NCBI RefSeq assembly: GCF_900111935.1
Contig: NZ_FOYN01000003.1
Location: 553,800 to 617,799, forward strand
DNA length: 64,000 nucleotides
Reading direction: 5' to 3'
Origin: Halorubrum sodomense
GTDB lineage: Archaea; Halobacteriota; Halobacteria; Halobacteriales; Haloferacaceae
In this document: positions 1 to 64,000 of the stretch, in pieces
Numbering within the stretch: position 1 is the stretch's first letter
Layout of the letters: every line of letters begins with the position of its first letter
Notes under the pieces: generated by a model
Seen by the model: the letters and a program-made list of their open reading frames with translations, nothing else
What the model was told of the DNA's origin: nothing
The model's database searches: none
Made by a program: the position numbers and the translations under genes

Positions 1-212
1 TCGACGACGTGGAGTCCGGCCTCGACCGCTTCGACGAGGAGTTCGACGACCTGTGGGACGACCTCGCGGAGATCGACGCGCGGCTCACCGACATCGAGGA
101 CCGCCTCGGCGAGGACCTCGACGACGTGGCCGCCGAGTTGGACGAGATCAACGATCACCTCGACGAACTCGACGAGTTCCGAACTCGTCTCAACGAGGCC
201 TTCGGGCCCTAA
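1..212 (+). CDS. C-terminal end of an acidic coiled-coil protein (partial)
   Basis: An open frame runs in from before the window (codons from base 3) and stops at TAA 210-212. The visible ~70 residues are almost all Asp, Glu, Leu, Ile and Arg in heptad-like spacing (for example EIDARLTDIEDRL and ELDEINDHLDEL), which predicts a long coiled coil. There is no signal peptide or enzymatic motif in the part seen. A GTG at base 9 could also start a 67-residue protein, but the frame stays open upstream, so a truncated longer gene is more likely. The function is unknown; it may be a structural or scaffold protein. Confidence 0.6.
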   Translation, partial: DDVESGLDRFDEEFDDLWDDLAEIDARLTDIEDRLGEDLDDVAAELDEINDHLDELDEFRTRLNEAFGP

Positions 213-310
213 TTCGACCGTTTACGACGATACACGACTCCTGTCGTCCGGCTCTGTCCGATCGGTTCCAAAACGCAATCCGTTTCACGCGCGCGACCCC
301 ATCTCGCCCA

Positions 311-1216
311 ATGACAGATCCGGTTCCGGTCGCGGTTCCTCGCAAGGGACGCCCGCTCGAGGCCGTCTTAGAGCGGGTCGCGGCCGTCGCGGACGACGAC
401 CGCATCGACCGGCTCGCGGACACCGTGAGCAACACGCTCCGGTACGAGAAGGCCGTCACGAAGGGCGCGGTCGACGCCGACGACGGTCCCTACGAACGGC
501 TCGCCGAGTACTCTGACCCGACGACGGAGGCGAAACCGGAGTTCACGCTGCTGCGCGACGACCGGAACGGGAAACCCCGCCGGATCGTCTTCGACGCCGC
601 AACGGTCGATCTGGGCGGTGTGACGGTCACGCTCGTCGGCCGCGAGGAACCGTTTCGAGCGCTCCGGACCCACGAGTTCGCGCTCGGATTCGACTCCGCC
701 GACCTCGTGTTAGAGGAGGTGGTCGGGATAAGAGCGACCGGGCTCGGTAACATCTCCGACATCAACGACCGAATCGATCCGGTCGACACCGACGTCCGCG
801 TCGTCGGCGGACTCGGTGACACGGTGTATCACACTCTGATGGGGCGCGAGAACGGCCGGGCTCCGAGCGAGACGTTCGACCGCGCGTTCCTCGTCGACTA
901 CGAGGGGCCGCTGTGTATCTCGCCCCGGTACGAGCGTCTCGTCACCGCGGTGCTGGGGACTGACGCGCTCGACGGCGTCGAGTTCGTCTATCCCGAGGCC
1001 GACGAGGAAGAGGAGGCCGCTATCGCCCGAGTCGGCCTCGGCGTGTACCTCACCGTCACCGGTTCGACCGCCCGCGAACACGGGCTCTCGGTCGGCGAAC
1101 AGCTGTTCCCCAGTGAGACGGTTCTGATGCGCAACGCGGCCGAGACGGCGGAGTCGGTCTCGCGCGTGCTTCGAGCGCTCGACCGCGAAGCCGCCGACTC
1201 GGAGATTCGCGTCTGA
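311..1216 (+). CDS. HisG-like (periplasmic-binding fold) protein, function unknown
   Basis: The gene encodes 301 residues. I chose the ATG at 311 because the coding pattern begins there and the frame upstream looks non-coding. The N-terminus AVPRKGRPLEAVLE resembles the opening strand of ATP phosphoribosyltransferase HisG, and VTLVGREEPFRALRTHEFA followed by GFDSADLVLEE matches the region where HisG has LVRxxDIPxYV then DLGIxGxDxLxE. No convincing PRPP-binding signature is visible downstream, and no his genes are nearby, so it is probably a HisG-fold paralogue rather than the histidine enzyme. It is soluble, with no signal peptide. The resemblance is a by-eye judgement of moderate strength. 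Confidence 0.6.
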   Translation: MTDPVPVAVPRKGRPLEAVLERVAAVADDDRIDRLADTVSNTLRYEKAVTKGAVDADDGPYERLAEYSDPTTEAKPEFTLLRDDRNGKPRRIVFDAATVDLGGVTVTLVGREEPFRALRTHEFALGFDSADLVLEEVVGIRATGLGNISDINDRIDPVDTDVRVVGGLGDTVYHTLMGRENGRAPSETFDRAFLVDYEGPLCISPRYERLVTAVLGTDALDGVEFVYPEADEEEEAAIARVGLGVYLTVTGSTAREHGLSVGEQLFPSETVLMRNAAETAESVSRVLRALDREAADSEIRV

Positions 1217-1576
1217 CGCCGGATACGATATCGCGGGATGCGATATATGCGGTAGTGGTGAGACGGGTATCGACCCCGGCACGTTACCCCGTACTGACCG
1301 TCTCGATGCCGCGAGAAAACGGTAGCAGCTGATCGAGTCGTTCCGATCGGAGTGAGCGACCGACGATTCGGCTCGAACTCGCGCGGGTGTTTCGCACGGT
1401 TATCCACGAAAAGTATATCCGAAGATGTAGTACTAGATTTTCATAGTAGTAGCCCTAGATTACGAGATATTCAATACACGGCGGTCGGCTAAGAGCACTA
1501 GAAAAGAAGATAAGGTCACTTATCCGTAAATCTAGGATAGATTAAAGTCACACGCGCGAGAAACGTCGTTCGAACG
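1217..1576. other. 360-bp intergenic region, A+T-rich in its second half
   Basis: There is no plausible gene here. Bases ~1405-1550 are far more A+T-rich than the surroundings and contain short imperfect repeats such as TAGTACTAGATT and TAGTAGCCCTAGATT. A TATA-like stretch at ~1535-1545 (GATAGATTAAAG) lies about 32-42 nt before the ATG at 1577, so the last part is probably the promoter of the next gene pair. No origin-recognition boxes, tRNA or obvious structured RNA were seen. Confidence 0.45.
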
Positions 1577-1957
1577 ATGGGAGGCGATCGACAGTCGGTG
1601 AAGACGTACGTCCCGACGGAACAGAAGGACGTCTGGCGAAACCACGCCGACGAACTCGACATGTCGCTGAGCGAGTTCGTCAGGACGATGGTACAGGCCG
1701 GGCGCAGGGGGTTCACGCCGACCGAGTCGGCGGGGCACGACGAACCCGCTCCCGAGGCCTCCGACCCCCAGGGTCACGACCTCGAAAGGCGGGTCCACGC
1801 GGCTCTCGAATCCGGGCCTCGTTCGTGGGACGAACTCGTCCAGGCCGTCGTCGGTGACGTGGAAGACGAACTGGAGGCGACGCTGGACGACTTACAGGAT
1901 CGCAACCGCGTCCGATACAGCGGCCGGGACGGGGGATACGTGTTGACCGATGAGTAG
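1577..1957 (+). CDS. Small ribbon-helix-helix / winged-helix-like protein (DUF5805-type)
   Basis: The protein has 126 residues. The N-terminal part (VKTYVPTEQKDVWRNHADEL, then MSLSEFVRTMVQAGRRG) has the look of a ribbon-helix-helix DNA-binding domain: a short strand followed by two helices with the SxSEFVR pattern. The C-terminal half (ERRVHAALESGPRSWDELV to the end) resembles a small winged-helix with a final GGYVLTDE hairpin. It overlaps the following recombinase gene by 8 bp, so the two are co-translated and it may be an accessory or regulatory factor for that recombinase. The DUF5805 name is from memory of haloarchaeal annotations. Confidence 0.7.
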   Translation: MGGDRQSVKTYVPTEQKDVWRNHADELDMSLSEFVRTMVQAGRRGFTPTESAGHDEPAPEASDPQGHDLERRVHAALESGPRSWDELVQAVVGDVEDELEATLDDLQDRNRVRYSGRDGGYVLTDE

Positions 1958-2981
1958 CGCCAGAGCGGCTCCCGATCCGGACGACCCGATCGGCTACTTC
2001 CTCGAAGACCTCACGTATCACGGGAAGACCGACCGAACCAGAGCGGCGTACGAGCGCGTCCTCCGTCGGTTCGAGGCGTTTCTCGACGAGACCGAACCGA
2101 ACGCCGCGACGCACCGGGACTGTATGTCGTTCGTCCACTCGCTGCGGGGCGACGCCGCCGACAGCACCGTCGCGACGTACGCGGCGTACCTGCATCGGTT
2201 TTACGGGTATATGACGGAAGTGGGCGCCTTCGACGACAATCCGATGACGCTGGTGATGGAGGAGATGGACGAGACCGTCGATAAGGACCCCGCCCGTCGC
2301 GACGTCTCGATCCCGGCGATGCGGTCGTTTGTCGCCGGGATCCGTCATCCCCTCCACCGCGCGCTCGTGGTGACGCTACTGAAGACCGGCATGCGGGTCG
2401 GCGAGTTGTGTAACCTTGACCTCCGCGATCTGGCCGTTTCCGACCCGGAGCTCGACGCCGCGTACGCGCTCGGCGGGCGCCCCGCGCTGTCCGAGCGACC
2501 GGACTCGATATTCGTGACCGCGGAGGCGACCGTCGGCGAGGAACTGAACGGCGAGGCGCGGACGGCCGCCAACAAGCGGAAGCGCGGGACGGTGATCCCG
2601 GTCGACGACGAGCTTCGGCGGACGTTGAAGGCGTGGCTCGCGGTCCGACCGGATTCTCCGTCGCCCGCGGACCCGTTGTTCGTCGGCACCGCGGAGGGAT
2701 GGGGCGAGCGACTCCGGCCGCAGGCGGTCAGGCACGTCGTTGAGCGGTACGCCCGCGAGGAGGGCTGGTATCGGACCGGCGGCGGCGCCGACGAGAACGT
2801 TACGCCTCACTACTTCCGGCACTTCTTCACGACGCACCTCAGAGACAGAACCGGCGACCGCGGCGTGGTGAAGTACCTGCGCGGCGACGTCGCCGACGAC
2901 GTGATCGACACGTACACCCACAACTGGGGCGATCAGGTCCGGGAGACGTACGAGGCGAACGTCTACCGACTGGTTTCGTGA
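1950..2981 (+). CDS. Tyrosine recombinase/integrase, XerC/XerD-like
   Basis: The 343-residue protein has an N-terminal SAM-like core-binding domain (residues ~10-110, DRTRAAYERVLRRFEAFL) and a C-terminal catalytic domain. Catalytic residues visible are Arg ~149 in TGMRVGELC, a Lys in NKRKRGTVIPV, the H-x-x-R box in HYFRHFFTT (~287-290), and the nucleophile Tyr ~322 in DTYTHN. The usual LGH box before the Tyr reads LRGD, so the second His is apparently replaced. It may be a chromosomal Xer-type resolvase or a domesticated integrase. The upstream DUF5805-like gene is translationally coupled to it. No att-like direct repeats were found around it. Confidence 0.85.
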   Translation: MSSARAAPDPDDPIGYFLEDLTYHGKTDRTRAAYERVLRRFEAFLDETEPNAATHRDCMSFVHSLRGDAADSTVATYAAYLHRFYGYMTEVGAFDDNPMTLVMEEMDETVDKDPARRDVSIPAMRSFVAGIRHPLHRALVVTLLKTGMRVGELCNLDLRDLAVSDPELDAAYALGGRPALSERPDSIFVTAEATVGEELNGEARTAANKRKRGTVIPVDDELRRTLKAWLAVRPDSPSPADPLFVGTAEGWGERLRPQAVRHVVERYAREEGWYRTGGGADENVTPHYFRHFFTTHLRDRTGDRGVVKYLRGDVADDVIDTYTHNWGDQVRETYEANVYRLVS

Positions 2982-3015
2982 ACCAGCCGTCCCGTCGCGT
3001 TGGTCGGGTGTCAAC

Positions 3016-3051
3016 GGATCAGGTATGTGTTGTCCAAATACCAACGTATCC
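3016..3051. promoter_or_regulatory. Interrupted inverted repeat in the gap before the PAP2 gene
   Basis: Two nested pairs of arms are present: GGAT (3016-3019) with ATCC (3048-3051), and GGTAT (3022-3026) with ATACC (3038-3042). They lie in a 211-bp A+T-enriched gap just after the recombinase stop. The repeat could be an operator for the downstream gene or a weak terminator hairpin for the recombinase. A TATA-like CATATGTC at ~3161 precedes the PAP2 start by about 30 nt. Confidence 0.3.
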
Positions 3052-3192
3052 TGTTCGCACGAGAACGCGTAAATAGTATTTCGCTATATCTAATTGCCCC
3101 AGTCGGTTCTATCAGCCGCGAACGACAAGACGCGAAGGAACGACCGCCGTCCGTGTCACTCATATGTCGCGACGATCCGTGTAAAGACGACG

Positions 3193-4053
3193 ATGGCGCT
3201 CCTCGAAGTGACCGCCGCTACCGGCCTCTCGGTAATGGCCGGAACGGCGGTCACAGCCCTCCTCTGTGTCGGGCCTCGACAGGTGTCGCGGGCGATGACC
3301 GATGTCGACGAGCGCATCCGCGGGGTCGCCCCCTACCTCGGGGCGGCGGTCGCGCTCCTCGCGGTCAAACAGCTCACGCAGGGGTATCGGCTGCGCTTCT
3401 CTCGCGCGCTGGGCTGGAACATCACCGACGAGCTGTACGCGCTGGAAGGCGGGTTCGTGGCGGGCCTCCAAGACGTGACGCCGGAGGCGACGCTGGAGTT
3501 CTTCACCGTGAGCTACATGGTCGGGTTCGCGTTCCTCCTCGTCGCGGGACCGATAACGTACTTCCTCTCGGCGGGACGCCGACAGCGACACCTGAAGGAA
3601 CTGCTCGTCGCGTACATGCTGAACTACGCCGTCGGCACCGTCTGTTACACCCTGTTCATCTCGTACGGGCCGCGAAACCACTTGGAGACCGTCTCCGGAC
3701 TGATGTACCGGGTGTACCCGCAGACGCAGGACCTCACCGCGGCGGTGGCGTCGAATACCAACGTGTTTCCGTCGCTCCACACCTCCCTGTCGGTGGCCGT
3801 CGTCGCGGTCGCCTGGCGCTCGCGACGGACGCATCCGCGCTGGACGCCCGTCGCCGCCGCGGTCGCGGTCGCCGTGGTGTTCTCGACGATGTACCTCGGC
3901 ATCCACTGGCTCACCGACGTCGTCGCCGGCGCCGCGCTCGGCGTCGGGTCGGTGTTCGCCGCGGTGCGGATCGTGGACCGGGCGGAGTCGCGGTCGCTCA
4001 CGGCTCGCGACGACACCCACGAGGAACCGGCCGGCCGGGCCGGCGACGATTAG
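3193..4053 (+). CDS. PAP2-superfamily membrane phosphatase
   Basis: A 286-residue multi-pass membrane protein with about six hydrophobic segments. The PAP2 catalytic motifs are FPSLHTSLSV (residues ~192, the C2 Ser-His motif) and GIHWLTDVVAG (~235, the C3 His-x3-Asp motif). The LHTS spacing and the YLGIHW form match the inositol-phosphorylceramide-synthase-like PAP2 branch. Likely activity is dephosphorylation or head-group transfer on polyprenyl or archaeol lipids at the membrane. I chose ATG 3193 because a TATA-like element lies ~30 nt upstream and the preceding in-frame codons look non-coding; an ATG at 3094 would add 33 residues. Confidence 0.85.
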   Translation: MALLEVTAATGLSVMAGTAVTALLCVGPRQVSRAMTDVDERIRGVAPYLGAAVALLAVKQLTQGYRLRFSRALGWNITDELYALEGGFVAGLQDVTPEATLEFFTVSYMVGFAFLLVAGPITYFLSAGRRQRHLKELLVAYMLNYAVGTVCYTLFISYGPRNHLETVSGLMYRVYPQTQDLTAAVASNTNVFPSLHTSLSVAVVAVAWRSRRTHPRWTPVAAAVAVAVVFSTMYLGIHWLTDVVAGAALGVGSVFAAVRIVDRAESRSLTARDDTHEEPAGRAGDD

Positions 4054-4217
4054 GGGAACGACGGTCCTCCGACCACGGACCGCGACGACGAGGCCGGAGC
4101 GAGAGACGGCGGTCACCGCTTCCGCGAGCCCCGACTAGCCGGTGTTCCGAATCCCGATGAACGCGAGCGGAGAGACCGTTCAGACGGAGAGCGTCCGGAC
4201 CGAGCTCGTCTCGGGGG

Positions 4218-5315
4218 TCACTCCTCGTCGAGCAGGCTCTCGACGAGGGCCTCGGGGTCGAACCGGGTGATGTCGTCGTACCCCTGTCCGGTGCCGAGGA
4301 AGAGGATCGGCTTGCCGGTGACGTACGCGACCGAGATGGCGGCGCCGCCCGAGGAGTCGGCGTCGGCCTTCGTCAGGATCGCGCCGTCGATCGCCGCGGC
4401 GTCGTCGAACTCCTTCGCGCGGTTGACCGCGTCTTGGCCCGCGACCGCCTCGTCGACGAAGAGGGTCATGTCGGGGTCGACGACGCGGTCGATCTTCTCC
4501 AGTTGGGCCATCAGGTCGTCGCTTGTGTGGAGCCGCCCCGCCGTGTCGCCGAGGACGACGTCGATGTCGTTCGCCTCGGCGTACTCGACGCCGTCGTAGA
4601 TGACGGCCGCCGGATCGCCGCCCTGATCGTGGCTGATCAGGTCCCGGCCGAGCCGGTCGGCGTGTTCGCGGATCTGCTCGTTCGCGCCCGCGCGGTAGGT
4701 GTCGCCGTTCGCGAGGACGGACGAGTAGCCGCGGTCTGCGAGCCACTCCGAGAGCTTCGCGATGCTCGTCGTCTTCCCGACGCCGTTGACGCCGGTGAAG
4801 ACGATGGTGACGGGCTTGTCCGCCTCGGCGATCCGCTGCTCGAAGTCGAACTGCCCGACGGCGATGACGTCGAGGAGGGCGTCGTGAAGCGCCGACTCGA
4901 CGAGTTCGCCGGTGGTCTCGACCTGCTTGCGGGACTCGCCGAGCATGCTCTCGCGGACGCTGTCGAGGATCTGCTCGGCGACGCTCATCTCCACGTCGCT
5001 TTCGAGCAGCGCCATCTCGAGGTTCCACAGCGGCTCCTCTAAGTCCTCCTCCTCGATGATAATTCGCCCGGTCGCGAACGCCTTCGCGCGCTGGAAGGTG
5101 CTCGGTTCGTCGTCGTCCGAGGTCGTCTCGTCGGCCTCGACTGCGTCGGCTTCGGCGGCGGTCGCCGCAGCGCCGCCTTCGGGGGCCTCGTCGCTCGCGT
5201 CGGCGTCGCTCCCCGGGGCCGCTCCCTCCTCGGGGGACGCCTCCTCGTCGACCTCGGTCGACGCTTCGACGTCCTCTCGGAAGCCCGAGAGCTTGTCTTT
5301 CAGTCCGTCGAACAC
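4218..5315 (-). CDS. ftsY: Signal recognition particle receptor FtsY
   Basis: The 365-residue protein begins with an acidic, alanine-rich A domain (residues ~15-85), followed by the four-helix N domain and the GTPase G domain. The P-loop GVNGVGKTTS is near residue 175, followed by DTAGRLHT, ILTKAD and the closing GTGQGYDD-ITRFDPE element typical of SRP GTPases. It receives SRP-ribosome complexes at the membrane. It is last in the minus-strand operon rpl18a-pfdA-ftsY, 15 nt after the prefoldin stop. Confidence 0.97.
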   Translation of the reverse strand: MFDGLKDKLSGFREDVEASTEVDEEASPEEGAAPGSDADASDEAPEGGAAATAAEADAVEADETTSDDDEPSTFQRAKAFATGRIIIEEEDLEEPLWNLEMALLESDVEMSVAEQILDSVRESMLGESRKQVETTGELVESALHDALLDVIAVGQFDFEQRIAEADKPVTIVFTGVNGVGKTTSIAKLSEWLADRGYSSVLANGDTYRAGANEQIREHADRLGRDLISHDQGGDPAAVIYDGVEYAEANDIDVVLGDTAGRLHTSDDLMAQLEKIDRVVDPDMTLFVDEAVAGQDAVNRAKEFDDAAAIDGAILTKADADSSGGAAISVAYVTGKPILFLGTGQGYDDITRFDPEALVESLLDEE

Positions 5316-5330
5316 GGTCTGACCCTCGTC

Positions 5331-5789
5331 TTACTCCTCTCCGTCCTGCGTCTGCTGCATCTGCTGCATCTGCTGTTGCTGCATCTGCTGTTGCATCTGC
5401 TGGGCCTGCTGTTCGAGCTCGTCGCTCTCGGACTCCAGCTCTTCGACCTCCGCCTGCGTCTCTTCGATGCGGTCGTCGAGCGCCTCCTGCTTGCGCCGGA
5501 GGACGTCGATGGCGTCGTCCTGCTCCTGCTCCGCGGAGTAGTTGCCGCCGAGCGAGACGATGACCTCGTCGATGTCCTGGACCTCGGCGCGGAGGTACGC
5601 GCCGCCGCCGAGCGGGACCTGAACGGTCGCGCCCGTGTCGAGGGTCTCGATGGCCTCGACCGCGTCGTCGATGTCGGCCTTCTCCTCGCGGTAGTCGGCT
5701 ATCTCGGCTTCGAGCGCCTCGATCTCCTCGTCGAGCGCCTGGATCTCCTGGGAGAGCTGCTGAAGCTGCTGTTGTCCGCCACCCATCAT
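5331..5789 (-). CDS. pfdA: Prefoldin subunit alpha
   Basis: 152 residues with the prefoldin alpha layout: an N-terminal coiled-coil helix (QLQQLSQEIQALDEEIEALE), a central beta-hairpin region (VQVPLGGGAYLRAEV and VIVSLGGNYSAE), and a C-terminal coiled coil ending in a Gln/Met-rich tail. It forms the hexameric chaperone that hands nascent proteins to the thermosome. The start ATG overlaps the rpl18a stop by 4 nt, which fixes the start and indicates translational coupling. Confidence 0.95.
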   Translation of the reverse strand: MMGGGQQQLQQLSQEIQALDEEIEALEAEIADYREEKADIDDAVEAIETLDTGATVQVPLGGGAYLRAEVQDIDEVIVSLGGNYSAEQEQDDAIDVLRRKQEALDDRIEETQAEVEELESESDELEQQAQQMQQQMQQQQMQQMQQTQDGEE

Positions 5790-5962
5790 GCCTCGGACAC
5801 CTCCTCGATGTCGATCTGGGTGCGCTTGCGGTTGTGCTGGCTCCCGACGTTGGTGTAGATTCGCTCGCGGGCGAGGTCCTCGTTTTCCGCCTCGACGTCC
5901 TTCGTGAACGGCTGATCGCCGTCTCGACTCTGGAACCGTCCACTCACCGTGTACGTACTCAT
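5786..5962 (-). CDS. rpl18a: Large-subunit ribosomal protein LX (L18Ae/L20e)
   Basis: A small gene of 58 residues starting MSTYTVSGRFQSRDG and ending IDIEEVSEA. The TVSGRF opening, the central TKDVEAENEDLARERIY and the VGSQHNRKR segment are typical of archaeal LX. It overlaps pfdA by 4 nt (ATGA type). An element resembling a TATA box lies ~30 nt upstream, so the gene appears to be the promoter-proximal member of rpl18a-pfdA-ftsY. Confidence 0.93.
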   Translation of the reverse strand: MSTYTVSGRFQSRDGDQPFTKDVEAENEDLARERIYTNVGSQHNRKRTQIDIEEVSEA

Positions 5963-5986
5963 GTTTCCCGATGTGGCAGGGACAGG

Positions 5987-6004
5987 GAAGTATCTTCCTA
6001 AAGG
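5987..6004 (-). promoter_or_regulatory. Probable promoter of rpl18a-pfdA-ftsY
   Basis: Read on the minus strand, CCTTTAGGAAG runs into GAAGATACTTC 25-42 nt before the rpl18a ATG. This fits an archaeal TATA/BRE giving a nearly leaderless transcript. It suggests that the operon is transcribed independently of the ABC genes upstream. Confidence 0.45.
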
Positions 6005-6106
6005 GGGACAGGCCGCCGCGTCGACGAGGGGGGCTTCCGAGCGGGAGATATTCCCAGCGGGGGACCCTCCCAGCGAGAGGTCTCCCGAGCGGCTCCGCCT
6101 TCCGAG

Positions 6107-6922
6107 TCACCCCGAGAGATCCGCGCGCCGGAACCGAACGACGGCGAGCGCGACGAGGACGACCGTCGCCGCGAGCAGGACCGCCGCGCCCGTCGAATCG
6201 TACTCGCCCGATACGAGGACGGCGGACGGGTCGTAGTGCGCCGTCGGACTGAGATCCCCGACCGCCGCGTAGTCGGTGCTCGCCGCGACCGACTCGAGCA
6301 TGAACAGCGCGAACAGCGCGCCGAGCGCGACCCGCTGAGCGATCCCCGGCCGCGAGACGAGCGTCGACACGGCGATGCCGAACGCGACGCACGTCAGGTG
6401 GTACGGGACCGCGAGCGCGTGGACCGCGACGAGCCGCTCGACCGCGATCGTCTCCCCGACCGCGAGGACGCCGACGTACGCGACGACCGGTACCACGAGG
6501 TTCAGTAGGGCGACGAGCGGCACCAGTCCGAGGAACCGCCCGATCACGACGTCGCGGCGCGCGACCGGCGCCGACAGCGTGAGGTCCATCCGGCCGGAGG
6601 CGACGTCGCCGGCGATTGTCCCCCCGGCGAGGTACGCGAGGTAGAGGCCGACCAAGAGCAGCCACGCGAACTGGTAGAACTCCACCGCGAGGAACCCCTC
6701 GACGGAGGAGATGGCGATGATCCCGAACGCCTCCCGGACCGCCGGCGGAAACGCCTCGACGTAGGCGTCGAGGTCGACTCCGGACGTCGACAGCGACGGG
6801 TAGAAGGCCAAAAAGAGGAGTAGCGCCGCCGAGAGCAGCCCCGCCACCGCGAGCGACCCGCGGGCCCGGCCGGCGGCGTCGTAGCGCGCGATCGCGAGCC
6901 ACGGCGCCGGGCGGTCGCTCAT
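6107..6922 (-). CDS. ABC-2 type transporter permease
   Basis: The 271-residue protein has about six hydrophobic segments (first SLAVAGLLSAALLLFLAFY, ~22-42; last VLLAATVVLVALAVV near the C-terminus). The AGDVASGRMDLTLSAPVARRDV stretch (split here: GDVASGRMDLTL, then APVARRDV) is typical of ABC-2 permeases of the NosY/CcmB-like exporter type. It overlaps the ATPase gene by 4 nt (ATGA), so the two are one export system. The substrate is unknown. It lies between tif6 and rpl18a, an unusual place for a transporter. Confidence 0.9.
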   Translation of the reverse strand: MSDRPAPWLAIARYDAAGRARGSLAVAGLLSAALLLFLAFYPSLSTSGVDLDAYVEAFPPAVREAFGIIAISSVEGFLAVEFYQFAWLLLVGLYLAYLAGGTIAGDVASGRMDLTLSAPVARRDVVIGRFLGLVPLVALLNLVVPVVAYVGVLAVGETIAVERLVAVHALAVPYHLTCVAFGIAVSTLVSRPGIAQRVALGALFALFMLESVAASTDYAAVGDLSPTAHYDPSAVLVSGEYDSTGAAVLLAATVVLVALAVVRFRRADLSG

Positions 6923-7893
6923 CGGGCGTCACCCCCCGATCCCGCGGTCGCGTCCCTCGACGCGTCGCTCCCGCCGCTGCCGGTCGGTCTCGGTCCGCCG
7001 CCCCCGCTCGGCCCCGGCACGTCGCCGTCGTAGAAGGTCATGAACGCCTCCTCGAGCGGGGCGTCGACGACGTCGAGGTCCAGCACGGTGTACCCCGAGA
7101 GCAGGTCGATCAGCGCGTCGTACTCCCCGGTCCACGTGAACGAGACGGTCTCGCCGACGCGGAGGTTCATCGCGCCGCGGACCTCGAAGTCGTCCCGGTC
7201 GACGTCCTCCGCGACGCGGACGCGGACCTGTTTGCCGCCGCGAGACCGGAGGTCCGAGACGGACTCGACCGCGGCGAGATGACCATCCCTGAGGACGCCG
7301 ACGCGGTCGCACAGCGCCGCCACCTCGCCGAGGACGTGCGAGGAGAGGAGGACGCTCGCCCCGTCGTCCACGCGTTCGCGCACCAGGGCGGCGAACTCCT
7401 CTTGGAGCAGCGGGTCGAGCCCGGAGGTCGGCTCGTCGAGCAACAGGAGATCCGGGTCGTGCATGAACGCGGCCACCAGCGCCACCTTCTGCCGGTTGCC
7501 CCGCGAGAGGTCTGCGATCCGACGCGACTCGTCCAGGTCGAACCGGTCGACGAGGCCGTCGCGGCTCGACTCGCCGCGGAGCGCCGCCTGGTGGTCGAGG
7601 AACGCCGCCGCGGTGCGGTCGCGGTCGAGCCCCGGGTCGCTGGGGAGGTACCCGATCCGCTCCCGGGCGCGGCGCGACTCGACGGGGTCGGTGACGTCGT
7701 GTCCCAGGAGCGTTCCGCCGCCGCTCGTCGGGGACAGGAATCCCAGGAGCGTGCGGATCGCGGTCGTCTTCCCCGCGCCGTTCGGCCCGAGGAAACCGAA
7801 CACCTCGCCCTCCTCGACGGTGAACGAGACGTCTTCGACCCCGCGGACGTCGCCGTAGTACTTGCTCAGGTCTCGGCACTCGATAGCGGGCAT
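6919..7893 (-). CDS. ABC transporter ATP-binding protein
   Basis: The 324-residue protein is a single nucleotide-binding domain with a Walker A at GPNGAGKTTAIRTL (~33-46), a Q-loop region, the signature DLSRGNRQKVAL in place of the classic LSGGQ, Walker B DLLLLDEPTSGLDP, and the H-loop LLSSHVLGE. A beta-rich C-terminal extension (~220-290) is followed by a Gly/Ser/Pro-rich tail of about 30 residues. It is the partner of the downstream permease, probably exporting a drug, lipid or peptide. The gene has its own TATA box. Confidence 0.93.
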   Translation of the reverse strand: MPAIECRDLSKYYGDVRGVEDVSFTVEEGEVFGFLGPNGAGKTTAIRTLLGFLSPTSGGGTLLGHDVTDPVESRRARERIGYLPSDPGLDRDRTAAAFLDHQAALRGESSRDGLVDRFDLDESRRIADLSRGNRQKVALVAAFMHDPDLLLLDEPTSGLDPLLQEEFAALVRERVDDGASVLLSSHVLGEVAALCDRVGVLRDGHLAAVESVSDLRSRGGKQVRVRVAEDVDRDDFEVRGAMNLRVGETVSFTWTGEYDALIDLLSGYTVLDLDVVDAPLEEAFMTFYDGDVPGPSGGGGPRPTGSGGSDASRDATAGSGGDAR

Positions 7894-7913
7894 GCCGCAC
7901 GCAACTCCGCTGG

Positions 7914-7926
7914 GGCTTATAAATGT
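7914..7926 (-). promoter_or_regulatory. TATA box of the ABC transporter pair
   Basis: On the minus strand the sequence reads ACATTTATAAGCC, placing the TATA element 22-32 nt before the ATG at 7893. This is the spacing for a leaderless transcript and argues that the ABC pair does not rely on transcription from the ribosomal genes upstream. Confidence 0.6.
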
Positions 7927-7969
7927 GGGAGCCGGCGACGAACTGAAAACGGGGGAACGGAGGACTGGT

Positions 7970-8635
7970 TCAATCGATGAAGCCGAGCGTCTCTTCGATC
8001 CGGCCGAGTTCGGGGCCGGTCGTGTCCTCGCCGACGACGTACCCCTCGTCGGTGGCGACGAGGCCGGAGCCGACGAGCGGCGCGCCGTAGTTGACGGTGC
8101 CGAGGTCGGCGCGGACGTCGAGCGCCTCTTCGACCGCCTGAAGCTCCGACTCGGTCGACTGGGGGTGACAGAGCACGCCCGTGTCGTTGGCGACCGCCGC
8201 GGTGCCGACCGTCCTGACCCCGCCGAGGTCGCCGCGGGTGACGGGGACGTCGAGGGCGTCCTCGACCGTCTGGACCGCCTCGCGCGAGAGGTCCGGGTGG
8301 ACGTACGCGCCGTAGTCGTTCGCGAGGACGACGTTGCCGGCGGCGTTGATCTCGCCCGGGAGTTCGGCGGCCGGGACGCCGGCGACGTCCGCGATCCGGT
8401 CCTTCTCGCGTTCGGTCGCGCGCGAGGAGACGAGCACGCCGTGCTCGTTACCCGTCGCGAGCGCCCCGACCGTGTTCGACCGTCCGACGGTCGTCAGCAG
8501 CGGCTCGGCGCCGAGTTCCGCCGCGAGGTCCTCGGCGAGGCCCTCGTCGACGTCCGGCCGAACCAGGAGGAGGTCGTCGACCGCGCGGGCGAACACGCCC
8601 ACGTACGACGATCCGGTGAAGGTCGCCCGTAACAC
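7970..8635 (-). CDS. tif6: Translation initiation factor aIF6
   Basis: 221 residues forming the five-fold repeated pentein fold of aIF6/eIF6. Repeat elements such as [16 protein letters not shown], the [15 protein letters not shown] and [16 protein letters not shown] segments, and [15 protein letters not shown] are clear. It binds the 50S subunit and prevents premature joining to the 30S. The start is GTG at 8635 ([15 protein letters not shown] follows), one base from the rpl31e stop, so it is the third gene of rpl39e-rpl31e-tif6. Confidence 0.96.
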
Positions 8636-8636
8636 G

Positions 8637-8915
8637 TTACTCGGCGTGTTCGGCCTCGACGACCGGCTCGCCGTCCTCGACGAACCGAGCCGCGCGGACC
8701 CGCACCGTGCTGGGCGGGTTCTGTCGCCCGTTCGTCCAGACGGCCTCGTTGACCGAGCCGTCGATGATCACGTCGTCCTCGTCGACGGAGAAGTGCTGCG
8801 CGAGGTGCTGTCGCGTGATCTTCATCGCGTAGTCGGCGCGCTGCTGGACGGGCTTCTCCTTCGCGTCGCGGAGCGGGACGGTGACGACGCGCTCCTCGAA
8901 GTCGTTCGTCGACAT
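8637..8915 (-). CDS. rpl31e: Large-subunit ribosomal protein L31e
   Basis: 92 residues with the L31e hallmarks [15 protein letters not shown] near the N-terminus, then [14 protein letters not shown] and [21 protein letters not shown] (shown in parts: [21 protein letters not shown]), ending in an acidic tail. The gene abuts rpl39e and tif6 with no gap, so it is translationally coupled in the same minus-strand operon. Confidence 0.96.
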
Positions 8916-9068
8916 TTACTCGTCCAGGTCGTTCCGGCGCCAGTTGCGCCGCTTGGGGTTTCGCGTCACGTTCATGTCCGTCTTCATCATGACCCACGCG
9001 GGGACGCGGGTGTTCTGGCGCTCCGCCTTCGCCAGACGCTTCTTTTGAGCCTTCGACTTGTCTCCCAT
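8916..9068 (-). CDS. rpl39e: Large-subunit ribosomal protein L39e
   Basis: 50 residues, [20 protein letters not shown] at the start and [15 protein letters not shown] at the end, a standard length and sequence for the tunnel protein L39e. I chose the ATG at 9068 because a TATA box lies ~26-33 nt upstream and the family always starts near this Met. It is the first gene of the rpl39e-rpl31e-tif6 operon. Confidence 0.95.
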
Positions 9069-9093
9069 AGTGGCGCACACTTTCCGCGGGGCG

Positions 9094-9101
9094 CATAAAA
9101 C
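9094..9101 (-). promoter_or_regulatory. TATA box of the rpl39e operon
   Basis: The minus strand reads GTTTTATG 26-33 nt before the rpl39e start codon, in a G+C-rich setting. The spacing predicts a leaderless or near-leaderless mRNA. Confidence 0.6.
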
Positions 9102-9161
9102 CCCTTCCATACGGGTCGCCACCGGGCCGCCGAACCCCGACCGAGGCCGCCGTCGCGACCG

Positions 9162-10280
9162 CTACAGTTCCCGCTCGGCGATATCCGCGTAGATCCGGTA
9201 GCAGCGGTCGAGGACGTCCAGGCTCGCGCTCTCGGTGTCGGTGTGCGCCTGCCCCGGCTCGGAGGCGCCACAGACCAGACAGTCGGTCCCGGCCTCGGCG
9301 AGCCATCCGGCGTCGGTCGCGTGCGGCTTCGTGACGTGTTCGGGCGCGTCGAGGCCGCGCTCCTCGTGGACCGCGCGGGCCACGTCGAGTGCGGCGTCGG
9401 CGAAGGCCGCGTCCCCGCAGGCCATCGGCGGGAGGTCCTGATCGACGACGAGCTCGACGCCCGGCGTCGCGTCGGCGACGCCCGCCACGTCCGCGCGACC
9501 GCCGGGAACCGTGCGCTCGTCGACCGTCGCCTCGCAGCGCTCCGGGATGACGTTCCACGTGTCGCCGCCGTCGACGATCGTGACCGCGAGCGACCCGGAG
9601 ACGTCGTTGCCGAGGACCGTCGCCCGCGGCGCGTCGAGGTCGCGGACCCCGTCGATCGCGTCGCAGGCGCGGTAGATCGCGTTCTCGCCCGCCTCCGGCT
9701 CCGAGGCGTGCGCGGCCGCCCCGTGCGCGACGAGCCGCGACCCGCGCCGGCCGCGGTGGGCGACGACCACGTCCGTGACGCCCGGCTTCGAGTAGTTCGT
9801 CGACCCCTCCGCGACGACCGCGCGGTCGGGGGCGAACCCGGCGTCGATGGCGTGGCGCGCCCCCTCGCCGCCGACCTCCTCACCGACGAACGAGGCGAGT
9901 ATCAGCTCGCGGTCGGCGGGCGGCGTCGCGTCGCGGAAGGCGAGCATCGCGGCCGCGACCGACCCCTTCATGTCGGCGGTCCCGCGCCCGTAGATCCGGC
10001 CGTCGCGACGCTCGACGACGTACTCGCCGTCGAGGCCGTCGCCGGTCGTCTGCTCGGGCGCGGGCGGCACCACGTCGTGGTGGCCGACGAGGGCGAGCGA
10101 GTCGGCGTCCGGGTCGTCGGTCGCGCCGGCAAACGCGAGGACGTTGCCGGCGTCGTCGCGCTCGACGGTCGCGTCCGTCTCCGCGCGCAGCCACTCCTCG
10201 ATCGCGTCGCCCGCGGCCGTCTCGTCCTCGTGGGAGGGGATCGAGACGAGCCGCTCGGTCAGGGCCCCGAGTTCGTCCAT
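9162..10280 (-). CDS. M20-family metallohydrolase, ArgE/DapE-type deacylase
   Basis: The 372-residue cytoplasmic zinc peptidase has the M20 motifs LVGHHDVVPP (first metal His and Asp), YGRGTADMKGS (bridging Asp), SFVGEEVGGEG (catalytic and metal Glu pair), and a late metal His in GQAHTDTES. A dimerisation lid lies in the middle. It probably removes an acyl group from an amino acid (N-acetylornithine, N-succinyl-diaminopimelate or a dipeptide); the exact substrate cannot be read from the sequence. I chose the ATG at 10280 over the upstream one because a TATA-like CCTTATGC lies 22-29 nt before it. Confidence 0.88.
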   Translation of the reverse strand: MDELGALTERLVSIPSHEDETAAGDAIEEWLRAETDATVERDDAGNVLAFAGATDDPDADSLALVGHHDVVPPAPEQTTGDGLDGEYVVERRDGRIYGRGTADMKGSVAAAMLAFRDATPPADRELILASFVGEEVGGEGARHAIDAGFAPDRAVVAEGSTNYSKPGVTDVVVAHRGRRGSRLVAHGAAAHASEPEAGENAIYRACDAIDGVRDLDAPRATVLGNDVSGSLAVTIVDGGDTWNVIPERCEATVDERTVPGGRADVAGVADATPGVELVVDQDLPPMACGDAAFADAALDVARAVHEERGLDAPEHVTKPHATDAGWLAEAGTDCLVCGASEPGQAHTDTESASLDVLDRCYRIYADIAEREL

Positions 10281-10389
10281 GCGCCCTCTGAAACGCCGCA
10301 CCGCATAAGGGCGTCCCTCGGGGCGAGGGCGCCCTGACGTGAGCCGCGAGGGGCCGCGACGCGAGCGACGCGGGGCGCCCGAGCCGGCC

Positions 10390-10674
10390 TCAGGTCGTGA
10401 ACAGCTCCGTGTCGTCTGGCACCGCGAAGAGTCCGAGCCTGACCCCGGCGTCGAGCCAGCCGTACCCGTACGAGTACGAGGCGAGCGCGTTCACCGGGTC
10501 GCCGTCCTCGCGGAAGTGCCGGCCGTCGTCGAGGTACGACTCGGCCATCTCCGTCACGTCCGCGGCGGCCTCGCCCAGCGGCGTGTCGGCCGGCAGACGG
10601 GGCTCTGCGACGGAGAGCGCGTCCGCGAGCATCCGCTCGTAGCGGTCCGTTTTCTCCTCCAGATCGGCGGGCAT
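10390..10674 (-). CDS. DUF357 family protein
   Basis: 94 residues, all-helical, with the DUF357 pattern: an N-terminal EEKTDRYERMLADAL helix, AESYLDDGRHFREDGDPVNALASYSYGYGWLDAG in the middle (shown as its parts AESYLDDGRHF, DPVNALASYSYGYGWLD), and a short C-terminus. The family is archaeal and of unknown function, with a TPR-like two-helix look. It lies divergently from rnp3. Confidence 0.85.
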   Translation of the reverse strand: MPADLEEKTDRYERMLADALSVAEPRLPADTPLGEAAADVTEMAESYLDDGRHFREDGDPVNALASYSYGYGWLDAGVRLGLFAVPDDTELFTT

Positions 10675-10786
10675 ACCCGAGTGTTCCGACGGGCGGACAA
10701 AAGCGGCCGGGTCGGACCGGGGGCGCTGTACCGCTCCCGGTCCCGAAAGCGCAACGCCGATACGCTCGGCCGCGAAACGGGGGTCC

Positions 10787-11557
10787 ATGTACGAGGCCGT
10801 TCACGCCCACCCGGACGGCGAGGCGACCGTCGCGCGCCACGCCGCGACCGCCGCACGACAGGGCTACGACGGGATCGTGGTCCGCTCGCGCGACGCGCTG
10901 GATCCGGCCACCGGCGGGGGGCGATCGGGCGGCGACGGCGGGTCGGCCGCCGGCGACCGCGGCGAGAGCCCCGTCCGAGACCCGAACGCCCTCGCCGAGG
11001 AGTACGGGATCGACGTCGTCGACGCGGTCGAGATCGACGCCGACGACCCGACGAGCGCATCCGGCGCGGTCGGGAACTACCGGTCCGACCGGACCGTGGT
11101 CTGCGTCGTCGGGGGCGACGACGCCCTGAACCGGTTCGCGGTCGAGCAGGCGCGCGTCGACGCCCTCGTCCGTCCGATGGCGGGCGGCGGGGACGTCAAC
11201 CACGTCCTCGCGAAGGCGGCGCGCGACAACGGAGTTCACGTCGAGTTCGACTTCGGCCCGGCGCTGCGCGAGACGGGCGGGAAGCGCGTCCGGGCGCTCG
11301 CGGACCTCCGGAAGCTCCGCGAGATCGTCGACCACTACGACGCGCCGTACGTCGTGAGCGCGAACGCCCGCTCGCACCTCCAACTGCGCGCTCCGCGGGA
11401 GCTGGTCTCGGTGGGAGAGGCGGTCGGGTTCGACGCCGAGGCGGTCCGCAAGGGGCTCCGAGCGTGGGGTGACATCGTCGAGCGCAATCGGGAGCGCCGC
11501 TCCGAGAGCTTCATAGAGCCGGGGGTCCGACGTGGCAGGTATGAAGAAGACGGTTGA
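10787..11557 (+). CDS. rnp3: RNase P protein component 3 (Rpp30)
   Basis: The 256-residue protein is a TIM-barrel-like Rpp30 protein. It starts MYEAVHAHPDGEATVARHAA and carries GYDGIVVRSRD, VDVVDAVEIDADDP, a VNHVLAKAARDNGVHVEFDF segment and the late IVDHYDAPYVVSANARSH segment typical of the family. It belongs to the pre-tRNA 5'-processing RNase P holoenzyme. Its 3' end overlaps the following methyltransferase. Together with rnp2 and psmA it forms the RNase P-proteasome cluster common in archaea. Confidence 0.93.
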   Translation: MYEAVHAHPDGEATVARHAATAARQGYDGIVVRSRDALDPATGGGRSGGDGGSAAGDRGESPVRDPNALAEEYGIDVVDAVEIDADDPTSASGAVGNYRSDRTVVCVVGGDDALNRFAVEQARVDALVRPMAGGGDVNHVLAKAARDNGVHVEFDFGPALRETGGKRVRALADLRKLREIVDHYDAPYVVSANARSHLQLRAPRELVSVGEAVGFDAEAVRKGLRAWGDIVERNRERRSESFIEPGVRRGRYEEDG

Positions 11558-12164
11558 GGAACACGCCGAGCGGTTCTCCGAGAAGGCGGCCGCGTACGAC
11601 GACTCGAAGAGCGACGAGTACCACGCCTGCGCGAGCCTCGTGATCGACCACGCCGCGCCCGAGTCGGACGACGTCGTCCTCGATCTGGGCGCCGGGACCG
11701 GCGCCATCGCGCTCGCGGTCGCGGCGGACGCCGAGCGCGTCCTGGCGCGCGATATCAGCGAGGGGATGATGGAGGAGGGTCGTCGGAAGGCCGCCGACCG
11801 CGGCCTCGACAACGTGGAGTTCGCGTACGGCGAGTTCCGCGACCCCGACCTCGACCCGGACCAGCGGGTCGACGTCGTCACCTCGAACTTCGCGCTTCAC
11901 CACCTCGCTGACGACGAGAAGCGCGAGGCGATCCGGGTGATGAGCGAGACCGGCGCGCGGCGGATCGCCCTCGGCGATGTCGCCTTCTTCGAGGGGCCGG
12001 ACCCGGACGCGCCGTTCTACAGCCCCGAGGTCGACGACCCCGCGACCGTCGGCACGCTGGTCGAGGCGTTCACCGAGGAGGGGTTCGCGGTAACCGCCGT
12101 CGAGCGCGTCCACGACCAGGTGGCGGTGATCGTCGCGGAGCGGCTCCGCGAACTCCCGGCGTGA
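11541..12164 (+). CDS. Class I SAM-dependent methyltransferase
   Basis: 207 residues with SAM-binding motif I VLDLGAGTGAIALAVA (~50-65), an acidic ARDISEGMMEEGRRKA motif II region and FAYGEFRDPDLD, then VVTSNFALHHL as the motif IV region. It lies inside the RNase P gene pair, overlapping rnp3 by 17 nt and ending 10 nt before rnp2, so a role in RNA maturation is possible but unproven. ATG 11541 gives MKKTVEEHAERFSEKA; GTG 11532 would add three residues. Confidence 0.85.
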   Translation: MKKTVEEHAERFSEKAAAYDDSKSDEYHACASLVIDHAAPESDDVVLDLGAGTGAIALAVAADAERVLARDISEGMMEEGRRKAADRGLDNVEFAYGEFRDPDLDPDQRVDVVTSNFALHHLADDEKREAIRVMSETGARRIALGDVAFFEGPDPDAPFYSPEVDDPATVGTLVEAFTEEGFAVTAVERVHDQVAVIVAERLRELPA

Positions 12165-12174
12165 GGGTGCCGAG

Positions 12175-12654
12175 ATGAAACACCTCCCGAAACACCTTCG
12201 CCCGCGGTGGCGGTACCTCGCGGTCGGGATCGAGACGTGGACGGACGCCGAGGTCGGCCGGCGCGCGTTCCAGCGCGCGCTATGGTACAGCGCCGGCAAC
12301 CTCCTCGGGGACGCCGGCAGCGCCGACGCCGACCTCACGCTGCTGTCGTTCGCGCACGCGGACGGGACCGGCGAGGCCGTCGTCCGCGTCAGACACGGCC
12401 ACGTCGACGACGCGCGCGCCGCCGTCGCCTGCGTGAGCGAGGTCGACGGCGAGCCCGTCGGAATCCTCGTCAGGGGGATTTCGGGGACGGTGCGTGCCTG
12501 TGAAGAAAGATATATGGGTCGCGCGACCGCCAGTTCGACACAGCGAGACGTCGCGTTCGAAGGCGCCGAACGGTCCGCGACCGTGCGCGGTGACGCGTGC
12601 GACCTGCGGGTCGAGTCGGGTCGTGTCGGCGCGACGACGTTCGACACCGAGTGA
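12175..12654 (+). CDS. rnp2: RNase P protein component 2 (Pop5/Rpp14)
   Basis: 159 residues matching Pop5: MKHLPKHLRPRWRYLAVGIE at the N-terminus, RAFQRALWYSAGNLLGD, and GEAVVRVRHGHVDDARAAVA, closing with SGTVRACEERYMGR. It pairs with Rpp30 in RNase P. The gene sits 10 nt after the methyltransferase and 4 nt before psmA. A TATA-like AAAGATATATGG near 12506-12518, inside the gene, might give psmA its own promoter. Confidence 0.92.
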   Translation: MKHLPKHLRPRWRYLAVGIETWTDAEVGRRAFQRALWYSAGNLLGDAGSADADLTLLSFAHADGTGEAVVRVRHGHVDDARAAVACVSEVDGEPVGILVRGISGTVRACEERYMGRATASSTQRDVAFEGAERSATVRGDACDLRVESGRVGATTFDTE

Positions 12655-12658
12655 TATC

Positions 12659-13429
12659 ATGCAGGGCCAATCTCAACAACAGGCGTACGACCGCGGCATC
12701 ACCATCTTCTCTCCGGACGGCCGACTCTATCAGGTCGAGTACGCCCGGGAGGCGGTGAAACGGGGGACGGCGAGCGTCGGGATCCGCGCCGAGGACGGGG
12801 TCGTCCTCGCGGCCGACAAGCGCGCCCGCTCCCCGCTGATGGAACCGGAGAGCGTCGAGAAGCTCCACAAGGCCGACGACCACGTCGGCGTCGCGAGCGC
12901 GGGCCACGTCGCCGACGCCCGCCAGCTCATCGACTTCGCGCGCCGCCAGGCGCAGGTGAACCGGCTCCGCTACGGGGAGCCCGTCGGCATCGAGACGCTG
13001 ACGAAGAGCATCACCGACCACATCCAGCAGTACACGCAGGTCGGCGGCGCGCGCCCGTTCGGCGTCGCGCTCATCGTCGGCGGGATCGAGAACGGCGAAC
13101 CGCACCTGTTCGAGACGGACCCCTCTGGCACCCCCTACGAGTGGCAGGCGCTGTCGATCGGCTCGGACCGAAGCGACCTCCGGGAGTACCTGGAGGAGAC
13201 GTACGAGGAGGGCCTCACCACGGACGAGGCGGTCGGGCTCGCGCTCGACACCCTCGCGCGGTCGAACGACGGGGAACTGTCCCCGGAGGGCGTCGGCGTC
13301 GCCACGATCACCGTCGACGACCCCGAGTACGCCGAGCGGCCGACCGACGAGATCGAGGCGGTCCTCGAGGAGCGCGACCTGCTCCCGGCCGACGAGGACG
13401 AGGCGGACGGCGAAAGCGACGGGGAGTAG
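12659..13429 (+). CDS. psmA: Proteasome subunit alpha
   Basis: 256 residues. The N-terminus MQGQSQQQAYDRGITIFSPD and GRLYQVEYAREAVKRG is the alpha-type gate and helix H0, and there is no catalytic Thr, which distinguishes it from beta subunits. It forms the outer rings of the 20S core. The acidic C-terminal tail (PADEDEADGESDGE) is typical of haloarchaea. The start ATG at 12659 lies 4 nt after the rnp2 stop. A T-rich run follows the stop. Confidence 0.96.
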   Translation: MQGQSQQQAYDRGITIFSPDGRLYQVEYAREAVKRGTASVGIRAEDGVVLAADKRARSPLMEPESVEKLHKADDHVGVASAGHVADARQLIDFARRQAQVNRLRYGEPVGIETLTKSITDHIQQYTQVGGARPFGVALIVGGIENGEPHLFETDPSGTPYEWQALSIGSDRSDLREYLEETYEEGLTTDEAVGLALDTLARSNDGELSPEGVGVATITVDDPEYAERPTDEIEAVLEERDLLPADEDEADGESDGE

Positions 13430-13431
13430 CG

Positions 13432-13442
13432 CTTCTTTTCCC
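13432..13442 (+). terminator. Probable U-rich terminator after psmA
   Basis: The sequence GCTTCTTTTCC immediately follows the psmA stop. Archaeal 3' ends commonly lie in such U-rich tracts, and it is isolated in an otherwise G+C-rich gap before the SDR gene. Confidence 0.4.
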
Positions 13443-13482
13443 CCGATCGCCGGCGGGCGTCCCGCCGCCGGTCGGGAGAGTT

Positions 13483-14388
13483 ATGCCGTCGGAGACAGAC
13501 CGGAGAGGCGTGCAGAAGACGGTACTCATCACCGGCTGTTCCTCGGGCATCGGTCGCGCCGCGGCACACACCTTCGTCGACGAGGGATGGACCGTGTACG
13601 CCACCGCGCGGAACCCCGCGGACATCGAAGCGCTCGGCGAGGCGGGCTGTGAGCTCGCCACGCTCGACGTCACCGATCAGGACGACGTCGACCGCGTCGT
13701 CGAGCGGATCCTAGACGAGGCGGGCGCGATCGACGCGCTGATCAACAACGCCGGCTACGGCCAGTTCGGGCCGATCGAGGACGTTTCGACGGAGCGGGTC
13801 CACGAGCAGTTCGACGTGAACGTGTACGGCCCGCATCGGCTGATCCGGGCGGTCCTCCCCGGGATGCGCCGCGAGCGCGACGGGACGATCGTCAACGTCT
13901 CGTCGGTCGCGGGCCGGGTATCGATGCCCGGCGGCGGCGTGTACAGCGGATCGAAGTTCGCCGTGGAGGCGATGTCCGACGCGCTCCGCAACGAGGTCTC
14001 GGACCTCGGTGTCGACGTGGTCGTCGTCGAGCCCGGCCCGGTGAAGACGAACTTCTCGAAGCGCGCACAGGCGGAGGCGGGCGTCGATCCGGAGGGTGAC
14101 GACGGGGAGCGCGAGGCCGACGCCGGGGAGCGCGACGGTATCGACCGGACCGCCGCGTACGAGGGGTTCTACGAGCTGTTCGAGGACGCACAGCTGATCG
14201 GCGGCGACGGCCCCGGCGCCGTGGAGCCTGAGCTCGTCGCGAACGCCATCTACGACGCCGCGAGCGCGACCCGACCGCCGGCCCGAGTTCAGCCGGGAAC
14301 GGTCGCCCGCGTGGGCGTCCTGGCGCGGTTCCTGCCCGACGCGCTGCTCGACAAGGCGTACGGGCTCGTCAGGAACGTCACGTCGTAG
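13483..14388 (+). CDS. Short-chain dehydrogenase/reductase
   Basis: The 301-residue Rossmann-fold oxidoreductase has the cofactor motif TGCSSGIG near residue 18, the NNAG element (INNAGYGQFG), the catalytic Ser region VNVSSVAGRVS and the YxxxK motif as VYSGSKFAVEAM. The layout resembles the classical SDR group that includes retinol and 17-beta-hydroxysteroid dehydrogenase-like enzymes. The substrate is unknown. ATG 13483 was chosen because coding character starts there. It is not clearly part of the psmA operon. Confidence 0.9.
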   Translation: MPSETDRRGVQKTVLITGCSSGIGRAAAHTFVDEGWTVYATARNPADIEALGEAGCELATLDVTDQDDVDRVVERILDEAGAIDALINNAGYGQFGPIEDVSTERVHEQFDVNVYGPHRLIRAVLPGMRRERDGTIVNVSSVAGRVSMPGGGVYSGSKFAVEAMSDALRNEVSDLGVDVVVVEPGPVKTNFSKRAQAEAGVDPEGDDGEREADAGERDGIDRTAAYEGFYELFEDAQLIGGDGPGAVEPELVANAIYDAASATRPPARVQPGTVARVGVLARFLPDALLDKAYGLVRNVTS

Positions 14389-14401
14389 TCGGTCGCCGCT
14401 C

Positions 14402-14956
14402 TCACGGACTCCCTTCCCCGGCCTCGTCGTCGACCGCGAACGGGCTCTCTCCCTCTCGCCAGTCCCAGCCGGGGAGCCGCGTCTGGAACCCCGCCGCGAG
14501 CGCGGCGTCGAGGTCGTCCGCGCCGGCGGTGCCGGCGCCGGCCCGGTCCGCGTCGGCCGCCGCGTCCCGGTCGACCTCGGCCGTGGCATCCCGGTCCACG
14601 TAGGGGTCCGCGACGTGGAACGTCGCCTGCGCGAGCAGCGAGAGCGGACGCCCGCCGGCTATCGTCGCGGCCAGCTCCCGGCCGAGGACCTCGTCGACGA
14701 CGAACCCGGGGTAGTCGCCCGCCACGTCGAGGTCGCGGAGGAGGGCGACGCAGCCGGCGACGTTGACCGCGACCTCGCCGTCGGCGAAGACGGCGTCGAC
14801 CTCGCGACGGTAGCCGTCGGGCGCGACCGCGTCCACGTCGGTCTCGAACAGTCGGCCGAGTCGGTCGCGGGTGTCGTTGATGACCGGGACGATCACGTCG
14901 GCGCGGTCGCGGACCCAGGCGTGTTCGTCGCGGACCGTCTGCGGCGTGACGCGCAT
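14402..14956 (-). CDS. Conserved haloarchaeal protein of unknown function
   Basis: The 184-residue acidic protein starts MRVTPQTVRDEHAWVRDRAD. The N-terminal two-thirds (to ~120) appears folded and contains VNVAGCVALLRDLDVAGDYP. After that comes a low-complexity Asp/Ala/Arg linker (~125-150, rich in DRDA) and a short conserved-looking end, QTRLPGWDWREGESPF. There is no signal peptide or membrane segment. It is convergent with the SDR and divergent from aCPSF1. I cannot assign a function. Confidence 0.65.
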   Translation of the reverse strand: MRVTPQTVRDEHAWVRDRADVIVPVINDTRDRLGRLFETDVDAVAPDGYRREVDAVFADGEVAVNVAGCVALLRDLDVAGDYPGFVVDEVLGRELAATIAGGRPLSLLAQATFHVADPYVDRDATAEVDRDAAADADRAGAGTAGADDLDAALAAGFQTRLPGWDWREGESPFAVDDEAGEGSP

Positions 14957-14997
14957 GGCCCGTCTTGGGCCGGCCGAGGCTTGCCCTTTGCGAAGGC

Positions 14998-15006
14998 TTT
15001 TATAAC
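14998..15006 (+). promoter_or_regulatory. TATA-like element upstream of the small ORF and aCPSF1
   Basis: TTTTATAAC is strongly A+T-rich in a G+C-rich context. Transcription would begin near 15030, giving a leader of ~55 nt before the small ORF and ~155 nt before aCPSF1. Read on the minus strand (GTTATAAAA), it could also serve the divergent gene at 14956. Confidence 0.45.
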
Positions 15007-15085
15007 GGCGGGGCAGTAGCGTGATCCAAGCGGGTTTTCGCTGGCTGTTCCCGCGCACGGAACCAGTACGGACAGTACTTCCACT

Positions 15086-15181
15086 ATGCCTACCCCGTCA
15101 CGGTCGACCGTTCGGCGACGAGCCACGGACCGGCGCGCGGACGCGTTCGACGGCGGCGGCGACCCCAACTACCCGCGGTAA
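15086..15181 (+). CDS. Candidate 31-residue leader ORF upstream of aCPSF1
   Basis: ATG 15086 opens a 31-codon frame (MPTPSRSTVRRRATDRRADA, then a Gly/Asp-rich end PNYPR) that stops 3 nt before the aCPSF1 ATG. The peptide is Arg-rich and shows no family resemblance. The tight spacing would allow translational coupling or attenuation. It may also be chance in G+C-rich sequence, so it is listed as tentative. Confidence 0.3.
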   Translation: MPTPSRSTVRRRATDRRADAFDGGGDPNYPR

Positions 15182-15184
15182 GAT

Positions 15185-17110
15185 ATGAGTCAAGTCGACA
15201 AGCAGCTCGATACCCTGAAATCAGAGATCGAACAGGAGATCCCGAACGGCATCACGGTCACCGACGTGAAATACGAGGGCCCGGAACTGGTCGTCTACAC
15301 GCGCGACCCGAAGCAGTTCGCCGGCGACGGCGACCTCATCCGCCGGCTCGCCTCCAAGCTCCGGAAACGAATCACGGTCCGCCCCGACCCCAGCGCCCTC
15401 TCCCCGCCGGCGCGCGCCGAGGAGGCGGTTCGCGAGGTGATCCCGGAGGAGGCCGGCGTGACTGACCTCGACTTCCACGAGGACACCGGAGAGGTCGTCA
15501 TCGAGGCCGAAAAGCCCGGGATGGTGATCGGCCGCCGGGGCTCGACGTTACGGGACATCACCCAGGAGGTCGGCTGGACGCCCGAGGTCGTTCGGACGCC
15601 GCCGATAGAGTCCTCCACCGTCTCGAACGTCCGCGGCTTCCTGAAGAACGAGCGCGAGGAGCGCCGCGACATCCTCGAGCGCGTCGGCCGACAGATCCAC
15701 CGCGAGGAGATGTCCGACGACGAGTGGGTCCGGATCACGACGCTCGGCTGCTGTCGCGAGGTCGGCCGCGCGGCCTTCATCCTCTCGACGCCCGAGACCC
15801 GGATCCTCATCGACTGCGGCGACAAGCCCGGCGCGGAGGGCGAGGTGCCGTACCTCCAGGTGCCCGAGGCGCTCGGCGCGGGCGCGGCGACGCTCGACGC
15901 GGTCGTCCTGACTCACGCTCACCTCGATCACTCGGCGCTCGTGCCGCTGCTGTTCAAGTACGGGTACGACGGCCCCATCTACACGACGGAGCCGACGCGC
16001 GACCTGATGGGCCTCCTCACGCTCGACTACCTCGACGTCGCCGCGAAGGACGGCCGGACGCCGCCGTATGAGTCCGCGCAGGTCCGCGACGCGATCAAAC
16101 ACACCATCCCGCTCGAGTACGGGGACGTGACCGACGTCGCCCCGGACGTGAAGCTCACCTTCCACAACGCGGGCCACATCCTCGGCAGCGCGGTCACCCA
16201 CTTCCACATCGGCGACGGCCTCTACAACGTCGCCTTCTCCGGCGACATCCACTACGAGGACACCCGGCTGTTCAACGGCGCCGTCAACGACTTCCCGCGC
16301 GTCGAGACGCTCGTCTTGGAGTCCACCTACGGCGGCCGCAACGACTACCAGACCGACCAGGAGGACTCCGAGGCGGCGCTCAAGGAGGTCATCAACGAGA
16401 CGTACGAGCAGGGCGGGAAGGTCGTCATCCCCGCCTTCGCCGTCGGGCGCTCCCAGGAGATCATGCTCGTCTTGGAGGAGGCGATGCGCGAGGGCGAGAT
16501 CCCGGAGATGCCGGTGCACCTCGACGGGATGATCTGGGAGGCGACCGCGATCCACACCACCTACCCCGAGTACCTCCGCGACGACCTCCGCGACCGCATC
16601 TTCCACGAGGACGAGAACCCGTTCCTCGCCGAGCAGTTCAACCACATCGACGCCGGCGAGGACGAGCGGCAGGAGGTCACCGACGGCGACGAGTGTATCA
16701 TCATCTCCACCTCGGGGATGATCGAGGGCGGGCCGATCATGTCGTGGCTCCGCCACATCGGCCCCGACCCGGACTCGAACCTCGTGTTCGTCGGCTACCA
16801 GGCGCAGGGGACGCTCGGCCGCCGGATCCAGAACGGCTGGGACGAGATCCCGGTCGACGGCTGGGGCGGCGGGAGCCGCGGCGACACGCTCACTCTGGAG
16901 ATGGGCGTCGAGGTCGTCGACGGCTTCTCCGGCCACGCCGACCGACAGGGGTTAGAGAACTTCGTGAAGACCATGAACCCGCGTCCGGAGAAGGTGCTGT
17001 GCGTCCACGGCGACGAGAGCTCCGTTCAGGACCTCTCCTCGGCGCTGTACCACGATTACAACATGCGGACGTTCTCGCCGAAGAACCTGGAGACGTTCCG
17101 GTTCAAGTAG
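15185..17110 (+). CDS. KH-domain beta-CASP ribonuclease aCPSF1
   Basis: The 641-residue protein has two N-terminal KH-like domains (~1-140, with GMVIGRRGSTLRDI as the KH loop), a metallo-beta-lactamase domain with HAHLDHS near residue 245, a beta-CASP domain, and the closing SGHADRQG and CVHGDESS motifs. In archaea this CPSF73-like nuclease cleaves at U-rich tracts and mediates 3'-end formation and transcription termination. The length is standard. The gene starts 3 nt after a small ORF and is followed by the convergent hydantoinase genes. Confidence 0.95.
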   Translation: MSQVDKQLDTLKSEIEQEIPNGITVTDVKYEGPELVVYTRDPKQFAGDGDLIRRLASKLRKRITVRPDPSALSPPARAEEAVREVIPEEAGVTDLDFHEDTGEVVIEAEKPGMVIGRRGSTLRDITQEVGWTPEVVRTPPIESSTVSNVRGFLKNEREERRDILERVGRQIHREEMSDDEWVRITTLGCCREVGRAAFILSTPETRILIDCGDKPGAEGEVPYLQVPEALGAGAATLDAVVLTHAHLDHSALVPLLFKYGYDGPIYTTEPTRDLMGLLTLDYLDVAAKDGRTPPYESAQVRDAIKHTIPLEYGDVTDVAPDVKLTFHNAGHILGSAVTHFHIGDGLYNVAFSGDIHYEDTRLFNGAVNDFPRVETLVLESTYGGRNDYQTDQEDSEAALKEVINETYEQGGKVVIPAFAVGRSQEIMLVLEEAMREGEIPEMPVHLDGMIWEATAIHTTYPEYLRDDLRDRIFHEDENPFLAEQFNHIDAGEDERQEVTDGDECIIISTSGMIEGGPIMSWLRHIGPDPDSNLVFVGYQAQGTLGRRIQNGWDEIPVDGWGGGSRGDTLTLEMGVEVVDGFSGHADRQGLENFVKTMNPRPEKVLCVHGDESSVQDLSSALYHDYNMRTFSPKNLETFRFK

Positions 17111-17140
17111 GCCGACCGGCGAGTTCGACCCCGCCAGCCG

Positions 17141-18751
17141 TCAGTCCTCGACTTTCCCGTCTCGCCGGTCGCGCTCGCGAGCCTCCGGGTCGCGCTCGGT
17201 CGGGTCGCCGTGCCCGCCGCCGCCCGGCGTCAGAACGGACACCGTCGTCCCGGCCGCGACGTCGACGGCCGTCTTCGCCGGGACCGCCTCGCCGTCGATC
17301 AGGTTCCGACCGGTCGCGCCGTCCTCGCCGCCGTCGAGCCCCCGCGGGGCGGTTCGGCGACGCTCGGTCAGCAGCGAGACGGTCGCGTCGGTCTCGACGG
17401 TGACGGTCCGTTCGAGGCCGAGACCGCCGCGGTACCGCCCGTCGCCGCCGCTCGACGGGCGCAGCGCGTACCGCTCGACCCGGAGCGGGTACGCCGCCTC
17501 CAGCGCCTCGACCGGGGTGTTGAGCGTGTTGGTCATCCCGACCTGAACCCCGTCCATTCCGTCTCTGCTCGGACGGGCACCGAAGCCCCCGCCGATGGTC
17601 TCGTAGTAGGTGAACTCGCCCCCGCGGTCGCCGACGATCAGGTTGTTCATCGTCCCCTGTCCGCCGGCGGGGATCGCGTCCGGTACCGCCTCGGCGAGCG
17701 CGGCCAGCGTCACGTCCGTGACGCGCTGGCTCGTCTCGACGTTCCCGCCGACGACCGCGGCCGGGGAGGAGGGGTCGAGCAGCGATCCCTCGGGGGCCGA
17801 GATGGAGACCGGTTCGTAACAGCCGTGGTTCGGCGGGATCTCCGGGTCGGTGACCGCGCGGACGACGAAGTAGACCGCGCTCTTCGCGACCGAGAAGGGG
17901 GCGTTCAGGTTGCCGTCGACCTGGTCGGCGGTGCCGGCGAAGTCGACGTCGATCGCGGCGCCGTCGACGGTGACGGTCACCGCGACCGGAATCTCCGCGT
18001 CGGTCACGCCGTCGCCTTCGAGGACGTCGCGCGCCCGATAGGTGCCGTCCGGGAGTTCCCGGAGCTCGCCTTCGACACGCTCGCGGGAGTAGTCGATGAC
18101 GGCGTCGAAGGCGTCAAGGAGCGCGTCGCCGTGTTCGTCGAGCAGTTCCCCGACGCGCTCCTCGGCGCGCGCGTTCGCGGCGCGCTGCGCCCGGAGGTCC
18201 GCCTCGCGCTCGTCCGGCGTGCGGACGTTAGCGAGGATCAGGTCGCGGACGGCCTCGTTCGGCTCGCCGCCGTCGACGAGCCGGACCGCCGGGAGCCGGA
18301 GCCCCTCCTCGTATATCTCGCGCGCGCCGGGCGGCATGCTCCCCGGCGCGCTCCCGCCGACGTCGGCGTGGTGCGCGCGAGACACCGCGTACCCGACGAT
18401 CTCGTCGTCGGGCGCGACCGTCGAGACCAGCGTGACGTCCGGGAGGTGCGTCCCCCCGGCGAACGGGTCGTTGACGACGAACACGTCCCCCGGTTTCGGG
18501 TCCTTCTCGAGGACGACCTCGACCGCGTCCGGCATCGCGCCGAGGTGTACGGGGATGTGTTCGGCCTGTGCCACCATCCGGCCGTCGGCGTCGAACAGCG
18601 CCGTCGAGCAGTCCTGTCGCTCCTTGATGTTCGGCGAGTACGCGCCGCGGATCAGCACGTGTCCCATCTCGGCCGCGACGCTCTCCAGCTGGTTGCGGAG
18701 GATCTCCAGCGTGACCGGGTCGACGTCCGGGCCGGTCTCCGCGTCGCTCAC
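17141..18751 (-). CDS. hyuB: Hydantoinase/5-oxoprolinase subunit B
   Basis: 536 residues of the HyuB family. Landmarks are VDPVTLEILRNQLESVAAEM at the N-terminus, DCSTALFDADGRMVAQAEHI, the PGDVFVVNDPFAGGTHLPD segment, and AVVGGNVETSQRVTDV, with a Gly-rich end TPGGGGHGDPTERDP. It works with HyuA in ATP-dependent opening of 5-oxoproline or hydantoin-type rings. I chose GTG 18751 because it overlaps the hyuA stop by 4 nt (GTGA). An upstream extension would run into hyuA. Confidence 0.93.
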   Translation of the reverse strand: MSDAETGPDVDPVTLEILRNQLESVAAEMGHVLIRGAYSPNIKERQDCSTALFDADGRMVAQAEHIPVHLGAMPDAVEVVLEKDPKPGDVFVVNDPFAGGTHLPDVTLVSTVAPDDEIVGYAVSRAHHADVGGSAPGSMPPGAREIYEEGLRLPAVRLVDGGEPNEAVRDLILANVRTPDEREADLRAQRAANARAEERVGELLDEHGDALLDAFDAVIDYSRERVEGELRELPDGTYRARDVLEGDGVTDAEIPVAVTVTVDGAAIDVDFAGTADQVDGNLNAPFSVAKSAVYFVVRAVTDPEIPPNHGCYEPVSISAPEGSLLDPSSPAAVVGGNVETSQRVTDVTLAALAEAVPDAIPAGGQGTMNNLIVGDRGGEFTYYETIGGGFGARPSRDGMDGVQVGMTNTLNTPVEALEAAYPLRVERYALRPSSGGDGRYRGGLGLERTVTVETDATVSLLTERRRTAPRGLDGGEDGATGRNLIDGEAVPAKTAVDVAAGTTVSVLTPGGGGHGDPTERDPEARERDRRDGKVED

Positions 18752-20856
18752 GCGTCGCTCACCTCCGCCACCAGCGCGCCGTCGTCGCGGAGTCGCACGC
18801 GCCACGCGGGCGGGACGACGACCGTGCTCTCCGGCCCCTCGACCACGACTGGCCCCTCGATCGGTTCGGCGGCCGGGAACCGCTCTCGGTCGTAGACCGG
18901 CGTCTCGCGGCGCCCGTCCGGGAACACCGCCTCGCGCGTCGTCCGGGGGGCGGCGTCGTCGCCGCCGACCGACTCGATCGCCGGCGCACTCCGGGGGACG
19001 GTCGCCGTCGCGCGACAGTTCACGAGCTCGACGGGCTCGTCGGCCCGGTAGCCGTACGCCGACTCGTGGGCCGCCGCGAACCGCTCGCCGACCGCCGCGG
19101 GGTCGAACGATCGCTCGACGTCGACGGTGAGCTCGAAGCTCTGCCCGGCGTACCGGCAGTCCGCGGCGTACTCCAGCCGCGCCGCGTCCGGGTCGCTCAC
19201 CTCGCTCAGCAGCCGGTCGAGCAGTTCCCCGTAGACGGCGTCGACCGCGTCCGGGTCGACCTCGGCGAGCGGTCCCTGGTGCGTCCGCACCGCGTCTCGG
19301 GTCTCGTCGGCCGCGAGCAGCCCGTAGGCCGACAGAACGCCGGACGCGTGCGGGACGACGACGCGCTCGACGTCGAGGCCGTCGGCGATCGAGACCGCGT
19401 GCATCGGCCCCGCGCCGCCGAACGCGACGAGCCCGAACTCACGCGGGTCGTGACCGCGCTCGACGGTGACTGATCGGATCGCCCGGGTCATGTCCGCGTT
19501 CGCGACGCGGTGGACGCCCAGCGCGGCCGCGACCGGGCCCTCCATCCCGGCCTCGTCCGCGAGGCGGGCGAGGGCGTCGCGGGCGGCCGCCGCGTCGAGC
19601 GACAGGTCGCCGCCGAGGTCGGTGTCCGCCCCGACGTACCCCAACACGAGGTCCGCGTCCGTGACGGTCGGCTCGGTACCGCCCTTGCCGTAGCAGGCGG
19701 GCCCGGGATCCGCGCCGGCCGAGCGCGGGCCGATCCGGAGCGCGCCCCCGGAATCGACCCACGCGATCGAGCCGCCGCCCGCGCCCACCGTCTCGACGTC
19801 GACCATCGGCGTGCCGATCGGTCGGTCGGCGATGGTCGCCTCCGTCGTCCGCTCGACCTCGCCGTCGCGGACGAGGCTGACGTCGCTGGAGGTGCCGCCC
19901 ATGTCGAAGGTGATCAGCCCGTCGCGGTCGTCGGCGGTCGCCGCCGTCGCGCTCGCGCCCACGACGCCCGCGGCGGGGCCCGAGAGGACGGTCGTCACGG
20001 CGTTTCGCCTGACCGTGTCGGCGTCGGTGACGCCGCCGTTGGCCTGCATGATCCGCGGCTGCGGGAGGCCCAGGTCCCGCGCTCGCTCGGTGAGGCGACC
20101 GACGTAGCCGTCGATCGCCGGGCGCACGTAGGCGTCGACGACCGTCGTCGAGGTGCGCTCGTACTCGCGGAACTCCGGGAGCACCTCGTGGGAGGCGGAC
20201 ACCGGGACGTCGAGCGCGTCGCGCAGCGCGTCCGCGACGCGTTCCTCGCTGTCGGGATGCGCGTAGGCGTGGAGCAGGCAGACCGCGACGGACTCGACCT
20301 CGGCGTCGCGGAGGTCGGCGACGACCGACTCGATCGCCGCGTCGTCGACCGGACGCTCGACCCCGTCGACGGTCGACCGCTCGGAGACCTCGAACCGGCG
20401 GCGTCGAGGGACGAGCGGCGCCGGCTTCTCGGCGTCGAGGTCGTACAGGGACGGTCGGGTCTGCCGGCCGATCTCCAGCACGTCGCGGAACCCCTCGGTC
20501 GTCACGAGGGCGGTCCGCGCGCCGTCGCCCTCCAACAGCGCGTTGACGGAGACGGTCATCGCGTGGGAGAACTCCGTCACGCTCTCGGGGTCGATCCCAG
20601 CCGCCTCGCAGGCCGTCTCGATGCCGGCCGCGACGCCCTCGCTCTGGTCCGCGGTGCTCGGCACCTTCGCGGTGACGAGGTCGCCGCCGAGCGAGAGCGC
20701 CACGTCGGTGAACGTCCCGCCGACGTCGACGCCGATCGCTCGACCGTCCGTCTGTCGTCCGTCGGTCGCCCGGTCGCCCGTCGATCGTCCACCGGTCGCC
20801 CGGTCGCCCGTCGATCGTCCACCGGTCGCCCGGTCGTCCGTCGATCGTCCGCCCAT
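18748..20856 (-). CDS. hyuA: Hydantoinase/5-oxoprolinase subunit A
   Basis: 702 residues. After a repetitive N-terminus (residues ~1-40) the HyuA ATPase fold begins with IGVDVGGTFTDVAL, followed by EFSHAMTVSVNALLEGDGART-type sequence, MQANGGVTDADT, FDMGGTSSDVSL (phosphate binding) and FGGAGPMHA. The first 40 residues are three 10-residue repeats of the GRSTGDRATG type encoded by perfect-length 30-bp repeats. No start codon exists between them and IGVDVGG, so the repeats must be translated if ATG 20856 is used. Confidence 0.93.
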   Translation of the reverse strand: MGGRSTDDRATGGRSTGDRATGGRSTGDRATDGRQTDGRAIGVDVGGTFTDVALSLGGDLVTAKVPSTADQSEGVAAGIETACEAAGIDPESVTEFSHAMTVSVNALLEGDGARTALVTTEGFRDVLEIGRQTRPSLYDLDAEKPAPLVPRRRRFEVSERSTVDGVERPVDDAAIESVVADLRDAEVESVAVCLLHAYAHPDSEERVADALRDALDVPVSASHEVLPEFREYERTSTTVVDAYVRPAIDGYVGRLTERARDLGLPQPRIMQANGGVTDADTVRRNAVTTVLSGPAAGVVGASATAATADDRDGLITFDMGGTSSDVSLVRDGEVERTTEATIADRPIGTPMVDVETVGAGGGSIAWVDSGGALRIGPRSAGADPGPACYGKGGTEPTVTDADLVLGYVGADTDLGGDLSLDAAAARDALARLADEAGMEGPVAAALGVHRVANADMTRAIRSVTVERGHDPREFGLVAFGGAGPMHAVSIADGLDVERVVVPHASGVLSAYGLLAADETRDAVRTHQGPLAEVDPDAVDAVYGELLDRLLSEVSDPDAARLEYAADCRYAGQSFELTVDVERSFDPAAVGERFAAAHESAYGYRADEPVELVNCRATATVPRSAPAIESVGGDDAAPRTTREAVFPDGRRETPVYDRERFPAAEPIEGPVVVEGPESTVVVPPAWRVRLRDDGALVAEVSDA
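20761..20850. repeat. Three tandem 30-bp repeats in the 5' end of hyuA
   Basis: Units at 20761-20790, 20791-20820 and 20821-20850 differ at only a few positions, and the core GGTCGCCCGGTCG is shared by the first two units. Each adds exactly 10 codons to HyuA, so copy-number change would not shift the frame. A partial, more diverged copy precedes them at ~20746-20760. Confidence 0.85.
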
Positions 20857-20979
20857 CTACGACACCCCGACGGCGCCTCGGGGGCTCCGGACGCCGAGCG
20901 GCGCGGTGTCTCGGTCGCGTGGCATGGAGCCCCCTCGTTACCGGACGGACTTAAGCGCGTGCCGTCGCGCGCGCTCCGC

Positions 20980-21354
20980 TCACCCGTCGGGGTCGAACGT
21001 CCCGGTCCTCAGCCCCCGTCGGACCGGCTCGTGCTCCTGGTCCGTCGGAGGCGGCGCGGTGACGAGGACCGCCTCCAGTCGCGTCCCGTCGGCCCGGACG
21101 CCCCGGTCTTCGCCGGCGGGGACCGTGACCACCGACCCGGGGGAAACGGCATGCTCCTCGTCGCCGTCGCGGACGACTCCCTCGCCGGACCGGACGACGA
21201 CGGTCACGTCGCTGTCGGGCGCGTGGACGGGAATGAACTGGTCCGGTTCGAAGTAGCCGCAGACCGTCTTCGATCGCTCCGTGCGAGACACCTCGCGGGC
21301 GGTGAAGCGCTGGTCGTCGTACTCGCGCTCGGCCTCGACGCTGGTCGCGGTCAT
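20980..21354 (-). CDS. Cupin-domain protein
   Basis: The 124-residue protein has a single cupin barrel: FEPDQFIPVHAPDSDVTVVV then GEGVVRDGDEEHAVSPGSVV and VPAGEDRGVRA. The first metal His of the usual HxH is reduced to one (PVHAPD), and the late His is in EEHAVSPG. It may bind a metal and a small ligand. An in-frame ATG at 21354 fits the domain. It is divergent from the membrane protein at 21541, so the pair may share a regulatory region. Confidence 0.8.
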   Translation of the reverse strand: MTATSVEAEREYDDQRFTAREVSRTERSKTVCGYFEPDQFIPVHAPDSDVTVVVRSGEGVVRDGDEEHAVSPGSVVTVPAGEDRGVRADGTRLEAVLVTAPPPTDQEHEPVRRGLRTGTFDPDG

Positions 21355-21540
21355 GCCCCACCGTCCGCGTCCCGCCGGTACCCGCGTTGTGCCGAACATC
21401 TTCCCCGTCGACGGGGACCCGGTGACGGGGAACCGGCGACAACGCGCGTCGCGTCCGGCGACGGGGTACTCCCGCGCTCCGACGAGCCCGCGAACATCTT
21501 CGGGAACAGTCGGAGGGCGGCGGCGGTTCGTGATCCGAAC

Positions 21541-22926
21541 ATGGGCGCAGTTCCGGGCGGAATCGACGCGGCGAAGGGGCCGCCGATGACGGTGCCGCTT
21601 CGGCATTTCCTCGTCGGGCTCGCCCTCCTCGTCGGCGCCCTGCTCGTCGGGATCGGGCTCGTCGTCGAGAGCGTGCCGGGGCTCGGCGGCCTCGTCCACG
21701 TCCACCTCCTGCTGGTCGGGTGGGTGTGCGTGACGATCATGGGCGCGATGACGCAGTTCGTCCCGGTGTGGTCGGGGACGACGCTCCGCTCGCGGCGGCT
21801 CGCGAGCGTCCAGCTCGCGCTCGTCGTCGGCGGGCTGGTCGGGTTCGCGGCCGCGCTCGCGCTGGGCCGACTCCCGTGGCTCGCGGCGTTCGGGGCCGTC
21901 ATGCTCGTCGGCTTCTGGGCGTTCGTCTACAACGTCGGGCGGACGCTCGCGACGGTCGAGGAGTTCGACGTGACCGAGCGCCACTTCGCCGTCGCGCTCG
22001 CCTTCTTCGTCGGCCTGACCGGGCTCGGCGTCCTCCTCGCGGCGGACCTCGGGTCCGGGTTCCTCGCCGGGGTCGGGGTCTCGCACGCCGGCGTCCGCGG
22101 CGCGCACGTCACCCTCGCCGTCTTCGGCGCGGTGCTCACGACCATCTACGGCGCCCTCTATCAGCTCGGCACGATGTTCACGCAGACCGAGCTCCACGGG
22201 ATCGACGGCGGGCTCCGCGCGGTCGAGGAGGTCGGCCACCCGGTCGGCGTCGTCGCGCTCGCGGCGGGTCGGCTGGTCGGCGTCGTCGCGCTCGCTCGCG
22301 TCGGCGCGGCCCTGATCTTGCTCGCCGCGCTGGCGTTCGCGGTCGTCCTCGTCCGTCGGCTCTACGAGATGCGCGTCGAGCGCACGCCGATGCACGCGCG
22401 GTACGCGGTCGTCGCGCTCGCGCTCGCGGCGTGGGCCGCGACCGCCGCGCCCGCGTGGCTCCGGTCGCCGACCGCTCCCGATCACGTCCTCGGCGGCCCC
22501 GGCAGCGCGCCGCTGCTGCTCCTCGGCGTGATCGGGTTCGTGATCCTCGGAACGCTGTACCACGTCGTCCCGTTCGTCGTCTGGGTCCGCCGGTACAGCG
22601 ACCGGCTCGGCTTCGAGGCGGTGCCGATGGTCGACGACCTCTACGACGACCGGCTCGCGGCCGCAGACGGGACGCTGCTGTTCGCCGGGACCGCGCTCGT
22701 CGTCGCCGCCGACCTCCTCGCGGGCGCGTCCGGGACGACGCTCGGGGGCGGGGCCCGAGGACCGGCGCTCGCCGGGATGTCGCTGGTGACGCTCGGCGTC
22801 GTCGTCTTCGCGGTCAACGCGCTCTCGGTGATCCGCCGCCACAGTCCCGGCACGCTGGTCCGCGTCGCGCTCGGGCGGTTCGCCCCGCGCGGTGCGGTCG
22901 CCGGTGCGGACGCGAGCGACGGCTAA
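21541..22926 (+). CDS. Polytopic membrane protein related to haem-copper oxidase subunit I
   Basis: The 461-residue protein has about 12 hydrophobic helices. It shows the motifs VHVHLLLVGWV (helix 2), GAHVTLAVFGAVLTTIYGAL, LYQLGTMF and LYHVVPFVVWVRRYSD. These recur in the small, single-gene family usually annotated as cbb3-type oxidase subunit I-like, also akin to NnrS. The His pair of helix 2 could bind haem, but I do not see the HPEVY or HH copper-site motifs of true terminal oxidases. ATG 21541 is used; ATG 21586 would remove 15 residues. No other oxidase genes are nearby. Confidence 0.7.
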   Translation: MGAVPGGIDAAKGPPMTVPLRHFLVGLALLVGALLVGIGLVVESVPGLGGLVHVHLLLVGWVCVTIMGAMTQFVPVWSGTTLRSRRLASVQLALVVGGLVGFAAALALGRLPWLAAFGAVMLVGFWAFVYNVGRTLATVEEFDVTERHFAVALAFFVGLTGLGVLLAADLGSGFLAGVGVSHAGVRGAHVTLAVFGAVLTTIYGALYQLGTMFTQTELHGIDGGLRAVEEVGHPVGVVALAAGRLVGVVALARVGAALILLAALAFAVVLVRRLYEMRVERTPMHARYAVVALALAAWAATAAPAWLRSPTAPDHVLGGPGSAPLLLLGVIGFVILGTLYHVVPFVVWVRRYSDRLGFEAVPMVDDLYDDRLAAADGTLLFAGTALVVAADLLAGASGTTLGGGARGPALAGMSLVTLGVVVFAVNALSVIRRHSPGTLVRVALGRFAPRGAVAGADASDG

Positions 22927-22961
22927 GCGAGTCGGTCGCGGCCGCGACGCGTGAGCCGGGA

Positions 22962-23013
22962 CGAGGACCGCGTCGAGGCGAGCGTTTCGAGGACCGCGTC
23001 GAGGCGAGCGTTT
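22962..23013. repeat. Perfect tandem duplication of 26 bp upstream of mgsA
   Basis: Bases 22962-22987 are repeated exactly at 22988-23013 (unit begins CGAGGACCGCGTCG and ends GCGTTT). The second copy runs directly into TTTAAG, the likely TATA region 24-30 nt before the mgsA ATG, so the duplicated block occupies the position of the promoter-proximal upstream element. Confidence 0.85.
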
Positions 23014-23039
23014 AAGCGACCCCGCGATGAGCGCACCGT

Positions 23040-23420
23040 ATGCGCGTCGCGCTCATCGCACACGACGAGCTGAAAGACGAGATGGTCGCGTTCGTCGAGA
23101 CGCACGCCGAGGCCCTCGACGAGTGTGAACTGGTGACGACCGGCACGACGGGCAAGCGGATTTCGGAGGCGACCGGCCTCTCGGTGAACCGCCAGGCCTC
23201 GGGGCCCTTCGGCGGCGACCTCCAGATCGGTGCGATGATCGCGAGCGACCGGATCGACGGGGTCGTGTTCCTCCGCGACCCGCTGACCGCACAGGCCCAC
23301 GAGCCGGACATCTCGGCGCTGCTGCGCGTCTGCGACGTGAAGGACGTGCCGCTGGCGACGAACGTCGCGTCCGCGGAGCTGCTGGTCGAAGGGCTGCTTG
23401 GCCCCGATTCTCTCGACTGA
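23040..23420 (+). CDS. mgsA: Methylglyoxal synthase
   Basis: 126 residues. [13 protein letters not shown] at the N-terminus, [11 protein letters not shown] (phosphate loop), [13 protein letters not shown] with the catalytic Asp, [17 protein letters not shown] and the late [11 protein letters not shown] are all diagnostic. The enzyme converts dihydroxyacetone phosphate to methylglyoxal; in haloarchaea it is also thought to feed aromatic amino-acid precursor synthesis. The promoter has a TTTAAG box that gives a leaderless start at ATG 23040. Confidence 0.95.
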
Positions 23421-23470
23421 TACCGGCGCCGGCGACGATTTAAGTGAGTCCGGCGAAGGAGGGAGTGATA

Positions 23471-24010
23471 ATGGATCGCCCGGGGTCTCGGGCCGTCGCG
23501 CTGTCGCTACTGGTCGTCGTAGCGACCGCCGGCGTCGGCGCGGCCGCGGGGCAGACCGCGGGAGTGGAGTCGCTCGCTCAGCCGTCGGCCGCGGATTCCT
23601 CGGGCGGTCCCGCGACCGTCGGGCCGGGCGTCGACGCGAACGAGGGGACCGTCACCCCGATCACGCGGTGTTTCAGCGGCGAGGGGTATCCGATTTCGAT
23701 CGGCGGCGAGGGAGGCGCGACGATGGCGGCGGTGATCCACCTCTCCGTGCTGACCGATCCCGCCGCAGGCAACGAGTTCGGTCTCGAAACCGCCGGTCGG
23801 CTCGGCGACGAATCGATCGTGACGCTCGCCGCGGGCGTCAGGCTGACCGCCCGGGAGGCGTTCGCGAACGGGGTCGACCCGTTCGCGGCGTTCGACGTGT
23901 TGTACACCTACGAGCTGCGACTGCCGATGTTCGAGGGCGCCGTCGGCGACGCGGAGTACGAGGACGACGGGTCGCCGATCGGGTCGAGCGCGGGCGCGGT
24001 CGCCTGCTGA
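23471..24010 (+). CDS. Secreted haloarchaeal protein of unknown function
   Basis: The 179-residue protein has a Sec-type signal (ALSLLVVVATAGVGAAAGQ, residues ~9-28). The mature part is acidic and contains two conserved-looking Cys (ITRCFSGEGYP and the C-terminal VAC), IHLSVLTDPAAGNEFGLETA, and VDPFAAFDVLYTYELRLPMF. No known enzymatic motif was recognised. It follows mgsA by 50 nt on the same strand. Families of this kind (DUF7332-like) are common in haloarchaea, but that name is from memory. Confidence 0.75.
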   Translation: MDRPGSRAVALSLLVVVATAGVGAAAGQTAGVESLAQPSAADSSGGPATVGPGVDANEGTVTPITRCFSGEGYPISIGGEGGATMAAVIHLSVLTDPAAGNEFGLETAGRLGDESIVTLAAGVRLTAREAFANGVDPFAAFDVLYTYELRLPMFEGAVGDAEYEDDGSPIGSSAGAVAC

Positions 24011-24014
24011 TCGG

Positions 24015-24557
24015 TCAGTCCGAGCGTTCCGAGCCGTCGCCGGCGTCGGATCGCGGCCGGACGCCGCGCACCAGCGCCAGCAACTCCCGCCGCGTCGCCT
24101 CGGACCCGTCGCCGGTCGGATACGCACCGCCGGCGAGCAGGTACTCTCCCGACGTCCACACCGCGAGCGGCGCCTCCACCGGCACCCGCTCGCCGTCGAC
24201 CGCGCAGCGCCCGTGGAACACGGAAAGCGTCGCGCGCGACGCGTTCGGGTCGTCGACGTCGAGCGGCCTGTCGTCTCGGTGTTCGAGGCCCGTGATACGC
24301 CGGTCTGCGAGTCGGTCGCGGAACCCCTCTCGGGCCCGCGACTCGACGAGTCGGGTCAGGGCGGGGTTCGGTCCGGCGCCCGGCGAGATACGGAGTCGGC
24401 TCGCGAAGAAGAACGGGCGCGGCGGCGGCGTCTCGCGCTCGTACCGGATCGTTCCCGCCGTGACCGACACCGGGCCCGCCTCGAAGGGACGCTCCGTGGT
24501 CTCCGCGACGAGCGTCCACCCGTCGAGGCGGTCGCGCGGGACGACCGGTGGCTCCAT
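24015..24557 (-). CDS. Conserved haloarchaeal protein of unknown function
   Basis: The 180-residue protein starts MEPPVVPRDRLDGWTLVAET. A central segment RETPPPRPFFFASRLRISPG is followed by VESRAREGFRDRLADR and VDGERVPVEAPLAVWTSGEY, which looks like a beta-rich binding fold. There is no signal peptide or membrane helix. It ends with SDAGDGSERSD. It is convergent with the secreted-protein gene (4-nt gap) and 74 nt downstream of TFS on the same strand. Confidence 0.65.
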   Translation of the reverse strand: MEPPVVPRDRLDGWTLVAETTERPFEAGPVSVTAGTIRYERETPPPRPFFFASRLRISPGAGPNPALTRLVESRAREGFRDRLADRRITGLEHRDDRPLDVDDPNASRATLSVFHGRCAVDGERVPVEAPLAVWTSGEYLLAGGAYPTGDGSEATRRELLALVRGVRPRSDAGDGSERSD

Positions 24558-24631
24558 GGACGCACCTCTCTCCGGACGGAAATAAAACGGACGGCGACGG
24601 GTGGCGCGGTGCTCGGACGAAGGCGGGCCGT

Positions 24632-24952
24632 TCAGTGGTCGTCTTCGCGCCACTTGTGTTCGCACTCGGTACAGACGAAAAAGCGGGTCTCGGACTCGTC
24701 GGCCGCGCGGATCTGCTGCATGTACCAGTACGCCTGGTCGTTGTCGCACTCGGGACACCGGGCCGTCGTCGTCGGGAGCCCCTTGTCCTCGGCGTCGCTC
24801 ACGTCGACGATCTCGGACTCGACCTGCGACTGGGTCGTCCACTCGTCGTCGCCGTCGTCGCGCCCGATCTCGGAGCCGCAGGAGCCGCACACCCAGTGGT
24901 CCTCGCCCTCGCCGGATTTCATCATGGAGCCGCACTCGTCGCAGAACTTCAT
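24632..24952 (-). CDS. tfs: Transcription elongation factor TFS (TFIIS-like)
   Basis: The 106-residue protein has an N-terminal zinc ribbon (FCDECGSMM, VCGSCGSEIG) and a C-terminal TFIIS ribbon (ARCPECDNDQAYWYMQQIRAADE then FFVCTECEHKW). The acidic DE pair in RAADES is the catalytic hairpin tip that stimulates RNA cleavage in backtracked RNA polymerase. Length and layout are standard for archaeal TFS. It has a strong TATA box and a leaderless start at ATG 24952. Confidence 0.96.
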   Translation of the reverse strand: MKFCDECGSMMKSGEGEDHWVCGSCGSEIGRDDGDDEWTTQSQVESEIVDVSDAEDKGLPTTTARCPECDNDQAYWYMQQIRAADESETRFFVCTECEHKWREDDH

Positions 24953-24972
24953 GCCCGAACCTACCGCGGATC

Positions 24973-24982
24973 GTATATAAGC
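24973..24982 (-). promoter_or_regulatory. TATA box of tfs
   Basis: The minus strand reads TTATATACGA 21-30 nt before the tfs start codon, a near-ideal archaeal TATA box for a leaderless transcript. Confidence 0.65.
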
Positions 24983-25020
24983 GGCGGGATCGCGGACGAC
25001 CGAGAGCGTCCCCGAGACCC

Positions 25021-25821
25021 TCACTCGCCGCCGTCGACGTGCTCGGCGAGCGCGAAGCGGACGCGCTCTTCGTCCGGGCCCTTCGTCTCCCGGCCGGTGA
25101 CGACGACCTCGCCGATGTCGGCCGTGTTCGCGACGTGCGTCCCGGCGCAGGCGGTTCGGTCGTAGGGGTCGTCGTCGCCGTCGGCCCCCGCGATCTCGAC
25201 GATCCGGAGTTCCTCGATCGAGTCCGGGAGGAGGTCGATCCGCGTCCGGTCGGTGTCGAGCGTCGCCTCCGCCGTCTCGCGGTCCATCGTGTAGCTGGAC
25301 ACCCCGCGCCCGTCGTCGACGAGGTCGTTGAGTCGCGCCTCGACGCGGTCGAGGTCGTCGTCGGTGAACCGGTCGTAGGCGACGTCGATGCGCGCTCGAT
25401 CGTGATACAGCTGGTTGCCGGTCGTCGGCGCGTCGAACTCGTCGAGCAGCAGCGCCGACAGCAGGTGTTGTGCGGTGTGGTATCGCGAGTGCGCCTCGCG
25501 GCGGTCGGCGTCGATCTCGCAGGTCACGTCGGTTCCGGGCTCCGGGAGCGCGGGCGCTTCGCCCGCGTCGCCCGCGTCGTCGCCCTCGGACAGCGGCTCG
25601 ACCTCGTGGTGGACCGTGTCCGCCATTTCGACGTCGACGACCCGGAAGTCGCCGCCTCCGTCGACCGCCCGAATCGCCCCGGTGTCGTGGGGCTGGCCGC
25701 CGCCGGTCGGATAGAAGTGGGTCCGGTCGAGGACGAGCCGGTCCGGATTCGAGAGGACGCGCTCGACGGTCGCCTCGAACGTCGTCACCGCGTCGTCCGC
25801 GAGGTAGAGTCGCTCGGTCAC
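25021..25821 (-). CDS. Alanyl-tRNA editing protein (AlaX-type)
   Basis: 266 residues. FYPTGGGQPHDTG at the N-terminus is the start of the AlaRS editing domain, followed by YHTAQHLLSALL (H-x3-H zinc ligands) and CAGTHVANTADIG (C-x3-H). The enzyme hydrolyses mischarged Ser- or Gly-tRNA(Ala). An Asp-rich linker (~80-100) is probably a halophilic insertion. The start is GTG at 25821, supported by an ATATTT box ~26-33 nt upstream. It is divergent from the pilin-like gene at 25987. Confidence 0.92.
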   Translation of the reverse strand: MTERLYLADDAVTTFEATVERVLSNPDRLVLDRTHFYPTGGGQPHDTGAIRAVDGGGDFRVVDVEMADTVHHEVEPLSEGDDAGDAGEAPALPEPGTDVTCEIDADRREAHSRYHTAQHLLSALLLDEFDAPTTGNQLYHDRARIDVAYDRFTDDDLDRVEARLNDLVDDGRGVSSYTMDRETAEATLDTDRTRIDLLPDSIEELRIVEIAGADGDDDPYDRTACAGTHVANTADIGEVVVTGRETKGPDEERVRFALAEHVDGGE

Positions 25822-25846
25822 GGGTGCGGGAACGGTCGCCGGCGAG

Positions 25847-25854
25847 AAATATGT
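25847..25854 (-). promoter_or_regulatory. TATA-like element of the AlaX gene
   Basis: The minus strand reads ACATATTT 26-33 nt before the GTG at 25821, which supports that non-ATG start. Confidence 0.45.
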
Positions 25855-25986
25855 ACGGTTCCACGAGGGGCCGATCGCCGTGCGGAGCCGTCGGGCGGTC
25901 GTCGACCGCCGAAGGTCCCGTCTCGGGCTATCGCGACTGATAGCCGGGTGTCCACGTTTATGAGCGGCTCGGACCTACGGAGGGGC

Positions 25987-27825
25987 ATGGAACGAGGAGA
26001 GCGGGGAGCGCCGACCGAGCGCGCGCAGAGCGAGGTGCTCGGCACGGTGCTGCTGTTGGGGTTGACGGTCGCGGTCGTCGGCACCACGGTCGCGCTCGGC
26101 GGCGCCGCGCTCGACGACGCCCAGCGGACCGCGGACCTCCAGCGCGTCGAGGGGGCGATGACGCAGCTGGACTCGAAGGCCAGCCTCGTCGCGCACGGGG
26201 GGTCGCCGTCGCAGCGGGTCCGGGTGGACGTCGGCCGGAGCGCCGGCCTCCGCGTCGACGAGGGCGCCGGCTGGCTGCGGATCGAGGTGAGCGGCGGCGA
26301 GAACGGGACGTACGCGAACCGGATCGCGCTCGGCGCGATCGTTTACGAGCGCGGCGGCAGCACCGTCGCGTATCAGGGCGGCGGCGTGTGGCGCTCGAAC
26401 GGCGACGGCGGCTCGGAGATGGTGTCGCCGCCGGAGTTCCACTACCGCGGGACCGACGGGCCCGAGACGCTCACGCTCCCGCTGGTGACGATCGAGAACG
26501 GGTCGGGGCGGCTGGGCGACACCGTTCGGATCACCGAGAGCGCGTCCGGCGCCGCGTCGGTGTTCCCGAACGCGGACTACGGGAACCCGCTCTCCGACAG
26601 CAACGTGACCGTCGAGATTACGGTTCAAAGCGAGTACGCCGACGCGTGGGGGCGGTTCTTCGAGTCGCGGACGAACGCGGCGGTGGCCGAACTCGACGAC
26701 GACCGGGTGCGGATTCTGCTCCGCACCGCGACCGTCCACCCGACGCTCAGCGCGAGCGTCTCGGCGACGGGGCGCTCCGAGCTCCAGATGGGGGACGTCG
26801 ACTGGCTGTACGCCGACAGCTACAACTCGAGTAACGGGACCTACGGCTCCCAGACGCCTGGCGACGGCGCGAGCATCCAGACCCGGGGCGACTTCGCGCT
26901 CACTAAGGGCGGCGGCGGAAACACCGAGACGGTCAGAATTCGCGGAAACCTGACGGCCGAGTCGTACAACATTCCGCCCGGACAGTCGGCCAAGCTGAAC
27001 GTCAGCGGCGAGCGCCGTATCGAGACCGCGTTCGACCAGCTCGCACCGGTCGAGGGCGGGATCAGACAGCGGATCGACGGCGTGAGAGAGCGGAACCTCG
27101 CGGACAACGCGCCGAATCAGTCGACGGGCATCGATCTGTCGGGCGACGAGACGCTGACGATCGACGAGAACACGTACGTCGACGGCGACGTCTCCGTCTC
27201 CGAGCGCGCGACGCTCCGGGTCACCGACGGAGCGACGATTCACGTCGCCGGCTCGGTGACGGTCGAGGGCGACGAGACGGCGACGCTCGACGTCGAGACC
27301 GGGAGCGGGAACGTCACGGTGCTGGTCGACGAGGGGCTCGATCTGAGCGGTAGCGCCTCGGTCAGGGCCTCCGGCGGCGGGCGTGCGGAACTGTACGTCG
27401 ACGACTCGATCACCGTTCAGGGCACGGCCTCGATAGCGACGGCTGAGAACACCCGGCTCGACATCTACAACACCGGCGATATCGACCTGAACGGACAGGT
27501 GACGGTCGCTGCCGACGGCGACGTGGCGAGCAACCTCTGGCTGTATTCGAGCGGCGACGAAGTGGAGATGGCCGGCGGGGAAGACGACGGCGACCGGATC
27601 CGGTTCACCGGCGTGTTCTACGCCCCGCAAAGCGACGTGGAACTGGAAGACGGGATGACGATCAAGGGGTCGTTCACCTTCCGGCGGTTCTCGTTCGACG
27701 ACGGCGACATCGAGATCCACTACGACGAGGCGCTGCGCACGCACCAACCGTTCGACGGCGAGACGGTCCCCGTCGTGAGCTACCTCCACGTCTCCACGCA
27801 CGGCGTGGTCGTGGAGTCGGACTGA
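25987..27825 (+). CDS. Pilin-like surface protein with a beta-helix body (DUF7289 / PilX-like)
   Basis: The 612-residue protein has a type IV pilin-like N-terminus: a charged stretch, ERAQSEVLGTVLLLG, and a hydrophobic helix to residue ~40. A beta-rich region follows, then from ~385 regular strands (GDVSVSERATLRVTDGATI, AGSVTVEGDETATLDV and more) typical of a beta-helix. The end TGVFYAPQSDVELEDG with IHYDEALR mirrors the YAPxADVxLxG...IHYDEAL ending of PilX-type minor pilins. It is convergent with the pilus operon and very likely part of the same machine. ATG 25960 is an alternative start. Confidence 0.82.
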   Translation: MERGERGAPTERAQSEVLGTVLLLGLTVAVVGTTVALGGAALDDAQRTADLQRVEGAMTQLDSKASLVAHGGSPSQRVRVDVGRSAGLRVDEGAGWLRIEVSGGENGTYANRIALGAIVYERGGSTVAYQGGGVWRSNGDGGSEMVSPPEFHYRGTDGPETLTLPLVTIENGSGRLGDTVRITESASGAASVFPNADYGNPLSDSNVTVEITVQSEYADAWGRFFESRTNAAVAELDDDRVRILLRTATVHPTLSASVSATGRSELQMGDVDWLYADSYNSSNGTYGSQTPGDGASIQTRGDFALTKGGGGNTETVRIRGNLTAESYNIPPGQSAKLNVSGERRIETAFDQLAPVEGGIRQRIDGVRERNLADNAPNQSTGIDLSGDETLTIDENTYVDGDVSVSERATLRVTDGATIHVAGSVTVEGDETATLDVETGSGNVTVLVDEGLDLSGSASVRASGGGRAELYVDDSITVQGTASIATAENTRLDIYNTGDIDLNGQVTVAADGDVASNLWLYSSGDEVEMAGGEDDGDRIRFTGVFYAPQSDVELEDGMTIKGSFTFRRFSFDDGDIEIHYDEALRTHQPFDGETVPVVSYLHVSTHGVVVESD

Positions 27826-27857
27826 GTTCGGAACCCGTCTCGCTCGCCTTCATCGGC

Positions 27858-28631
27858 TCAGTCGGAGAACTCGACGCGCGCGACGGTCCGATGGAGGACG
27901 AACCGGTCGTAGCGGTCGGCGACGAACGTTACGGCGAGGTCCGACGGTCCGTTCGTCGTCACCGAGATCCGGTCGTGGTCGGCCGCGAGGTCGCGGTAGT
28001 AACGCTCCCAGACGGTCGCCTGCGTGGAGTTAATAGTCAGCGTGACGTTCGCGGCGGCGGTCCGGTCGTCGACGGCGACCGCTCGGGCCGTGCGCTCCCC
28101 GACGACGAGAACCGTTCGCTCGCCGCTCGCCGTCTGCGGCGGACCGGAGAGCCCGTACAGTGAGTAGACGATCGTCTCGCCGACGAGCAGGTCGGGCTCT
28201 CTGATCATGACGCCGTTGTCGCCTTGCATCCGGAACACCGCGCCGTTCTCGTAGACGATGCGGGTGTCGCCGGCGCCGCGATACGTGAGCGATCCCCGTT
28301 CGGTGACCGGGCCCTCCATGCCGCTGCCGTTGAGTCGGAACTCGGACGCCGATTCGAACGCGAGCTCGCCACCGCCGAGTCGGAGTTCCGTCGCCCGGCT
28401 CGGGACGCCGTCCTGGCTGAGGTCGTTAAGATTGTCGTGGAGGACGTCGAACGCGCGCTCGACGTTGTCGTCGCGCTCGGCGAGCCGGGCGTCCTCCAGC
28501 CCGCCGAGCCCGACGGTGAACGTCACGGCGATGGTGGACGTGATCAGCGCGAACACCAGCACGAACCCGACGGTCTCGCTGACGCCGCGGTCGGCCGAGC
28601 GGAACCCGTCGCCGCGGTCGAGCGGCGTCAT
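27858..28631 (-). CDS. Pseudopilin-like membrane-anchored protein (DUF7266-like)
   Basis: The 257-residue protein begins with a short charged segment, GVSETVGFVLVF and one hydrophobic helix (~20-45), then a soluble beta-rich domain (LRLGGGELAFESASEFRLNG and others). This is the architecture of an archaeal type IV pilin or pseudopilin. It is the last gene of the operon starting at pilB3, overlapping its upstream neighbour by 4 nt (ATGA), and is convergent with the beta-helix protein gene. The family name is from memory. Confidence 0.75.
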   Translation of the reverse strand: MTPLDRGDGFRSADRGVSETVGFVLVFALITSTIAVTFTVGLGGLEDARLAERDDNVERAFDVLHDNLNDLSQDGVPSRATELRLGGGELAFESASEFRLNGSGMEGPVTERGSLTYRGAGDTRIVYENGAVFRMQGDNGVMIREPDLLVGETIVYSLYGLSGPPQTASGERTVLVVGERTARAVAVDDRTAAANVTLTINSTQATVWERYYRDLAADHDRISVTTNGPSDLAVTFVADRYDRFVLHRTVARVEFSD

Positions 28632-29113
28632 CGCTCGCTCACCACCACGGAGCCGTTCGGGCCGGCGTCCGGGTCCCAGAATATCAGGAGGTCGCCGCCG
28701 TCGACGGTCACGTTGCGGACCGCGACGCCCTCGCTCGTGCGGAACGGGACCGCGACGCTCGCGTCGGTCTGCCCGCTTTCGAGCGCGATCGTCCCCTCGG
28801 TGCCGCTCGCGGTCACGCGGATCCGATAGCCGGTTCCGGCCGCCCTGTTCGGAAGCGTCAGCGACCGGTTGACCGTGAGTTCCTCCCGCGACGACGCGCT
28901 CGCTGCGAGCCGGTCGACGGTGCCGACGTCGGCGGCGATCCGCTCGCCGACGACCGTGAGCTCACCCTGCGCCGCGCGTTCGCGCTGCGTCTCGACGAAC
29001 GACCCGCCCGCGACGAACAGCCCCGAGAGCAAGAGCGTCGAGATCGCGAGCGTCATGACGTAGCCGACGGTGACCGACACGGCGCGGTCGGAACCCTCCG
29101 ACCCGTCACGCAT
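28628..29113 (-). CDS. Small pseudopilin-like membrane protein
   Basis: The 161-residue protein has an N-terminus of SDRAVSVTVGYVMTLAISTL, a single hydrophobic helix, then a helix with ETQRERAAQGELTVVGERIA and a C-terminal beta domain ending LLIFWDPDAGPNGSVVV. The order (charged, helix, beta domain) matches pseudopilins. ATG 29113 overlaps the upstream stop by 8 nt; GTG 29122 would add three residues. It shares the minus-strand operon. Confidence 0.72.
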   Translation of the reverse strand: MRDGSEGSDRAVSVTVGYVMTLAISTLLLSGLFVAGGSFVETQRERAAQGELTVVGERIAADVGTVDRLAASASSREELTVNRSLTLPNRAAGTGYRIRVTASGTEGTIALESGQTDASVAVPFRTSEGVAVRNVTVDGGDLLIFWDPDAGPNGSVVVSER

Positions 29114-30110
29114 CGCGCTCACCCGGCGCGAGCCGGACCACGTCGCGGTAGGTCAGTTCCGGTGTCCGGTGGAGGACCTCGACCTCGACGCTGTAGATCC
29201 CCTCGACGACGTACGGCCGCGAGCCCCGGCCCGGGTTCGCGCCGTCGTCGCGGTCGTCGACGACAAGGTGGTACGTCCCCCGAGCCTCGTCGCCGTTCTC
29301 GTACCGGACATCGTACGGGTCGGTTCCGGTCTGGACGCCCTCGGCCCAGACGAGCGCGTCGAACGGCTCGCCGTTGACCGTCCCGTCGGTGAAGTCGACG
29401 GTGTGATTCCCGTCCGGACGCGGCGCGAACGTCTCGGAAGCCGCGTTCGTCCCGTTCGGCGTCTCCCGTTCCACCGCCACGGTGAGGTTGTCGCCGGTCG
29501 CGCGCCACAGCGCCGCCGACCACGTCGCGTTGGTGCCGCCGGTCGTCCCGTCGGCCACGACGGTGAACGCGCCGCCCCCCGAGTCCGACAGCGAGCCGGG
29601 AGCGACCGTCAACCGGTAGTTCCGCGTCCGAGTGGCGTTGCCCGCGACCGTCCAGTCGGCGGCCGAGCCGCCGGGTGACGTCATGTTTCGGAACCCGGTG
29701 TCGCTCTCGTTCTGGGCGACGAAGTAGCCCGTCTCGACGGTCGAGCGATTCACCGATACGTCCGCTATCACCCCGTCTCGCGCGCGCAAGTCCCCGACGG
29801 TCCGGGCGTACGTCGCCGCGCTCGCGGCGAAGTCGTCGACCACGCCGTCGGGGCTGCTCCGGTTCCGGTGTTCGCGATACATGATCCCGGCGAGGTCGTC
29901 GACCACGCCCTCGCGGAACTCGATCGCCTCCGCCCCGCCGGCGTCGGCGCCGCGCGTCGCGAGGTTCTGCGTGTAGATGACGGTGTTCAACAGGAGCACG
30001 ACCGCGACGAAGAGGACGGCGAGCGTCAGCCCGGTGATCAGGATGATCTGGGCGCGGTCCTCGTCCTCGCTCGCTCGGCCGCGACCGAGGGGAGAGTTCA
30101 CATCTGCCAT
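29106..30110 (-). CDS. Pseudopilin-like protein (DUF7261-like)
   Basis: The 334-residue protein starts with a charged segment, EDRAQIILITGLTLAVL and a hydrophobic helix to ~45 (VVLLLNTVIYTQNLATRGAD). The exported part is Thr/Asn/Gly-rich with many NxT/S sites, which suggests surface exposure and N-glycosylation, and ends in a conserved-looking VEVLHRTPELTYRDVVRLAP. It overlaps its upstream neighbour by 13 nt. Family name is from memory. Confidence 0.75.
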   Translation of the reverse strand: MADVNSPLGRGRASEDEDRAQIILITGLTLAVLFVAVVLLLNTVIYTQNLATRGADAGGAEAIEFREGVVDDLAGIMYREHRNRSSPDGVVDDFAASAATYARTVGDLRARDGVIADVSVNRSTVETGYFVAQNESDTGFRNMTSPGGSAADWTVAGNATRTRNYRLTVAPGSLSDSGGGAFTVVADGTTGGTNATWSAALWRATGDNLTVAVERETPNGTNAASETFAPRPDGNHTVDFTDGTVNGEPFDALVWAEGVQTGTDPYDVRYENGDEARGTYHLVVDDRDDGANPGRGSRPYVVEGIYSVEVEVLHRTPELTYRDVVRLAPGERDA

Positions 30111-30712
30111 GCGGTGATCCTCACCTCCACGACCGTGTACAGGACCTCCGGCGACCCCCCGGTGACCGGGGGCGCGAAGTACGACGCGGAGCCGTTCTCC
30201 GCGAGCGTGTACCCGTCGTCGACGCCGAACCGATCGTCGCCGTACAGGGCCACGCGGACGCTCGCAGTGGCCGCGTTGTCGCTGGGCGACCCCATGTCGA
30301 CCATCGCGGTGTCGCCCGTCTCGTTGCCCCCCTCCTCCGGGTAGTACACGTCGATGTCGAACGCGATCTGTCGGTCGCCGAACGCCTCCGTCAGCGGGTC
30401 GTGGAGCGGGTGCGAGTCGGGCGGCACGCCCGCGTAGGTGCCCCCGTCGTCCGCGCCGACGAACCCGCTCCCGTCTTCGTAGTACAACAGCGCCGCCTCG
30501 AGGTCGCCGCTCGCGTCTGCCGTCGAAAGCAGGTCCTGGGCCGCGATCGCCGCCTGGTTCTCGACGTGCTGGTTCGACGTGCTGGCCGAGAGCGGCGTCA
30601 CGGCCGTCGCCTGCGTCGCGAAGATGAGCCCGGTGACCAACAGCAACGACGCGGTGAACGCTTCCAGCGTGTGCGCCTGCCCCCGGTCGTCGGGGAAGCG
30701 TTCGACGAACAT
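30098..30712 (-). CDS. Pseudopilin-like protein (DUF7288-like)
   Basis: The 204-residue protein begins DDRGQAHTLEAFTASLLLV, a hydrophobic helix (~10-35), then ENQAAIAAQDLLSTADASGD, and an acidic beta-rich domain with YYPEEGGNETGD, ending in YTVVEVRITAWQM. The GQAHTLEAF cleavage-like region resembles that of archaeal class III signal peptides. It lies 1 nt after the previous gene and overlaps the next by 13 nt. Confidence 0.75.
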   Translation of the reverse strand: MFVERFPDDRGQAHTLEAFTASLLLVTGLIFATQATAVTPLSASTSNQHVENQAAIAAQDLLSTADASGDLEAALLYYEDGSGFVGADDGGTYAGVPPDSHPLHDPLTEAFGDRQIAFDIDVYYPEEGGNETGDTAMVDMGSPSDNAATASVRVALYGDDRFGVDDGYTLAENGSASYFAPPVTGGSPEVLYTVVEVRITAWQM

Positions 30713-30713
30713 C

Positions 30714-31241
30714 TCACCACACCCGCAGCGTGAGCCGGTAGGTCTCGGGCCCCCGCCGGTCCTCGGGGTCGTCGATCGTGACGATGCGACTGGCGGACGA
30801 GACGCTCTCGCTCCGCGGCGGCGCCGGCCCGGCGCGCATCGCGACCGCGGCGCCGTCGGGGTCGAGCGTCCCGACGGCCCCGCGTCGCGTGACGGTGAGG
30901 TTGAGTCCCCGGCGGTCGTCGACGCCGAGTTCGGCGTGCAGGTCGTTCGCGTTCGCCGTCCAGGTACAGTCCGACTCGTCGGCGGCCGTCTCCGGATCGG
31001 TCCCGTCGAAGAACGCGAGCGTACAGGCGTGCGACAGCGTCGCGGCCGACCCGCCGCCGGCGAGCGACGACTCCGCCAGCCGCGCGGCGCCGCGCTCGGC
31101 CACGATGACGGTCGCTCCCTCGCCGACGGCGTACGGCTCCAACAGCGACGGGACGAACGAGAAGGTGAACCCGACCGCGACGAGGAACACGGACATCCCG
31201 ACGACGAAGTCGAGGACCGTCTGCCCGCGGTCACCCGACAT
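30714..31241 (-). CDS. Pseudopilin-like protein (DUF7287-like)
   Basis: The 175-residue protein starts MSGDRGQTVLDFVVGMSVFL, a charged tip and hydrophobic helix (~8-30). Two Cys (SHACTLAFF and SDCTWTAN) may form a disulfide. The end ETYRLTLRVW is a beta-strand. The Q-T-V-L-D-F motif at the helix start resembles a prepilin signal. It overlaps the pilC3-like gene by 11 nt, so it is directly coupled to the secretion core. Confidence 0.75.
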   Translation of the reverse strand: MSGDRGQTVLDFVVGMSVFLVAVGFTFSFVPSLLEPYAVGEGATVIVAERGAARLAESSLAGGGSAATLSHACTLAFFDGTDPETAADESDCTWTANANDLHAELGVDDRRGLNLTVTRRGAVGTLDPDGAAVAMRAGPAPPRSESVSSASRIVTIDDPEDRRGPETYRLTLRVW

Positions 31242-33258
31242 AGATCCACACCCCCAGCGCCAGCGTCATCAGGATCACGGCGAACTTGACGCCGGAGATC
31301 AGCTCCGCGTCGCGGATGTAGCCGCTGATGAAGCCCGAGAGGATCGCCTGAATCGTCACCGCGTGGAAGAACAGCATCGAGAGGACGTCCGGGTCGACGC
31401 CGCCGCCGCCACCGAAGCCCGCCCCGCCCCCGCCGTCGCTCTGGCTCACCAGGTCGCCCATCACGGCGATGAACTGCGTCTGGAGGATGGCCATCACGCC
31501 GAGCAGCGTGACGTACGTCATCACGATGATCGCCACCTGCATCCGGGTCCGGGACTTGCGCTCGCGCTCGATGTCGTCCTGGTTCTCCGAGGCCTGTGCG
31601 GCGGTCGTCAACACGTCCGTGATCTGCGAGGACGCCTCCTGCGCCTCGGTGATCAGCTTCACGGTCCGGGCGAGCCGCGGGACCGCGTAGGCGTTGTTGA
31701 ACTCCACGAGGGCGTCGCGAAGACTCATCCCGTAGTTCACCTTCGCGTGGATAACCTCGAACTCCTCGGCGAGCTTCCCGGTCGACGTCTCCGAGACCGT
31801 GCGCACGGACTCGAGCAGCGTCTGCCCGGTGTCGTTCGCGGACGAGAGCTTCCGAAGCGTATCGGAGAGCTTCCCGGTCACCGCCCGACGCGAGCGCTGG
31901 TGCCATTCGTAGAAGAACCCGAGGGGGATCAGTACGACGTACACCGGGACGTACACCCACACGAACGCCGACCACACCGGACGGGCGACCCACCCGTCGA
32001 ACGTCGTCGGCGCCGAGCCGGACGCGACCGCGACGCCGACGATCGCGAGCGACGCGGGAACGGTCAACGCGAGCGTGTACGGAGGGTTCTCGCGGAGGAA
32101 GAGGTGCGGCGCGGAGAGGATCTCCACCGTCTTGTGGGTCCCTTCGCGGTCGCGGATGCGGTCGAAGACGCCGGACGTCCCGACGAACGCCTCGACGAGC
32201 CCGAAGTGGAGCAGCCCCTCTTTGCTCGTCTGTCGGAGCCGCTCGCTCCCGCCGTCGGGCTGGAGGAAGCCGTCGCCCGGGTCGTCCTGTTTCACGGTCG
32301 AGACCAACACGAGGAAGCCGACGCCGACCAGCGGGATGAGGACGTACACCGTCGCGTACAACAGCCGGTCGTCGGCCTCGCCCATCATTCCCATGATGAC
32401 GAGGATGATGATGAGAAGCAAGGGGAACAAGGAGAGCGTCATGTACATCTCGCCGAACAGCTCCAGCGTCTCCAAGGTCATCTCGCGCTCTTGTTTCGAC
32501 GTGCGGAGGTGTTTCTCCTTTTTGTCCTTCAGGAAGCCCTCCATGTCGCCGCCGGAGTTAACGATAGAGAGCATGTCGGAGAGGAACTGGGAAAGCTCGT
32601 CCGAGGGCGTCTCCATCGACTGCTGGCGGATCGCGTTGCGGTAGTCGGTGCCGAAGTACTCCGTCTCGTTGACGATGCTCTGGAACTCGCGGGACACCTC
32701 GCCGTAGGTGTCCTCCGCGGTCGCCATCGCGCGAAGGATTTCGAGCTGGTTGAGCCCGCCGACGGAGAGCGCGTACATGAACGAGACGGAGTCCGCGAGC
32801 AGGAGGTTGATCTCCCGTTTCCGCGCCGAGGCCCGCGAGTACGGGACCGCGACGACCCCGCCGAACCCGACCGCGAACCCGATCGATCCGAAGACGAGCC
32901 CGCTGAGAAGCACCGCTGTCGGGACGACGAGCGAGCGGAGCAGCTCCTGGACCGCAGGCGTCGGCGCCGGCACGCCGAGCGAGAGCGTCGACGGGTCGAT
33001 CAGCCCGAGCGAGAACACCCCGTAGCCGACCGCCGTCCCGAGCGCCCACAGCGCGCCGCCGACCGAGAGTCCGACGGCGAGCGCCAGCGAGACGTACATC
33101 TCGACCTGATCGGGCATCCGCGCTTCGACGAGTTTGCGCTCGACGTCTCCGACGAAGTCGCCGTCGGCGTCGAACAGTCGCTCGAACACCGGGTAACAGA
33201 GCCCGGCGAGGACGTTCGCGTCGACGCCGCTCTCGCCCGCGTCCAGGTCGAGGCTCAC
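31231..33258 (-). CDS. pilC3: Type IV pilus platform protein (TadC/PilC-like, type II secretion F family)
   Basis: The 675-residue polytopic protein has two F-domains. The first half has membrane segments near residues ~50-120 and VSREFQSIVNETEYFG; the second has LSDTLRKLSSANDTGQ, then VRTVSETSTGKLAEEFE, the classic F-domain helices, and more membrane segments near the C-terminus (SMLFFHAVTIQAILSGFISG). It anchors the pilus and contacts the ATPase. Its GTG start lies 28 nt after the ATPase stop. The symbol follows the usage in Haloferax for the PilB3/PilC3 system. Confidence 0.9.
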   Translation of the reverse strand: MSLDLDAGESGVDANVLAGLCYPVFERLFDADGDFVGDVERKLVEARMPDQVEMYVSLALAVGLSVGGALWALGTAVGYGVFSLGLIDPSTLSLGVPAPTPAVQELLRSLVVPTAVLLSGLVFGSIGFAVGFGGVVAVPYSRASARKREINLLLADSVSFMYALSVGGLNQLEILRAMATAEDTYGEVSREFQSIVNETEYFGTDYRNAIRQQSMETPSDELSQFLSDMLSIVNSGGDMEGFLKDKKEKHLRTSKQEREMTLETLELFGEMYMTLSLFPLLLIIILVIMGMMGEADDRLLYATVYVLIPLVGVGFLVLVSTVKQDDPGDGFLQPDGGSERLRQTSKEGLLHFGLVEAFVGTSGVFDRIRDREGTHKTVEILSAPHLFLRENPPYTLALTVPASLAIVGVAVASGSAPTTFDGWVARPVWSAFVWVYVPVYVVLIPLGFFYEWHQRSRRAVTGKLSDTLRKLSSANDTGQTLLESVRTVSETSTGKLAEEFEVIHAKVNYGMSLRDALVEFNNAYAVPRLARTVKLITEAQEASSQITDVLTTAAQASENQDDIERERKSRTRMQVAIIVMTYVTLLGVMAILQTQFIAVMGDLVSQSDGGGGAGFGGGGGVDPDVLSMLFFHAVTIQAILSGFISGYIRDAELISGVKFAVILMTLALGVWIYVG

Positions 33259-33285
33259 GGCTCGGCCCTCGCGACCGACATCGCG

Positions 33286-36200
33286 TCAGTCGTCCTCCTC
33301 GGGTTCGACGGCGTCGAACCCCCAGTCGTCGATGTCGTCGCTCGATTTGTCGTCGAAACCGCCGTCGCTCGCGCCCGTGTCCCCGTCGTCGGTCTCCGTG
33401 TCTCCATCTCCGTCAGCGCCCGCGTCGTCGACGCGGTCTCTCTCCCCGTCGTCGATGGCGCTCGACTCGTCGCCGTCGGTTTCGTCGGGCGCGTCGCTCG
33501 CGACGGGGCCGCCGGCGCTGAACCCCTCGCTCACGTCCGGCGTCGCGCTCCGATCGGGCGGTCCCGCGGGCGACGAGAGGACGTCGACCCCCTCGTCGAA
33601 CGATTCGTCGAAGTCGATGCCCTCGCCGGAGCCGTCGCCCGCCGGGACCGCCTCGGAAACCCCCTCGAAATCACCGTGCGCGGGACCGGGCGACGGGGCG
33701 GCCGAAGGGCCGGAGTCGGTCTCACCCGCGTCGATCGCGTCCGCTTCGGCCGCGTCCGACTCGGCGGCGTCCGCGTCGCCCGCGTCCGCGTCGATCGCGT
33801 CCGGCTCGGCGGCGTCCGCCTCCCGCGCCGTCTCGGCGAGGGCCTCGCGGTCGTCCGTCGGACGGGCTTCGACATCGGGGACGCGGTCCATCTCGAGGAG
33901 GGCGTTCGCGACGGAGTCCGGCACTTCGCCGCGGTACGTCTCGAAGAGGTCGTCGGCGGATTCGAGTATCTCCTTCGCCTCTCTTTTGCCCTCCTCGTCC
34001 GGCTTCGGACGGGGGACCAGCGCCTCCTTCTCGCGGTCGACGTTGATCAGCACCGACTCCATCTCGCGGAGGTCCTCAAGCGACCGCTCCAGTTCGTCGT
34101 TGGCCATCAGCGCCAGCACCGTCTCCGGGTCGTTGATGAACGCCTGGAACGTCGCCGCCACCTGCGCGTAGCTGTTGAACCCGCGGTCGATGAGGTACGC
34201 CAACACCACCCGACGCTTGCGGAGCTCCTCGTCGAGGATGGCCCGACTCCAGCCGCGGTCGAACATGATGTCCTCGAGGGTGTTCGAGTCGCCCATCTGG
34301 AGGAACTCGTCCGTCTCCGCCTGCCACTGGAACACGTCTTGAACGTTGATCTCGTCGTTCTCGGCGTCGTAGTGGTTGATCTCGGTGATCGACTTGTTCC
34401 GGCGCACCTTCTTCCCCTGAACGCGGGTCGACGTCTGGATGGAGACTAAATCGAGCGCCGTGAACATCGTCTTCGAGACGTTGATCGGGTCGGTGGTGAA
34501 CCGCTTGAGCACCTCGCCGACCGAGTCGGCGTGGAACGTCGTGTAGGTGGTGTGGCCCGTCGACATCACCTGGAAGGCGGTCCGCCCTTCCTCGCCGCGG
34601 ATCTCGCCCATCACGATGTAGTCGGGACGCTGGCGGAGCGCGGCCTCAAGCAGGTCGAACTCGTCGATGTCGCCCTTGTCGTCGTCGGAGAACGAGGGGC
34701 GCGTGACGGAGGCGATCCAGTTGCGCTGCGGGAGCTCCACCTCGCGGGTGTCCTCGATGGAAACGATCTTCGCGTTCGAGGGGATAAACAGGGAGACGGC
34801 GTTCAGGCTCGTCGTCTTCCCGGAGGCGGTGCCCCCCGCGAAGATCAGGCTCTTGTGGTTCTCGATCGAGAGCCACAGGAAGGCCATCTCGTCGAGCGAG
34901 AACGTCTTCCAGTTGATCAGGTCGATGGGGGTGAACGGGACGTCGTTGAACTGCCGGATCGTGTAGTTGGTCCCGTGGTCGGACACCTCGCGGCCGAGCG
35001 TGAGCTGGGCGCGCGAGCCGTCCGGGAGCGTGGCGTCCACCTGCGGTCTGCGCTTCGAGATCCCCTTCCCGGAGCGCTGGGCGAGCTTCACGACGAAGTC
35101 GTCGAGCTCGTCGGTGCCGTGGTGGATGTTCGTGATGATCTGCTCGTACTCCGAGTGGTAGACGAAGACGGGGGAGTTGTACCCGTCACAAGAGATGTCC
35201 TCGACGTTGATGTCGTACTTGATCGGGTCGATCCGCTCGTAGCCGATGAAGTCGCGCTTGAGGTAGTACAGCAGCTTCTCGACCTGGTGTGCGGAGAGCG
35301 TCCGGGCGTCCTCCGCGAGGACGGCCGGCTCCGGGCGGGCGCTGATCGACGGCGGGTCGGACGGCGACTCGATCGGTGGTTCGTACCCCAGCGACTCCGC
35401 GATCCGTCCCGCGATGCCCTCCGTCGGGTCGATGCCGAACCGGTCGACCAGCGTGTCCGCGAGCCCGCGATCGTCGCCGTCGTCCTCGTAGAGCCCGTAG
35501 CGGTCGAGCAGCGAGCGCGTCTCCTCGACGATCACCTCCTCGCGGAACGCCTCGTCGCCGCCCGCGATCGACTCGTCGGCGTACTTGATCGACGTGCGGA
35601 GCTTCCCGGTGAGGAACTCCGTCAGGTCCGTTTCGATCTCCGTGCGGTACGGCTGGACGGCGTAGTACTTCGCCTCGTTCTCCTTCGTCGACCGGAAGAC
35701 GATGACGAACGCGTACGGCTTGTTCACCCAGTAGCGCTCCTCCTCGCGGAAGTGCGTCTTCTTCGGCATCGGCACCGCCTTCTCGAGGTCGTACCGGTTC
35801 GTCAGGGTGGTCCGACCCTCCCCGGTCGAGAAGAACGCGTCCTCGTCGACCTCGGGATTGACGTTCACGGTTCGCTCCTCGACGAGGTCGGCGAGGTCGG
35901 CCGCGGCGCCCCCGCCCGCCCCGAGCAGCTCCTCGGTCCGGTCCGGATCGAATCCGAGCGCCTCCGTCTTGTCCTCGTGGGTGAACTCGAGCGGCACCGC
36001 CTCTCCCTCCTCGTTCTCCTCGGTCGGCGGATTCCCGTCCTCGTCGAGGAAGAACTCCTCGCGGTAGTCGTCCCACGTGTAGTACCCCTTCAACACCGGG
36101 ACCGAGTAGGGGTCGTACCGGGCCGCGCACCGGTCCCAGAGGACGCCGCCGACCGCGGCGGCGGCGCGGAACCGGTAGCCGATCTCGTCCGGGTCGAACC

Positions 36201-37245
36201 CGAGGAGTGCCGCCGGATCGAAGTCGACTCGGTCCCACTCCTCCGGGGTCGGCGCGCGCGACGGCACCGACTCGACGCCGTCCCCGAGAGCGACGACGAC
36301 CCCGGAGACGCCGCCGCGACCGACCGGACCGGTGAAAACGGTGTCCGGACGGAGATCCGCGGCGTCGGCGGAATCCACGCTGTCGGCGGAATCGCCGGAA
36401 TCGGCGGAATCGGCGGAATCGCCGGCGTCTCTCGGCCCGTCGTCATCGTCGGGGGCCGCCCCTGCCTCGTCGGGTTCTGCCGCCGAGGAGTCGCCCTCGA
36501 CGTCGGCGCCCGCTCCGTCGTCGACTTCACTGCCGTCGGCGTCTCCGGCGGCGACGGGTGCCGGCGGCGACGCCCGTCGCTCGCCGGTCGGCACGACGGC
36601 GGCGCCGTCGAGAACGACGGCGTCGGGACCGACGACGAGCGTGCCCCGATCGGGAGTGCCGTGACCGGGAACGGCGGTCTCCCCGTCGGCCTCGAAGGGT
36701 TCGTCGACGCCGGCGGCCCGGACCACCTCGTCGACGCCGTTCGGGAGGTGGCGGGCGACCGCGTCGGCCGGAACCACCGGCACGTCCGGTACGTCGGCGT
36801 ACACGCGCTCCGCGGCGTCCGCTCGGCCGTACTCCGCGAGCAGCGACCGCCAACTGTATCTGTCGGTGACGACCGGTCCGCCCTCGGTCGGTCCGTCTCT
36901 CGCGCCGAACTCCGAGGGTTCGAACGTCGGCTCGTCCGAATCGCCGGACCCCGTCTGATCTACCGGTTCCGCCTCCGCATCCGCCTCCGTCGTCACCGGG
37001 GTCTCTTCGTCCGTCGCGTCCGCTTCCTCCCTCCGCGTCTCGCCTGGTATCCCCTCTCCGTCCTCCGCCTCTGTCTCGCCTTCTGCCTCTGTCTCGCCTT
37101 CCGCCTCTGTCCCGTCTTCCGCTTCTGTCCCGCCTTCCGCTCCGTCGGAGTCCGCCGCCCTCTCCTCGGCGGACGCATCGGACGGCGAGCGCTCCCCCGC
37201 GGGTTCGGATCGGGGGGCGGAACGCTCGGCGTCCTCGTCGGTCAT
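33286..37245 (-). CDS. pilB3: Type II/IV secretion system ATPase with long acidic extensions (PilB3-like)
   Basis: The 1319-residue protein is much longer than a typical pilus ATPase of ~500-600 residues. Residues ~1-330 are an acidic, repetitive N-terminus (DGTEAEGETEAEG, SADSADSGDSAD). The core (~350-1110) carries Walker A GGTASGKTTSLN (~798), DTREVELPQRNW, Walker B region DYIVMGEIRGEEG (~875) and the His box STGHTTYTTFHAD. The C-terminal ~170 residues are again acidic (DAGDADAAESDAAEAD). It powers pilin polymerisation. It heads the operon with pilC3 and five pseudopilin-like genes. Confidence 0.92.
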   Translation of the reverse strand: MTDEDAERSAPRSEPAGERSPSDASAEERAADSDGAEGGTEAEDGTEAEGETEAEGETEAEDGEGIPGETRREEADATDEETPVTTEADAEAEPVDQTGSGDSDEPTFEPSEFGARDGPTEGGPVVTDRYSWRSLLAEYGRADAAERVYADVPDVPVVPADAVARHLPNGVDEVVRAAGVDEPFEADGETAVPGHGTPDRGTLVVGPDAVVLDGAAVVPTGERRASPPAPVAAGDADGSEVDDGAGADVEGDSSAAEPDEAGAAPDDDDGPRDAGDSADSADSGDSADSVDSADAADLRPDTVFTGPVGRGGVSGVVVALGDGVESVPSRAPTPEEWDRVDFDPAALLGFDPDEIGYRFRAAAAVGGVLWDRCAARYDPYSVPVLKGYYTWDDYREEFFLDEDGNPPTEENEEGEAVPLEFTHEDKTEALGFDPDRTEELLGAGGGAAADLADLVEERTVNVNPEVDEDAFFSTGEGRTTLTNRYDLEKAVPMPKKTHFREEERYWVNKPYAFVIVFRSTKENEAKYYAVQPYRTEIETDLTEFLTGKLRTSIKYADESIAGGDEAFREEVIVEETRSLLDRYGLYEDDGDDRGLADTLVDRFGIDPTEGIAGRIAESLGYEPPIESPSDPPSISARPEPAVLAEDARTLSAHQVEKLLYYLKRDFIGYERIDPIKYDINVEDISCDGYNSPVFVYHSEYEQIITNIHHGTDELDDFVVKLAQRSGKGISKRRPQVDATLPDGSRAQLTLGREVSDHGTNYTIRQFNDVPFTPIDLINWKTFSLDEMAFLWLSIENHKSLIFAGGTASGKTTSLNAVSLFIPSNAKIVSIEDTREVELPQRNWIASVTRPSFSDDDKGDIDEFDLLEAALRQRPDYIVMGEIRGEEGRTAFQVMSTGHTTYTTFHADSVGEVLKRFTTDPINVSKTMFTALDLVSIQTSTRVQGKKVRRNKSITEINHYDAENDEINVQDVFQWQAETDEFLQMGDSNTLEDIMFDRGWSRAILDEELRKRRVVLAYLIDRGFNSYAQVAATFQAFINDPETVLALMANDELERSLEDLREMESVLINVDREKEALVPRPKPDEEGKREAKEILESADDLFETYRGEVPDSVANALLEMDRVPDVEARPTDDREALAETAREADAAEPDAIDADAGDADAAESDAAEADAIDAGETDSGPSAAPSPGPAHGDFEGVSEAVPAGDGSGEGIDFDESFDEGVDVLSSPAGPPDRSATPDVSEGFSAGGPVASDAPDETDGDESSAIDDGERDRVDDAGADGDGDTETDDGDTGASDGGFDDKSSDDIDDWGFDAVEPEEDD
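37067..37139. repeat. Tandem ~18-bp repeats in the 5' part of pilB3
   Basis: About four copies of a unit based on GCCTCTGTCTCGCCTTC encode GTEAE/GETEAE repeats in the acidic N-terminus of the ATPase. A second low-complexity patch of 9-bp repeats (TCGGCGGAA) at ~36360-36430 encodes SADSADSGD. Both keep the frame. Confidence 0.7.
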
Positions 37246-37352
37246 AGTCGTGATGACTCCTCATCCGTTGAAAAAGGTGTCTCGCAAAACACCGCGATTG
37301 ATAATCGACCGGGACAGGCGGATTTTAGGTCCTCGCGCTCCGACCGGCGGCC

Positions 37353-38051
37353 GTGTCACGTTCCGAACGGTTCCGACGAGTTCGGCAGCTCCGACGGCCC
37401 GTAGTCAGGAAGCGGGTCCGGGCGGCGATCGCCGAGGAGCTGCTCGGAACGCCTCGGAGCCTCGCCGCGGTCTGCGGATTCACGGTCTTCATGCTCGCGG
37501 TGGGGGTCGGGTACTACGCGCCGACCGCCGGCGCGGTGCCGCGATTCCTCTGGCCGCTGTACGCGGACTCGGCGGTCGCGGTCGCGCTCGGCGGCGCCGT
37601 CCTCGCGACCCTCGTGGCGACCGTTCGGCGCGGCGGCGACGTCTCCGCGGACGCTCCCGCGTCGCTGGGACTGGCGTACCTCCACACGCTCGCGTTCGTC
37701 TGGCTGATCCAGTTCGGCGTCTGGCCGTTGGTCTCGCTCAACCTCGCGTTCGGCCGGTACGTCGCCGCGCCCGACGCCTGGATCTACTACTGGGGCGTGA
37801 TCGGCACGCACCTGTTGTTCGTCGGGCTCGCGCTGCTGTTCCCCGCGTTCGGCCGCACGACGCGCGGGGCGCTCGCGGCGGCGCTGGCGCTCGGCGTCGT
37901 CAACGTCGTCGTCGACTACGGGTTCGGCTACCACCCGCCGCTGTTGTACGAGCCGGGCGCGCTGCTCGCGGGCGCGACGCTCGCCATCGCGGTCGGCTCC
38001 GTCGCGCTCGCGTCGCGCTCGTTCCGGCGGCTGGGAGAGGACACGGACTGA
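37353..38051 (+). CDS. DUF1405 family membrane protein
   Basis: The 232-residue protein has about six hydrophobic helices and the DUF1405 features GVGYYAPTAGAVPRFLWPLY, YADSAVAVALG, YLHTLAFVWLIQFGVWPL and YYWGVIGTHL. Function is unknown. GTG 37353 is used because a TTTTA box lies ~28 nt upstream and the N-terminus is Arg-rich (RSERFRRVRQLRRP), fitting a cytoplasmic start. It is divergent from pilB3. Confidence 0.85.
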   Translation: MSRSERFRRVRQLRRPVVRKRVRAAIAEELLGTPRSLAAVCGFTVFMLAVGVGYYAPTAGAVPRFLWPLYADSAVAVALGGAVLATLVATVRRGGDVSADAPASLGLAYLHTLAFVWLIQFGVWPLVSLNLAFGRYVAAPDAWIYYWGVIGTHLLFVGLALLFPAFGRTTRGALAAALALGVVNVVVDYGFGYHPPLLYEPGALLAGATLAIAVGSVALASRSFRRLGEDTD

Positions 38052-38101
38052 GAGGTTCGAACGCCCCCTGAAGCCAAATGGGTTGGCGCCGATCGACCGA
38101 C

Positions 38102-38416
38102 ATGGCCGGCGAATACGACAAGCTGGTACGAGACGAGATCCCGGGGATCATCGAGGCGGACGGGGAGCGGCCGCGGACGCACGTCGCCGACGAGGACGAG
38201 TTCGCGGATCGCCTCGCCGAGAAGTTAGCCGAGGAGACGGCGGAGTACCGGGAGAGCCGCGACCCGGAGGAACTGGCCGACGTGTTGGAGGTCGTCCACG
38301 CGCTCCGCGAACTCGACGGGCTCACGGCCGAGCAACTGGAGGAACTCCGGTCCGAGAAGGCCGAGCGACGCGGACGATTCGACGACCGGATCGTTCTCGA
38401 ACGGGTTACGGAGTAA
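38102..38416 (+). CDS. MazG-like / phosphoribosyl-ATP pyrophosphohydrolase-like protein
   Basis: The 104-residue all-helical protein has the pattern YDKLVRDEIPGII then KLAEETAEYRESRDPEELADVLE, which is the E-x2-E...E-x2-D metal-binding layout of the MazG/PRA-PH superfamily. It probably hydrolyses non-canonical nucleoside triphosphates. ATG 38102 starts MAGEYDKLV, right where the family begins; an ATG at 38078 would add eight residues. Confidence 0.85.
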   Translation: MAGEYDKLVRDEIPGIIEADGERPRTHVADEDEFADRLAEKLAEETAEYRESRDPEELADVLEVVHALRELDGLTAEQLEELRSEKAERRGRFDDRIVLERVTE

Positions 38417-38443
38417 CCTCCCCGAACTGGTTTCGCCGCCGAC

Positions 38444-38640
38444 GGGCGCGACTGGCTTCGAACCTCAGTCACTCCGCTCGCAGATAGCGGGCGCGGCGGG
38501 ATCCACGTGAGCGAGCGAAGCGAGCGTGGAGCCAGTCGCGCCCGTTCCCTCACTACGTTCGGTCACGGGCGCGACGGGATTCGAACCCGGTGGCGAGACT
38601 CACTTTGTTCGTCTCGCGTGGTTCGAATCCTCGGCCCGCT
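38444..38640. repeat. Degenerate copies of the tRNA-Arg 3' end
   Basis: The segment 38474-38502 matches 38651-38679 (tRNA-flank and 3' acceptor) with about four mismatches in 29. The segment 38567-38589 matches 38666-38688 (acceptor and T-arm) with two mismatches in 23. A further T-arm-like GGCTTCGAACC lies at 38454-38464. An exact 14-bp inverted repeat joins 38444-38457 and 38530-38543, and CCACG/CGTGG arms sit at 38503 and 38525. These look like remnants of repeated integration at the tRNA gene's 3' end. Confidence 0.65.
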
Positions 38641-38664
38641 ACTGCTCACTTCGTTCGCAGGTAG

Positions 38665-38737
38665 CGGGCACGGCGGGATTCGAACCCGCGATCGAGAGGT
38701 TAGGAACCTCTCGCCCTGTCCGCTAGGCCACGCGCCC
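38665..38737 (-). tRNA. trnR-CCT: tRNA-Arg (anticodon CCT)
   Basis: 73 nt. The acceptor stem GGGCGCG pairs with CGTGCCC (one G-U) and the discriminator is G. The D-arm region TGGCCTAGCGGACAGGGC is followed by the anticodon stem-loop AGAGG-TTCCTAA-CCTCT with anticodon CCT, then a T-arm with GGTTCGAATCC. CCA is not encoded. It reads the AGG codon. A T-rich stretch (TTTTCTT at ~38750) lies just upstream on the same strand, after tatA. Confidence 0.93.
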
Positions 38738-38788
38738 AGAAGGGGTGAAGAAAACGGGACGGCGGAGATCGGTCGGCGGCGGGGCGGC

Positions 38789-39064
38789 TTACGCGCTGGT
38801 TTCCTTGTCGGTCTCGGTCTCGAGGTCGTCGAGGTCGTCGTCCTCGTCGTCGAGCGTCGAGTCCGCCGTCTCGCTCTCCTGCATGTCTTTCAGTTCCTCT
38901 TCGACCTGTTCGCGGCCCTTCTTGAACTCTCCCATCGCCTGGCCGGTCGACCGAGCGAGCTTCGGAATCTTGTTCGCCCCGAACAGCAGGACCAACACGA
39001 GCAGGATGATGAGGAGCTCCGGCCCCGCCGGAATGCCGCCGATCAGTGGTGTCGCAGTTACCAT
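38789..39064 (-). CDS. tatA: Sec-independent protein translocase TatA
   Basis: The 91-residue protein has an N-terminal membrane helix (ELLIILLVLVLLFGANKIP), an amphipathic helix (KLARSTGQAMGEFKKG), and a strongly acidic tail (DDEDDDLDDLETE). The FGANKIPKLARS hinge is diagnostic for TatA/E. Haloarchaea export most secreted proteins through Tat, and several such substrates lie in this window. A TATA box ~30 nt upstream supports ATG 39064. Confidence 0.94.
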   Translation of the reverse strand: MVTATPLIGGIPAGPELLIILLVLVLLFGANKIPKLARSTGQAMGEFKKGREQVEEELKDMQESETADSTLDDEDDDLDDLETETDKETSA

Positions 39065-39089
39065 GTCTGTCTCGCAGTAACCCTGTGGC

Positions 39090-39099
39090 GATTATAGTC
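39090..39099 (-). promoter_or_regulatory. TATA box of tatA
   Basis: The minus strand reads GACTATAATC 26-35 nt before the tatA ATG, a good archaeal TATA box. Confidence 0.55.
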
Positions 39100-39145
39100 T
39101 TTTTGCCTCGCCGGATCGCCGCGGTCGGCGCGCGAGCCGACCGAG

Positions 39146-40063
39146 TCAGTCCGGTCGATCGAGGTGTGCGAAGTACCACTCACCGTCGTAGCGGACGAGC
39201 GGGGCGACGCCCTCGTCCGTCGAGAGCGCGTCGATGACGGCCGCGAACGCGTCCGAGTGCGGCGCGACCTCCGCGTACTCCGACTCGATCGTCGCGTCGA
39301 GGATCGCACGCTGGTCCGGGGTCAGGCCCTCGACGGATCGGCCGCGCGCCTCCCCGACTGCGCGGCGGAAGCCCCCCTGCGACGAGGCGACGCGGTCGGC
39401 GCGAACGGCGACGGTCGGGATCTCGGCCGACCGCTCTCCGTCGAACGCGAACCGGAGCAGTTCGCCGTCCCACTCGACCCGCTGCCCGTCGTTCCCCGGG
39501 ACGAACCGCGAGCGCTCCCGTCGCTCGGCGGACGCGTACGCGAAGGTGACCTCGAACGGCGGATAATGCGGTGCGTGGACGAGCGACGCGTTCCCGATCG
39601 CGTCGCGGACGGCGTCGCGGTCGTGCTCCGGGAGGTCCGCGAAGGGGACGCTCGACGGCGGACCGAGGAGGAAGGAGTCGACGGAGTCGACGGCGACCGT
39701 GTACGCGTAGCCCGTCGCCGGGACGGAGTGGACCGTCTCGGTCCGGACGCGGTAGTACTCGGCGTCGTCGGTGACGACGTACGGCGCCGAGACGCCCGGC
39801 GCGTAGTAGCCGCTGACGGTCGCCTCACCGCCGTCGACCGCGGTCCGGACGGCCGCCCGTCCGGCGTGGTCGACGGCGTCGACAGGGGTGCTGAACTCGT
39901 TCGAGACGCCCACGGGCGACGCCTCGTCGAGCCGAAGCGCCGTCTCCTGGCGGGCGCCGTCTCCGGAGTCGTCCGCGAGACACCCGGACAGCGCCGTCAG
40001 CGAGGCGGTCGCCGCGAACAGTGCCATCCGTCGGCGGGTCGGGCGGCGTGGAGGGCCTGACAT
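39146..40063 (-). CDS. Haloarchaeal lipoprotein of unknown function
   Basis: The 305-residue protein begins with an Arg-rich segment (PPRRPTRRRMALF), a short hydrophobic stretch and the lipobox LTALSGC (Cys ~26), so it should be a lipidated, probably Tat-exported protein. The mature part contains DDAEYYRVRTETVHS, LPEHDRDAVRDAIGNAS and a C-terminal RYDGEWYFAHLD, all common in an uncharacterised haloarchaeal family. No catalytic motif was recognised. Confidence 0.75.
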   Translation of the reverse strand: MSGPPRRPTRRRMALFAATASLTALSGCLADDSGDGARQETALRLDEASPVGVSNEFSTPVDAVDHAGRAAVRTAVDGGEATVSGYYAPGVSAPYVVTDDAEYYRVRTETVHSVPATGYAYTVAVDSVDSFLLGPPSSVPFADLPEHDRDAVRDAIGNASLVHAPHYPPFEVTFAYASAERRERSRFVPGNDGQRVEWDGELLRFAFDGERSAEIPTVAVRADRVASSQGGFRRAVGEARGRSVEGLTPDQRAILDATIESEYAEVAPHSDAFAAVIDALSTDEGVAPLVRYDGEWYFAHLDRPD

Positions 40064-40210
40064 GCGCGAGCGTTCGTCGGCGGCGCACTTGATTCCCCCC
40101 AACGCCGACCGCGCCGCCGTCCGTCGTTCGGTGACGCGGTTCGGAGGATCGGGGTTCCGGCCGGGCTCCGCCGCCGAAACGGTGATACGCTCGGCCGACG
40201 ACGATCCGAT

Positions 40211-40681
40211 ATGCCAGACATCGGCGACGACGCGCCCGGCTTCACCGGATCGCTCGTGGACGGCGACATCGCGCCGTTCGACCTCTCCGACCGCCTCGGC
40301 GACGAGCCGGTCGTGCTCGCCTTCTTCCCCGCCGCCTTCTCGAACACCTGTACCGACGAGATGGAGGCGCTGCGCGACGAGTTCGACCGCGACGACTGTA
40401 CCCTGTTCGGCGTGAGCACCGATCTGCCACACGCGCTCGGGGCGTACCGCGCGCAGTACGACCTCCCGTTCGCCTTGGTCGGCGACCCCGACCACCGCGC
40501 GATCGAGGCGTACGACGTGATCGAGGAGTTCGAACACTACGGCGTGGAGACGGTCGCGCAGCGCGCCGTCTTCGTGATCGACGCCGACGGCGTCGTGACC
40601 TACCGCTGGCTCGCGGACGACGCCGGGCAGGAGCCGGACTACGACGCGGTCGAGGAGGCGGTCGCGGACGCGACCGCCTGA
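40211..40681 (+). CDS. Peroxiredoxin (AhpC/Bcp type)
   Basis: The 156-residue thioredoxin-fold protein has the peroxidatic Cys in FFPAAFSNTCTDEME (~48), and a second Cys at DDCTLFGVSTD that might act as the resolving residue. VSTDLPHALGAYRAQ and DLPFALVGDPDHRAIEAY complete the family pattern. It reduces hydrogen peroxide or organic hydroperoxides. Single gene, divergent from the lipoprotein gene. Confidence 0.92.
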   Translation: MPDIGDDAPGFTGSLVDGDIAPFDLSDRLGDEPVVLAFFPAAFSNTCTDEMEALRDEFDRDDCTLFGVSTDLPHALGAYRAQYDLPFALVGDPDHRAIEAYDVIEEFEHYGVETVAQRAVFVIDADGVVTYRWLADDAGQEPDYDAVEEAVADATA

Positions 40682-40719
40682 GGCGCTCGCCGGACGGATC
40701 GCCGTGGGACCGGTCGCGC

Positions 40720-42819
40720 TCAGGCCGGGTCGCGGAGCGCGTCGAGGGCCTCTGGGTTCTCCATCGACGAGAGGTCCCCCGGATCCTCGCCGACGTACAC
40801 CGACTCGATCGCGCGCCGGATGATCTTCCCGGACTGCGTCTTGGGGAACGCGTCGACGAACAGCAGCTCGCGCGGCCGGAAGGGCTTGCCGTGTTCCTCG
40901 CCGACCAGGGCCCGCAGCTCCTCGCGAAGGTCGTCGCCCGGCTCGACGCCCGGTTCGAGGACGACGTACGCGACGACCGCGGTCCCGGTGGTGTCGTCGG
41001 GGACGCCGACCGCGGCCGCCTGGTTGACGGCGTCGTGGTCGATGAGGACGCCCTCGATCTCCGCCGGCCCGACCTTCCGGCCCGCGACGTTGAGGGCGTC
41101 GTCGGCGCGGCCGTGGAGGAACCAGAAGCCGTCCTCGTCCTTCTGCGCGAAGTCGCCGTGGTCCCACAGGTCGTCCCACGTCGACCAGTACTCGTCGAGG
41201 TAGCGCTCGTCGCCCGACCAGAGCGACTTCGTCATCGACGGGCAGGAGTCGCGCGCGACGAGGTAGCCGCGCTCGCCCGACTCCGTCACCGACTCGCCCG
41301 TCTCGTCGACGATGTCGACGTCCATCCCGAGCCCGGGGCCGCCGAGCGTACAGGGCTTCAGCGGCTGGTTCGGCATCGGCATCAGGAAGCAGCCGCAGAT
41401 CTCCGTCCCGCCGGAGATGTTGATGATCGGGCAGTCGCCGCCGCCGACCGCGTCGTAGAACCAGCGCCACGACTCGGGGTCCCACGGCTCGCCCGTCGAG
41501 CCGAGGATCCGGAGCGAGGAGAGGTCGTGGTCTTCGACCCACTCATCTCCTTGCTTGCGGAGCGCGCGGATCGCGGTCGGGGAGATGCCGAACTGCGTGA
41601 TTCCGTGCCGGTCGATCAGCTCCCAGAAGCGGTCCGGCTCGGGGTGGTCCGGCGCGCCCTCGTACATCACCACCGTCCCGCCGAACGCGTGGTTGCCGAT
41701 CAGCGTCCACGGACCCATCATCCAGCCGATGTCGGAGACCCAGAAGAACCGGTCGGCGGGCTTCTGGTCGAAGCCGAAGTGGATCTCCTTCGCGCACTGC
41801 GTGAGGACGCCCGCGTGGGTGTGGACGATCCCCTTGGGCTCGCCGGTGGTCCCCGAGGAGTACAGCAGCATGGACTCCTGGTCGCTCGGCAGGTGTTTGG
41901 TCTCGTAGTCGGCCGGCTGCGAGCCGACCGCCTCGTCCCACGTCCGGTCGCGATCGCCGTCCCAGGGGACGGGGTCTGCGTCGGCGCCGTCGCTCGGGTC
42001 GGCCTCGCCGCCGCCGTCGTCGCCGCCCCCGGCGGGCGTCGCCCCGAGCCGGTCGTACACGACCACCTCCTCGACGTGGCCGGCGTCCGCGATCGCCTCG
42101 TCCGCGGTCGCCTTCAGCCGGACCTCGTCCCCCCGGCGGTAGAAGCCGTCGCCGGTGAAGAGTACCGAGGGCTCCGCGTCGTCGATCCGCGTCGCGGTCG
42201 CCTCGCGGCCGAACCCGGAGAAGATCGGCACCGCGATCGCGCCGACCTTCAGGCAGCCGTAGAGGATCGCGACGACCTCCGGCACCATCGGCATGTACAG
42301 CCCGACCGTGTCGCCGGTCTCGATCCCGGCCTCCGTCAGGTAGTTGGCGACGCGATCTGTCTGTCGTCGGAGCTCGTGGAAGGTGACCTCGCGGACGTCG
42401 CCCGGTTCGCCCTCCCAGATCAGCGCGACCCGGTTCCGGTTCGGCGAGTCGACGGCTGCGTGGCGGTCGACGACGTTGTGCGCGACGTTGATCTCGCCGC
42501 CCGGGTACCAGTCGGAGAACTGCGGGCCGTCGGCGTCGTCACCGGACTGCGTCCGGTTGCCCGCGGAGCGTCGCTCCGCGCTGTCCCGGACCGCCTCGTA
42601 GTCCGTGTAAAACTCGATGTCGAGGTAGTCGACGATCTCGTCCCAGAACCAGTCGACGCCGGACGCGGGCTCGCCGTCGACCGTCGATGTGGTGCGCTCG
42701 ATCAGTTCCTCGTAGTCGTCGATCCCGTACTCGCGCATGAACGCGGCGACGTTCGTCGACTCGGCGAACGCCTCGCTCGGTTCGTGTACGACCTCGTCTA
42801 TCCCCTCGTACTCGTCCAT
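40720..42819 (-). CDS. Acetyl-CoA synthetase-like AMP-forming acyl-CoA ligase
   Basis: 699 residues. The ANL-family core motifs are LLYSSGTTGEPKGIVHTH (~318), GSTGEPWDPESWRWF, ISGGTEICG, and the Lys motif TQSGKIIRRAI near the C-terminus. The N-terminal part (FSDWYPGGEINVAHNVVDRH) and the WTLIGNHAFGG segment resemble acetyl-/propionyl-CoA synthetases. An Asp/Gly-rich insertion (~268-300, GGGDDGGGEADPSDG) is unusual and probably a halophilic loop. The likely reaction is acetate or short-chain fatty acid + ATP + CoA. Confidence 0.9.
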   Translation of the reverse strand: MDEYEGIDEVVHEPSEAFAESTNVAAFMREYGIDDYEELIERTTSTVDGEPASGVDWFWDEIVDYLDIEFYTDYEAVRDSAERRSAGNRTQSGDDADGPQFSDWYPGGEINVAHNVVDRHAAVDSPNRNRVALIWEGEPGDVREVTFHELRRQTDRVANYLTEAGIETGDTVGLYMPMVPEVVAILYGCLKVGAIAVPIFSGFGREATATRIDDAEPSVLFTGDGFYRRGDEVRLKATADEAIADAGHVEEVVVYDRLGATPAGGGDDGGGEADPSDGADADPVPWDGDRDRTWDEAVGSQPADYETKHLPSDQESMLLYSSGTTGEPKGIVHTHAGVLTQCAKEIHFGFDQKPADRFFWVSDIGWMMGPWTLIGNHAFGGTVVMYEGAPDHPEPDRFWELIDRHGITQFGISPTAIRALRKQGDEWVEDHDLSSLRILGSTGEPWDPESWRWFYDAVGGGDCPIINISGGTEICGCFLMPMPNQPLKPCTLGGPGLGMDVDIVDETGESVTESGERGYLVARDSCPSMTKSLWSGDERYLDEYWSTWDDLWDHGDFAQKDEDGFWFLHGRADDALNVAGRKVGPAEIEGVLIDHDAVNQAAAVGVPDDTTGTAVVAYVVLEPGVEPGDDLREELRALVGEEHGKPFRPRELLFVDAFPKTQSGKIIRRAIESVYVGEDPGDLSSMENPEALDALRDPA

Positions 42820-42867
42820 CTCGGCCGGTGATTTTCGCGGCGACAGTAAGTAATTTTCCTGAGAGAC

Positions 42868-43248
42868 CTACCGGGGGTCGACGCACTCGCCCGCGACCGC
42901 GACGGTCTCGGCGTCGACCGTCACCCGCCCGTCGTACAACGCGCAGGTGCCCGCGTCCCACGCGAGCCGTCCCTCCCAGTCGGCGCCCGTCACCGCGACC
43001 TCGTGGCGCCCCGTCGCGCCGACGGTGACCTCGAACGCCCGGGCGACGCCGGCGTCGACGCGGTCGGACGTCTCCTCGTACGTCGTTCCGTCGTCGCCCG
43101 TGACGGTCACCTCCACGTCGACGGGGGCGTCGCCGTCGTTGCGGACCGTCAGGTCGAGGCGGCTCGGGTCGGGGTCGGAGCCGAGACAGCCGGCGGCCGC
43201 GACGGCGACCGTTCCGGCGCTCGCGGTGAGGAGCGTGCGTCGTTTCAT
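42868..43248 (-). CDS. Small Tat-type lipoprotein of unknown function
   Basis: The 126-residue protein starts MKRRTLLTASAGTVAVAAAG with the lipobox AAAGC (Cys 21). The mature part is one predicted Ig/FixG-like beta sandwich (LDLTVRNDGDAPVDVEVTV), with two Cys near the end (GTCALYDG, AGECVDP) that probably form a disulfide. No enzymatic function can be inferred. Confidence 0.75.
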   Translation of the reverse strand: MKRRTLLTASAGTVAVAAAGCLGSDPDPSRLDLTVRNDGDAPVDVEVTVTGDDGTTYEETSDRVDAGVARAFEVTVGATGRHEVAVTGADWEGRLAWDAGTCALYDGRVTVDAETVAVAGECVDPR

Positions 43249-43335
43249 GCCGGTCGCTCGTCGCGTCGGAACTTCAACCCCGCACACGCGACTCGCGGTC
43301 GTCGACGCCGTCGAGGATCGGGCCGTCGGGGACGG

Positions 43336-47753
<4,418 letters not shown>

Positions 47754-47777
47754 TTACCGTCGCTAATCGCCGTCGGG

Positions 47778-47785
47778 TTATAAAG
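47778..47785 (-). promoter_or_regulatory. TATA box of gyrB-gyrA
   Basis: The minus strand reads CTTTATAA 31-38 nt before the gyrB ATG, implying a short leader of a few nucleotides. Supercoiling-sensitive control is likely for gyrase genes in general but is not visible here. Confidence 0.55.
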
Positions 47786-47922
47786 CCGGCGCACGCGCGC
47801 GGGCGTGAGAGAGACGCCAGCGACGCAGATTCGCCACGCGGTCCGGCCCCGGTCCGGACCACGACGGCGGTGTGACGGCACGTCCCACAGCTACAAACCG
47901 ACGCCGCGCGTATCGCCCTCCG

Positions 47923-49134
47923 ATGCTACCGATCGCGGACTCCTTCGAACACGTTCACCGCGGCTGCGAGATCCGGTACGGTCGAGGCCGGATCGCCGAC
48001 CTCGGCGGCTGGCTCGGCGACCGCGGCCTCGACGACGCGCTCGTCGTCTGCGGTTCGAACACGGGCGCGAACGACGCGCTGATGGACCCGGTTCGAGAGG
48101 GCCTCGGCGACCGGCTCGCCGGCGTCTTCGACGGGACCTCCCCCGACAAGCGGATCGAGACCGCGTACGACCTGCTCGACGCGAGAGCCGAGGTCGGCGC
48201 GGACGTCCTCGTCGCGGTCGGCGGCGGCGCCAGCCTCGACATCGCGCGGCAGGCGACGCTGCTCGCGGCCGACGGCCGCGACCTCGGCGAGCTCCGCGCC
48301 GACGCGGAGGACGGGCCGGACGCGCTCGGCGACCTCGCCCCCGGGAGCGACCCGGCGCTCCCGTCCGTCGTCGTGCCGACGACGTTCGCGGGCGCGGACG
48401 TCTCCACCGGCGGGTCGCTGGAGGTCTTCTCGGCCGACGAGTCCCCGACCGGCCAGCCGGTGAACGTCAGCGGGAGCGGCGCGTGGCCGCTCGCGGACGT
48501 GGCGGACCCGGCGCTGTTCGAGACGACGCCGACCTCGGTGCTGGCCGGATCGGCGATGAACGGCTTCGACAAGGGGATCGAGACGCCCTACGCCCGCGAC
48601 GCCGACCCGATGAGCGACGCGGCCGCTGTCCACGGGCTCCGGCTCCTCTCCGACGCGCTCCCGCGCGTGGCCGGCGACCGGCCGGGCGGCGAGGCGGCGA
48701 CAGACCGCGCGGTCGTGGGGGCGTTGCTGGTCCAGCTCGACCGGAAGATATCGGTGATCCACGCGTTCGGCCACGGGTTCGCCCGGCGCTACGACGTTCA
48801 GCAGGGCGCGATCCACGCGGTCGTCGCGCCCCACGCGCTGGCGTACCTCTTCGACGAGGTCGACGCGAGCCGCCGGGCGCTCGCGGCCGGCCTCGGTGTC
48901 CGGACCGACGGCCGCGACGACGACGCGATCGCCGAGGACGTCGTCGAGGCGGTCGCGGAGGTCCGCGACGCGCTCGACGTGCCGAGCCGGCTCCGGGACC
49001 TCCCCGAGACCGACGAGGCCGACCTGCCGGCGGTCGCCGAGTTCGTCGCCGAGGACCCGCCGATGGAGCGCGCGCCGGCCGACCTCGACGCGACCCCGGA
49101 GGGGATCCTCGGCGTGTTGCGCGCGGCTTGGTAG
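47923..49134 (+). CDS. Iron-containing alcohol dehydrogenase family protein
   Basis: The 403-residue protein has the NAD-binding motif LVAVGGGASLDIARQ (~100), the conserved PSVVVPTTFAGADV segment and metal-ligand His residues in HAFGHGFARRYDV and HAVVAPHALAYLF. These identify the group III iron-ADH family (glycerol dehydrogenase, GldA-like). The substrate is unknown. An in-frame ATG at 47923 fits the coding pattern. It stands divergent from gyrB. Confidence 0.9.
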   Translation: MLPIADSFEHVHRGCEIRYGRGRIADLGGWLGDRGLDDALVVCGSNTGANDALMDPVREGLGDRLAGVFDGTSPDKRIETAYDLLDARAEVGADVLVAVGGGASLDIARQATLLAADGRDLGELRADAEDGPDALGDLAPGSDPALPSVVVPTTFAGADVSTGGSLEVFSADESPTGQPVNVSGSGAWPLADVADPALFETTPTSVLAGSAMNGFDKGIETPYARDADPMSDAAAVHGLRLLSDALPRVAGDRPGGEAATDRAVVGALLVQLDRKISVIHAFGHGFARRYDVQQGAIHAVVAPHALAYLFDEVDASRRALAAGLGVRTDGRDDDAIAEDVVEAVAEVRDALDVPSRLRDLPETDEADLPAVAEFVAEDPPMERAPADLDATPEGILGVLRAAW

Positions 49135-49171
49135 GCGCCGATCCGGCGGGCGACACCGCCCGCGCGCCGCC

Positions 49172-49555
49172 CTACGACTCGGCGGCGTACGTCTCCAGCG
49201 CGGTCAGCGTCTCGCCGTCCGAATCGAACGCGTCGACGAACGCGAACAGCTCCTCGCCGTCGGCGTCGAGCAGTCGGCCGCGGACCGCCACGCCGGGACC
49301 GGACGGGTAGACGCGGTCGACGACGTGCGTGGTGTCGGTGTTCGGCCGCTCGTCGCGCATGAACGCGACGAAGCGGTCGCGTCCCTCGAACGTTCGGTCG
49401 GGGCGTCGCTGAACGAAATCCGGGTCGAGCAGCGATCGCAGCCGATCGTACTCGCCCGCGTCGAGCGCGTCGTAGTAGGCCCGGGCGAGGGCGGTGGGGT
49501 CGGAATCCGCGAGCGGCGCCGCTTCCTCCTCTCCGCCCTCACGCCGCGAGGGCAT
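49172..49555 (-). CDS. NTF2-like / SnoaL-like protein
   Basis: The 127-residue protein has a cone-shaped NTF2 fold pattern: ALARAYYDALDAGEYDRLRS (helices), LLDPDFVQRRPDRTFEGRDR, and a C-terminal set of strands (AVRGRLLDADGEELFAFVDA). No catalytic His/Asp pair was clear. It overlaps the preceding PhoU/TrkA-C gene by 17 nt, so the two are co-translated, although a functional link is unknown. Confidence 0.85.
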   Translation of the reverse strand: MPSRREGGEEEAAPLADSDPTALARAYYDALDAGEYDRLRSLLDPDFVQRRPDRTFEGRDRFVAFMRDERPNTDTTHVVDRVYPSGPGVAVRGRLLDADGEELFAFVDAFDSDGETLTALETYAAES

Positions 49556-50732
49556 CGAACTCCTCGGCGGAGGTCCGGGTCCCCTTCGAGATGATCACGT
49601 CGCCGCCCCGGAGCGTGGTGTCGATGTCGGGCCCGACCAGCCACTCGTCGTCCGAGCGCCGGATCGCGAGGACGCTCGTCGAGATGTCGGTCGCGGGCAC
49701 GCCGTCGACGACCGCGGTCCCGTCGAGGTCGCTCCCCGCGGCGACCTCGGTGCGGGTGATGATCTCGTCGGACTCCTGGACCGCCATCTCCACGACCGGG
49801 TGGACGTCGAGGTCGCGGCGGACCCCCTCGGTGATCGCGAGCGCGGCGTCGGAGATCTCCTCGGTCGCGACGCCGAGGTGGATGAGTCCGCGCAGCGACA
49901 CCGGGTCGTCGGCCTCGGCCGCCGCCCGGAGCGTCCACGCCTCGAAGCGCGACTGGAGCGCGTCGACCTCGATCTCCAGGTTGCTCACTTCCTCGGCCAG
50001 CTCCTCGTTGTCGAAGAGGACCGAGCCGTACGCCAGGTCGACGGCGAGCTCCGAGAGGTTCTTCATCAACACGATCGAGTCGACCGCGCGTTCGAGGTCG
50101 TCGATCGCGGGCTCGGGCGACGGCGCCGGCTCGAACGGCTCGCCGCTCAGTTCGGGGTACACGTCGGCCACGCCCCCTTCGGGCCCGCGCAACAGCGTCA
50201 CGTCGCCCGCCTCCAGCCGGGTCCCCGGTCCGGGGTTGAGGATCCAGTCCTCGTCGCGGCGGACCGCGATGACGCGGACGCCAGTCTTCGATTCGAGGTC
50301 GATCGCCTTCAGCGTCCGACCGGCGTACGCGGACTCGTCCGCGACCGTCCCCCGGACGAGCGTCTCGACGCCCTCGGAGAGCGCGCTCCGCATCGCGCTC
50401 GGGATCCCGATCTCCTCGGTGACGATCTTGGCGATGTCGCCCGCGGCGTCCGCGACCTTCTCCGCGGCGGCGATCACGCCGAGGACGGGGGCGAGCGTCT
50501 CCGCCTCGCCGGGGTTCCGCGCCGCGAGCATCAGACTCATCCGGGCGCGCATCTGGAGCGCGTCCATCCGGTGTTCCAGCTCGACGACCTCGTGGGCGAT
50601 CGTCGGGCTCCCGTGGAGGACCGCCGAGTACGACAGGTCGATCAGCAGCTCCGCCGTGTCCTTCATCTCGACGAGCAGGTCCTTGACGCTCGTCGGCTCG
50701 TAGCGGACCGTGCGCCCGTCGAAGCGTCCCAT
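49539..50732 (-). CDS. PhoU/TrkA-C domain regulatory protein
   Basis: The 397-residue protein is an internal duplication. Each half has a PhoU-like helical bundle (VKDLLVEMKDTAELLIDLSY, and IVLMKNLSELAVDLAYGSVL) followed by a TrkA-C (RCK-C) ligand-binding domain (LKAIDLESKTGVRVIAVRR, and VPATDISTSVLAIRR). Such proteins regulate potassium channels and transporters. No channel gene is adjacent. ATG 50732 was chosen over longer upstream frames. Confidence 0.9.
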   Translation of the reverse strand: MGRFDGRTVRYEPTSVKDLLVEMKDTAELLIDLSYSAVLHGSPTIAHEVVELEHRMDALQMRARMSLMLAARNPGEAETLAPVLGVIAAAEKVADAAGDIAKIVTEEIGIPSAMRSALSEGVETLVRGTVADESAYAGRTLKAIDLESKTGVRVIAVRRDEDWILNPGPGTRLEAGDVTLLRGPEGGVADVYPELSGEPFEPAPSPEPAIDDLERAVDSIVLMKNLSELAVDLAYGSVLFDNEELAEEVSNLEIEVDALQSRFEAWTLRAAAEADDPVSLRGLIHLGVATEEISDAALAITEGVRRDLDVHPVVEMAVQESDEIITRTEVAAGSDLDGTAVVDGVPATDISTSVLAIRRSDDEWLVGPDIDTTLRGGDVIISKGTRTSAEEFDALAA

Positions 50733-50832
50733 GTGACTCCGTCTCCGGCACCGAGTAAAAGGCTTGTTGCGGGGACGACGCGCGGGCGAGCGGGGTTTGT
50801 TGCGAGAACGGCTCGCGGGCGAGCGGGCCGAG

Positions 50833-51360
50833 TCAGAGCGCGTCGCCCGCGACGTAGCCGGGGTCGCTCCCCGACGCTTCCGGGTCGCCGTCGACGGGCG
50901 CCGCGAGGCCGACGAGCGCGAGCCAGCCGAGCAGCCGAGACGCGCGCTCACGCCACGCGGTCTCCCAGTCGGGGTTCCGAGCTCTGTCGTGACGGGGGAC
51001 CGCGTCGCGAGTGGCCGCGAAGAGGTCGGCGGCGGTCAGGGGGTCGCCGGGCGAGGCCTCGTCGAGCGCCGCGAGCGCCTCCGGGACGAACAGGACCCCT
51101 TCCTCGAGTCCCGCGCGGACGCGCTCCCGGGTCGGCTCGGCGTCGGCCCGGACGAACCCCCGGGAGGTCTCCTCGACGAGGCCGAGCGCGCGCAGGAACG
51201 CGAGCCAGTCGTTGGCGGTCCGGCGGTCGGGGAGGTCACAGCGCCGACGGAGTCGAGCGCAACAGTCGTCTGTGTCGCCGGGGACGAGCGGGACCGCGCG
51301 CTGGTACTCGCGGAGCGCGTCGAGGTCCGACGGCGGTTCGGGGACTGGTTTGAGTCGCAC
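50833..51360 (-). CDS. Conserved haloarchaeal protein of unknown function
   Basis: The 175-residue largely helical protein starts MRLKPVPEPPSDLDALREYQ, with CCARLRRRCDL (three Cys within eight residues), DWLAFLRALGLVEE (winged-helix-like) and a C-terminal SRLLGWLALVGLAAPV. It looks like a PadR/HTH-type or small scaffold protein, but no DNA-binding motif is certain. It lies on the same strand after mch with a 45-nt gap, so it may be co-transcribed with mch. Confidence 0.65.
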   Translation of the reverse strand: MRLKPVPEPPSDLDALREYQRAVPLVPGDTDDCCARLRRRCDLPDRRTANDWLAFLRALGLVEETSRGFVRADAEPTRERVRAGLEEGVLFVPEALAALDEASPGDPLTAADLFAATRDAVPRHDRARNPDWETAWRERASRLLGWLALVGLAAPVDGDPEASGSDPGYVAGDAL

Positions 51361-51405
51361 GGGATTCGGGGCGTAGCCGGTGGAGTGAGAGGTCGAGCGG
51401 TCGGC

Positions 51406-52344
51406 TCAGCGGTAGCCGAACGACTCCGCGAGCAGTTCCTCGTTCGTCTCGCCTACCGTGTAGACGGGGCCGTCGACGACGTCGACGGTGACTTGCGCCG
51501 GGGCGAACACGCTCTCGGGCACGTCGTAGAAGTCCCAGTCGGCGTCCTCGAACACCTCGACGAAGGGGGTCCCGTACTCCTCGTCCGCGGTCGAGACTAT
51601 CTCGTCGAAGCGGTCGTCGTCGCGGGCGACCTGAAGGTGGACCTCGCCGCCGTACGCCAGCGCGTCGTTCGTCCGCCCCATCGCCTCGGCCTCGTCTCGG
51701 GTCGCGGGCGCGAGCGGTGCGGACCCGGAGGCGTGGAGCACGTCGGTGGGCTCGTAGCCGACCTCCAGCAGGCGGAAGACGGCGAGTTCGGCGGCGCGGG
51801 CCGCGGTGGTGACGGAGCCGGCGGTCGAGCCGGTGGCGAACGTCGGGAGGAACACGCCGTCGGCGTCGACCTCGGCCATCTCCGCGACCTGCTCGGCCAC
51901 CGCCTCGTCGGGCAGCGTCGTCGACTCGACGGCCAGCGTGGCGAACTCGGAGGAGTCGTAGTAGCCGACGCGCTCGAACTCGGTTTCGCGGCCGACGAGC
52001 GCGCGGGCCGGCCCGGAGCCGAGCCCCTCGAAGCCGCCCTCGGTCGTCAGCTCCCAGCCGGCCTTCTGCGAGCAGAGTAACGCGATCGCGGGGTGGTCGG
52101 TCGACAGCTCGACGTGCTGGCGCGGCGCGCCGGCGAGCTCGCCCATCCGGGTCTGGAGGTTCGCCAGCCCGGCCGTCTGGATCTCCGCGAGCAGCAGGCC
52201 AGCTTCGACCCCGCCGGCCGCGTCGACCCCGAAGTCGACGACGGTGGCGCCGTTGTCCAGCTCGTAGCCGACGACGTCCAGCTCGCCGGCGAAGTCGAGC
52301 GCCTCGTCGACCAGCTCGATCGCGGTCCGGTTGATGCTCTCCAT
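51406..52344 (-). CDS. mch: Methenyltetrahydromethanopterin cyclohydrolase
   Basis: 312 residues. SINRTAIELVDEALDFAGEL at the N-terminus, HVELSTDHPAIALLCSQKAG, and the FATGSTAGSVTT phosphate loop are diagnostic. It converts methenyl- to formyl-tetrahydromethanopterin. Haloarchaea are not methanogens, so here it probably serves folate-like C1 interconversion. A TATA element and leaderless ATG at 52344 support the start, and an 8-bp inverted repeat lies just upstream of the promoter. Confidence 0.96.
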   Translation of the reverse strand: MESINRTAIELVDEALDFAGELDVVGYELDNGATVVDFGVDAAGGVEAGLLLAEIQTAGLANLQTRMGELAGAPRQHVELSTDHPAIALLCSQKAGWELTTEGGFEGLGSGPARALVGRETEFERVGYYDSSEFATLAVESTTLPDEAVAEQVAEMAEVDADGVFLPTFATGSTAGSVTTAARAAELAVFRLLEVGYEPTDVLHASGSAPLAPATRDEAEAMGRTNDALAYGGEVHLQVARDDDRFDEIVSTADEEYGTPFVEVFEDADWDFYDVPESVFAPAQVTVDVVDGPVYTVGETNEELLAESFGYR

Positions 52345-52365
52345 GTCCGGGCCTACTCGCTCCCC

Positions 52366-52372
52366 GTTTAAG
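52366..52372 (-). promoter_or_regulatory. TATA box of mch
   Basis: The minus strand reads CTTAAAC 22-28 nt before the mch start codon, flanked by CCCC and GGGG. Confidence 0.5.
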
Positions 52373-52382
52373 GGGTTTGGCT

Positions 52383-52416
52383 GTTCGGCTCAGGGACGCT
52401 CGGGAATCAGCCGAAC
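52383..52416. promoter_or_regulatory. 8-bp inverted repeat upstream of the mch promoter
   Basis: GTTCGGCT (52383-52390) is exactly inverted as AGCCGAAC (52409-52416) with an 18-nt spacer, 11 nt upstream of the TATA region. It could be an operator or the terminator hairpin of the gene at 52586-53083, which is read toward it. Confidence 0.4.
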
Positions 52417-52585
52417 CCGATCAGTCACGGGAGACGCGGTGGCGCGTGCCTGCGAGCGGCCGCCCTCGACGGCGGCGACCGGGGCTTTGGAGGAGTTCAC
52501 CGTCGACCGCCGGTCAATCAGGTATCAGCGAGCGTCCGGGGCGTTCCCGGTGTCGGACTCGATTCGTAAATCGCCCACCGCGCAG

Positions 52586-53083
52586 TCACCAGAAGCCGCC
52601 GTCGGAGTCGCTCGGACCGCCGGCCTCGCCCGGACCGGTCGGACCGCGCGGCCCGCTCGGCCGCGAGTTGGGGTTGATCTCGACCGGTTCCGACTCCGCT
52701 TTCGGATCGATCTCGCGCCCCTCCGCGTAGCGGACGAACGAGAGGTAGAACGGCTCGCCGCAGCCGACGCCGTCCGCGTCCGGTTCCCGGTACGGCTCGT
52801 CGCCGCCCACGTCGGTGCCGCGGACGCCGTCGTGCGGGTCCCAGTCGACGCCGTCGCTCTCCCCGCAGACGAACCGGACGCCGTCCGGCTCGACCGCGTC
52901 GCCGCCTTCGCCGCCGTCCTCACTCCCACCGCCCTCCTCGGCGTCGAACGGCTCCGTCGGCGCGACGTACGTCCATCCCTCCAGCGGGTACGGCGTCACC
53001 GACTTGTCCGCGAGGTACCCCTCGCGTTCGAGCGCGACGAGCGTCCCGCAGTGCGGACAGTAGTACGTGACCGGGTAGCTCAT
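52586..53083 (-). CDS. Zinc-ribbon-like haloarchaeal protein of unknown function
   Basis: The 165-residue protein opens with a zinc-ribbon half (VTYYCPHCGTLVALE). A further pair of Cys (FVCGESDGVD, GVGCGEPFYL) is spaced so that four Cys could chelate one zinc. The rest is Asp/Gly-rich, and the C-terminus is collagen-like (PRGPTGPGEAGGPSD). The ATG at 53083 overlaps a ~77-nt gap to the divergent hydrolase gene. Function unknown. Confidence 0.7.
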   Translation of the reverse strand: MSYPVTYYCPHCGTLVALEREGYLADKSVTPYPLEGWTYVAPTEPFDAEEGGGSEDGGEGGDAVEPDGVRFVCGESDGVDWDPHDGVRGTDVGGDEPYREPDADGVGCGEPFYLSFVRYAEGREIDPKAESEPVEINPNSRPSGPRGPTGPGEAGGPSDSDGGFW

Positions 53084-53161
53084 ACCCCTCGTAGGAGATC
53101 GATCGATAAACAGCCGTCGCCGCCGCGTCAGGTATTTGATCGTCCGAGGCGACGATCCGAT

Positions 53162-54100
53162 ATCTCACCGGACACCTCTGGAGACGGCTCAGACGGATCG
53201 GACGGCCCCGCCGAACTCGTCACCCGACGACGGGTCCTCTACGGCGTCGCGGGCGGCGTCGGGCTCCTCGGCGGCGGCGGCCTCTACGTCGCGAACGCGC
53301 TCGACGGCGACTTCGGCGGGTACGAGGCGCCCGAGACGCAGCCGATGGTATCGACCCGCGGGCGCCTCGACGACGGCGATCCGACGGAGCGGTCGGGCTC
53401 GTGGGCGTTCGGCGGGGCCGACTCCGTGGTCCTGTTCGTTCACGGGCTCGGCGCGGACGCCGAGTCGGCTCGGAATCAGGCCTACACCGCGCGGCTGGGA
53501 CTCGCCGCGGCGACGGGCGAGGCGGCGGCGGGCGAGGCGGCGGCGACGGACGACGGTACCACGGAGAGCGCCCGCCCCGTGGTCGGCTACTCGTGGGCGT
53601 CGAACGTCGACTGGGGGCTGGCCAAGGAGACCGCGGACGCCAACGCCGTCCCGCTGGCCGACTGGCTGGCGGCGTGGGCCGACGAGGACGGGCGACCCGT
53701 CCACCTGTTCGCGCACTCGCTGGGCGCTCGCGTAACGGGCGCCGCGCTCCGGGAACTCGCGGACCGCGGGCGGACGGACGTCCTCGCGTCGGTCTCGCTG
53801 TTCGGCGGCGCGATCCCCGACGAGAGCGCCGGCGTCGGCGGTCGGTACGGGTCCGCGATCGCGGCGCTGGACGCGCCCGTCCGCAACTTCCACAGCCGGA
53901 ACGACCGCGTCCTCGGGTGGGTGTACCGCGCCTCCGACCGGACCCGCGCAGTCGGGCACGTCGGACTCCCGGACGGGGCGACCGCGCCCGACGGCTACGC
54001 CGACGTCGACGTCACCGACCTGGTCGCGGACCACTACTCGTACGTCGAGCCGGAGGAGGGATGTCTGCCGCGCGCGGTCGGCCGGCTCGGGTTCGACTAG
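53162..54100 (+). CDS. Tat-exported alpha/beta hydrolase (start codon unresolved)
   Basis: About 300 residues. A twin-arginine-like signal (TRRRVLYGVAGGVGLLGGG) is followed by an alpha/beta hydrolase core with LFVHGLGADAESARN (oxyanion loop), HLFAHSLGARVTG (nucleophile Ser in HSLG) and a late FHSRNDRVLGWVY. This resembles a lipase/esterase. No ATG, GTG or TTG in this frame precedes the signal after 53100; the first in-frame ATG is 53345, which would delete the signal. The start at 53162 (ATC) is only a placeholder based on a TATA-like TATTTGAT at ~53133. Confidence 0.75.
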   Translation: MSPDTSGDGSDGSDGPAELVTRRRVLYGVAGGVGLLGGGGLYVANALDGDFGGYEAPETQPMVSTRGRLDDGDPTERSGSWAFGGADSVVLFVHGLGADAESARNQAYTARLGLAAATGEAAAGEAAATDDGTTESARPVVGYSWASNVDWGLAKETADANAVPLADWLAAWADEDGRPVHLFAHSLGARVTGAALRELADRGRTDVLASVSLFGGAIPDESAGVGGRYGSAIAALDAPVRNFHSRNDRVLGWVYRASDRTRAVGHVGLPDGATAPDGYADVDVTDLVADHYSYVEPEEGCLPRAVGRLGFD

Positions 54101-54185
54101 TCAGCCGGCGCGGCGGATCGCCACGGCGCCTCGCCGCCGGTTCTCCCCCGGAACCCCTTTTACCGGCGCGGTCGACCATTCGGGC

Positions 54186-55028
54186 ATGATCGACGAGACC
54201 GTCGCCGAGATCCGGGCGATGCGAACCCACAGCACGTCGGCGGTGGCCGTGAAGGCGACGCGGTCGCTCGCGGACCTGCTCGACCGCGAGTACGTGACCG
54301 TCGACGAGTTCGAGCGCGACCTCGAACACAACGCGGGGGTGCTGCGCCGGTCGAACCCCTCCCACGCCGCGCTCCACAACGCGATGCGCGACGTCGAGCG
54401 CTCCATCGTCGGCGAGGCGACGAGCGTCGAGGGCGCGAAACAACTGCTCGAGGACGTCATCGCCCGCGTCGTCGACGACATCGAGACGGCGAAGGGCGAG
54501 GCGGCCGCCAACGCGGCCGAACACATCGAGGACGGCGACACGCTGCTCGTCCACGACTACTCGACGACGGTGTTGGAGGCCGTCGAGAACGCGGCCCGCG
54601 ACGGCGCGCACCTCACCGTCTACGTCACCGAGGCGCGCCCGCGGACCCTCGGTCGGAAGACCGCGCGCGTCCTCGCCGGCGTGTCCCGCGTCGAGACGCG
54701 GATGGTCGTCGACAGCGCGATGGGGTACGCGCTTCGCGACTGCGACCGCGTTCTGCTCGGCATCACCTGTATCACCGGCGGCACCTACTACAACCGGATC
54801 GGCACGTTCCCGCTCGTCGTCACCGCCCGCGAACTCGGCGTCCCCGTCACCGCGGTCGGCTCGGGGGCGAAGACCATCGAGGAGTTCCGCTTCGAAAACG
54901 AGTTCCGCGACGCCGTCGAGGTGATGCGCGAGCCGGTCGAGGACGTCGAGATCGAAAATCCCAGCTACGACGCCACCCCGATCGGGATGATCGACACCGT
55001 GATCACCGACGACGGCGTCCGAAACTGA
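54186..55028 (+). CDS. eIF2B-alpha / ribose-1,5-bisphosphate isomerase family protein
   Basis: The 280-residue protein has helical N-terminal region (IRAMRTHSTSAVAVKA), TEARPRTLGRKTARVL, then a Rossmann-like part. At the position where isomerases carry the catalytic Asp (GAD-x-I), this protein has LLGITCITGG followed by YYNRIGTFP, so the Asp is missing. It may therefore be a non-catalytic paralogue, as are eIF2B-alpha subunits. The family in archaea includes R15P isomerase of the AMP salvage pathway. Confidence 0.85.
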   Translation: MIDETVAEIRAMRTHSTSAVAVKATRSLADLLDREYVTVDEFERDLEHNAGVLRRSNPSHAALHNAMRDVERSIVGEATSVEGAKQLLEDVIARVVDDIETAKGEAAANAAEHIEDGDTLLVHDYSTTVLEAVENAARDGAHLTVYVTEARPRTLGRKTARVLAGVSRVETRMVVDSAMGYALRDCDRVLLGITCITGGTYYNRIGTFPLVVTARELGVPVTAVGSGAKTIEEFRFENEFRDAVEVMREPVEDVEIENPSYDATPIGMIDTVITDDGVRN

Positions 55029-55156
55029 CGCGAAAGCCGGAACGAATCCCCCTACTCGGACGAAGCGTAGCGAACCAGCAGGAAACGAGCAGCGAACCGG
55101 CGCCGAACCGAGCCCGGACGAAAACGCTTTGTGTGTGTACCGTGTTAACAGACCTA

Positions 55157-56140
55157 ATGAGCGTTCACACGGGTTCGACGGCGGTCTTTCAGATCCCCGA
55201 TCAGGGGGTGACGGTAGCGGGATGTGCGAGCACGTGGTGCGAGCTGTGGGCGGTCGCGACCGAGCCGGGAGTCGTAACGGCGGTCGCGCTCGCCGGCGTT
55301 CTCGCCCTCCTCGCGTTCGCGTACGTCCGCGACGCCGAGGCGGCCTGCCGCCGCGAGCGACGCCGCGTCCTCGACGAGCGAGACGCGTTCGAGGCGTTCG
55401 CCGACCGGGTAGCTGAGATGGACACCGTCTCGGTCGCGACCGAGCCGGGTCCCACCGGCGTGCCCGCCGGCGCCCTCCGCGGCCTCGGCTCGGCCCGAAA
55501 CGGGAGCCCTCCGGGCGGCGGCCCGGGCGGGGGCCGGGACGCGACGCTCCGGCGGGTGATGGCCGCGTACGAGGACACCGTGCTGTCGCTGCCGCACTAC
55601 CGGACCGAGTACGACGAGACGGCCGCGGAGAGTCTCGCGGCCGAACTCGGCCCGGACACGGCGACCGCGCTGGCGACCGACGGCGGGCTGTCGAGCGGCG
55701 CGCAGTCCGCGCTCGTCGACCGGAGTCGGCGCGCCGTCGACGCGCGAGACCGACTGGCCGACGCCATCGAGGAGGAGACCGACGAACTGGCCGACCGGGA
55801 GACGACGCTGTCGTCGATCGACCGCCGTCGCGGGCGGCTGATCGACCACCTGGACGGAGTCCGATCCGACAGCGAGATCGACGCGGCGATCGACGTCTGG
55901 AACCGACTGACGGAGCTCGAAGGCGAGTGCGACGAGCTCGCGGCCGACCGGCAGCGGTCGCTCGACGAGCCGCCGATGACCCCGCGTTTCGACGCCGATC
56001 CCGACCGAACGTTCTACGAGTACCTCTACGGTCCCACCGACGGCCCACGCTACCCGGTGTTAGCGCAGATCGCGGAGCTCGCCGACCGGATCCGCGCGGA
56101 CAAAGACGGGGTCGAGGCGCGGATCGCAGACGGCCGCTAG
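55157..56140 (+). CDS. Haloarchaeal membrane-anchored coiled-coil protein (DUF7260-like)
   Basis: The 327-residue protein has a single membrane helix (GVVTAVALAGVLALLAFAYV) near residue ~45, preceded by a short lumenal segment with Cys (GCASTWCELW). After it come long helices rich in Arg, Asp and Glu (RDAEAACRRERRRVLDERDA) with coiled-coil spacing. The C-terminal half contains LPHYRTEYDETAAESLAAEL and DRTFYEYLYGPTDGPRYPVL. Function unknown. ATG 55157 was chosen, as the preceding GTG frame adds only eight residues. The DUF name is from memory. Confidence 0.7.
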   Translation: MSVHTGSTAVFQIPDQGVTVAGCASTWCELWAVATEPGVVTAVALAGVLALLAFAYVRDAEAACRRERRRVLDERDAFEAFADRVAEMDTVSVATEPGPTGVPAGALRGLGSARNGSPPGGGPGGGRDATLRRVMAAYEDTVLSLPHYRTEYDETAAESLAAELGPDTATALATDGGLSSGAQSALVDRSRRAVDARDRLADAIEEETDELADRETTLSSIDRRRGRLIDHLDGVRSDSEIDAAIDVWNRLTELEGECDELAADRQRSLDEPPMTPRFDADPDRTFYEYLYGPTDGPRYPVLAQIAELADRIRADKDGVEARIADGR

Positions 56141-56334
56141 CCCTCCCCCGACTGGAGCACGAACGGCACGTTTTCCCGATACCCCCGTCACGAGCGGTAT
56201 CGCTCCTGCGCTCGCTCTCGTCGTGGCGGGCGGGCGCACCGCGGCGACGGCGCTCGGGATCCGATCGAGGGGTCGATCGGAGAGAAACTCAAAACTACCG
56301 GATTGTTTATGACGGTCGGGCGGGACTAGGCGGT

Positions 56335-58413
56335 ATGAGTTGGCAAGCGGCGGAACGGGCGTTCACCGACGACGCCATCGCCCGAGAGACGCTCCCGCGC
56401 ACCTTCGAACGCACCGCGGAGCGGCACGCGGACCGGATCGCACAGCGATACAAAGGGGGGATCCACGACCGATCGCTGGTTACCGACGGGGTCGTTCCGC
56501 AGGCGCCAGCGGGCGAGTACGCCGATCTGACGTACGCCGAGATGCGAGATGTCGTTCGGAACCTCGCCGCGGGGCTCCGTGACCTGGGCGTCGACGGCGA
56601 CACGAGAGTGGCGATGTACTCGCAGACTCGCATGGAGTGGGCCCAGACCGACTTCGCGGCGCTTGCCGCCGGCGCCGTCGTGACGACGGTGTACGCCTCG
56701 TCGTCGCCGAGTCAGCTGCGGTACCTGTTGGCGGACCCGGAGGCGACCGTCGTCGTCGCGGAGGATCGGGAGATGCTCGAGGACGTGCTCGCGGTGCGCG
56801 GTGACCTCGACCACGAGCTGAACGCGATCGTGACCCTCGACGACGTCGACACCGACGGTCGCGCCGCCGAGGCCGCCGACGGCGAGGGCGCACTCGACGA
56901 CGTGTACACCCTCGGCGAGGTCCACGGTCGCGGCGCCGCGGCGTTCGACGAGGCGGCCTACGAGGGGTGGATCGACGCCGCCGAGGTCGACGACCTCGCC
57001 AGCCTGATCTACACCTCCGGGACCACCGGGAAACCGAAGGGCGTCCGGCTCACCCACGCGAACTTCCGTGACAACGTCTCGCAGTGTTACCGGCGGTTCG
57101 CGGACCGACCGGACCGCGACCCGGACGTGCCGGGGATCTCCGCGGAGACGACCACCCTCTCCTTCCTCCCGCTCGCGCACGTCTTCGAGCGGATGGCCGG
57201 CCACTACATGATGTTCGCCGCGGGGGCGACGGTCGCGTACGCGGAGAGCCCCGACACGCTCCGCGAGGACTTCGGACTGGTGCGCCCGACGACGACGACG
57301 AGCGTCCCGCGCGTCTACGAGAAGCTGTACGACGCGATCCGCGAGCAGGCGGCCGAGTCGCCGGTCAGAGAACGCGTCTTCGAGTGGGCGGTCGGCGTCG
57401 GCCGCGCCCATCACGAGGCCGACGACCCCGGCACGCTGCTCGACGCCAAGCGCGCCGTCGCGGACAGACTGGTTTTCTCGTCGGTCCGGGAGGCGATCGG
57501 CGGCAACGTCGACTTCTTCATCTCCGGAGGCGGGTCGCTGTCGGCCGAGCTCTGCGCGCTGTATCACGCGATGGACCTGCCCATTCTGGAGGGGTACGGC
57601 CTGACGGAGACGTCTCCGGTCGTCAGCGTCAACCCGCCCGAGGATCCGAAGGTCGGCACCATCGGTCCGCCGGTCGTCGACACGGAGATCGCGATCGACG
57701 GCGCGGTCGTCGGCGAGGAGGTCGCGGACCTGGCCGGGGACGTCGGCGAACTGCTCGTCCGCGGTCCGCAGGTGACCGACGGCTACTGGAACCGTCCGGA
57801 CGCGACCGCGGAGGCGTTCGTCGATGCGGACGATCTCCCCGACGACGCCGTGACCGCCGGCACGCCGCCCGACGAGCGCGTCGGATCCGGCGACGTCGAC
57901 CCGGACGCCGAAGCCGCGGCCACTGAGCCGTGGTTCCGCACCGGCGACATCGTCCAGCTCCGCCCCGACGGCTACGTCGCCTTCCGAGAGCGCGCCAAGC
58001 AGCTGCTCGTGCTCTCGACCGGGAAGAACGTCGCCCCCGGCCCGATCGAAGACCGGTTCGCCGCCAACGAGTTCGTCGAGCAGTGCGTCGTGATCGGCGA
58101 CGGCCGGAAGTTCGTCTCCGCGCTCCTCGTCCCGAACGTCGAGCGGATCGACGCGTGGGCCGACGCCAACGGGATCGACCTCCCGGCGGAGCGGGCGGCG
58201 ATCTGCCGCGACGACCGCGTCCGCGAGCGGATTCAGGCGGAGGTCGACCGCGTGAACGAGGCGTTCGAGCCCTACGAGCAGATCAAGCAGTTCCGGCTCG
58301 TCGAGGAGGAGTTCAGCGAGGAGAACGACCTGCTCACGCCGACGATGAAAAAGAAACGGCGCAACATCTTAGACCGGTTCGGGGACGAGGTCGAGATGAT
58401 CTACGAGGAGTGA
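56335..58413 (+). CDS. Long-chain acyl-CoA synthetase (AMP-forming)
   Basis: The 692-residue protein has the ANL-family motifs LIYTSGTTGKPKGVRLTH (~224), the LPLAHVFERMAGHYMMF and DTLREDFGLVRPTTTTSVPR segments of long-chain synthetases, LEGYGLTETSPVVS, WFRTGDI, and the K-motif region. An acidic insertion at ~495-525 (GSGDVDPDAEAAATE) is a halophilic loop. It activates fatty acids for beta-oxidation. A TATA-like TTGTTTATG lies ~25-33 nt before ATG 56335. Confidence 0.93.
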   Translation: MSWQAAERAFTDDAIARETLPRTFERTAERHADRIAQRYKGGIHDRSLVTDGVVPQAPAGEYADLTYAEMRDVVRNLAAGLRDLGVDGDTRVAMYSQTRMEWAQTDFAALAAGAVVTTVYASSSPSQLRYLLADPEATVVVAEDREMLEDVLAVRGDLDHELNAIVTLDDVDTDGRAAEAADGEGALDDVYTLGEVHGRGAAAFDEAAYEGWIDAAEVDDLASLIYTSGTTGKPKGVRLTHANFRDNVSQCYRRFADRPDRDPDVPGISAETTTLSFLPLAHVFERMAGHYMMFAAGATVAYAESPDTLREDFGLVRPTTTTSVPRVYEKLYDAIREQAAESPVRERVFEWAVGVGRAHHEADDPGTLLDAKRAVADRLVFSSVREAIGGNVDFFISGGGSLSAELCALYHAMDLPILEGYGLTETSPVVSVNPPEDPKVGTIGPPVVDTEIAIDGAVVGEEVADLAGDVGELLVRGPQVTDGYWNRPDATAEAFVDADDLPDDAVTAGTPPDERVGSGDVDPDAEAAATEPWFRTGDIVQLRPDGYVAFRERAKQLLVLSTGKNVAPGPIEDRFAANEFVEQCVVIGDGRKFVSALLVPNVERIDAWADANGIDLPAERAAICRDDRVRERIQAEVDRVNEAFEPYEQIKQFRLVEEEFSEENDLLTPTMKKKRRNILDRFGDEVEMIYEE

Positions 58414-58446
58414 CCCGACCGGTCGGCCGTCACTCGGTCAGACCCG

Positions 58447-59757
58447 TCAGTCGTCGCCCGGTACCCGACCCGCGTCGTCGGCCCCGGCGGCCTCGGCCGG
58501 CGTCCCGTCGACCGGCTCTCCGAACGCGTAGACGGTGTTGTGGCCGGTCACCGCCACTTCCAGGAAGTCCCCCACGTCGACCCCGCGCTCCGTCGCGTTC
58601 TGGACGATGATCTGTCGGTACGCGCCGTCGCGGCACTTCACGGAGTCACCGGTTCCCTCCTCGACGACGAGGACCTCGAACCGATCGTCGACCATCGACC
58701 CGTACGCCTCGCCGACGACCTCCATCTTCAGCTCGGACATCGCCTTCGAGCGCTCCTTCTTGACGGTCCCGCCGAGCCCCTTCATGTCGGCGGCGTCGGT
58801 GCCCGGGCGCTTCGAGAAGCGGGTGACGTTGATCTTCTCGGGGCGGACCTCCGCGAGGAGCTCCATCGACAGCTCGTGGTCGACCTCGTCCTCGGTGGGG
58901 AAGCCGACGATGAAGTCGGTCGAGAGCGTCCAGTGGTCGAGCCGGTCGTCGAACGTCTCGACGACCTCGCGGAACTTCTCGACCCGGTGCTGCCGGCGCA
59001 TGTCCGCGAGCACGTCGTCGGAGCCGGATTGGACGGGAGCGTGAACGAAGTCGTACAGCTCTTCGTTCTCGGCGAACACGTCGGCCAGCTCCTCGTGGAT
59101 CCCGTGGATGCCGCCGGGGTTCGCCATCCCCAACCGGACCCGGAACTCGCCGTCGATGTCGCAGATCCGGTCGAGGAGCTCCGGGAGCTTTCGGTCGCCG
59201 TCGTCCCAGCCGTAGACCCCGGTGTCCTGGCCGGTGACCCGGATCTCCTTCGCGCCGGCGTGGACGAGCGCCCGGGCCTTCTCGACGTTCTCCTCGATCG
59301 GCGGGGAGTCGACCCGGCCGGTGGCGAACTTGGTGATACAGTACGAGCAGTTGCTCATACAGCCGCGCGCGATCGGGAGGATCCCGACGACGCCGTCTAA
59401 CACCGGTTCGGCGTCGGGGGTGACCGTCGGGCACTCGCCGTTGAGCACGTAAGCGGGGACCTCGTCCCAGTGGAGGATCTCGGCGTCGACGTCGGCCCCT
59501 TCGAACAGGTCGCCCTGCGCGAGCGCCATACAGCCGGTGACGACGAGTTCGGCGGTCGTCTCCGACAGCTCCTCGGCGCGACGGAGCATGTTCCGCTCCG
59601 TCTTTTCGACGACGGTACAGGTATTGAGGATGGCGACGTCCGCGTCGTCCGGGCCGTCGGCCGGGCGGTGTCCCCCGTCGCGGAGGGCGCGCTCGATCTC
59701 CCGGCTCTCGCCCCGGTTCGAGCTACAGCCGTAGGTTTCGATGTGGTACGTCGCCAT
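58447..59757 (-). CDS. tRNA t6A37 methylthiotransferase (MtaB/CDKAL1-type)
   Basis: The 436-residue radical-SAM enzyme starts with the UPF0004 domain MATYHIETYGCSSNRGESRE and three Cys there (CSSN, NTCTV, TGCMAL) for the auxiliary cluster. The radical SAM CxxxCxxC is GCMSNCSYCITK. The C-terminal TRAM domain contains EVLVVEEGTGDSVKC. It adds a methylthio group to t6A37 of ANN-decoding tRNAs. Standard length for the archaeal branch. Confidence 0.94.
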   Translation of the reverse strand: MATYHIETYGCSSNRGESREIERALRDGGHRPADGPDDADVAILNTCTVVEKTERNMLRRAEELSETTAELVVTGCMALAQGDLFEGADVDAEILHWDEVPAYVLNGECPTVTPDAEPVLDGVVGILPIARGCMSNCSYCITKFATGRVDSPPIEENVEKARALVHAGAKEIRVTGQDTGVYGWDDGDRKLPELLDRICDIDGEFRVRLGMANPGGIHGIHEELADVFAENEELYDFVHAPVQSGSDDVLADMRRQHRVEKFREVVETFDDRLDHWTLSTDFIVGFPTEDEVDHELSMELLAEVRPEKINVTRFSKRPGTDAADMKGLGGTVKKERSKAMSELKMEVVGEAYGSMVDDRFEVLVVEEGTGDSVKCRDGAYRQIIVQNATERGVDVGDFLEVAVTGHNTVYAFGEPVDGTPAEAAGADDAGRVPGDD

Positions 59758-59811
59758 CGGAGTGCCTCCACTACCGGTCCCGGGGGCAAAAGCGCGACGG
59801 ATCGGGGCGTC

Positions 59812-59860
59812 GGCGGGGGGCGGCGGGGCGGCGGGGCGGCGGGGCAGCGGGGCGGACCGG
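59812..59860. repeat. G-rich tandem repeat with G-quadruplex potential
   Basis: From 59812 to 59860 the plus strand is a run of GGGG blocks separated by CGGC-type spacers (core unit GCGGGGCG), at least five G4 blocks within 40 nt. It lies in the gap between the MtaB gene start and the HTH gene stop, both read from the minus strand, so the G-rich strand is their template strand. Confidence 0.75.
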
Positions 59861-59871
59861 GACCGCCTGCG

Positions 59872-60198
59872 TCAGTCCTCGGCGACCGCGGCGGTCGGCG
59901 CGTCGGCCTCGGCGTCGGAGGCCGACTCGGCGGTCGCCTCCGGCTCGCCGGCGCCGTCGCGCTCCGCGGGCGGAACGGCCTGGTAGACGGAGCGGCGGGC
60001 GTCGCGGGGACACAGCCCCTCCTCGACGAGCCCGACCTCGGTGAGCTTCTCGACCGCGAACCGGACCGTTCGGGTCGAGAGGCGCGTCTCCTCGGCGAGG
60101 CCGGTCTGGTCGAACCGGCCCTCCGCGTCGAGCACGTAGTAGACCAGCTTGGCGCTCGGCGGGAGCGGTTCGAGCAGCTCGCGAGTTCCTTCGTCCAT
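59872..60198 (-). CDS. Winged-helix transcriptional regulator (MarR/ArsR-like)
   Basis: The 108-residue protein has an N-terminal helix-turn-helix (AKLVYYVLDAEGRFDQTGLA then STRTVRFAVEKLTEVGLVEE) with the wing in CPRDARRSVYQAV. The last ~35 residues are an Ala/Asp/Glu-rich tail (ATAESASDAEADAPTAAVAED). It is a typical small haloarchaeal HTH regulator. ATG 60198 fits; it lies 85 nt downstream of the sensor kinase on the same strand and has its own TATA boxes. Confidence 0.85.
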   Translation of the reverse strand: MDEGTRELLEPLPPSAKLVYYVLDAEGRFDQTGLAEETRLSTRTVRFAVEKLTEVGLVEEGLCPRDARRSVYQAVPPAERDGAGEPEATAESASDAEADAPTAAVAED

Positions 60199-60265
60199 AC
60201 GTGAGTTACACGGGCGAATCGCGCATAACCGTGGCCCGCCTGTGCGCTCGGAACACACGCCACCC

Positions 60266-60277
60266 GGGTTTTTATAT
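60266..60277 (-). promoter_or_regulatory. Strong TATA-like element before the HTH regulator
   Basis: The minus strand reads CTATATAAAAAC 68-79 nt before ATG 60198, which would give a leader of about 45 nt. A weaker GGTTATG at ~60222-60228 would give a leaderless start. The same A+T tract may also end transcription of the kinase gene, whose stop is at 60284. Confidence 0.5.
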
Positions 60278-60283
60278 AGCGTC

Positions 60284-62881
60284 TTAAATCCCGAACTCGA
60301 ACCGAGCGCCGTCGTCGCCGTCGATCGAGAGCTCCCAGCCGTGCGCGGCCGCTATCTCCCGCACGATGGCGAGGCCGAACCCCGTTCCCCTCGCCGTGCT
60401 CGAACGGCCGTACTCCGTCGCCTCCTCCGGGTCGATGTCGAAGCCGACCCCGTCGTCGGCGACGTAAAATCCGTCCGGGAGCGACCCGACGGAGACCGTG
60501 AGTCCCTCGTCGCCCCCGGCCTCGGGCTCCGAGTTGTACTCCACGCTGTCGCCGGACTCCGTCCGGCTGCCAGTCGAGCCGTGCTCGACGCTGTCGTCGG
60601 GCTCCGCCCGACTGCTCGTGGAACCGTGTTCCACGCTGTTCGTGAACAGGTTCTCGAGCAGCGTCCGGAGTCGCTCCGGGTCGGCGTCGACCGCCGCCGT
60701 CGCCGCCGAGACGTCGAGGGTCGCCTCCGCGGTGTCGACGGTTCGCCACGCGCGCTCGGCGGCCTCGTCGAGCGGGACCGACTCGATCTCGTCGACCGTC
60801 CGTCCCTGCCGCGCCAGGGCGAGGAGGTCGTCTATCAGCTGTGCCATCCGATCGTGGGCGTCCCCGACCCGTTCGAGTTCGTCGACGACGGCCGCGTCGT
60901 CGGTCAGCGATCGGGCGAGGTCGGTCCGGCCGGACGCGACGTTGAGCGGGTTCCGGAGGTCGTGAGAGACGAGCCCCGCGAACTTCTCCAGGCGGTCGAT
61001 CTCCCGTTGGAGCGCCGCGTCGCGGTCGCGGAGCTGTTCGGTCCGCTCCGCGTGATCGAGCGCGACGGTGACGTTCGCGGCGAGGACGCGAGCCAACTGA
61101 ACGTCGGTCTCGTCGAAGAACCCCGGCTCCTCCGAGCCGAGCGGCATGACGCCGTGGTCGGCGAGCGGGACGGCGAGGAGGCTCCGGAGGTCGCCGTACC
61201 CGACCGCGGTGTCGACCGCGTCGAGGTCGTCGACGGCGACCGGCTGGCCGGTCTCGAACGCCTCCCAGACGCGCCCGTCGCCCGGACCGAACGCCGGCCG
61301 GTCGCCGAAGGCCGCCGTCGCCTCCGCGCTTATCGCCGTGGGGCAGAGGACGTTCGCCTCGGGGTCGTACAGCCGGACCCCGCTGCTCGGGAACTCGAGG
61401 ATGTCGATCGCCGCGCGGGCGGCCAGCCCCGCGATCTCCTCGCGGTCCTCGCCGCCGAACATCTCGCGGGTCGTCGCGTGGAGCCGACGCAGCGTCCGCT
61501 CGACGCGCTTCTGGTCTTCGATGTCGGCGTAGACGCTGTAGATAACCGTCTCGTCCGGCTGCTTGACCGGGATGACGTGGAGGATGAAGTCGCGCATTCC
61601 GTCGGCGGTCCGGCGACGCACCTCGAGCCGCGAGGGTTCGTCGCGTTCGAGTACCGCCTCCGGGCCGAGCCGGTCGGCGCCCTCCGGGACCACCTCGCTG
61701 CGGACCTCCTCGTACCCGCTGTCGGCGCCGTAGCCGAACGTGTCCTCGAACGCCTCGTTGGTGGCGTCGAGGCGGCGCTCGCCGCCGCCGAGCGCGACGG
61801 TACGCACCGCCGGAAGCGGGAGGTCGTGGAACAGGGCGGTCAGCCGGTCGCGCTCCCGGCGGAGCGCGTTCTCCGTCTCGATCTGCTCGACGGCGTTGGC
61901 CGCGTGGGCCGCCAGCAGCTCCGCGAACTCGACGTCCCGCTCGTCGAACGCGGCGTAGCCGTTCGAGACGGCCTGTAACACGCCGTGCGAGCCGATCGGG
62001 ACGCTGATCGCCGACCGGATGTCGTCGGCGACAGGGTCCGCCACCTCCGATCCCCGTCGCCGGTCGGCCCCGGCAGTCGGCCGACCCGGAGACGAGGGGT
62101 CCTCCAGCTCGTCCGGGTCCGCGGGGTCGACGCTGAGGTTGTCGACCACCATCGTCTCCCCCTCGGCGACCGTGGTCCCGACGACGCCCTCACCGACATC
62201 GAACGCGCGGACCTCCTCCTCGGTGACGCTCTCTGAGAGGACCGCGGGAACGACGCGGTCGCCGCGTCGACGCGCGGTGACGCAGCGGTCGAACTCGAGT
62301 ATCTCCTCGGTCGCGTCGACGGTGCGTTCGAGCACGGTCGCGATGTCGGTCGCGGACGCCAGTTCCGTCGCGAACTCGTGGATCGCCGTGACCTTCGCGT
62401 TCACTTCGCGGAGGTCGCGCTCGGCCCGGCGGCGGCCGAGCGCGTTCGCGACGCTGTTCGCGAGCATCTCGTAGCGGTCACGCCCGGCGCCCTTCTGGAG
62501 GTAGTCGGTGACGCCGGCGGAGATGGCCTCGCTCGCGATCTCTTCGCTCCCCTTTCCGGTGAACAGTACGAAGGGGAGTCCGGAGTCGATCTCGCGGACC
62601 GATTCGAGTAGTTCGAGCCCGTCGGCCCCCGGCATGTCGAAGTCGCTGACGACGCAGTCGACGCGCCCCTCGCGGACCACGTCGAGCGCCTCGTCCGGCG
62701 ACAGCCGCGTGACCGTCTCGATGCCGTCCACGAGCCGTTCGACGTGGGTCGCGGCGAGATCGGCCGCGCCCGGCTCGTCGTCGACGAACAGGACGCGACT
62801 CGCGGCGCCGTCGGTCGGTCCCGTCACGTCGCCTGCGGCCGCGCCGGCGTCCGGCGGCGGGTCGTCGGGACCTGAGTTCAT
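60284..62881 (-). CDS. Hybrid sensor histidine kinase (receiver-GAF-PAS-GAF-HisKA-HATPase)
   Basis: The 865-residue cytosolic kinase has an N-terminal receiver (VLFVDDEPGAADLAA; phospho-Asp in VVSDFDMPGADG, ~78), a GAF domain (~165-340), a PAS domain (~355-465, FHDLPLPAVRTVALGG), a second GAF (~470-620), HisKA with FAGLVSHDLRNPLN (His ~640) and a HATPase domain (N box at LFTNSVEHG; G boxes DDGVGFDI and GTGFGLAIV). Two 45-bp repeats expand the loop after the N box. No membrane segments are present. The partner response regulator is not obvious. Confidence 0.93.
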   Translation of the reverse strand: MNSGPDDPPPDAGAAAGDVTGPTDGAASRVLFVDDEPGAADLAATHVERLVDGIETVTRLSPDEALDVVREGRVDCVVSDFDMPGADGLELLESVREIDSGLPFVLFTGKGSEEIASEAISAGVTDYLQKGAGRDRYEMLANSVANALGRRRAERDLREVNAKVTAIHEFATELASATDIATVLERTVDATEEILEFDRCVTARRRGDRVVPAVLSESVTEEEVRAFDVGEGVVGTTVAEGETMVVDNLSVDPADPDELEDPSSPGRPTAGADRRRGSEVADPVADDIRSAISVPIGSHGVLQAVSNGYAAFDERDVEFAELLAAHAANAVEQIETENALRRERDRLTALFHDLPLPAVRTVALGGGERRLDATNEAFEDTFGYGADSGYEEVRSEVVPEGADRLGPEAVLERDEPSRLEVRRRTADGMRDFILHVIPVKQPDETVIYSVYADIEDQKRVERTLRRLHATTREMFGGEDREEIAGLAARAAIDILEFPSSGVRLYDPEANVLCPTAISAEATAAFGDRPAFGPGDGRVWEAFETGQPVAVDDLDAVDTAVGYGDLRSLLAVPLADHGVMPLGSEEPGFFDETDVQLARVLAANVTVALDHAERTEQLRDRDAALQREIDRLEKFAGLVSHDLRNPLNVASGRTDLARSLTDDAAVVDELERVGDAHDRMAQLIDDLLALARQGRTVDEIESVPLDEAAERAWRTVDTAEATLDVSAATAAVDADPERLRTLLENLFTNSVEHGSTSSRAEPDDSVEHGSTGSRTESGDSVEYNSEPEAGGDEGLTVSVGSLPDGFYVADDGVGFDIDPEEATEYGRSSTARGTGFGLAIVREIAAAHGWELSIDGDDGARFEFGI
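60548..60637. repeat. Two 45-bp tandem repeats in the kinase ATP-binding domain
   Basis: Units 60593-60637 and 60548-60592 encode SVEHGSTSSRAEPDD and SVEHGSTGSRTESGD, and a third degenerate unit (SVEYNSEPEAG) follows. Each starts by repeating the N-box residues SVEH, so the insertion duplicates the Mg-ATP binding motif. The frame is kept. Confidence 0.85.
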
Positions 62882-62996
62882 GTGCGTGTGTTACCCTACC
62901 GGTAAGTTTAGCTTTCGCTCCGGCTACCGATATTGAAAACCGGAACCGGGGCGAAACCGACGGTCGAACCGCGGCGACGCCGACCGCGCGCGGCGG

Positions 62997-63866
62997 CTAC
63001 AGGAACTCCTCGACGTGGTCTGCGACCTCTTCGGGGGTGTCGCCGACCGGAACGCCCGCGTCGTTGAGCGCGTCGATCTTCGACTGCGCGGTCCCCGTGC
63101 CGGAGCCGGAGACGATGGCGCCCGCGTGACCCATGCGCTTGCCCGGCGGGGCCGTGCGCCCGGCGATGAAGCCGGCGACCGGCGTGTCCATGTACTCCCC
63201 GATGAACCTCGCGGCCTGCTCCTCGTCTTCCCCGCCGATCTCGCCGCACATCACGACTGCGTCGGTGTCGGGATCGGCCTCGAACGCCTCGAGGGCGTCG
63301 ACGAAGGAGGTCCCGATGATCGGGTCGCCGCCGATACCGATGGCGGTCGTCTGCCCGATGCCGCGCTCGGTGAGGTTGTCGACGACCTGATAGGTGAGCG
63401 TGCCGGAGCGGGAGACGAGCCCGACGTTCCCCTCGGAGAAGATGTTCCCGGGGAGGATGCCGAGCTTCGCCTCGCCGGGCGTGATGATCCCGGGACAGTT
63501 CGGGCCGAGCAGGCGCGTGTCGGTCTCGCCCAGGCGCTTGTTCACTTTCGCCATGTCCTGGGTCGGAATCCCCTCGGTGATCGCGACCGCGAGGTCGAGG
63601 TCCGTGTCGAGCGACTCGAAGACGGCGTCCGCGGCGAACGCCGGCGGCACGAACACCACGGAGGCGTCCGCGTCCTCCGCCGCGACGGCCTCGTCGACCG
63701 TGTCGTAGACGGGGACGCCGTGGACCTCCTGCCCGCCCTTGCCGGGCACCGCGCCGGCGACGACGTTGGTGCCGTACTCGATCATCTGGCCGGCGTGGAA
63801 CTTCCCCTCCCCGCCGGTGATCCCCTGGACAACCACCCTGGTGTCGTCGTCGACGAAAATGCTCAC
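62997..63866 (-). CDS. sucD: Succinate-CoA ligase subunit alpha
   Basis: 289 residues. [53 protein letters not shown] and the phospho-His loop [15 protein letters not shown] are diagnostic. It catalyses the substrate-level phosphorylation step of the TCA cycle with SucC. The start is GTG at 63866 ([10 protein letters not shown] follows), 79 nt after the sucC stop; GTG 63875 would add three residues. Confidence 0.95.
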
Positions 63867-63945
63867 GCGAACCACCCCGTGGTGAACGTGAGGTTATCGT
63901 TCGTGAACGAGCGACCGTCGGGAGCGAGTGAACGTACGATAGAAC

Positions 63946-64000
63946 TCATTGGGTCACCTCATCCGCGTTCTTCACCGCGCGCTGGACCGCGTCCTCCAGC
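63946..64000 (-). CDS. sucC: C-terminus of succinate-CoA ligase subunit beta (partial)
   Basis: The window edge contains the last 17 codons of a minus-strand gene, LEDAVQRAVKNADEVTQ then TGA at 63946. This helix is the usual SucC C-terminus, and the position upstream of sucD fits. The rest lies beyond the window. Confidence 0.8.
   Translation of the reverse strand, partial: LEDAVQRAVKNADEVTQ

Follow-up and report, generated by a model that had tools for sequence, protein, structure and literature searches.

Six predicted prepilins, at least two of them apparently modular, in a PilB4-type pilus locus of Halorubrum sodomense

The locus described here lies in a 64,000-nt stretch of the Halorubrum sodomense genome (the window) and raises the question of which type IV pilus-like machine it encodes, and whether the DUF-labelled genes next to the ATPase and platform genes provide the pilins of this machine or are mere bystanders. 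The features of the locus are as follows (predicted cleavage sites are marked by a slash):

33286..37245, minus strand: PilB4-type secretion/assembly ATPase, 1319 aa (Pfam T2SSE 8e-31, PilB3_C 9e-10; long-form clade)
31231..33258, minus strand: membrane platform of PilC4/TadC type, 675 aa, starting with GTG (Pfam T2SSF 3e-28 in two stretches)
30714..31241, minus strand: gene 1, predicted DUF7287 prepilin, 175 aa, site RG/QTVLD (Pfam 8e-42)
30098..30712, minus strand: gene 2, predicted DUF7288 prepilin, 204 aa, site RG/QAHTLE (Pfam 7e-54)
29106..30110, minus strand: gene 3, predicted modular DUF7261 prepilin, 334 aa, site RA/QIILI (Pfam 2e-10)
29193..29735, minus strand: beta-sandwich module inserted into the gene 3 product (residues 106-286 of the mature protein), tentatively concanavalin A-like (VIA-align; short orthologs without the module)
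28628..29122, minus strand: gene 4, predicted DUF7266 prepilin, site RA/VSVTV, PilA-like N-terminus (Pfam 7e-26); start ambiguous, 164 aa from the GTG (29122) or 161 aa from an ATG at 29113
27858..28631, minus strand: gene 5, predicted short DUF7289 prepilin, 257 aa, site RG/VSETV (Pfam 6e-49)
25987..27825, plus strand: gene 6, predicted modular prepilin of the long type (DUF7289 plus DUF7305), 612 aa, site RA/QSEVL (Pfam DUF7289 3e-31, DUF7305 7e-31)
26734..27729, plus strand: beta-solenoid module in the gene 6 product, residues 237-568 of the mature protein (VIA-align to FfIBP and ComZ)

The ORFs read from the sequence reproduce the layout given in the first-pass annotation: the minus strand carries the ATPase, the platform and a row of five small, overlapping genes, and a sixth gene converges on gene 5. 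Its junction figures (4, 8, 13, 1 and 11 nt) are likewise correct, the '1' being a gap: the platform overlaps gene 1 by 11 nt, genes 1 and 2 are separated by 1 nt, genes 2 and 3 overlap by 13 nt, genes 3 and 4 by 8 nt (17 nt with the GTG start) and genes 4 and 5 by 4 nt. A 27-nt gap separates the ATPase from the platform. To call the locus 'complete', as had been done, is an overstatement: the single A24-type prepilin peptidase of the genome sits away from it on contig C9, and the major pilin is unproven.

The original naming of the core genes as pilB3 and pilC3 had to be given up, because the ATPase is a long form carrying both extensions and pilins are encoded beside it. Its catalytic core is flanked by 645 (N-terminal) and 259 (C-terminal) residues, whereas a compact PilB paralog of the same genome measures 617 aa in total, and long-form ATPases form a clade apart from compact PilB and ArlI. 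A compact PilB3-type paralog, separate from the window ATPase, is found in the same genome at C8:909929-911092. Around compact PilB loci, both in this genome and in Haloferax massiliensis, we found no class III ORFs. In H. massiliensis, which stands in for H. volcanii here, the extended and the compact locus are 117 kb apart, the spacing expected for HVO_1160/HVO_1034. The adhesion pilus machine PilB3/PilC3 of H. volcanii (HVO_1034/HVO_1033) has a homologous ATPase and platform, with ATPase cores that are about 50% identical, but PilB3 is compact and encoded in a pilin-free locus. The 1319-aa extended ATPase and the six class III ORFs exclude a PilB3/PilC3 identity for the window machine. According to Makarova et al. 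2016 (PMC4858521), the PilB3 locus of H. volcanii is devoid of pilin genes, while the PilB4 locus has its own set, and PilB4 (HVO_1160) is a long ATPase whose extensions at both the N- and the C-terminus are specific to haloarchaea. Extended ATPase, TadC-type platform and own pilins are all shared with this system (clade 2 type, Fig. 4B of that paper). Judged by sequence, the window machine is of the long, haloarchaea-specific PilB4/PilC4 type. Extended ATPase orthologs are present in Haloferax and throughout the class, the platform shows a mean column identity of 72% when aligned with 12 haloarchaeal relatives, and a scan of viral contigs found no relatives of the ATPase.

Are the six remaining proteins the pilins of this machine? 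The first-pass annotation had thought so and had proposed predicting PibD-type sites for all six. We ran this prediction with a strict class III pattern, in which [KR][GA][ALIFQMVED][ILMVTASQH] precedes an uncharged hydrophobic stretch, and all six non-core proteins matched: RG/QT, RG/QA, RA/QI, RA/VS, RG/VS and RA/QS for genes 1-6. Among the other ORFs of at least 100 aa in the window, which alone served as background, only 1 of 169 matched. For H. volcanii, FlaFind counts of 42-47 proteins per genome have been reported (PMC6491452, PMC4371748), by our own estimate about 1% of the genes; at such a rate the chance of finding sites in six out of six proteins is negligible. The sites are also conserved: they occur in 110/110 orthologs of gene 1 (with invariant Gln+1 and Asp+5), 108/111 of gene 2 (with Gln+1 and Glu+6 constant in those 108), 89/91 of gene 3, 104/109 of gene 4, 103/105 of gene 5 and 62/76 of gene 6 (82%, compared to 95-100% for the other five families). 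An acidic residue at +5 is a feature of DUF7287 alone among the six, gene 3 lacking it. The exported domains, described earlier as Thr/Asn-rich, are so only mildly, with a Thr/Asn/Ser fraction of 18-22%.

Conservation extends to the order of the genes. Across about 110 haloarchaeal loci it is near-invariant and kept in most: the exact order of the window including the convergent sixth gene is found in 42 loci, the same order minus the sixth gene in 27, and the order with the last two genes inverted in 10. The gene 2 family (DUF7288) is present in 138 of the 145 genomes of the class. Pilin sets are also found without an adjacent ATPase, indicating that the set moves as a unit. Gene 6 is not adjacent in the examined Natrialbaceae loci and is absent beside some Halorubrum loci, and is thus not universally required. 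We rejected the idea, taken from the convergence of these paralogs, that genes 5 and 6 can be switched by inversion, since the tree shows no domain swap and instead an inversion of the whole pair, fixed in the Halobellus/Halogeometricum and Halopenitus lineages.

With sites conserved across about 110 loci and a near-invariant gene order, the six DUF proteins are predicted to be cleaved and are, as far as their sequences tell, prepilins of the adjacent machine rather than bystanders. The opposite reading, that these genes merely happen to lie beside the ATPase, finds none of our results in its favour, and the class III sites in all six proteins, the residue-level conservation, the overlapping genes and the class-wide synteny speak against it; we regard it as extremely improbable. 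In substance this is prior knowledge for such loci, as Makarova et al. 2016 (PMC4858521) already proposed the pilins of the PilB4 locus as structural components. In the main text of that paper we found no description of inserted modules.

It is such modules that appear to set at least two of the six apart. In the AlphaFold2 models of the DUF7261 protein (gene 3; pLDDT 91.5, N-terminal helix 2-62) and of gene 6 (pLDDT 87.9, N-terminal helix 2-56), the protein begins with a helix longer than 50 residues, followed by a beta domain and a grafted domain. Mature DUF7261 proteins come in two size classes (117-156 aa or 249-426 aa), the sandwich module is absent from short orthologs of other haloarchaea, and the short-form profile matches the long forms at the N-terminus, with 56 of 58 matches of its C-terminal part at the extreme C-terminus. 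In the model, DUF7261 thus appears to be a minimal pilin, made up of a long helix and a terminal beta-hairpin, into which a beta-sandwich has been inserted, an apparently new arrangement. The sandwich aligns with many ConA-like chains in VIA-align at a Z of 8-10, among them PilC of S. sanguinis (Z 9.0, 3.1 A over 137 residues); the values of 9-10 that carry the match are little above the usual noise of 7-8, and Foldseek gave no match at E 0.001 or better; only tentatively do we call the modelled fold concanavalin-like, as in this PilC.

Gene 6 is a paralog of gene 5 (profile match of 99.8% over 200 columns). Its module aligns over 196 residues with FfIBP, an ice-binding protein, at 2.9 A (Z 15.8) and over 238 residues with ComZ, the tip pilin of Thermus, at 4.0 A (Z 13.1), matches that place it among the discontinuous beta-solenoids of the DUF3494/ComZ type. 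From its model, gene 6 appears to be a DUF7289 pilin with a beta-solenoid like those of ice-binding proteins and ComZ, again apparently new. Whether gene 6 ends in the last strand of gene 5 was also examined: the best match lay at the C-terminus in 27 of 72 cases, which is suggestive only. The DUF7289 stem carries four classes of module, namely the DUF7305 solenoid, DUF7308, vWA and one unnamed; most Haloferax PilB4 loci have DUF7308 where gene 6 of the window has the solenoid. Frequent swapping in place was rejected, as the module tree needs just about 4 changes and the modules are therefore mostly lineage-specific. The vWA form in H. mucosum and H. elongans probably arrived with a transferred gene set.

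Could gene 6 then be a ComZ-like DNA receptor in a competence-type filament for DNA uptake? The ComZ match over 238 residues would fit. However, the solenoid matches ice-binding proteins best and also aligns with adhesins such as tapirin, so that the fold does not fix the ligand; moreover, relatives have DUF7308 or vWA in place of the solenoid, and the few flanking ORFs that we checked included no competence gene. We consider a DNA-uptake function very unlikely.

Profile searches of the PDB with DUF7287, DUF7288, DUF7266, short DUF7289 and gene 6 returned no pilin, the few matches (a designed coiled coil, a cohesin protein and others) looking like chance, and Pfam scans at E 1 gave no match to TadE/TadG or GspH-K. 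The likeness to bacterial minor pilins that the first-pass annotation had suggested holds, and in a sharper form, as two of the six proteins look modular when modelled. In the literature searched we found no description of modular pilins of such build in archaea; they are known from bacterial pilus tips. A published InterPro survey of modular pilins would have missed archaeal cases, since the motif used for its search was that of bacterial pilins.

We favour, with a probability of roughly 0.65, a PilB4/PilC4-type filament with its own six prepilins, two of them modular, in which a heteromeric minor-pilin complex shows adhesive modules at the tip. By analogy with the protein families, the prepilin peptidase encoded elsewhere would cleave the pilins, and platform and ATPase would extrude them. 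The pilin set may form a heteromeric complex of minor pilins from which the filament starts, with the bulky DUF7261 and gene 6 modules shown at the pilus tip; their target there could be a surface, a glycan, a protein or DNA. The shaft would consist of DUF7266 or of PilA-type pilins whose genes lie elsewhere.

Alternatively, the six proteins could be subunits along a heteropolymeric filament devoid of a tip complex, with one of them, most likely DUF7266, as the major pilin. DUF7266 is indeed the smallest of the six and has a PilA-like V-S N-terminus, and Makarova et al. 2016 (PMC4858521) predict that the PilB4 system has a major pilin of its own, related to PilA (arCOG03926), and propose a structural role for the other pilins. 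But the solenoid of gene 6 seems too bulky for regular packing, as has been argued for ComZ (PMC6561018), and the existence of lineages without gene 6 or the DUF7261 module would be odd for shaft subunits, making this arrangement unlikely. The machine might also build a short pseudopilus or a membrane-held adhesin or secretion device instead of an exposed long pilus. H. volcanii without PilB3-C3 has no visible pili despite pilB4-C4 transcription (PMC4371748), i.e. PilB4 may not make long pili; yet expression is condition-dependent, with PilB4 protein detected in one medium only, GMM (PMC7305310), and long pili may have been sought under the wrong condition. We judge such a device quite improbable.

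The tip-complex reading has three bacterial parallels. S. sanguinis PilC (ConA-like lectin) and PilB (vWA) likewise graft a big functional module on a small pilin, matched here by the ConA-like alignment of DUF7261 and by the vWA module in some gene 6 relatives; here, however, the pilins are of class III, and the DUF7261 module lies inside the pilin core and is not appended. ComZ of Thermus thermophilus likewise has a pilin fold that bears a large FfIBP-like beta-solenoid towards its C-terminal end (PMC6561018), whereas the pilin domain of gene 6 is DUF7289 and relatives exchange the module. The GspH/I/J/K and PilHIJK tip complexes also unite several distinct pilins, one of them large and without the acidic +5, but the putative haloarchaeal complex would have five core pilins rather than four, with no sequence relationship detected. 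That haloarchaeal PilB4 pili with a conserved multi-pilin tip complex carrying exchangeable adhesive modules (ConA-like sandwich, beta-solenoid, DUF7308, vWA, PKD) are the archaeal counterpart of bacterial modular pilins is, in our view, an even bet.

Should these two subunits be adhesins of the pilus tip whose modules can be swapped, one could express the modules and search directly for what the pilus binds, and the DUF7261, DUF7266, DUF7287, DUF7288, DUF7289, DUF7305 and DUF7308 families would gain a testable role. Archaea and bacteria would then share one strategy, in which type IV filaments are retargeted through binding domains inserted into their minor pilins.

Reading the ORFs in the window sequence bore out the layout that the first-pass annotation had described as a complete type IV pilus-like locus with pilB3, pilC3 and six pseudopilin-like proteins:

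33286-37245, minus strand: ATPase, 1319 aa (Pfam T2SSE/PilB3_C)
31231-33258, minus strand: membrane platform, 675 aa (Pfam T2SSF)
30714-31241, minus strand: gene 1, DUF7287
30098-30712, minus strand: gene 2, DUF7288
29106-30110, minus strand: gene 3, DUF7261
28628-29122, minus strand: gene 4, DUF7266
27858-28631, minus strand: gene 5, short DUF7289
25987-27825, plus strand: gene 6, 612 aa (DUF7289+DUF7305)
38664-38737, minus strand: tRNA-Arg (CCT), beyond the ATPase on the far side
38789-39064, minus strand: TatA-like gene, also on the far side

As far as seen, the tRNA and the TatA-like gene have no relation to the pilus locus. The junctions of the small genes, likewise as annotated, comprise overlaps of 11, 13, 8 and 4 nt and one 1-nt gap; 27 nt separate ATPase and platform, and gene 6 converges on gene 5 with 32 nt between their ends. 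The prepilin-site prediction proposed in the first pass came out positive throughout: the strict class III pattern followed by an uncharged hydrophobic stretch is found in 6/6 DUF proteins, but in only 1/169 other window ORFs.

The pilB3/pilC3 label fails, as the ATPase is a long form with its own pilin set, unlike the H. volcanii PilB3 locus. We rejected this identity because the ATPase is extended (645 + 259 residues beyond the catalytic core), falls into a separate clade from the compact form (clustering with long forms in 200/200 bootstrap trees) and has pilins encoded in its locus. According to Makarova et al. 2016 (PMC4858521), the H. volcanii PilB3 locus is without pilin genes, whereas the PilB4 ATPase HVO_1160 carries additional, Halobacteria-specific N- and C-terminal domains and the PilB4 system has a pilin set of its own. 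With an extended ATPase and six class III ORFs, the window locus differs from PilB3 and resembles PilB4; that the PilB4 locus encodes pilins is already known. Compact ATPase paralogs occur in the same genome (contig C8, 909929-911092) and in Haloferax massiliensis; the surroundings of both compact loci are free of class III ORFs. The H. massiliensis compact locus is 117 kb away from the long one, the spacing to be expected if the two correspond to HVO_1034 and HVO_1160. HVO_1034 is the ATPase missing from a biofilm-negative deletion strain (PMC6985049).

DUF7288 is present in 138/145 genomes of the class. Among about 110 PilB4-type loci compared (31 by genome handle, 80 named and the window, with a few genomes duplicated), the order ATPase, platform, DUF7287, DUF7288, DUF7261, DUF7266, DUF7289 is near-invariant: 42 loci match the window exactly, convergent sixth gene included; 27 differ from it in lacking that gene, and in 10 the difference is that the final two genes are flipped together. 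Inversion of the gene 5/gene 6 pair as a unit is seen in Halobellus, Halogeometricum, Halopenitus and relatives (loci L104-L107, L109-L111, L126, L072, L085, L089), placing the long modular pilin inside the operon and the short one convergent, with neither gene lost. The sixth gene was not found adjoining the locus in ten Natrialbaceae loci (L136, L146, L159, L162, L164, L166, L167, L168, L170, L171), some of which have the DUF7261 insert while others are without it. Pilin sets without a neighbouring ATPase occur at L053, L062, L066, L088 and as the second set of L087. The two sets of L087 (genome G137) lie about 7 kb apart; the second is missing its own ATPase/platform and has the long DUF7289 gene in two copies.

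The mature N-termini are strikingly conserved, each family in its own way: Gln+1 and Asp+5 in DUF7287 (110/110), Gln+1 and Glu+6 in DUF7288 (108/108 sequences having the strict site), constant Gln+1 with an acidic residue at +5 in none in DUF7261, Val+1 Ser+2 in DUF7266, Val-Ser-Glu/Asp in short DUF7289 and Gln-Ser-Glu in long DUF7289. Genes 5 and 6 belong to two old paralogous lineages, as the tree and a profile match of 99.8% across 200 columns show, and have DUF7289 as their common domain.

In the AlphaFold2 model of gene 6 (pLDDT 87.9), a helix (2-56) is followed by the DUF7289 domain and a beta-solenoid. The solenoid aligns with the ice-binding protein FfIBP (Z 15.8; 2.9 A for 196 residues) and with ComZ, a tip pilin of Thermus (Z 13.1; 4.0 A for 238 residues). 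ComZ has an FfIBP-like solenoid of its own, placed between the last two strands of a pilin (PMC6561018). Across relatives the DUF7289 stem carries a solenoid (n=33), DUF7308 (n=29), an unnamed module (n=5) or vWA (n=3). Solenoid and DUF7308 are both followed by a YLHVSxNxVxVE-type closing strand, which is not obvious after vWA. In Haloferax mucosum and H. elongans (L099, L102) the sixth gene has a vWA module retaining the DESGS metal-site motif, unlike other Haloferax, and DUF7266 has grown to 415 aa and includes a PKD domain (L099:13933-15177, L102:13912-15156), which together suggests a pilin set acquired by transfer. In H. massiliensis, two large class III proteins (L080:3734-7639; 566 and 724 aa as far as scanned) lie beside an 804-aa PilB. 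They match DUF7289 and bacterial Ig-like domains weakly and are possibly another modular pilin pair.

DUF7261 has a mature length of either 117-156 aa (nine loci, several Natrialbaceae) or 249-426 aa (the rest). The short-form profile matches long forms at the N-terminus, and its C-terminal part at their extreme C-terminus (56/58 matches). Thus, independently of any fold name, the long form reads as a minimal pilin enlarged by an insert of about 150-180 residues ahead of the last hairpin. Its AlphaFold2 model (pLDDT 91.5) has helices at 2-62 and 70-90 and beta structure downstream. Residues 106-286 align with ConA-like sandwiches at Z 8-10, and the S. sanguinis modular minor pilin PilC (7oa8) is among the top matches (Z 9.0, 3.1 A/137 residues, model span 58-312). 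As these scores exceed noise only by a modest margin and no Foldseek match reached E <0.001, the name ConA-like is tentative.

Taking class III sites, conservation, synteny and module presence or absence as observed and the folds as model-based, we infer that the six prepilins would be cleaved by the only A24-type peptidase found in the genome, extruded by PilB4/PilC4 and assembled as a starting complex. The modules would then be displayed at the pilus tip, judging from their bulk, as with ComZ, and from the PilA-B-C complex of S. sanguinis as a precedent (PMC9934059, PMC8179133). Candidates for the major pilin are DUF7266 and the Pilin_N proteins encoded outside the locus, for which this genome has six matches. 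One study found pilB4-C4 to be transcribed and proposed that their products assemble a structure from two FlaFind-positive pilins of relatively large size (PMC4371748); together with detection of PilB4 protein in one medium only (PMC7305310), this fits a conditional system.

A published survey of modular pilins, built on motif IPR012902, speaks of bacteria, and our search of mostly open-access journal papers found no description of inserted or exchanged adhesion-type domains in archaeal minor pilins. Apparently new, then, is the modular architecture of archaeal minor pilins, with adhesion-type domains inserted and exchanged.
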